A DNA stretch of 32,897 nucleotides from Nitrospira sp. Its GTDB lineage: Bacteria; Nitrospirota; Nitrospiria; Nitrospirales; Nitrospiraceae. A program made the translations under genes and the position numbers. Below the pieces are notes generated by a model. That model had not been told where the DNA came from. It searched no databases and saw only the letters and a list, made by a program, of their open reading frames with translations. Location: contig JAICUC010000007.1 in the NCBI GenBank assembly GCA_025936075.1, forward strand, positions 1-32,897, given 5' to 3'. This document shows, one piece after another, positions 1-32,897 of the stretch. Position 1 is the first letter of the stretch, and each line of letters begins with the position of its first letter.

Positions 1-896
1 ACGATTTCGTCGAGCGGATGATGTGGGTCAATCAGCTCGACCGACTCCACGGCACCCCATGTCCCAGGCTGATCCAACCCTGTGCCGCGTAATACTTCCT
101 TCGCATAGCGAGCCAAATCAGAGTAGACGGATTCCTGATAGGCATTCGCCTTTGCATGCCGTGCCAGTGTGGGCGCCAGAGGATCGTTCAAGCCGGAGGT
201 CTGACCACAGAGTTCGCTCCACAGATTCACCGGAGGCCGTTGGCAGGCCTCCTTCAAGTCTTCACCGATCGCCCGCAGTTCCGGTAATTGAGACGACAAC
301 AGGCGCGTCATCTGCTTTTCCAACGTCCGAATACTGACGACTTGGCCGACGTTGGTCTTGGCCGCAAGAGGAAGTAGGTAACGGGTGACATCAAAGGCGC
401 GTGCCGCGATCGTCCGTTGATAATCGGCCTGTTTCATGGACTCCGGACGGGGGTCCCGGTCAGAGAGATACGCGATCAAGGGATCGTGCAGCAATCGATA
501 AATTTCAGACAGACTGCGGAGAATGCCTTCATAGACCGCCTCGGTTTCGCTCCCGCGAATCTGGCCCGGTACAAACCACCGGCTCGAGGCAAAATTTTGA
601 TAGCGGCTCGATTTCGCCTGGCCGTCCCAGAGCGGCTCGTCCTCCAAGCGTATGGCGGCGAGTTCCGAGATCTCTTCACAACAGATAATGACGTGGCCGA
701 GATCGGCGATTGACGCATGACCGTAATCGAAATAAAACTGTTCCCAGAACTTTTCCGAGGAATGTCCATGAACCCATCGAATGCTCTGTTCGATGGAATC
801 GGGCGATCGACTGTAGCGCGCCAGTGCGTATGCAGATTTCTCCGGCGGCATGGGCGCGATGGCCACGACCCGGCGACCTGATTGATCCTGACTCAT
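1..896 (-). CDS. ThyX-like (FAD-dependent thymidylate synthase family) protein, N-terminal part; runs off the left edge
   Basis: Open reading frame read by hand from ATG at 896 to the window edge without a stop; not in the ORF track because it is partial. Translation MSQDQSGRRVVAIAPMPPEKSAYALARYSRSPDSIEQSIRWVHGHSSEKFWEQFYFDYGHASIADLGHVIICCEEISELAAIRLEDEPLWDGQAKSSRYQNF... has a ThyX-like YGHaSiad.gh segment, SRYqnF, and a later RAFDVTRYLLPLAAKTNVGQVVSIRTLEKQM segment. Confidence 0.75.
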   Translation of the reverse strand, partial: MSQDQSGRRVVAIAPMPPEKSAYALARYSRSPDSIEQSIRWVHGHSSEKFWEQFYFDYGHASIADLGHVIICCEEISELAAIRLEDEPLWDGQAKSSRYQNFASSRWFVPGQIRGSETEAVYEGILRSLSEIYRLLHDPLIAYLSDRDPRPESMKQADYQRTIAARAFDVTRYLLPLAAKTNVGQVVSIRTLEKQMTRLLSSQLPELRAIGEDLKEACQRPPVNLWSELCGQTSGLNDPLAPTLARHAKANAYQESVYSDLARYAKEVLRGTGLDQPGTWGAVESVELIDPHHPLDEI

Positions 897-934
897 AGAC
901 TATCGTTCACATCGTTTCAAACTATAGGCCGCGC

Positions 935-963
935 ACTATACCTCTCACATCAGTATGGCGCAA
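935..963 (-). promoter_or_regulatory. Putative sigma70-type promoter for the ThyX-like gene
   Basis: Minus strand TTGCGC - 17 nt - TATAGT, about 40 nt upstream of the ATG at 896. Confidence 0.4.
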
Positions 964-975
964 GCTGCTGGTCCG

Positions 976-1005
976 TTGACTTGCTGCAGAAGCCGCCGCT
1001 ATAGT
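976..1005 (+). promoter_or_regulatory. Putative sigma70-type promoter for hisS
   Basis: TTGACT - 18 nt - TATAGT, 50 nt upstream of the hisS start. Confidence 0.5.
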
Positions 1006-1054
1006 CCGCGCAAACTACGCCGTATTGAACATGCCTTACTAAGGAGATGACCGG

Positions 1055-2323
1055 GTGTCAATAATCAAGGGCATCAAAGGTGTCAAAGATCTGTTACCGG
1101 AAGAAACGCCCCGCTGGCGCCTCATCGAAGAGGCAGCCAGACGGTGGGCGGCCCGCTATGGATTTCATGAAATTCGCATTCCGATCTTTGAAGTGACAAC
1201 CTTGTTTGCACGGAGTATCGGCGCCTCGACCGATATTGTCGAGAAGGAAATGTATACCTTCCAGGACCGGGACGGTACCTCGCTGACCCTTCGTCCTGAA
1301 GGGACTGCCGGGACAGTCCGAGCCTATATCGAGCACAATCGTGCCGCGATGCCCGTTCCTCAGAAGTATTTCTATTTCGGGCCCATGTTTCGTCACGAGC
1401 GGCCGCAAGCAGGGCGCTTGCGGCAATTTCATCAGTTCGGCGTCGAGTCGCTTAGCATGGCTGATCCCCAAGCTGACGTCGAGGTCATCGCCCTCCTCTG
1501 GCGAATCCTGACTAACCTCGATCTACCCGGTCTCACTTTGGAGATTAATAACCTCGGCTATACCGCTGATCGGGACACCTATCGGCCCCACCTCGTGAGG
1601 TACCTCAAGCAGTATGAATCCGATCTTTGTGCCAATTGTCGGCACCGTATTGAAACCAATCCTCTACGCGTCCTGGATTGTAAAGTTTCCGAGTGTCGCA
1701 CAATTACGGAGACCGCTCCCCGCTTAAACGACTCTCTTTCGGAGGCAGCTCGTTCGTACTTCACAAGAGTCTTATCCGGCCTTGATGCCGTTAAGATTCC
1801 ATACTCGTTGAATCACCGCCTCGTTCGAGGTCTTGATTACTATAACCTCACCACTTTCGAGATCACTTCGATCAACCTAGGCGCTCAGAATGCTGTGGGG
1901 GCAGGTGGACGCTATGATGGATTAGTTGAAACTCTCGGAGGGCCGCCGACTCCGGCGGTGGGTTTTGCCATTGGTCTTGAAAGAATGTCCATGTTGCTGC
2001 CGGATGACGTCGTAAGAAAAGCAACGAACGATGTGACTATCTATGTTGCCGGATTCGGTGCTCACGGTGTTTTAGCTGGTCTCACGGCCCTTGAAGAGCT
2101 TCGTCTTACCGGCCTCCAAGCAGTCTCTGATTTTAGGTCCGTAACTTTGAAGGCTCACTTACGGCAAGCTGATCGTCTCGGGTGTCGGTTCACTCTCATC
2201 ATCGGCGATGATGAAGCAATAAAGGGGTCAGGTATTCTGCGTGATATGGAGACCAAAGTGCAGCATGACGTCAGTCTCTCCACTGTAGCCATTCAGATGC
2301 TCTCCCTCCTTCACGGTTCCTGA
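1055..2323 (+). CDS. hisS: Histidyl-tRNA synthetase
   Basis: 422 aa ORF with GTG start and upstream AAGGAGATGA; class II motifs including GIKGVKDLLPEE, TLRPEGTAGTVRAY, YFGPMFRHERPQAGRLRQFHQFGVE, GLDYYNLTTFEI, GGRYDGLVETLGG. Confidence 0.97.
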   Translation: MSIIKGIKGVKDLLPEETPRWRLIEEAARRWAARYGFHEIRIPIFEVTTLFARSIGASTDIVEKEMYTFQDRDGTSLTLRPEGTAGTVRAYIEHNRAAMPVPQKYFYFGPMFRHERPQAGRLRQFHQFGVESLSMADPQADVEVIALLWRILTNLDLPGLTLEINNLGYTADRDTYRPHLVRYLKQYESDLCANCRHRIETNPLRVLDCKVSECRTITETAPRLNDSLSEAARSYFTRVLSGLDAVKIPYSLNHRLVRGLDYYNLTTFEITSINLGAQNAVGAGGRYDGLVETLGGPPTPAVGFAIGLERMSMLLPDDVVRKATNDVTIYVAGFGAHGVLAGLTALEELRLTGLQAVSDFRSVTLKAHLRQADRLGCRFTLIIGDDEAIKGSGILRDMETKVQHDVSLSTVAIQMLSLLHGS

Positions 2324-2352
2324 AACGCATTTTTCAAGTTGACTTTCTTCTG

Positions 2353-2383
2353 AAAACCTCTTAATCTCCCATGAGGTTTTAAA
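2353..2383 (+). terminator. Possible terminator hairpin downstream of hisS
   Basis: Inverted repeat AAAACCTC (2353-2360) / GAGGTTTT (2373-2380) with 12 nt loop, followed by an AT-rich stretch. Confidence 0.35.
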
Positions 2384-2416
2384 TCTATAACTATATAAAA
2401 ATAATCATAAATTCCT

Positions 2417-2737
2417 GTGGATTCAAAGAAAATAGGTTTTCTTATGGCTCTTCCTCCATCACATACGAGCGCCGAGACTGTTCATGGTCTCGCACAGGCG
2501 GCTCTTGACGCAGGTCATGAGGTTTATTTGTACTTTATTGATGAAGGCGTGAAGAACATTCATACCGACCACTATCGAGCTCTCGCACAGGCAGGAGCCC
2601 GCATCTTTGCCTGTGCCTATGGGTGTCAACAGCATCACGTTCCAACGGCGACTCTTGATCCGAAGATGTCCCTCTGCGGCCTCGTCGTGCTATCCGGAAT
2701 CATTGAAGCCTGTGATCCGTTTCTGTCGTTTACCTGA
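2417..2737 (+). CDS. DsrE/TusD family sulfur-relay-like protein
   Basis: 106 aa; KKIGFLMALPPSHTSAETVHGLAQAALDAGHEVYLYFIDEGVKN...CGLVVLSGIIEACDPFLSFT has DsrE-fold character. Start (GTG 2417) is uncertain. Confidence 0.7.
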   Translation: MDSKKIGFLMALPPSHTSAETVHGLAQAALDAGHEVYLYFIDEGVKNIHTDHYRALAQAGARIFACAYGCQQHHVPTATLDPKMSLCGLVVLSGIIEACDPFLSFT

Positions 2738-2746
2738 TCATCTTTC

Positions 2747-3088
2747 ATGGCAAAAAATCTAGCCGTCATTATTCAAGAAGATCCACGAAAGAGCCGTCGT
2801 CCTGTCGAGGCTCTCCGCATTGCTCTTGGCCTTGCATCTGGATCTCACATGACGACCGTTGTTTTGCTCGGTGAGGCGGTCCGTCTCCTGGGAAATGAAA
2901 CCGACGATCTCCATGATGGAGAGATTCTTGAAAAATACCTTCCCGCGGTTGAACGGCTCGAAATTCCCTTCATTCTCTCTGACGCAGCGCATCAGATACC
3001 AGTTCGGGACGAATTCTCCATCAGACGAGAAAATAACGAAACTATCAACTCTTTCGTGCAATCCATGGATTGCACATTCGTTTTTTAA
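2747..3088 (+). CDS. DsrE/DsrF-like family protein
   Basis: 113 aa; MAKNLAVIIQEDPRKSRRPVEALRIALGLASGSHMTTVVLLGEAVRLLG resembles the DsrE/F fold; 9 nt after the preceding DsrE-like ORF. Confidence 0.6.
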   Translation: MAKNLAVIIQEDPRKSRRPVEALRIALGLASGSHMTTVVLLGEAVRLLGNETDDLHDGEILEKYLPAVERLEIPFILSDAAHQIPVRDEFSIRRENNETINSFVQSMDCTFVF

Positions 3089-3105
3089 ATCTGGAGTTTT
3101 CATTT

Positions 3106-3252
3106 ATGCCGGCGGTCATCTATGTTGTCCGTTCTCCGCTTCTTACCCTGTCCTGCGCATTCTTCTCTGGGAACAATCCAGCAGTGGTGCTCTCGCTGGA
3201 AGATCTCTTCTTCCAGGAAAAGTCTTGCGTGCGGAGGATATCTCCGAATTAA
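3106..3252 (+). CDS. Short DsrH/TusB-like ORF, possibly frameshifted
   Basis: MPAVIYVVRSPLLTLSCAFFSGNNPAVVLSLEDLFFQEKSCVRRISPN, 48 aa, third member of a DsrEFH-like order; shorter than typical TusB (~95 aa). The -1 frame continues as KVLRAEDISELMADALLSYE. Confidence 0.4.
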   Translation: MPAVIYVVRSPLLTLSCAFFSGNNPAVVLSLEDLFFQEKSCVRRISPN

Positions 3253-3281
3253 TGGCAGACGCGCTATTGTCCTATGAATAG

Positions 3282-3656
3282 GTATTGGCAATAAGTCCTT
3301 GCGGATAACAATTATGACTCTGTGACTCCGAAGTCTTGTTAGAAAGAGAATTAGTAGTCGTGGAAGTAGGAGTAGGAAAGTGAATAAAGAGAATAACTGT
3401 GAGAGTATTGATTTTATTCATAAAATACTGGTTCCTAATGAAGGATAACATTGGGGATTCGTTCTCTATGGAAGAGCTGCAACCTGTGAAAAGCTTGTGA
3501 AGAGGCGACAGGAGCTTGTGGTGATATCTTCACACAGCTCGACATGACCGGGTGCGGCATGGTATTCACCATCGCTTTTTGGCAAGTATGCGACCGGATC
3601 GAAGGATTGTTATCCACAGGTGTGAATAATCCTGTGTATATGAATTTTGAGACATT
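3282..3656 (+). other. oriC: Putative chromosomal replication origin (oriC)
   Basis: Non-coding interval just upstream of dnaA with TTATCCACA (3610-3618), inverted TGTGAATAA (3621-3629), near-boxes TGCGGATAA (3300-3308) and AGTGAATAA (3379-3387), and an AT-rich inverted repeat ATTTTAT-TC-ATAAAAT (3411-3426). Confidence 0.8.
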
Positions 3657-5000
3657 ATGAGTATCGATATTATGTGGCAGGATGCGCTGCAGTACATCCA
3701 AAAGAAGGTCCCGAAGCAGGTGTATGACACATGGTTCATACCGGTTCACCTGGATCGGATTGAAAATTCGACGGCGTACATTGGAGTTCCGAATAAATTT
3801 TTTGGAGAATGGTTGGATACTCATTATGGATTATTATTGGCAGAAGCCATAGCCACGGCTCGTGGTGGGGAGCTGATGACTGTCGCATTTACCGTCCGTG
3901 AGAAGGGAGCTACACCGCAAGGCGAACCCCAAGCTCTTATGAGTGGGCCTCGCGGTGGCATGCAGTCCAAGCCTCGGCGGGGAATCCAACTGAACCCCAA
4001 GTATACATTCAAGAATTTTGTCGTTGGCGCTGGGAATCAATTCGCCCATGCGGCCTGCATGGCAGTTGCCGAGCAGCCCGGGCACACTTATAACCCGCTT
4101 TTTATTTACGGTGGTGTGGGGCTAGGAAAGACTCACCTCTTGAACGCCATAGGAAACCACGTGGCTGAGAAGAGCGATCTGCGCATCGCATACTTGACCA
4201 CTGAACAATTTACCAATGAGGTGATTAACTCCATTCGCTATGACAAGATGATGGACCTGCGAAAGCGCTATCGACATATCGATATGCTCATGATCGACGA
4301 TATTCAGTTCCTGGTCGGGAAGGAACGGACGCAAGAAGAATTTTTCCATACATTCAATGCCTTGTACGAGGGACATAAACAGATTGTCCTCTCAAGCGAT
4401 CGCTTTCCTAAAGATATGCCGGATATCGAAGAGCGTCTCCGATCTCGCTTCGAATGGGGGCTGATTGCGGACTTGCAGCCGCCTGATGTGGAGACCCGTA
4501 TCGCCATCCTAAGAAAAAAATCAGAAGATGAGGGAGTCACACTGCCGGAAGATGTCGTCCAATTCCTATCGACTACCATGAAGAGCAATGTCCGCGAACT
4601 GGAAGGTAGCCTGGTTCGATTAGGCGCCTATGCCTCGTTGACCGGGCAAGTGATAACCCTTGATCTTGCCAAGAATGTCCTCCGCGATCTCATCGGGGAC
4701 AAGAAAAAGATCGTGGCGATGGATGATATTCAAGAGGCGGTCTGTACGCAGTTTCATGTGAAGATGACGGAACTCAAATCCCGTCGTCGGAGCAAGACCC
4801 TCGTGCATCCTCGACAGATCGCCATGTATCTGTGTCGCGAGCTGACCGACGCATCGTACCCTGAAATCGGGCGCCAATTCGGGGGCAAGGACCATACGAC
4901 CATTATTCACGCCTGCCGTCAGGTTGCGAAGGCCAAGGAGACCGACACGATGTTGCAAACGACGATTGAAACATTGAAAGAGCAAATTCTTAGAAACTAA
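3657..5000 (+). CDS. dnaA: Chromosomal replication initiator protein DnaA
   Basis: 447 aa; [78 protein letters not shown]. Confidence 0.98.
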
Positions 5001-5023
5001 GCGCTTGGTCGGGAGAGGTCTCC

Positions 5024-8799
<3,776 letters not shown>

Positions 8800-8881
8800 C
8801 GTTATTTGTTAATCGTGAATAGCAGGAGAAGATCGGATTCTTGCGTTTCACGTTTTCACGAGTAACGATTAGCGAGGGATC

Positions 8882-11359
8882 ATGCCTCCCGATGAACGTT
8901 TAGAACATATCGACATCGAAGATGAAATGCGCTCGTCGTACTTGAGTTACGCGATGAGCGTGATCGTGGGACGCGCGCTTCCTGATGTCCGTGACGGGCT
9001 CAAACCGGTTCATCGCCGCATCCTGTTCGGCATGAATGAAATGGGCCTCGCCTCCAATCGGGCCTACCGGAAATCCGCCAAGATCGTCGGCGAAGTCATG
9101 GGGAATTATCATCCCCATGGAAACATGCCCATCTACGACGCGCTCGTTCGAATGGCGCAAAACTTCAACATGCGTTATCCGCTCATCGACGGTCAGGGAA
9201 ATTATGGGTCGATGGATGGTGATCCGCCGGCCGCAGAACGGTATACCGAAGCGCGTATGACCAAACTGGCCGAGGAGATGTTGGCCGACATCGACAAAGA
9301 AACGGTCGATCTCGGCCCGAATTACGACGAATCGCTGCAGGAACCGTTGGTTCTACCGACGAGGGTGCCGAATCTTTTGATCAATGGCGCGGGCGGCATC
9401 GCGGTGGGCTATGCGACCAACATTCCGACGCACAACATTGCCGAGATCATCGATGGGTTGCTCTTGCTGTTGGAGAACCCGGAGGTGACGATCGCCCAAC
9501 TGATGAAAAAGATCCCGGGCCCTGATTTCCCCACGGCCGGATTCATCTACGGTATGAGTGGGATCAAAGAGGCCTATGAGACCGGCCGAGGCCTTCTCAC
9601 CATACGGGCGAAAGTCGTGGTGGAGACCGAGGAACGCACCGATCGCGAGCGCCTCATCGTCACAGAGATCCCATACCAAGTCAACAAGGTGACATTGATC
9701 AAAAAGATTGCCGAGTTGGTTCAGGAAGACCGCATCAAAGGCATCTCGGATTTGCGAGACGAATCATCGGATCGCGAAGGGGTGCGGGTGGTGATCGAGC
9801 TGAAGCGAGGTGAAATCCCCTTGGTGGTGTTGAACAATCTGTACAAGCACACACCGCTCGAAACCACCTTCGGGGTCATCATGCTGGCCCTCGTCAATAA
9901 TCGACCGGAAATCCTGAATCTTAAGCAAATCCTCCATCACTTCCTTGAGCATCGACGCGAAGTCGTCGTGCGGCGGACGGCTTTCGACCTGAGAAAAGCA
10001 GAGGAGCGCGCGCATATTTTGGAAGGCCTTAAGATCGCGCTGGACAATCTCGACGCCGTGATCACGCTCATCAGGCGATCGCAATCACCCGATGAAGCGC
10101 GTGTCGGTTTAATGCGGCAATTCGGTCTTACCGAGATTCAAGCCAATGCGATCCTCGACATGCGGCTCCAGCGTCTGACACAGTTGGAACGCGCCAAACT
10201 CGTCGAGGAATACCAGGAAGTGCTCAAACAGATCGAATACCTGAAGTCCGTGCTCGCGAGCGAGGCACTGGTCCGGACCATTATCAAAGACGAGCTGACG
10301 GAAATTCGCGAGGCCTACAAGGACGAGCGACGAACCCAGATCGTCAAAGAAGAGGCGGAGATCAACCTCGAAGACCTGATCGCGGAAGAAGAAGTGATCG
10401 TGACCATCTCGCACACCGGCTACATCAAACGGAATGCCGTGTCTCTTTATCGTGCGCAGCGACGAGGCGGCAAGGGCAAGATCGGAATGGGCATCAAAGA
10501 AGAAGACTTCGTCGAGAATCTCTTTACCGCCTCCACCCATGATTCACTGCTTTTTTTCACGGACGCGGGAAAGGTCTACTGGTTGAAAGTCCATGAAATT
10601 CCGGAAGCCAGCCGGGCCGCAAAGGGCAAGGCCCTGGTCAATCTGCTTGCCCTGTCGGGAAGCGAAAAAGTCACGGCGACGTTGCCGGTGAAAGAGTTCC
10701 GAGAAGACCGATATATCGTGATGGGTACTAAGAAAGGCATCATCAAGAAGACAGAACTGTCCGCCTTCAGCAATCCAAGGCAGGGCGGCATCATTGCCTT
10801 GGGACTTGAGGGCGGCGATAGATTGATCGGCGTACAATTGACCGATGGGCAGCGGGAAATTCTTCTGGGGACCCGACAGGGCATTACCATTCGGTTTAAA
10901 GAGGAAGAAGTGAGGTCAATGGGACGGACGGCATACGGTGTGAAAGGGATCACGCTTGAAGAGGGGAACGAAGTCATCGGCATGGAAACCATTACCCCTG
11001 ATTCCACCACCTCGATCTTGACCATCACGGAAGGCGGCTACGGTAAACGGACGCCCGTGGGTGAATATCGTGTTCAGGGTCGCGGCGGCAAGGGCATTAT
11101 CAGCGTCAAGACGACTGAACGAAACGGACCGGCCGTCGGATTTCTGCAAGTACGAGACGGCGACGAAATCATGTTGATCGCCGCGCAAGGAAAAGTGCTT
11201 CGTTGCAAAGTAGACGACATCCGCGAAATCGGCCGGAATACCCAAGGTGTTCGTATTCTCGACCTCGATGGCGAAGGGGATCGAGTCGTAGGCGTCGCAA
11301 GACTCGCGGAAGCAGTCGAACGAGAGGACGCGGGTACGGAGGGTGTGCCAGAGACCTAA
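8882..11359 (+). CDS. gyrA: DNA gyrase subunit A
   Basis: 825 aa; SYLSYAMSVIVGRALPDVRDGLKPVHRRILFGMNEMG, YHPHGNMPIYDALVRMAQ, GQGNYGSMDGDPPAAERYTEARM, and C-terminal beta-pinwheel repeats including RGGKG. Confidence 0.97.
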   Translation: MPPDERLEHIDIEDEMRSSYLSYAMSVIVGRALPDVRDGLKPVHRRILFGMNEMGLASNRAYRKSAKIVGEVMGNYHPHGNMPIYDALVRMAQNFNMRYPLIDGQGNYGSMDGDPPAAERYTEARMTKLAEEMLADIDKETVDLGPNYDESLQEPLVLPTRVPNLLINGAGGIAVGYATNIPTHNIAEIIDGLLLLLENPEVTIAQLMKKIPGPDFPTAGFIYGMSGIKEAYETGRGLLTIRAKVVVETEERTDRERLIVTEIPYQVNKVTLIKKIAELVQEDRIKGISDLRDESSDREGVRVVIELKRGEIPLVVLNNLYKHTPLETTFGVIMLALVNNRPEILNLKQILHHFLEHRREVVVRRTAFDLRKAEERAHILEGLKIALDNLDAVITLIRRSQSPDEARVGLMRQFGLTEIQANAILDMRLQRLTQLERAKLVEEYQEVLKQIEYLKSVLASEALVRTIIKDELTEIREAYKDERRTQIVKEEAEINLEDLIAEEEVIVTISHTGYIKRNAVSLYRAQRRGGKGKIGMGIKEEDFVENLFTASTHDSLLFFTDAGKVYWLKVHEIPEASRAAKGKALVNLLALSGSEKVTATLPVKEFREDRYIVMGTKKGIIKKTELSAFSNPRQGGIIALGLEGGDRLIGVQLTDGQREILLGTRQGITIRFKEEEVRSMGRTAYGVKGITLEEGNEVIGMETITPDSTTSILTITEGGYGKRTPVGEYRVQGRGGKGIISVKTTERNGPAVGFLQVRDGDEIMLIAAQGKVLRCKVDDIREIGRNTQGVRILDLDGEGDRVVGVARLAEAVEREDAGTEGVPET

Positions 11360-11399
11360 CTGACAGAGCAGTTCAATACACGAGCAGGTATCCTCTCTC

Positions 11400-11987
11400 A
11401 TGCCTTCCGGCAGTCCCAAGAACAAAAAGCCGCTGGACATCGTCGTAAAATTCGGGCTTGCCGTCTTTGTGGGATCCTTCGCCCTGATCTGGGGTGGCAT
11501 GTACCTCAGCCGTCCCGATCGATCGATTCCTCCCTACACCGTTGGCTCTCAGTCAGGTCATGTCGTCGCGACGGATGTCCCCTCGGGGACTCACGATGAT
11601 CAAATCGCGAAATTACTGAATCGTTTCCGAAAAGTCGGTCATGAGACCCGCGATTTCGGTCGCATGAAGATTTATCCCACGACACCGGGTAGTTCGGGAG
11701 GCCGGTACAGACAGATTGTGATTTATGTGTTCGACGATCATGGATGGACTGATCCGGACGTGTTGGCAAAGTTTCTGACGGGAGACGCGACAGCGATCAA
11801 GAACTATGAAAAATCCATGCGAGGATACTATCGATTGCTGGACCAAGAGGAAGAAGGAGGCTTGGGTCCTATCCCCAAGGATGGACGGATTACCAGTGAC
11901 ACGCGGATTCTCTTCAAGGGGCTTGTGACGGACCCCTTGCCGGTCGAGGCGGAAGATGAGCCGGGTATTTCGATATCACCTCTCTAA
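11400..11987 (+). CDS. Hypothetical protein with one N-terminal transmembrane segment
   Basis: 195 aa ORF 40 nt after gyrA; VVKFGLAVFVGSFALIWGGMYL hydrophobic segment followed by a soluble domain; no family recognised. Confidence 0.6.
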   Translation: MPSGSPKNKKPLDIVVKFGLAVFVGSFALIWGGMYLSRPDRSIPPYTVGSQSGHVVATDVPSGTHDDQIAKLLNRFRKVGHETRDFGRMKIYPTTPGSSGGRYRQIVIYVFDDHGWTDPDVLAKFLTGDATAIKNYEKSMRGYYRLLDQEEEGGLGPIPKDGRITSDTRILFKGLVTDPLPVEAEDEPGISISPL

Positions 11988-12417
11988 GCCGCTCACGGAT
12001 GGACGGATCTTGAATCATGGCGGTATGCGATACCAACTCAACCCAAGATTTCTCCGACAAAGCGGGCCTGATATCGGAGATGAGGCTTGTGGGGCAAACC
12101 TCTGTCTCGCTAGGAATCTCACCGACGCGAAACGCAATCTCAGTGACAGACCCCGTTCCTGACTCTGCCTGCAGTTTCGCTAAGAGCGCCGGTTTGAGGA
12201 ATGTCAGCTGTTGCAACCAGACGGAATTTCTGACGATCAGATAGAGCTTTTTGAAGCGGATCTGTGCCGGCCAGGTGTGGGAAGCCATGGGCTCGCCCAC
12301 GATATCGCGCCAGCGACGCTGCAAACGAAGTTCCAGCATCCTCGATTCGAGACCAAGCCGCTTGGAAAGGCCGGAAAGGATGCTGCCGAAGGAATCAAGT
12401 GTACGTGGACCGATCAT
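11914..12417 (-). CDS. DUF721 / DciA-like protein (replicative helicase loader family)
   Basis: 167 aa; SFGSILSGLSKRLGLESRMLELRLQRRWRDIVGEPMASHTWPAQIRFKKLYLIVRNSVWLQQLTFLKPALLAKL matches the DUF721 pattern (W..ivG..ia.ht.p..i....L.v.v.ss.W...L). 3' end overlaps the convergent ORF 11400-11987. Confidence 0.75.
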   Translation of the reverse strand: MIGPRTLDSFGSILSGLSKRLGLESRMLELRLQRRWRDIVGEPMASHTWPAQIRFKKLYLIVRNSVWLQQLTFLKPALLAKLQAESGTGSVTEIAFRVGEIPSETEVCPTSLISDIRPALSEKSWVELVSHTAMIQDPSIRERLREVISKYPAHLPPRPARGPSQAP

Positions 12418-12468
12418 GTGGCATCATAAGCGGTAGCCGGGAAATAGATCAAGGTATCGGGTCGGGTC

Positions 12469-12942
12469 ATGACTAAAGAGACGGAAGATCAGCGGAAAGT
12501 CGTCGCCACTAATCGGAAGGCCTACCACGACTATTTTATCGAAGAAAAGTTCGAGGCCGGGATTGTGCTCAAAGGCACCGAGGTGAAATCGCTTCGGGAG
12601 AGGCGAGTGAACTTGCAAGACAGTTATGCGGGCGTTAAAGAAGGCGAGGCCTTTCTCCATCATTGCCACATCAGCCCGTATAGTCATGGCAACATGATGA
12701 ACCATGACCCGATCAGAACCCGCAAATTGCTCCTTCATCGAAAGGAGATCAACAAGCTTCTCGGGAAAACCCAGCAGAAAGGCCTCACGCTGATCCCTCT
12801 TCGAATCTATTTTTCGGAACGGGGTCAGGCGAAGGTCGAACTTGGATTAGCAAAAGGAAAGAAACAACATGATCGCCGAGAATCGATCAAGGCTCGAGAA
12901 GCCGGACGAGAAGTGGAACGAGCGATCAAAGAACGGAAGTAG
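12469..12942 (+). CDS. smpB: SsrA-binding protein SmpB
   Basis: 157 aa; [120 protein letters not shown]. Confidence 0.97.
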
Positions 12943-13165
12943 GGGCAATTCACTCTCTATTCAAAGTGCATTAACGATTGGAAAAGCCCACCGCGATCAT
13001 CTTTACGGCCTTCACCAATACGATAAGGAATCGCGCCGGGTCGCCTCCGCTGTTCATGGAGTGCGACGCGGCGCGCATAGGACATGTCCGCACATACGGT
13101 ACTCTTATCTCCTACCGATGACCCGACAACCTCTTTTCTCGCAAGGAGAGAAACGGCTGTAAGCA

Positions 13166-13249
13166 TTATTCACTGTCAAGGAACACCGCCTTATACATAA
13201 ACCCAAAAACAGCGGTCAACGCGAGCAATGCAAAGAATATCGTCGTCAT
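13166..13249 (-). CDS. Small single-TM protein (27 aa)
   Basis: Hand-translated ATG(13249) to TAA: MTTIFFALLALTAVFGFMYKAVFLDSE; purine-rich SD-like sequence GAAGGGGGGTG upstream. Too short for the ORF track. Confidence 0.5.
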   Translation of the reverse strand: MTTIFFALLALTAVFGFMYKAVFLDSE

Positions 13250-13313
13250 GGTTTTTCACCCCCCTTCATTCGTGAATATACTCCTCGAAGATGAATGGTC
13301 GATGATGAGATCG

Positions 13314-13327
13314 TGAAGAGTTCTTCA
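13314..13327. promoter_or_regulatory. Operator-like palindrome, copy 2
   Basis: TGAAGAGTTCTTCA, one base different from the perfect palindrome at 13896-13909 and with shared flanks (GTGAAGAG[T/C]TCTTCATT); about 65 nt upstream of the 27-aa ORF start on the minus strand. Confidence 0.4.
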
Positions 13328-13351
13328 TTTGTAGTAGTGCGTTCCAGCAAG

Positions 13352-13513
13352 TCACGAAGTTTCCGAGGAGTTAAGCACGCTTCCGATCGAGCTTTGGACA
13401 TCATCCCTAGCATGTCCTTCATGAGGACGCCGCCAGGAACCAATTTCCTGGCTTCCCCACAGTATAAGCCCGACAAAACTCATGGCGAGTATGAAGAGGA
13501 AAGTCGCCATCAT
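13352..13513 (-). CDS. Small single-TM protein (53 aa)
   Basis: Hand-translated ATG(13513) to TGA: MMATFLFILAMSFVGLILWGSQEIGSWRRPHEGHARDDVQSSIGSVLNSSETS; strong SD GGAGGAGA upstream. Preferred over the TTG-start 76 aa ORF in another frame. Confidence 0.55.
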   Translation of the reverse strand: MMATFLFILAMSFVGLILWGSQEIGSWRRPHEGHARDDVQSSIGSVLNSSETS

Positions 13514-13571
13514 GAATTTCTCCTCCATGCGCCGTCAAGTTTCAGCATGCTCATCAAGTAGTTGAAGGCCT

Positions 13572-13811
13572 TCAACGCGGTGCAAATACGGCACATCCAG
13601 GTATAAAGCAAACCTTGCAACGTGTCTCTTCTTTGCGTGATGCTTGGACTATTTCGTTCGATGTCATGAAAGGGATCTTCTGATCCTTGATTTCCTCGGC
13701 TGTATCACGGACTGTTCTTCCGGCCGAGTGTGTCCCCACGATAATTGCTTGTCCGAGTCCAGCGATGACGTACGGAAAACAGACCATTGAAGCAGCGATA
13801 ATACTTGCCAT
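13572..13811 (-). CDS. Small membrane protein with C-terminal Cys motif (79 aa from internal ATG)
   Basis: MASIIAASMVCFPYVIAGLGQAIIVGTHSAGRTVRDTAEEIKDQKIPFMTSNEIVQASRKEETRCKVCFIPGCAVFAPR; AAGGATTGG SD-like sequence before the ATG at 13811. Track lists an extended 100 aa version to 13874. Confidence 0.5.
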   Translation of the reverse strand: MASIIAASMVCFPYVIAGLGQAIIVGTHSAGRTVRDTAEEIKDQKIPFMTSNEIVQASRKEETRCKVCFIPGCAVFAPR

Positions 13812-13895
13812 GTATTCCAATCCTTTCTTGAGCTCATTCAATACGCAATACGAGGAAGCATAACGAGCCGACATGAAAGCAGGATGAAATCATGG

Positions 13896-13909
13896 TGAAG
13901 AGCTCTTCA
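13896..13909. promoter_or_regulatory. Operator-like perfect palindrome, copy 1
   Basis: TGAAGAGCTCTTCA, perfect 14-bp palindrome about 85 nt upstream of the 79-aa ORF start on the minus strand; near-identical copy at 13314-13327. Confidence 0.4.
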
Positions 13910-14022
13910 TTCCCCAAAGGCGACTCATGTCATCTTGACAAGGTAAACAGCAGGAGAAGCCGAGTTAAATTAGAATGGCGCCAGAACGTAGTCGGAGGAG
14001 GGCAAAGGTGCTCCAAGAACCG

Positions 14023-15459
14023 TTAGGCAAGAACCGTCTGTTGAGCGAGAGCCGGTAACCGTAGGGTGAAGACGGAGCCTCTGTGGACTTCGCTGGTGAC
14101 GGAAATGCTTCCGCCATGGGCATCCATGATTTCCTTCACGATGGGAAGTCCTAGCCCTGTACCGGCGGAATCTTTTGCCCGGGCCCAATCGGTGCGGTAG
14201 AATCGTTCAAAAAGATGGGGAATGTTCTCCGGCTCGATTCCATGGCCTGTGTCCTCGACCTCTACCGTCACTTCTTGACCTACGGCTTGCAGGCGGATGG
14301 TAACTGCTCCACCGGTCGGAGTGTAACGCAGCGCATTGTCGAGCAAATTGATCAATGCTTGTTTGAGCCACTGTGCGTCGCCGAGTACGGAGGGAACCGG
14401 CTGAGGTTCAAACCGCAAGGTGATCTGGCGGTCATCCGCCAAAAGAATCAACTCATCCACAATCTCTTGAATAAGAGGCTCCAAGACGAGCGGGACGAGA
14501 TTGACAGGCGGCTTGCTACTGGTGAATTTCGCAAGGGTCAACAACGGGCGGGTTAAGGCGATGAGCCGATCCACTTGCTGGAGGTTGTTGAGCAACACTT
14601 CGCGATATTCTTCGACAGTTCTCGCTTTCATGAGTGCGACCTCCAGATTGCCCTGCAGGATGGTCAAGGGGGTCCTCATCTCATGGGCGGCGATCTCGCA
14701 GAAGTTCCGTTGTACCTCGCTACCTCGTTGGAACTGATCCAATACCGAGTTGACTGCCTGAGTCAGTCGCCGAAATTCCCGATAGGGTGAATCCATCGGC
14801 AGACGTTTCCCAAGGTCGGCTTCCGACATGGTTTCAGCGCCCCTACACAACGCCTCGATCGGAGCCATCACTTTCTTTGCCAGCCAGAGGCTTCCGACCC
14901 AGGCCAGGATAAGAGTGGCCCCGGATCCGAGGGTGAGCAGGAACACAAGGCCATACAAGGTTTCCTGGTAATGCAGCAACGAAGTCTCGGCCTGCACGAT
15001 GTACTGCGCACGACCTTTGCCGAGGAGATAGAGGAATAAATGCCGCGCTGGCGTCCCATCAGGCGTCTTGAGCGTCTCGAACAGGATATTTTTGAGGCGG
15101 ACCTGTTCCAACACACGAGAAGGGAGCAATCCTTGCACAGTTGCGTGAGGACTTCTCCACAAGAGCGAGCCGTCGGTTGAAAAGACACGGAGGGCGTGGG
15201 TCACGTCGGGCAGTACATGCTGTTCCGTTGTGTTTTGGGTCAACTCGTTGGTCGGAGGAGTATCCTTGCCGCCTTGTTCAAAGAACTCGGGATACCGCTC
15301 GACAAACTCGGCCAGAGTTTCCGCCAACACCAGCAGTCGCCCATCCACTAATCGTTGTAACAAAATCTCGCTGGCGGCGTATACGAGCGCAGAAAACGCG
15401 AGAAGACCGGCCATCAACACGAAGGCTGACCAGCTGATCAAGGTCCGCAGAGATTTCAT
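14023..15459 (-). CDS. Sensor histidine kinase (HAMP domain, OmpR-pair type)
   Basis: 478 aa; N-terminal TM, second TM plus HAMP, H-box EIAAHEMRTPLTILQGNLEVAL, N-box LKQALINLLDNALRYTPTGG, G-boxes VEVEDTGHGIEPENIPHLFERFYRTD and GTGLGLPIVKEIMDAHGG. Confidence 0.95.
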   Translation of the reverse strand: MKSLRTLISWSAFVLMAGLLAFSALVYAASEILLQRLVDGRLLVLAETLAEFVERYPEFFEQGGKDTPPTNELTQNTTEQHVLPDVTHALRVFSTDGSLLWRSPHATVQGLLPSRVLEQVRLKNILFETLKTPDGTPARHLFLYLLGKGRAQYIVQAETSLLHYQETLYGLVFLLTLGSGATLILAWVGSLWLAKKVMAPIEALCRGAETMSEADLGKRLPMDSPYREFRRLTQAVNSVLDQFQRGSEVQRNFCEIAAHEMRTPLTILQGNLEVALMKARTVEEYREVLLNNLQQVDRLIALTRPLLTLAKFTSSKPPVNLVPLVLEPLIQEIVDELILLADDRQITLRFEPQPVPSVLGDAQWLKQALINLLDNALRYTPTGGAVTIRLQAVGQEVTVEVEDTGHGIEPENIPHLFERFYRTDWARAKDSAGTGLGLPIVKEIMDAHGGSISVTSEVHRGSVFTLRLPALAQQTVLA

Positions 15460-16139
15460 GCGGAGGCATCCGGCTCTTCGAGCATATATCCGGCGCCACG
15501 CACCGTGGCGATCAAAGGCGGCGAAAAGTCCCGGTCGATCTTCGCGCGGAGGGCTCGAATGTGGGCATCGACGATATTCGTCATGGGATCATAACTGATG
15601 TCCCACACATGCTCAATGATTGCCGTTCGGGTGAGCACGCGATTCTTGTTTCGGAGCAGGAATTCGAGCAGGGCATATTCTTTATTCGTCAGAGAGATTT
15701 CCTGTCCTGCGCGCCAGACACGGTGAGAAGCCGGGTCTAACCGAAGGTCGGCCGCCTGAAGATGGGCAATTTGCTGGGAGCTCCCGCGGCGCAAGAGCGC
15801 CCTGATCCGTGCCAGCAATTCCGCGAAGGCGAACGGCTTCGGCATAAACTGATCCGCGCCGGTATCAAAGCCGGAGACTTTGGTCTCCAAGTTGTTTCGC
15901 GCGGTCAGTAGCAGCACCGGAGTGGAGATGCCTTTGTTACGAACGCGGCGGCAGAGGGTCAGGCCGTCGAGCTTGGGTAACATGATGTCCAGGATCATCA
16001 GATCATAGGAATTGTCCAGAGCCAACGCCAAGCCGGCTTCCCCGTCGGCGGCGACGTCCACCACATAATGCTCTTCCTTCAATCCTTTTCTGATGAATTG
16101 CGCAAGATCCGCATCGTCTTCAACGAGCAGAATTCTCAT
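15456..16139 (-). CDS. OmpR/PhoB-family response regulator
   Basis: 227 aa; MRILLVEDDADLAQFIRKGLKEEHYVVDVAADGEAGL, DLMILDIMLPKLDGLTLCRRVR, winged-helix TNKEYALLEFLLRNKNRVLTRTAIIEHVWD; overlaps the kinase start. Confidence 0.96.
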   Translation of the reverse strand: MRILLVEDDADLAQFIRKGLKEEHYVVDVAADGEAGLALALDNSYDLMILDIMLPKLDGLTLCRRVRNKGISTPVLLLTARNNLETKVSGFDTGADQFMPKPFAFAELLARIRALLRRGSSQQIAHLQAADLRLDPASHRVWRAGQEISLTNKEYALLEFLLRNKNRVLTRTAIIEHVWDISYDPMTNIVDAHIRALRAKIDRDFSPPLIATVRGAGYMLEEPDASA

Positions 16140-16178
16140 GATTTACCTCAATCGTGTCGGCAGCAAAGAATCAGTTGC

Positions 16179-16796
16179 TCAACAGAGACTACTCTTGCAA
16201 TCTGTGACCACCAGATTAATTGCTTTTTCGTCAGCATCGAGATCAATGGTTAACCAGGCTATTCCCATCGCTCGCTCATCCTGACGGGCTCCACCGCTCC
16301 CTTCAAGGGGACTGATAACATAATAGCGGCCGGCCGGAACTTTCGTGAACCAAAAGTGACCGGTTGGATTGGCCCTTGTCGTGCGGAGATAGGGAATAAG
16401 GCGCTTATCGGCCAGTAGTTGGGCCATGATCGTGCGGAGGCATTCCGTAGGCGACTCCTGAGCCACTGGGGATTCTGAAGACGAGGTCCCAGTTTTTAAA
16501 GGGCAGGAGTAATCCCGCACATTTCTGTCGAACCAATAGCGAGTATATGAAACAACTGGAATCAAATAGATTGAAGCTCCGGCCTGAGTCACGGCTTTTC
16601 CAGAGGTTGCGCGCAAGAACACCTGTCCAGCCGCGCCGCTCCGGCCTTTGGCCCGGTAGGCGAAGAGCTCTTTTTCGTTGAAGGCCGGTGGGATCGATGA
16701 ACTCGACACCACCGCCTGTGCCGATACCACGTGGAAGCTGCTGATCAGCAGTAGACAGATGAAGCAGCACCGGAGTTGCCTGCCACGCCGCGTCAT
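16179..16796 (-). CDS. Secreted hypothetical protein, possibly carboxypeptidase-regulatory-like beta-sandwich
   Basis: 205 aa; signal peptide-like CFICLLLISSFHVVSAQA; C-terminal TGHFWFTKVPAGRYYVISPLEG. Start overlaps the stop of the FTR-like gene (ATGA). Confidence 0.6.
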   Translation of the reverse strand: MTRRGRQLRCCFICLLLISSFHVVSAQAVVSSSSIPPAFNEKELFAYRAKGRSGAAGQVFLRATSGKAVTQAGASIYLIPVVSYTRYWFDRNVRDYSCPLKTGTSSSESPVAQESPTECLRTIMAQLLADKRLIPYLRTTRANPTGHFWFTKVPAGRYYVISPLEGSGGARQDERAMGIAWLTIDLDADEKAINLVVTDCKSSLC

Positions 16797-17233
16797 GTCG
16801 AGGAGGCTGACGGCGCCGTGGATTCGTCGGACCCGGTTGCAGTTGGGATTGCCTTGTGTTTGAGGGCGCGACCTTTGTCGGGGGTCGGATCGGTGACCAC
16901 GCCGTACACTTCGCGACCTTCATGGCCGTCCGGCAAATATTCCGTAATCGGCATTCCATCTTCACGGACAAAAAGGAGACAATGACAGTATTTGTAGATC
17001 TGCATTTCGTCGCATGCGCAGATCCACCGGCGGAGCTTGGCTTCGGCTTCTTTGTCCTTATAAAAGTTACAAGGGCAGAGCGGTTTCCCGAGTTCGTCGA
17101 TATGAGACGCTAATCCCTTGACCACCGCCTCGGTTACAGCGGTATTGGGATGCATCGAGGTTCCGCTTTTCTCGGCAAAACCCTGTACGAACTTCCGTAT
17201 TTTATCGAGGCTTTCCTGCGTTGGTTCGGCCAT
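16793..17233 (-). CDS. Ferredoxin:thioredoxin reductase catalytic (beta) subunit-like protein
   Basis: 146 aa; CPC-NFYKDKEAEAKLRRWI(16)-CAC-DEMQIYKY(8)-CHC matches the FTR catalytic Cys pattern CPC-X16-CPC-X8-CHC with one P-to-A change. Confidence 0.85.
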   Translation of the reverse strand: MAEPTQESLDKIRKFVQGFAEKSGTSMHPNTAVTEAVVKGLASHIDELGKPLCPCNFYKDKEAEAKLRRWICACDEMQIYKYCHCLLFVREDGMPITEYLPDGHEGREVYGVVTDPTPDKGRALKHKAIPTATGSDESTAPSASST

Positions 17234-17339
17234 GAGCTTCCTCCTCCAGCGATGAGAGGCAGAATCGCTAGTTTACAAGGATAATTCGCTGCTTTACAAT
17301 CCGTCCCTTCGGCTGATTCTCGTATAAGTCAGGAAGGAC

Positions 17340-20327
17340 ATGTCAAGTCGAGAGATCTTACTACAGCGACTGGTCCCCGAGTTGAGTCCGGCGATCGCAC
17401 AGACACTGGTGACCGATTTGCTTCAGGCCGCCGGCATACCGGATACCGAGGCACGGGTACTGACTCTGCTGGACGAGCTCGAACAATTGTCCCCCAAAGC
17501 AGCCGGCTCGGCGGTGACGGCATTGCCTGAGCTTGCCCGGCGGGCCGGCCTCTCGCACATTATGTTATGGCTCGATCTCGGAGTGGCACTGGCTCAGTCC
17601 TCAGGGGCGTCCGCGCTCAAATATTTTAAAGATAGTCCCTTCGTTCTTGGGCTGATCGAACCGGCCGATACCCGCACAGAAGTCTTAACAATCGGTCTGG
17701 AAATCGCTGAACAGGATGCCAACGTTGCGCTTGAATACATCCGGCACGCCCCACAGATTTTGTCCGATGTTCCTGTCTCGCAATTGCGACGCTGGCTCGA
17801 TATCGGCGTTGAACTGACCGAGATCAATGTCGTCGTCGGGCTTGAGTTCATCCGACAAATCTCCAAGCTGGCTGCCGTGCTTCCTTGGGGCAGTGTGCGC
17901 AGCTGGGCCACAGTTGGCATGAGGTTGATTGTGCCGAATAGCCTCGGGAAGCCGGACTATGTGGCAACCATGGAGTTTCTCAGGACCAGCCCGTCGATAC
18001 TTGGGAATATTGAAGACATTCCCGTTCGGGAAAAGGTGGTATCTCTGTGTCTCCTATTAGTCGAACATTCCCCCGAGTCCGGCATAATTTGGCTCGCAGA
18101 GTCTCCTAACTTCTTGAGAGCGCTGCCGTCTATGGAATGGCGGCTCCGGCTGTTGCAGTACGGCGCCTTGCTGGCCGAGCAGCACGCTGCCGTCACACTC
18201 GAGTACCTGCGTCGTGCCTCCGAACTCGTCGGACTGATTGGAAATAGACCCGAAGCGCCCACGCGATTTGAAAATTGGTTTAAGGCCGGGATGGAAGTAG
18301 CGGCCTTCAGCCTGGACGGAGCGCGCGCCTACTTCTCAGTAGAGTCGCGGAAGGCGCTGGCTTCGGTCGAACAAGCCTTGAGCGGAGTGCCGTTTCGGCA
18401 GGTCGCGCGACGAGTGAACCTGTTCGTCCAGGGACTCTGTGGAATCGGCGTCGCCGTGACGGCGCTTCCGGATTCTGTGACTTCCCCAGTCCGCGCAACG
18501 GTCAGCGGCGACGGGAAGACCATCTCGTTGCCGGCGCTGCTCCGTCGGTATCCAACGGCAGAGGAAAACGAGCGTCTCTATCTCGTGATGGCGGCGCATG
18601 AAGCCGGACATTTGGAATTCGGAACCTATCGCCTCCGACTTGAATCCCTCACCAATTTGATCGAAACCGTACGATACCGGTATGGTCGATCCAATGAAGC
18701 CGTGCCGGGCACACTGGCTGCCTTCTTTCAGATATATCCGGACCCCGCGCTGGTGCGGGACCTCTGGGCCGTACTGGAAGATGCGCGTGTCGAATTCTTG
18801 CTGCAAACGGAGTATCCGGGACTCCGGTGCGACCTTGCGCGGTTCGCTGCTGAATCCATCGCCCCACGCGACCCGGCTCAAGGAGTGACGCCCCAGGAAT
18901 TGATCGTCGATGGGCTCCTGAGGCTCTCCACCGGTGAAACGGAAGATTCGGCAGTGCCCAAGGCTGTCAGAGAAGAAGTCTCTATTCTCTGGAGCATGTG
19001 CCGTTCCATGCTCAAGGCCGCCGCCACGGCGGAAGAAACGGTTCGTGTGGTCGATCGAGTGTATGTTCGGTTGGAAGAACTGCTGATAGCTCGCGGCGAG
19101 ATGATGCACCTAGAGCAGCTCGAGGAGTCGAAGGATGCAGAAACGGGACAAACGAAATATGAGGAACGGGGTGATCAGTATCGCGCAGTGACCGATTTGC
19201 CGCATCGTGGCTCGATGAATCCGGAGTTCATCATGTGGAGTCAGGAACAATTCGACCGGCAACACGACTCTCCGGCACAATCGGATGCTCGAACGAAGGA
19301 GAATGTCCGGAACGGCGAACAAGATCTCGGAAGCAGAGAGATGTTGAGCGAGGGGCGTTCATTGCCCTCCATTGTGGAAGAGTGCCTCGCAGTTGAGCTG
19401 GAAACACCATTGATTCGGGAGATCAGCGCTCATGACGGGCGAGCCGTCCTTTACCCCGAGTGGGACCATCGGATCGAAGATTATCGGATGAATTGGTGTC
19501 GCGTGGTGGAACAGCCTGCGGATCTGAGATCGGACGACTTCGTCACGGAGACATTGGCTTCTCAACGGAGTACCGTCAAGTCACTGCGCCGGGTTTTTGA
19601 AGGCCTGCGTCCGCCGGCATTCCGTCGCGTCCCGGGGCAACCCGATGGGGAAGAAGTGGATCTCGATGCCGTTATACGGCGAACAGTGGAACAGCGGGCA
19701 GGCATGGAAGGCGACGATCGATCGTACATCCGACGGGAAAAGCGAGAACGCGACGTGGCGGTGGCCTTTCTCATCGATATCAGTGGATCCACAAGCCGCG
19801 ACCTCGGAACCGGCCGGCGGGTGATCGATATTGAAAAAGAAGGCTTGGTGCTGCTCTGTGAAGCACTGGATGCCGTCGGCGATCAGTATGGACTCTATGC
19901 CTATTCGGGCCAAGGACGAGCGAGGATCGAATTTCTCACGATCAAAGACTTTGACGATCGGCTTGGGGCGACGACGGCTCATCGGCTTGGCGGCTTGGCT
20001 CCTCGTCATCAGAATCGCGACGGTGCGGCTATTCGACACGCGACGGCGAAGCTGCTGACACGGGAAGCGAAGAACCGTGTCCTCATGCTGTTGAGCGACG
20101 GAAGACCATTGGACGATCAGTACAAGGACGACTATTCGTTGGAAGATACGAAAGCGGCACTCCGGGAGGCAAAACAACGGAGAATCGAAACCTACTGTAT
20201 TACGATCGATCGGGAAGCTGAAAATTATCTCCGCCGCATGTACGCCGGGGCCCGGTACTGCGTCATAGACCGCGTCGAAGCCCTTCCGACGAAGTTGCCT
20301 GGAATTTACAGGCGATTGACGGCGTAG
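17340..20327 (+). CDS. NorD/CbbO-like protein: helical-repeat N-terminus, HExxH motif, C-terminal VWA domain
   Basis: 995 aa; MAAHEAGHLEFGTYRLR and MIDAS-type FLIDISGSTSRD, with VLMLLSDGRPLDDQYKDDYSLEDTKAALREAKQRRIETYCITID near the C-terminus. Confidence 0.8.
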   Translation: MSSREILLQRLVPELSPAIAQTLVTDLLQAAGIPDTEARVLTLLDELEQLSPKAAGSAVTALPELARRAGLSHIMLWLDLGVALAQSSGASALKYFKDSPFVLGLIEPADTRTEVLTIGLEIAEQDANVALEYIRHAPQILSDVPVSQLRRWLDIGVELTEINVVVGLEFIRQISKLAAVLPWGSVRSWATVGMRLIVPNSLGKPDYVATMEFLRTSPSILGNIEDIPVREKVVSLCLLLVEHSPESGIIWLAESPNFLRALPSMEWRLRLLQYGALLAEQHAAVTLEYLRRASELVGLIGNRPEAPTRFENWFKAGMEVAAFSLDGARAYFSVESRKALASVEQALSGVPFRQVARRVNLFVQGLCGIGVAVTALPDSVTSPVRATVSGDGKTISLPALLRRYPTAEENERLYLVMAAHEAGHLEFGTYRLRLESLTNLIETVRYRYGRSNEAVPGTLAAFFQIYPDPALVRDLWAVLEDARVEFLLQTEYPGLRCDLARFAAESIAPRDPAQGVTPQELIVDGLLRLSTGETEDSAVPKAVREEVSILWSMCRSMLKAAATAEETVRVVDRVYVRLEELLIARGEMMHLEQLEESKDAETGQTKYEERGDQYRAVTDLPHRGSMNPEFIMWSQEQFDRQHDSPAQSDARTKENVRNGEQDLGSREMLSEGRSLPSIVEECLAVELETPLIREISAHDGRAVLYPEWDHRIEDYRMNWCRVVEQPADLRSDDFVTETLASQRSTVKSLRRVFEGLRPPAFRRVPGQPDGEEVDLDAVIRRTVEQRAGMEGDDRSYIRREKRERDVAVAFLIDISGSTSRDLGTGRRVIDIEKEGLVLLCEALDAVGDQYGLYAYSGQGRARIEFLTIKDFDDRLGATTAHRLGGLAPRHQNRDGAAIRHATAKLLTREAKNRVLMLLSDGRPLDDQYKDDYSLEDTKAALREAKQRRIETYCITIDREAENYLRRMYAGARYCVIDRVEALPTKLPGIYRRLTA

Positions 20328-20339
20328 GAACTCAAGAAC

Positions 20340-20750
20340 ATGACCAATTCGGTCGGAAAACCGACGATTCCTCCATGGTTATATAAACTCTTCACAGGAC
20401 ATCAGTATCCCTACGTCCGTCGATTAGCCAAATTCGGACAGACGTTGAAACCCGGTGAAGACCGTCCGGAACCGACGAGGGAAATGATTGAAGCCAAGTT
20501 CTGGGAAGTCTATCCGCGTTGCCGGGTAAAGGTCCTCCAGGAAGTCAAAGAAGGAATGATCGTGGTCTTTCACGACCTGGGTGAATATCCTCCCGGAGGC
20601 TTCCAGGAACTCGTCGACAATCCTGAGGAGTTTCTGGCAAAAACATTCGGCAAGAAGAAGATCAAGGTCAATTTTTATGACGGAGATAATTTCGTCTGCA
20701 CGATCAACTTCAAAGTTGCTGGCTGGACGGAGCATGAAGGAGGGCATTGA
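20340..20750 (+). CDS. Hypothetical protein
   Basis: 136 aa ORF starting 12 nt after the NorD-like gene; no family recognised. Confidence 0.55.
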   Translation: MTNSVGKPTIPPWLYKLFTGHQYPYVRRLAKFGQTLKPGEDRPEPTREMIEAKFWEVYPRCRVKVLQEVKEGMIVVFHDLGEYPPGGFQELVDNPEEFLAKTFGKKKIKVNFYDGDNFVCTINFKVAGWTEHEGGH

Positions 20751-20905
20751 GGGTCTCAAGATGTCGTTGGGCTGCGCACCGCGCACGCCAGTCCTATTGA
20801 AGTCGACACCATGGGCGGTGCTCGGTGCATGCGCGCAGTGAAAGACATCCTGAGACCGTCAACGAAGAAGGATGAAAAGAGGAACTGAAGATTGAGGTGG
20901 TAATG

Positions 20906-21844
20906 ATGGCGCGACCGAAGATCACCGTGGTAGGTGCGGGGAACGTCGGAGGCACGACGGCGCAGCGGCTGGCCGAGAAGAATCTCTACGACGTGGTACT
21001 GGTTGATATTGCCCAAGGGGTTCCACAGGGTAAGGCACTGGATATTTCCCAGGCAGGTCCGGTCTGTGGGTACAGCACGCAGGTAATCGGCACCAACGGT
21101 TACGGAGAAACCGCCGGATCGTCGATCGCCGTCATCACTTCGGGTATTCCGAGAAAGCCGGGCATGAGTCGAGATGAGTTGTTGGGGACGAATGCGAAAA
21201 TCGTGAAATCCGTCGTCATGGAGCTCGTCTCACGCTCCCCGGACATTATCCTGATCCTCGTCACTAATCCATTGGATGCCATGGTCCATGTGGCGTGTTC
21301 GGTCAGCGGTCTCCCTAAGTCGAGAATCATCGGGATGGCCGGAGTGTTGGACTCCGCAAGAATGCGGACGTTCATTGCCGCTGAACTCGACGTACGGGCC
21401 ACCGAGGTCCAAGCCATGGTGTTGGGCGGACACGGTGATACGATGGTGCCGCTGCCGCGCTATACAACCGTGAGGGGTCGGCCGGTGTCGGAACTGATGT
21501 CGAAGGAGAAACTCGACGCCATCGTCAAACGGACGCGGGAGGGGGGAGCCGAAATCGTGGGCCTTTTGAAAACAGGCAGTGCTTTCTATGCTCCGTCCGC
21601 TTCAGCAGTGGCGATGGTTGAATCGATCCATAAGGATGAGAAGCAGGTCATGCCCTGTGCGGTCCTGTGCGAAGGGGAGTACGGGCTCAAAAACGTCGTC
21701 GTCGGGGTTCCGGTGAAGATCGGACGCGGAGGAGCCGAACAGATTCTCGAGTATGAACTGACCACTGATGAACGGGCGGCGTTGGAAACGTCGGCCAGGG
21801 CGGTGCGGGAATTGTGCGCCGCGGTAGATCGGTTGATGATATAG
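20906..21844 (+). CDS. mdh: Malate dehydrogenase (LDH-like MDH type)
   Basis: [89 protein letters not shown]. Start chosen at ATG 20906 within track ORF 20897-21844. Confidence 0.93.
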
Positions 21845-21983
21845 GACCCATAAGGATGTGTTCATGGTCATTAGTCATCGGTGACCAATGGCCGCTCAGA
21901 CCGACGTGTCGGCTTGACAATCGGAGAAACGCTGCAGTACAGACATGTGGTTAGACAGTCAACTGTTCAGAGGAGAGGGAGCA

Positions 21984-22571
21984 ATGAAATTTCTTGAAGA
22001 TCCGATGCAGACGATGTGGGCGGGATTTGGCCTCACCGTCGTATTGATAATAATATATCTTGGGCTAACCGGCATCGGGGCCGGTGAAGCCGAATGGGCC
22101 TCCATGATCCTTCGCTGGGTACATTTCCTGGCCGGGATCACATGGATCGGGCTTTTGTATTTCTTCAATCTGATCAATGCCTCCTTCTTGAAAAGCCTGG
22201 ATGGTCCTACCAAGAATATCGTGATTCCAAAGCTCATGCCGGCCGCCCTCAATTGGTTCCGGCACGGAGCGACTGTGACCGTACTGGCGGGGGTGTTATT
22301 GTATGGCCATATGTATCACAAAGGCGGAACAGGAGCGGTGGCTTTGGCAATCGGTGGGTTGCTCGGGATCATCATGATGGGCAACGTCCATGGGATTATC
22401 TGGCCGAACCAGAAGAAAATTATCGCCGCAGTGACCGCGGCAGCACAGGGCACCCCTGCACCGCCGGAGATGGCTCAATGGGGGCGGACGGCATTACTGG
22501 CTTCTCGTGTGAATTTCCTGCTTTCGATTCCCATGTTGTTTTTCATGGGAGCGGGTAGCCATCTTAGATAG
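21984..22571 (+). CDS. PuuD-like (urate hydroxylase PuuD N-terminal membrane domain family) membrane protein
   Basis: Several hydrophobic segments with conserved-looking His positions (ILRWVHFLAGITWIGLLYFFNLINASFLKSLD, NWFRHGATVTVLAGVLLYGHMY, GNVHGIIWPNQKKII). ATG at 21984 has SD GAGAGGGAG; track ORF begins at 21945. Confidence 0.65.
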   Translation: MKFLEDPMQTMWAGFGLTVVLIIIYLGLTGIGAGEAEWASMILRWVHFLAGITWIGLLYFFNLINASFLKSLDGPTKNIVIPKLMPAALNWFRHGATVTVLAGVLLYGHMYHKGGTGAVALAIGGLLGIIMMGNVHGIIWPNQKKIIAAVTAAAQGTPAPPEMAQWGRTALLASRVNFLLSIPMLFFMGAGSHLR

Positions 22572-22587
22572 AACCTGTACCTTTCGT

Positions 22588-22620
22588 GGCCGGTGGGGAT
22601 AAATCCCACCGGCCGGGTTT
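22588..22620 (+). terminator. Rho-independent terminator
   Basis: GGCCGGTGGG (22588-22597) / CCCACCGGCC (22605-22614), perfect 10-bp stem, followed by GGGTTTT. Confidence 0.85.
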
Positions 22621-22733
22621 TACATTGTGGCCTTATTTATCCTACCCTCTATACCCAACTTCAAGTAGGTCCCTAGCCCTAACTGATTGAGATTCAGGCC
22701 CATTTAGCTTCGGTTGCCTTGACGGAAGAAGCT

Positions 22734-24089
22734 ATGGAGCCGTATAGTACGACCTCTACATTGAGAACGCAGGATCGGCTTGATATGTGTACAGCTGCAG
22801 AACCACGCCTTGTCCAACAGACGGAAGGTGCCCCTTGGGAGATTGAGGGCTATCTCAAGGTCGGTGGCTATGAAGCCTGGAAGCGTTGTGTGAAAGAGCT
22901 GAAGGCCACTCAAGTGATTGATGAACTGAAGAAATCTGGTCTGAGAGGACGGGGGGGAGCGGGGTTTCCAACAGGAATCAAATGGGACAAGGTCCTGAAC
23001 CACCGGGTGAAAGAGCGCTATTTTGTCTGTAACGCCGGGGAACATGAACCGGGAACGTTTAAAGATCGTCATCTGTTGAAAACGTTGCCTCATCAATTGA
23101 TCGAAGGCTGTCTCATCGCTTCCCATACGGTACAGGCGAAAGCCTCCTTCATCTATGTGAATCATGAGTACCATGAAGAGCGGCAAAATCTTAGGAAAGC
23201 CTTGGCTCAAGCAAGAGAACGGGGACTGCTCGGTAAAAATGTGTTAGGAAGCGGCTTCGATATAGAATTGGAAGTGTTTGAAGGCCATGGAAGCTATGTA
23301 GCCGGCGAAGAAACCGCTATGCTTGAGTCGATGCAGGGCCGTCCAGCGATGCCGCGGCAGAAACCGCCGTTTTACCCGACCGATTTCGGTCTCTATGGCA
23401 AACCGACTTTGGTCAATAACGTTGAGACGCTGTGCAACATTCCTCGGATTCTGCATAAAGGCGCAGGATGGTTTCTCCAGACGGGGACGGAAAAGTGTCC
23501 AGGCACGATGATGTTCTCGCTGAGTGGAGCGATCAATCGGCCTGGTGTGTACGAGATGCCGATGGGCGTGACGATTCGAGATCTCATCGAGCAATGCGGC
23601 GGTGGAGTGCCCAACGGTCGTAAGATCAAAGCGGTCTTTCCGGGTGGTCCGGCATTTTCAATGGTGACGGCGGATCAACTCGATCTTCCCATGGACTTCG
23701 ATTCGTTGAAAAAGGCCGGCACGGGGCTAGGGTCGGCCGGGGTCATCGTTGTCGATGATGCGACCTGCATGGTGGCCAAGACGCTACAGTTTTCCAATTT
23801 TTTCAAGAACGAGAGTTGCGGGCAGTGTCCACCATGTCGAATGGGGACCATCAATTTAGCCGCGCTGATGACCAAAATTGAATCGGGGCAGGGTACTCAA
23901 AAAGACTTGGACAGCCTGCTCCAACTGTGCGGATTCGTCAAAGGGACGGGGTACTGCACCCTCGTGACCGGAGCCTCAGTATTGGTGCAAAGCAGTCTGA
24001 AGCTGTTCCGCCACGAATATGAAGATCATATTCGGCTGCAGGGGTGTCCCTATCAGGAAGCACCGGCAGGGGTTGTTGCTCATTCATAG
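22734..24089 (+). CDS. NuoF/HoxF-like NADH dehydrogenase flavoprotein
   Basis: LRGRGGAGFPTGIKWDKV, CNAGEHEPGTFKDRHLL, GHGSYVAGEETAMLESMQGRPAMPRQKPPFYPTDFGLYGKPTLVNNVETLCNIP, ESCGQCPPCRMGT. Start is TTG 22719 (track) or ATG 22734. Confidence 0.93.
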   Translation: MEPYSTTSTLRTQDRLDMCTAAEPRLVQQTEGAPWEIEGYLKVGGYEAWKRCVKELKATQVIDELKKSGLRGRGGAGFPTGIKWDKVLNHRVKERYFVCNAGEHEPGTFKDRHLLKTLPHQLIEGCLIASHTVQAKASFIYVNHEYHEERQNLRKALAQARERGLLGKNVLGSGFDIELEVFEGHGSYVAGEETAMLESMQGRPAMPRQKPPFYPTDFGLYGKPTLVNNVETLCNIPRILHKGAGWFLQTGTEKCPGTMMFSLSGAINRPGVYEMPMGVTIRDLIEQCGGGVPNGRKIKAVFPGGPAFSMVTADQLDLPMDFDSLKKAGTGLGSAGVIVVDDATCMVAKTLQFSNFFKNESCGQCPPCRMGTINLAALMTKIESGQGTQKDLDSLLQLCGFVKGTGYCTLVTGASVLVQSSLKLFRHEYEDHIRLQGCPYQEAPAGVVAHS

Positions 24090-24097
24090 GAGGAGCC

Positions 24098-24433
24098 ATG
24101 CCGCGGGTGACTTTTCTTCATTCGGACGGACGAAGCGGAGAAGTGGAAGAGAACATTTCCCTTCTCGATGCTGCAAAAGAAGTAGGGTTCCGGTTGAACC
24201 ACGACTGTGGAGGAAACGCCTCTTGCACGACCTGCCGAGTGGAGGTCCAGATGGGGCATGAGCACCTCTCGGAGGTTGATTTCGACGAGCAAGACTTGCT
24301 GGATCGAGAAGCATTGACGGAGCCATGGCATCGTCTGGCCTGTCAGGCACGTGTCTTGGGGGATGTCGTGGTGCGCGTGCCGGAAGCCAAATGGGAGAAT
24401 CCAACAACAGCGACCACAGAAGCATGGGGTTGA
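24098..24433 (+). CDS. 2Fe-2S ferredoxin
   Basis: AGGAGG SD, ATG at 24098: MPRVTFLHSDGRSGEVEENISLLDAAKEVGFRLNHDCGGNASCTTCRVEVQMG...RLACQARV; plant/adrenodoxin-type Cys spacing. Confidence 0.9.
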   Translation: MPRVTFLHSDGRSGEVEENISLLDAAKEVGFRLNHDCGGNASCTTCRVEVQMGHEHLSEVDFDEQDLLDREALTEPWHRLACQARVLGDVVVRVPEAKWENPTTATTEAWG

Positions 24434-24512
24434 TATTCGAGAGAGAGGTGTTAGACTAACGTTCTAGCCCGTTGATGCGGGTTGGATTGATCTATAGAGG
24501 AGGAAGAAGACG

Positions 24513-24833
24513 ATGGTTACTATCACGCCGGTGGCGGAGCAGAAAATCAAGGAATTGATGGCCGAGGAAAAAGATGTCGTCGGGTTGCGCGTGTATGTCC
24601 GCGGCGGCGGGTGCCATGGCTACCAATACGGGATGGCCTTTGAATCCAAAATGGCCGAAGATGATACCATCATCGAAAAGGGTGATGTGAAGCTCATCAT
24701 GGATTCTCAGAGCGCGCCGTTGCTTCAAGGTGCGGAAGTCGACTACGTCGACAGTGTGCAAGGCTCCGGCTTTTCGATTAAGAATCCTCAGGCCAAGACT
24801 ACGTGCGGTTGCGGCAGTTCGTTCAGCGCTTAA
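24513..24833 (+). CDS. erpA: A-type iron-sulfur carrier (IscA/ErpA/HesB family)
   Basis: 106 aa; VTITPVAEQKIKELMAEE, GLRVYVRGGGCHGYQYGMAFE, C-terminal TTCGCGSSFSA. Confidence 0.9.
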   Translation: MVTITPVAEQKIKELMAEEKDVVGLRVYVRGGGCHGYQYGMAFESKMAEDDTIIEKGDVKLIMDSQSAPLLQGAEVDYVDSVQGSGFSIKNPQAKTTCGCGSSFSA

Positions 24834-24941
24834 TCGCCGATACGGATCGCCGTACGAAAGCTGATGAAGGACCTCCACGCCGGGACCGCTTGCCTCGGAG
24901 CGGTCTCGGGTTTGATTCCACTGCTAGAGACACACCATTGA

Positions 24942-25346
24942 ATGTCACAGGTCTATGTGACAAGGCGCTATCGGTTTTGCGCCGCACACCGGCTTCACAC
25001 GGATCAACTGTCGCCCGAAGAAAACTGGGCGGTGTTCGGAAAATGTAATAATCCGAACGGGCATGGGCATAACTATGTCGTGCTGGTCACTGTAAAGAGC
25101 GGAGGAAGGGAAGAGGCTTGTGACCTCAGTCGCCTCGACGAGTTGGTCAACGAGAGGATTATTGAGCGGTTCGATCATCGTGATCTCAATAGCGACCCGG
25201 CGCTGGCGGGACTCACGACCACCGGGGAGAACATCGTCAAATTGATCTGGGACATTTTGGAGCCCCAATTGCCGATGCGGCGTCTGCACAAGGTAGGTGT
25301 CATCGAGACGAGAGACAACTACTTCGAATATGGAGGCGTCGCGTGA
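24942..25346 (+). CDS. 6-pyruvoyl-tetrahydropterin synthase family protein (Cx5HGH motif)
   Basis: 134 aa; [64 protein letters not shown]. Confidence 0.92.
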
Positions 25347-26011
25347 AACGACGAGGGAACGCAGTGAGGAAGCCACAGACGAGAGAGAAAAAACGAGAAC
25401 TCATTGAGGATACCAGCGGGGCTGGGAAGCCGGCGGACTTACCGGTGCTCCAGTCGCTGGTTACCGAAATGCTGGTCGCCCTGGGGGAAAGACCGGGTCG
25501 CAACGGCTTGCTCAAAACGCCCGAGCGCGTGGCCAAAGCCCTGGCGTTTATGACGCAAGGCTATCAGCGTGATATCGACCATCTGTTGAACGGCGCGCTG
25601 TTTCCGATCGAATACGACGAGATGGTCATCGTCAAAGACATTGATTTCTTCAGTATGTGTGAGCACCATCTCCTCCCGTTTTTCGGCAGAGTCCATGTCG
25701 GCTATTTGCCGAACAAGAAAGTCGTCGGCCTCAGCAAGATCCCGCGGATCGTCGACACATTTTCGAGGCGACTACAAGTACAGGAACGGTTGACGGTGCA
25801 AATCGCCGAAACGCTGAGCAGCAAGTTGAACGCGCACGGCGTCGGAGTCGTCGTCGAAGCGCGACATCTTTGCATGATGATGCGCGGAGTGGAAAAACAG
25901 AATACGGTCGCCGTCACCAGTTCCATGTTGGGAGCATTTCGCAGCCAATCGCAGACTCGCCTGGAATTTTTAAAATTGATCCGACACGGCAGTGTCGGCG
26001 ACCCGGATTGA
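25343..26011 (+). CDS. folE: GTP cyclohydrolase I
   Basis: 222 aa; [97 protein letters not shown] start overlaps the PTPS stop. Confidence 0.96.
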
Positions 26012-26039
26012 GTCCAGACAATCGTGCTCTCGATTCCGC

Positions 26040-26867
26040 TTATCCCGTGATATTCGCAACAAAAGAACGGACGGTTTCGTTGAACAGGTCGGGCCGTTCC
26101 AGATTCGAGAGATGGGCGGCTCCTGGAATAATGGCCAAGTGGGCGTTGGGAATCCGGTGTGCCATAAGCGTGGCGTCGGAAGGTGGGGTGGGAAGATCCA
26201 GTTCACCGACGATAATTTGAGCAGGACAGGTTATCCGTCTTAGGAGCGGGATGGAATCGGGCCTCTCCGCCATTGCCATTAAGTCCCCCGCTATGCCGCT
26301 GACTTGATTGCCCTCGATCATCGTACGCACGTGTTGAACCAGCTCCGGTCTCGTTTGGATCGTTGCGGGACTTAACAGCTTGGGAATCATCATGTCGGCG
26401 ATCGCCCGCGCCCCTTGTTTATACGCAATCTGAGCCATCTCAAACCGCACCTGTTTCCCCTCGTCGGTATCGGCCTGGGCTCTCGTGTCGGCCAAGACCA
26501 TACCTTTCACACGGTCGGCAAACTTTCGATGGAACGCGAACAGAATATACCCTCCCATGGAAAGTCCGACGAAGACCGCTTGCCGGATCGACAAGTAATC
26601 AAGCAGACCATGGACGTCATCGGCTGCTTGATCGAGAGAATAGTGCCAGAGCGGCGCATCGGATTCGCCATGTCCACGCAGATCGATCGTAATCACTCGG
26701 AACTGTGACGAAAGCGCGTCCTCCTGCTTTGCCCACATCGTTCGATTGAGCGGGAAGGCATGGAGAAAGACAATGGGAAAACCGGTTCCCCGATCGTTGA
26801 ACGCGAGAGTCATGCCATTGATCTTGGTTTGCACCGTCTCCTCCGGAGGCTGCGGTTTTCGTATCAT
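26040..26867 (-). CDS. Alpha/beta hydrolase
   Basis: 275 aa; GTGFPIVFLHAFPLNRTMW, DLRGHGESD, nucleophile elbow VGLSMGGYI, IIPGAAHLSNLERP. Confidence 0.88.
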   Translation of the reverse strand: MIRKPQPPEETVQTKINGMTLAFNDRGTGFPIVFLHAFPLNRTMWAKQEDALSSQFRVITIDLRGHGESDAPLWHYSLDQAADDVHGLLDYLSIRQAVFVGLSMGGYILFAFHRKFADRVKGMVLADTRAQADTDEGKQVRFEMAQIAYKQGARAIADMMIPKLLSPATIQTRPELVQHVRTMIEGNQVSGIAGDLMAMAERPDSIPLLRRITCPAQIIVGELDLPTPPSDATLMAHRIPNAHLAIIPGAAHLSNLERPDLFNETVRSFVANITG

Positions 26868-26946
26868 TGGCTGTCTGCACGGTCAAGAGGCGATTTGCGA
26901 TCATGCCAAGGGGCGTATACAATTCCCGCTATCCTGAAGGAGTGAG

Positions 26947-28245
26947 ATGACTCGCTTTCATGATCAGGCCCCTAATCTGTTCACCTCATCCGAAAGCTTC
27001 CAAGATACGGTCGAGGGCCCGCTTGCCGAGCGGATGAGGCCGCGTGAGTTTGTCGATTTCGTCGGGCAAGAGGAGCTTGTCGGTCCGGATTGTCCCTTGC
27101 GAAGAGCGATTGAAGCCGACCGGCTTTCTTCCGTCATTTTTTGGGGACCTCCCGGGTCGGGGAAGACGACCCTGGCCCATCTCATTGCCCGACATACCAA
27201 GGCCCAGTTTGTTCCCTTTTCGGCCGTGACAAGCGGCGTGCCGGAATTGCGCATGCTCATCAAAGCAGCCGAGCAACGGCGGGCGAGTAACGGTCAGCGG
27301 ACGATTCTCTTTGTGGACGAGATCCATCGCTTCAACAAGGCGCAGCAAGATGCCTTTCTCCCTCATGTTGAACGAGGCACAATTATTCTGGTCGGTGCGA
27401 CTACCGAGAATCCTTCTTTTGAAGTCATCAGCCCGCTGCTGTCGAGGTCGTTGGTTGTTGTCCTCAAGCCGCTTACCGAGGAGGCGTTGGGTCGGATCCT
27501 TGATCGCGCGCTGACCGATGTCGAACAAGGACTGGGAAAATGGCAGGCGCGCTTCTTACCGGACGCTCGGCAAGGACTGGTCTCCTTCGGTAATGGTGAT
27601 GCGCGGGCGCTGCTCACATCGCTGGAATTTGTGGTGATGCAAGCGCCGGCTGGGGCCGATGGTGCGCGTGTAATAGATGGAGCGATGTTGCAAGCAGCGC
27701 TGGGCAAGAAGGTGCTCCGGTACGACAAGAGAGGCGAGGAACACTACAATGTCATCTCGGCCTACATCAAAAGCCTTCGTGATTCTGATGCGAACGGGGC
27801 GCTCTACTGGTTGGCTCGGATGCTGGATGCCGGCGAAGATCCGAAATTTATCGCCAGACGGATGGTCATTTTCGCGTCTGAAGATATCGGCAATGCCGAT
27901 CCGTCAGCCCTTCTCGTGGCCACCTCCGTGGCACAAGCCGTCCAGTTCGTAGGACTCCCGGAGGCGCAGATCAATTTGGCTCAAGGCACTACCTATCTGG
28001 CATCACGACCTAAAGACAACGCGTCCTACGTCGGTCTCATGGAAGCACTGAAAGACGCGAAAATTCATGGCAATCTAGCTGTTCCGCTCCATCTCCGAAA
28101 TGCCGTGACTTCTCTGATGAAGGACCTCGGGTATGGAACCGATTATCGCTATGCCCATGACGATCCAGCGGCACGAACCGAACAAACCCACCTTCCGGCG
28201 GCACTGAAAGATCGACGGTATTACCGTCCCAAGCCGCTGGAATAG
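26947..28245 (+). CDS. rarA: Replication-associated recombination protein A (AAA+ ATPase)
   Basis: 432 aa; LAERMRPREFVDFVGQEELVG, IFWGPPGSGKTTLAHLIA, LFVDEIHRFNKAQQDAFLPHVE, VGATTENPSFEV, YWLARMLDAGEDPKFIARRMVIFASEDIGNADP. Confidence 0.95.
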   Translation: MTRFHDQAPNLFTSSESFQDTVEGPLAERMRPREFVDFVGQEELVGPDCPLRRAIEADRLSSVIFWGPPGSGKTTLAHLIARHTKAQFVPFSAVTSGVPELRMLIKAAEQRRASNGQRTILFVDEIHRFNKAQQDAFLPHVERGTIILVGATTENPSFEVISPLLSRSLVVVLKPLTEEALGRILDRALTDVEQGLGKWQARFLPDARQGLVSFGNGDARALLTSLEFVVMQAPAGADGARVIDGAMLQAALGKKVLRYDKRGEEHYNVISAYIKSLRDSDANGALYWLARMLDAGEDPKFIARRMVIFASEDIGNADPSALLVATSVAQAVQFVGLPEAQINLAQGTTYLASRPKDNASYVGLMEALKDAKIHGNLAVPLHLRNAVTSLMKDLGYGTDYRYAHDDPAARTEQTHLPAALKDRRYYRPKPLE

Positions 28246-28295
28246 GGCCGATTATCCTAGTTTACATTCTTGTCTAATCGGTTATACTTAGAGCA

Positions 28296-28688
28296 ATGAA
28301 GCGAGGGGAAGGAAAACCGTCGGCCGGCATGATTGCACTGAGTGAGCGGAGGAAATTTGTCCGAGCCACTTTGGTCGGCTCCGCCTTGGTGTCGCCGAAG
28401 AGCGGGGGGCGGGCCTGTACAGCGGTCCTGGATAATGTGAACAAGATCGGGGCCGGACTTCACACCAAAGACCGCTTCCCATCAAACGAGAAAGTCACCG
28501 TCTCGCTCGCCTTCCTCGATTCCGATCGCGTCGAGCAACAGGAAAAGCTCGATGGGACCGTCGCCTGGGTCAAGCCCTGGGAAAAAAAAGGATTCTTGAT
28601 CGGGGTCGTCTGGGATGAATTGGTGACGAAAGAGAAGAACCGCTGGCTGTACTACTATCTGGAAGAGACCCTCAAAGCTTCTGTCTAA
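28296..28688 (+). CDS. PilZ domain-like protein
   Basis: 130 aa; SERRKFVRATLVGSALVSPK...VLDNVNKIGAGLHTKDRFPSNEKVTVSLAFLDS...VAWVKPWEKKGFLIGVVW follows the PilZ pattern (RR..xR...N.s..G). Confidence 0.65.
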   Translation: MKRGEGKPSAGMIALSERRKFVRATLVGSALVSPKSGGRACTAVLDNVNKIGAGLHTKDRFPSNEKVTVSLAFLDSDRVEQQEKLDGTVAWVKPWEKKGFLIGVVWDELVTKEKNRWLYYYLEETLKASV

Positions 28689-28754
28689 CGTCTTGCCCGC
28701 AACGCCGTCACAAGGTTCATCGACAACCACTGTACCCGCAGGGTGAGGAACTCG

Positions 28755-30602
28755 CTAGCTCATGGACACCAGCTGTTGCTTCACATTCTCTAGTTCTGCC
28801 GACAGCGATTCCCAGCGTGAGGTCAGTCGTTCGAGATCGTGCTTCCAGTCCTCCTGTTCTTGATGCAGGAGGTTCCAACGGTCGAACTCGGCGTAGAGTT
28901 GTGGATCCGCCAATTCCGCTTCGCGCGCCTTGATCTTGGTTTCAGCCTCGGTAATTTCTGCTTCGGCTCGGGACACCTGCTTTTCCAATCGTGCCTGAGT
29001 TTTAGTCAAGTCGCGCCGCTCCCCGCCTCGTCCTTTCGGCAGTACTTGCTGCTCCATCGCGCGGGTAGGTCCGGAGGAAGTGGATTGCGCGGCTGCATCG
29101 AGTTCCTCCCTCGTTTCCTTGATCGATTCGAACTCCTGGGCCTTCTTCCACAGGTAGTACTCATAATCACCGATGTAGTTTCGAGCTTGTCCCTCTTCGA
29201 TCTCAACGACCCGGGTGGCGATGCGCGCCAGAAACGTCGGGTCATGGGAAATGAAAATGATAGTCCCGGGGAATTCAGCCAATGCATCGGTGAGCACATC
29301 CACCGAGGATGGATCCAAATGGTTCGTCGGCTCGTCCAGAAGCAAGGTATTGGCGGGCTCGACCAACATGCGGGCTAAAGCAACCCGGTTCCGCTCACCG
29401 CCGCTCAAAGCCTTGATCGGTTTTTTCTGATCCTGACCGGAAAACAAGAAGGCGCCTGCGATCCCGCGCAGAAAATTCATTTCCGCATGCTTGGTGGCTT
29501 CTTCGAGCGATTCGAGAACCGAATGCTCGGGGTTCAAGGTTTCCGCCTGATGTTGGGCGAAGTAGTGCAAGCTTACCCCATGCCCCATAGTCCTGGTTCC
29601 CGTATCAAGAGGGAGAACACCGGCGAGCATCTTCAGAAGAGTGCTTTTCCCCGCTCCGTTTTCACCGACCAGCGCGATCCGCTGGCCACGTTCCACGGAA
29701 AAATCGAGGGTCTTGTAGACGACCTTTTCACCGTAGCGTTTACTCGCCCCGGCCAGGTCGAGTACCTGGCGGCCGCTGGCAGTAGGAAGGGGGAAACGGA
29801 ACTTGACTCGTTTTGGGTCTCGTTGGATTTCGATCCGCTTGACCTTGTCCAACTGCTTGAGACGCGATTGCACCTGGCTGGCTTTGTTCGCCTGGTACCG
29901 GAAGCGATCGACGAACTTCTGAACGCGGGCGATCTCTTTGGACTGTCGAGCCGCCGAGGCGTGGAGCTGCGCATCCTTTTCCGCTTTCAATTTGCGGAAG
30001 AGCGAATAGTTGCCCCGGTATTCCTCGATCTTGTGATGCCGCAGTTCCCAGATATGCGTGACCACGCGGTCCAGAAAGGCGGTATCGTGGCTGATGATCA
30101 GGAGCGTCATGCCGGATTGGAGTAGAAACTGTTCGAACCAACGCTGGGTCGGTTTATCCAAATGGTTGGTCGGCTCGTCGAGCATCAACACATCGGGGTT
30201 CGACAAGAGCAAATGCGCCAGCGCGACACGCATTCGATAGCCGCCGGATAGTTTCTCGACATGACGATCGAAATCGACTTCCGTAAACCCCAGCCCCATC
30301 AAAATACGCTTCGCTTCGTGCTCGGGGTACTCATCGCGATGGGCGGCATCGAGGACGGTCTTCCCGGTAATCGTCTCGAGCTCCTGTGGGAGGTAGCCGA
30401 TCCGAAGCCGAGGCCGTTTGCGGATCGATCCTTTGTCCGGCGACTCTTCACCCAGGACCATGCGGAAGAGAGTCGTTTTCCCGGCGCCGTTCGGCCCCAC
30501 CAATCCGACTCGTGAATTCGGACGAAGATGCGCGGATGCCTCAGTGAGCAGCACCTTCGTGGAATATTGCTTGCTGATCGATTCAATTTGAAGCATCGGC
30601 AC
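28755..30602 (-). CDS. ABC-F family ATPase
   Basis: 615 aa with two ATPase domains (GLVGPNGAGKTTLFRM, LSGGYRMRVALAHLLLSNPDVLMLDEPTNHLD; ALVGENGAGKSTLLKML, LSGGERNRVALARMLVEPANTLLLDEPTNHLD) and C-terminal coiled-coil. Confidence 0.95.
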   Translation of the reverse strand: MPMLQIESISKQYSTKVLLTEASAHLRPNSRVGLVGPNGAGKTTLFRMVLGEESPDKGSIRKRPRLRIGYLPQELETITGKTVLDAAHRDEYPEHEAKRILMGLGFTEVDFDRHVEKLSGGYRMRVALAHLLLSNPDVLMLDEPTNHLDKPTQRWFEQFLLQSGMTLLIISHDTAFLDRVVTHIWELRHHKIEEYRGNYSLFRKLKAEKDAQLHASAARQSKEIARVQKFVDRFRYQANKASQVQSRLKQLDKVKRIEIQRDPKRVKFRFPLPTASGRQVLDLAGASKRYGEKVVYKTLDFSVERGQRIALVGENGAGKSTLLKMLAGVLPLDTGTRTMGHGVSLHYFAQHQAETLNPEHSVLESLEEATKHAEMNFLRGIAGAFLFSGQDQKKPIKALSGGERNRVALARMLVEPANTLLLDEPTNHLDPSSVDVLTDALAEFPGTIIFISHDPTFLARIATRVVEIEEGQARNYIGDYEYYLWKKAQEFESIKETREELDAAAQSTSSGPTRAMEQQVLPKGRGGERRDLTKTQARLEKQVSRAEAEITEAETKIKAREAELADPQLYAEFDRWNLLHQEQEDWKHDLERLTSRWESLSAELENVKQQLVSMS

Positions 30603-30820
30603 AAACCTTTCGTGTGGAATCGGGCGACGACTGAGTCACCCATGAACTCGAATGAGCTGAACAGTCAGCGGGTCGGGAGGCGAGGCAGTTGAAGAAAATG
30701 GAACATTGTCGGTACGTGAAGAGCTAGCATGTGTAACGACCCAAAACACTGATGGTGGCTATCCGTCGGCTCAAGTACGAAAAATCTCAAAATAGCCGAC
30801 GGGACGCACGAAGTGCGGTT

Positions 30821-30896
30821 TGGTGGAGCTGGCCGGGATTGAACCGGCGACCTCGTGAATGCCATTCACGCGCGCTCCCAACTGCGCCACAGCCCC
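30821..30896 (-). tRNA. tRNA-Ala(GGC), CCA encoded
   Basis: GGGGCTGTGGCGCAGTTGGGAGCGCGCGTGAATGGCATTCACGAGGTCGCCGGTTCGAATCCCGGCCAGCTCCACCA; acceptor GGGGCTG/CAGCTCC with G3:U70, anticodon stem CGTGA/TCACG, loop ATGGCAT (GGC). Confidence 0.96.
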
Positions 30897-31059
30897 ACTC
30901 TGGGAGATTCAGAGATCAGAATTAATATGTAAAATTGCGACGTTGAAACAACGTGGCATGCTAACACGCAGTATAGAGCCAGTCAACCGACCAATCGCCG
31001 CCTCATCGTGCGAGGAACCCGAGCAAACGCTTTGGATGCAAAATATCACAACGATCACC

Positions 31060-31088
31060 TTGACAAAAGAATTGACCGCACCTACCAT
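31060..31088 (+). promoter_or_regulatory. Putative sigma70 promoter upstream of purA
   Basis: TTGACA - 17 nt - TACCAT; perfect -35 and 4/6 -10. Confidence 0.5.
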
Positions 31089-31098
31089 GATGCCCCTT

Positions 31099-31133
31099 GG
31101 TTCTGATCTCCCATCGGGTCAGAGCCATTTTTT
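31099..31133 (+). terminator. Terminator/attenuator-like hairpin in the purA leader
   Basis: GGTTCTGA (31099-31106) / TCAGAGCC (31119-31126), 8-bp stem with one G-U, followed by ATTTTTT; 33 nt before the purA ATG. Confidence 0.45.
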
Positions 31134-31166
31134 CGCTCCGACGCCGGCTGTGGATATCTTCAACTT

Positions 31167-32492
31167 ATGGGCAATCTCGTCATTATCGGTGCTCAGTGGG
31201 GCGATGAAGGCAAGGGCAAGATCGTCGACATCTTAGCCCGGGACGCCGACATCGTCGTACGCTATCAAGGTGGCTCCAACGCCGGGCATACAGTCATCAA
31301 CGAGCGGGGAACTTATATTTTCCACCTTATTCCATCGGGAATCTTGTACCGGGGAACGACCTGTGTCATCGGCAACGGCGTCGTCGTCGATCCCGGTTCT
31401 CTGATCGAAGAGATGGATTTGCTCCAGACCAAAGGCATCACGATCGGCAACAACTTCGCCGTCAGCCAGCGGGCGCACTTGATCCTTCCCTATCATAAGG
31501 CGATCGATCGCGCGTCGGAACAATCCAAGGGGTCACGAAAGATCGGCACGACTGGGCGAGGGATCGGACCGTCCTATGCGGACAAAATGGCACGCATCGG
31601 AATCCTTATGGGCGATCTGCTCAACCCCCCCTTGTTTAAGAGAAAACTCGAAGAGAATCTCGTCGAGATGAACTGGTTCTTGGAGCGACTGTATAAAGTT
31701 GAAACCTTCCAAGTCGACAAAGTCTTCGATCAATACATGGGCTACGCCGATCGTCTCAAAAGTCACATCGTCGACACCACGGTGTTATTGAATCGCGCGA
31801 TAGAGAAGAACAAGACGGTTTTGTTTGAAGGGGCTCAAGGCACGCATCTGGATGTGGACTTCGGCACCTATCCCTATGTGACCTCGTCCAGCGCAGCGGC
31901 CGGAGGAGCCTGTACGGGCACCGGTGTCGGTCCGACCATGATCGACGCTGTCATGGGTATCGCGAAGGCCTACTCGACAAGAGTCGGCAGTGGGCCGTTT
32001 CCAACAGAACTGACCGATGAGACCGGACGAGGACTTCAGGAACGAGGGCGAGAATTTGGATCGACCACAGGACGTGCGAGGCGATGCGGCTGGTTTGATG
32101 CGGTCGTGGTTCGTCATGCGACGCTGGTGAATGGGCTCACGTCCCTGGCTCTGACCAAGCTCGATGTCCTCGACGGCTGCAAGGAGTTGAAGCTTTGTAC
32201 CGGGTACAGGCAGGGGAGTACCGTCTATAAAGACATGCCGGCTGACGTGGACGTGTTGACCGGCTGCGAGCCGGTCTATCAACGGATGAAAGGGTGGACC
32301 ACTGCGACGACAGGGACGACCAGTTACAAGCGGCTTCCGGCGGAAGCGAAACGGTACCTGGCTCGCATCGAAGAGTTGTCGCGGTGCCGAATCGATATGA
32401 TCTCGACCGGGTCCAAGCGCGGGGAGACGATCATGCTGCGGAATCCTGTGGACTGTTCCCGCCGACGCCCCAGACGCCGCCCACAAAAATAG
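31167..32492 (+). CDS. purA: Adenylosuccinate synthetase
   Basis: 441 aa; NLVIIGAQWGDEGKGKIVDILA, RYQGGSNAGHTVI, GTTGRGIGPSYADK, LFEGAQGTHLDVDFGTYPYVTSSSAAAGGACTGTGVGPT, GWFDAVVVRHA. Confidence 0.97.
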   Translation: MGNLVIIGAQWGDEGKGKIVDILARDADIVVRYQGGSNAGHTVINERGTYIFHLIPSGILYRGTTCVIGNGVVVDPGSLIEEMDLLQTKGITIGNNFAVSQRAHLILPYHKAIDRASEQSKGSRKIGTTGRGIGPSYADKMARIGILMGDLLNPPLFKRKLEENLVEMNWFLERLYKVETFQVDKVFDQYMGYADRLKSHIVDTTVLLNRAIEKNKTVLFEGAQGTHLDVDFGTYPYVTSSSAAAGGACTGTGVGPTMIDAVMGIAKAYSTRVGSGPFPTELTDETGRGLQERGREFGSTTGRARRCGWFDAVVVRHATLVNGLTSLALTKLDVLDGCKELKLCTGYRQGSTVYKDMPADVDVLTGCEPVYQRMKGWTTATTGTTSYKRLPAEAKRYLARIEELSRCRIDMISTGSKRGETIMLRNPVDCSRRRPRRRPQK

Positions 32493-32600
32493 TCAATAGT
32501 CATCGGTCATTGGTCAATGCTATGATGCGGAAATAGATCTTTGGCTGGCCTTTGTTCCAGTCGTTTCACGAATAACGATTCACGTCGCCTTTTCACATAC

Positions 32601-32676
32601 GAGCCGGTAGCTCAGTCGGTAGAGCATCGCCCTTTTAAGGCGAGGGCCCTGGGTTCGAGTCCCAGCCGGCTCACCA
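32601..32676 (+). tRNA. tRNA-Lys(TTT), CCA encoded
   Basis: GAGCCGGTAGCTCAGTCGGTAGAGCATCGCCCTTTTAAGGCGAGGGCCCTGGGTTCGAGTCCCAGCCGGCTCACCA; acceptor GAGCCGG/CCGGCTC, anticodon stem TCGCC/GGCGA, loop CTTTTAA. Confidence 0.96.
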
Positions 32677-32897
32677 GATCTTTCAATAACTTCTGCGCGT
32701 CTGCCTGGCCACTTTCTTCCTCGGTTACGGTTTTGGTCACGGTTTTCTTTTCCGTTAACCCTTCGACTGCCTGATACAGGTGAGTAGGGAGAGATGGGCG
32801 TATCGGGAAAGCATGGCTGGAGATTTCCAACCCCCTAATGCCATCAGCGTACGGTCGTTTGCCCCTTGCATGGCAAGCCGAGAAGCGAAGGTGTGCC
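32612..32897 (-). pseudogene. C-terminal end of a tyrosine recombinase (phage-type integrase), apparently frameshifted; runs off the right edge
   Basis: Minus strand: one frame reads HTFASRLAMQGANDRTLMALGGWKSPAMLSRYAHLS and the adjacent frame continues PTHLYQAVEGLTEKKTVTKTVTEEESG...; together they give the integrase HTFAS...LGGWKS..M..RYAHLSP.HL..AVE pattern. The shift falls at a CCC run (plus-strand GGG 32787-32789). Confidence 0.8.

Follow-up and report, generated by a model that had tools for sequence, protein, structure and literature searches.

Small inner-membrane proteins as probable outputs of an adjacent two-component system in a comammox-type Nitrospira

The window analysed here is a stretch of 32,897 nucleotides from Nitrospira sp., in which a response regulator (RR) and a sensor kinase (HK) are encoded on the minus strand beside three short open reading frames and two copies of a 36-bp element. 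Judged from its gene content, the host assembly (3.58 Mb, 432 contigs) is a comammox-type Nitrospira, because it encodes AmoC. The features discussed below are as follows.

13166-13249, minus strand: ORF27, a 27-aa single-TM micropeptide, MTTIFFALLALTAVFGFMYKAVFLDSE, recognised by synteny and dN/dS
13275-13280, minus strand: predicted -10 box TATATT of the ORF27 promoter, at the +46 position of the element; a promoter scan agrees
13291-13326, minus strand: element 2, GAAGAACTCTTCACGATCTCATCATCGACCATTCAT, predicted RR site with 1 mismatch, preceding ORF27 by 77 bp
13352-13513, minus strand: ORF53/58, 53 aa, or 58 aa with the upstream ATG at 13528 (ORF list)
13572-13811, minus strand: ORF79, with an N-terminal hydrophobic helix and CxxCxxxxC near the C-terminus (ORF list, syntenic orthologues)
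13857-13862, minus strand: predicted -10 box TATGCT of the ORF79 promoter, at +46 of element 1
13873-13908, minus strand: element 1, GAAGAGCTCTTCACCATGATTTCATCCTGCTTTCAT, predicted RR site with 0 mismatches, preceding ORF79 by 97 bp
14023-15459, minus strand: sensor HK, 478 aa (Pfam HisKA/HATPase_c), with a periplasmic sensor modelled as Cache/PAS-like
15456-16139, minus strand: OmpR/PhoB-family RR (Response_reg and Trans_reg_C), predicted binder of the element
16179-16796, minus strand: secreted 205-aa protein (sec205), the order FTRb-sec205-RR-HK being kept in the genus
16793-17233, minus strand: ferredoxin-thioredoxin reductase beta-like protein (FTRb; FeThRed_B, E=1e-22)
16179-17233, minus strand: FTRb and sec205 together, upstream genes of a likely RR-HK operon

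The gene order smpB - small ORFs - HK - RR - sec205 - FTRb is kept in relatives within the genus. FTRb and sec205 precede RR-HK with overlapping starts and stops, an arrangement that is found genus-wide, and their position may hint at a redox signal. Elsewhere in the window (1055-12942), the grouping of hisS, a dnaA-like gene, dnaN, gyrB, gyrA, dciA and smpB suggests an origin-proximal region.

As the initial annotation had described, three minus-strand ORFs of 79, 53 and 27 aa are present, each with a hydrophobic stretch and an SD-like sequence upstream of its start; the best 19-residue Kyte-Doolittle means are 1.95 for ORF79 (SD-like AAGGATTGG), 2.47 for ORF53 (GGAGGAG) and 2.02 for ORF27 (GGGGGGTG). 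Its remark that none resembles a recognised family also stands: Pfam returned no family at E<=1 for any of the three, small subunits such as CydX and KdpF included, NCBIfam returned none at E<=0.1 for ORF79 and ORF27, and PHROGs and PDB gave no identity for the small ORFs. The expectation that the peptides would be conserved in relatives, with their frames maintained by selection, was borne out for ORF79 and ORF27 but not for ORF53.

About 10 Nitrospira genomes encode an ORF79 orthologue of 63-85% identity at the corresponding site, in the interval that separates smpB from the HK gene. Matches occur in 20 of 99 relatives, 10 of them strong and syntenic. A codon comparison of nine syntenic rows gave a dN/dS of 0.34 and indels of whole codons only. 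The protein does not end in CKVCFIPGC, as had been thought; this motif spans residues 65-73, and AVFAPR comes after it. Its three cysteines (C-x2-C-x4-C) are present in 10/10 aligned syntenic rows and in 0/3 divergent paralogues. AF2 placed a helix at residues 12-40 with low confidence (pLDDT 49), a hint of one long helix. A 100-aa version of ORF79 starting at 13874 was discarded because that start falls within element 1. In two relatives (L025 at ~5520-5950 and L031 at 8004-8321), a secreted protein of 105-140 aa with internal repeats (RRVDVIENTKGMVTQLD) is encoded 3' of ORF79; it had no significant family match.

ORF27 is 78-93% identical across relatives, where it is syntenic beside smpB, and has a dN/dS of 0.20 (n=13 sequences). 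It heads into the convergent smpB and has no same-strand gene directly downstream. A further 26-aa peptide of the MISFIEVFLLAAIFGVLYAMLQLASR type, which is missing from the window, occurs in most relatives (dN/dS 0.16). Because they are conserved in place and under purifying selection, ORF79 and ORF27 are, on this comparative evidence, real and conserved small proteins. The conservation of ORF53 is limited to its first 26 residues (~13436-13513), for which complete 26-aa counterparts exist in two close relatives, L024 and L027 (MMATFLFILTMSFVGLILWGSREIGS and MMAILLLVLVMSFVGLILLAIREAGF). Past residue 26, the ORF in the window is read-through of a lost stop codon. The frame is broken or startless in L030 and L032 and the ORF is absent in L028 and L029. 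We therefore rejected ORF53 as a conserved 53-aa protein: its conservation covers 26 residues in two close relatives, and in the others the sequence has decayed or is missing.

A 36-bp element, ATGAAGAnnTCTTCAY-N6-TTCAT-N6-TTCAT, is common to the sequences that precede the small ORFs; it contains three direct TTCAT repeats at 0, +11 and +22 (11-bp spacing). The host genome holds seven copies at <=3 mismatches, against none for a reversed-pattern control, and the element is found in 67 of 79 genomes of the genus, the control matching 0 times in all 79. A stricter pattern picks up a single copy, owing to variation in the middle repeat. Across 140 distinct elements, a -10 box (TAtnnT) follows 11 bp past the third repeat, with TA at +46/+47 (0.91 each) and T at +51; this box was not part of the search pattern. 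Conservation between copies is confined to the motif and does not extend to the flanking DNA. A variant of the GAAGAAGTTTTCATCTTCTCCTAATGCTCTCTTCAT type was seen in several genomes (L074, L083, G042:C2:541878 and G054:C2:101345), and in L074 and L083 it precedes a 105-aa protein of no assigned function upstream of a DEAD-box-helicase-like gene.

Three direct repeats with an 11-bp period and an adjoining -10 box are the layout of activator sites of the OmpR/PhoB family. The element has the features of such promoters, namely repeats of 10-11 bp and a -10 box at a fixed distance. Like the Pho box and other OmpR-PhoB sites, it has 11-bp direct repeats that end ~10 bp before the -10 box, with no clear -35. 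It differs from the Pho box in its three TTCAT repeats with an upstream inverted ATGAAGA arm, and in a regulator that is closest to the heavy-metal CopR/CusR family while scoring below that family's cut-off.

The RR scored 99.2 and 94.3 bits against the Pfam receiver and winged-helix Trans_reg_C models, both above cut-off. The nearest subfamilies of HK and RR are the heavy-metal CopS/CopR proteins, below curated cut-offs: the RR reached 260.2 bits against NCBIfam TIGR01387 (CopR/CusR/CzcR), where 279.2 is required for membership, and the HK reached 247.8 bits against its best NCBIfam model, cztS_silS_copS (TIGR01386, CopS/CusS/CzcS), where 292.55 is required. The HK sensor was modelled at pLDDT 77, with the WalK and KinD sensor domains among the best PDB matches, and no conserved Cys/His/Met metal-ligand cluster was seen in it. 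Given this and the family scores below cut-offs, we do not claim copper sensing by the HK; the predicted targets of the system suggest envelope or copper/AMO stress as a possible signal.

A close RR orthologue is present in 64 of the 79 genus genomes, and the element occurs in 63 of these 64 compared with 4 of the 15 genomes that lack the RR (Fisher p=1.7e-9, with phylogeny ignored). Three of those four genomes are incomplete and the other, G107, is 99% complete; conversely, G046 has the RR and yields no element when up to 3 mismatches are allowed. Among same-genus rows with a close RR, conservation of its recognition region reaches 92-100%. In AMO-less Nitrospira (RR 66-68% identical), a PepSY gene ~1 kb upstream of the RR gene is preceded by the element (loci L167, L168, L230 and L231, with PepSY identified by Pfam in L167). 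In another genus, the RR-HK pair (RR 65-67%) has elements on both sides, several of which are followed by hydrophobic peptides of 33-36 aa, MKQIIILAPAALLMVLVVAAIGVMIFWGLSLLDLSQ and MFLMPFLHPALLVFALLLVVTGFAIMILTADAFSD. The linkage between RR and element holds in several genera despite different neighbouring genes, and it is evidence independent of co-occurrence. The association of the element with the presence of AmoC was much weaker (p=3e-4) and is obscured where contig ends have cost assemblies their amo genes.

Hydrophobic ORFs of <=40 aa preceded by an SD follow 50 of the 140 elements (36%), compared with 0.43% of random positions, and start at +77 to +121 of the element, mostly at +77 to +91. 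The element also precedes the MISFIEVFLLAAIFGVLYAMLQLASR-type peptide. Micropeptide genes occur singly at other loci, some of them unlinked to and far from the HK (L151, L158, L161 and L162), and one lies directly beside the HK in nearly all genomes examined, AMO-less genera included. Other predicted targets include Slp-family lipoproteins, sensor kinases (among them a PAS sensor kinase), an uncharacterised lipoprotein-like gene adjoining a BBP2 porin, and a singleton amoD-amoC unit.

In comammox genomes, this last unit consists of the element, a 220-aa protein and then a singleton amoC. The 220-aa protein matches PmoD over residues 67-124 (PDB 6cpd_A, E=1.1e-5), a member of a copper protein family linked to pMMO/AMO (PMC6189053). 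Unlike PmoD, it has an extra N-terminal hydrophobic segment homologous to ORF27. This N-terminus corresponds to a fused ORF27-type peptide, with a common RBS context and an alignment score reached by 0-1 of 500 shuffles. The ORF27-like hydrophobic start can be seen in AmoD-like 220-aa proteins at L153:2964-3626 and L177-L187 (e.g., L180, L181 and L185), in which it is followed by a second hydrophobic segment ending in AHGNV. In G003 and G038, amoC lies just 3' of ORF79. The best site linked to an amoC in the host genome is a weak one, with 5 mismatches and the -10 box TATGTT. Several assemblies break at or just past the element-amoD-amoC unit (ends of G037:C3, G004:C177, G108:C188 and G007:C26), so the amoC counts in these four genomes are probably too low. 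We rejected the element and the peptides as a strict AMO marker, since AMO-less Nitrospira and other genera carry both.

Taken together, ORF79 and ORF27 probably encode genuine small inner-membrane proteins that are outputs of the adjacent two-component system. The earlier proposal that the ORFs are output of the kinase/regulator pair is well supported at the sequence level by an element that precedes ORF79 and ORF27, tracks the RR and flanks its orthologues in other genera. On activation of the kinase, the OmpR/PhoB-type RR would bind the three TTCAT repeats with their 11-bp period and, acting as an activator rather than a repressor, would recruit RNA polymerase to the -10 box 11 bp downstream. 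The RR would act at each micropeptide gene separately, through its own promoter, and would also drive the genes for the Slp lipoprotein, sensor kinases and the singleton amoD-amoC; the products of ORF79 and ORF27 would then insert into the inner membrane. The idea that the three ORFs form one cluster is not supported: ORF79 and ORF27 each have a predicted promoter of their own, conservation of ORF53 is poor, and elsewhere the peptides turn up one at a time.

What the peptides do is a more tentative matter. They may be stress-induced single-helix partners of inner-membrane complexes, the reading that we favour, with AMO/AmoD in comammox as its best concrete candidate at somewhat less than even odds. 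AMO cannot be the universal partner, because AMO-less genera carry hydrophobic micropeptides beside the same two-component system. The initial annotation had raised an accessory complex of a membrane enzyme; the element at the singleton amoD-amoC and the micropeptide at the AmoD N-terminus lend this only indirect support.

The main rival to the partner reading holds that the peptides modulate the kinase by feedback, comparable to the action of MgrB and SafA on PhoQ, such that an RR-induced single-TM peptide would dock on the transmembrane or periplasmic region of the HK and tune its activity. The adjacency of a micropeptide gene to the HK in nearly every genome, including those of AMO-less genera, favours this explanation, and MgrB, a 47-aa PhoP-regulated inhibitor of PhoQ, offers a precedent (PMC8404706). 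However, there are several different peptides per genome, some of them unlinked to the HK, and one peptide type is fused to AmoD. We consider kinase feedback somewhat unlikely, although it is the better fit in AMO-less genera and is compatible with a role as AMO partner. The Nitrospira peptides resemble MgrB and SafA of the PhoQ/PhoP and EvgS/EvgA systems in being very short and, by prediction, single-TM proteins under induction by an OmpR-family regulator, with genes close to the two-component system or within its predicted regulon. They differ in their length (25-36 aa, compared with 47-65 aa), in occurring several per genome with a promoter each and in matching no sequence family, and their contact with a kinase is hypothetical.

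The remaining explanations are less probable still. The element could be the site of another regulator or a dispersed repeat, its proximity to the two-component system being incidental; the four genomes with elements and no close RR are in keeping with this, and the palindrome and repeats could fit a different dimeric protein. Nevertheless, the element stays linked to the RR in several genera where the neighbouring genes differ, OmpR/PhoB sites typically show such a repeat period and -10 distance, and a dispersed repeat is at odds with conservation of the motif without its flanks, which makes this explanation improbable. A role of the short ORFs as leaders, translated to control a downstream gene and giving products with no protein function, is highly improbable: they are indeed very short and lie just past a promoter, and at amoD-amoC a longer ORF opens with the peptide, but selection acts at the amino-acid level along the peptides (dN/dS 0.16-0.20), ORF27 meets the convergent smpB instead of a same-strand gene, and no regulatory codon runs were seen. 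Short ORFs are common by chance, and ORF53 beyond residue 26 fits a chance open frame in part; for the three ORFs as a set this origin can nearly be dismissed, given that ORF79 and ORF27 are conserved, under selection and placed in a regulatory context.

Both small TM proteins controlled by two-component systems and sites resembling the pho box belong to known kinds. A family of peptides of <30 aa with many promoters, linked through one element to a singleton amoD-amoC and fused to AmoD, was not found in the libraries and the open-access subset of the literature that we searched. Non-operonal amoC copies are known from comammox and AOB genomes (PMC6311188), and the AOB amoC3 is part of a stress regulon (Berube and Stahl 2012, as cited in PMC6311188). 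The amoC3 of Nitrosomonas europaea is likewise a non-operonal amoC under stress-type control, which in Nitrospira is a prediction; its control involves an alternative sigma factor, unlike the two-component regulator predicted here (PMC6311188). A further difference is that here amoD with a micropeptide N-terminus precedes amoC.

In Nitrospirales, it is conceivable, if unlikely as a whole, that one two-component system deploys a family of single-helix peptides of 25-36 aa from many promoters, and that in comammox these have become accessory parts of the copper-dependent AMO system, one of them permanently fused to AmoD, in a circuit that would switch AMO composition under stress or changing copper. 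To our knowledge, little is established on the control of ammonia oxidation in comammox Nitrospira or on the role of the singleton amoC. Our analysis offers a specific regulator, a predicted binding site and a list of targets, and would place the singleton amoD-amoC under a two-component system of envelope type. A set of conserved micropeptide genes of <30 codons, which annotation easily overlooks, also comes to light, and the fused AmoD may serve as a natural clue to the binding partner of the free peptides.
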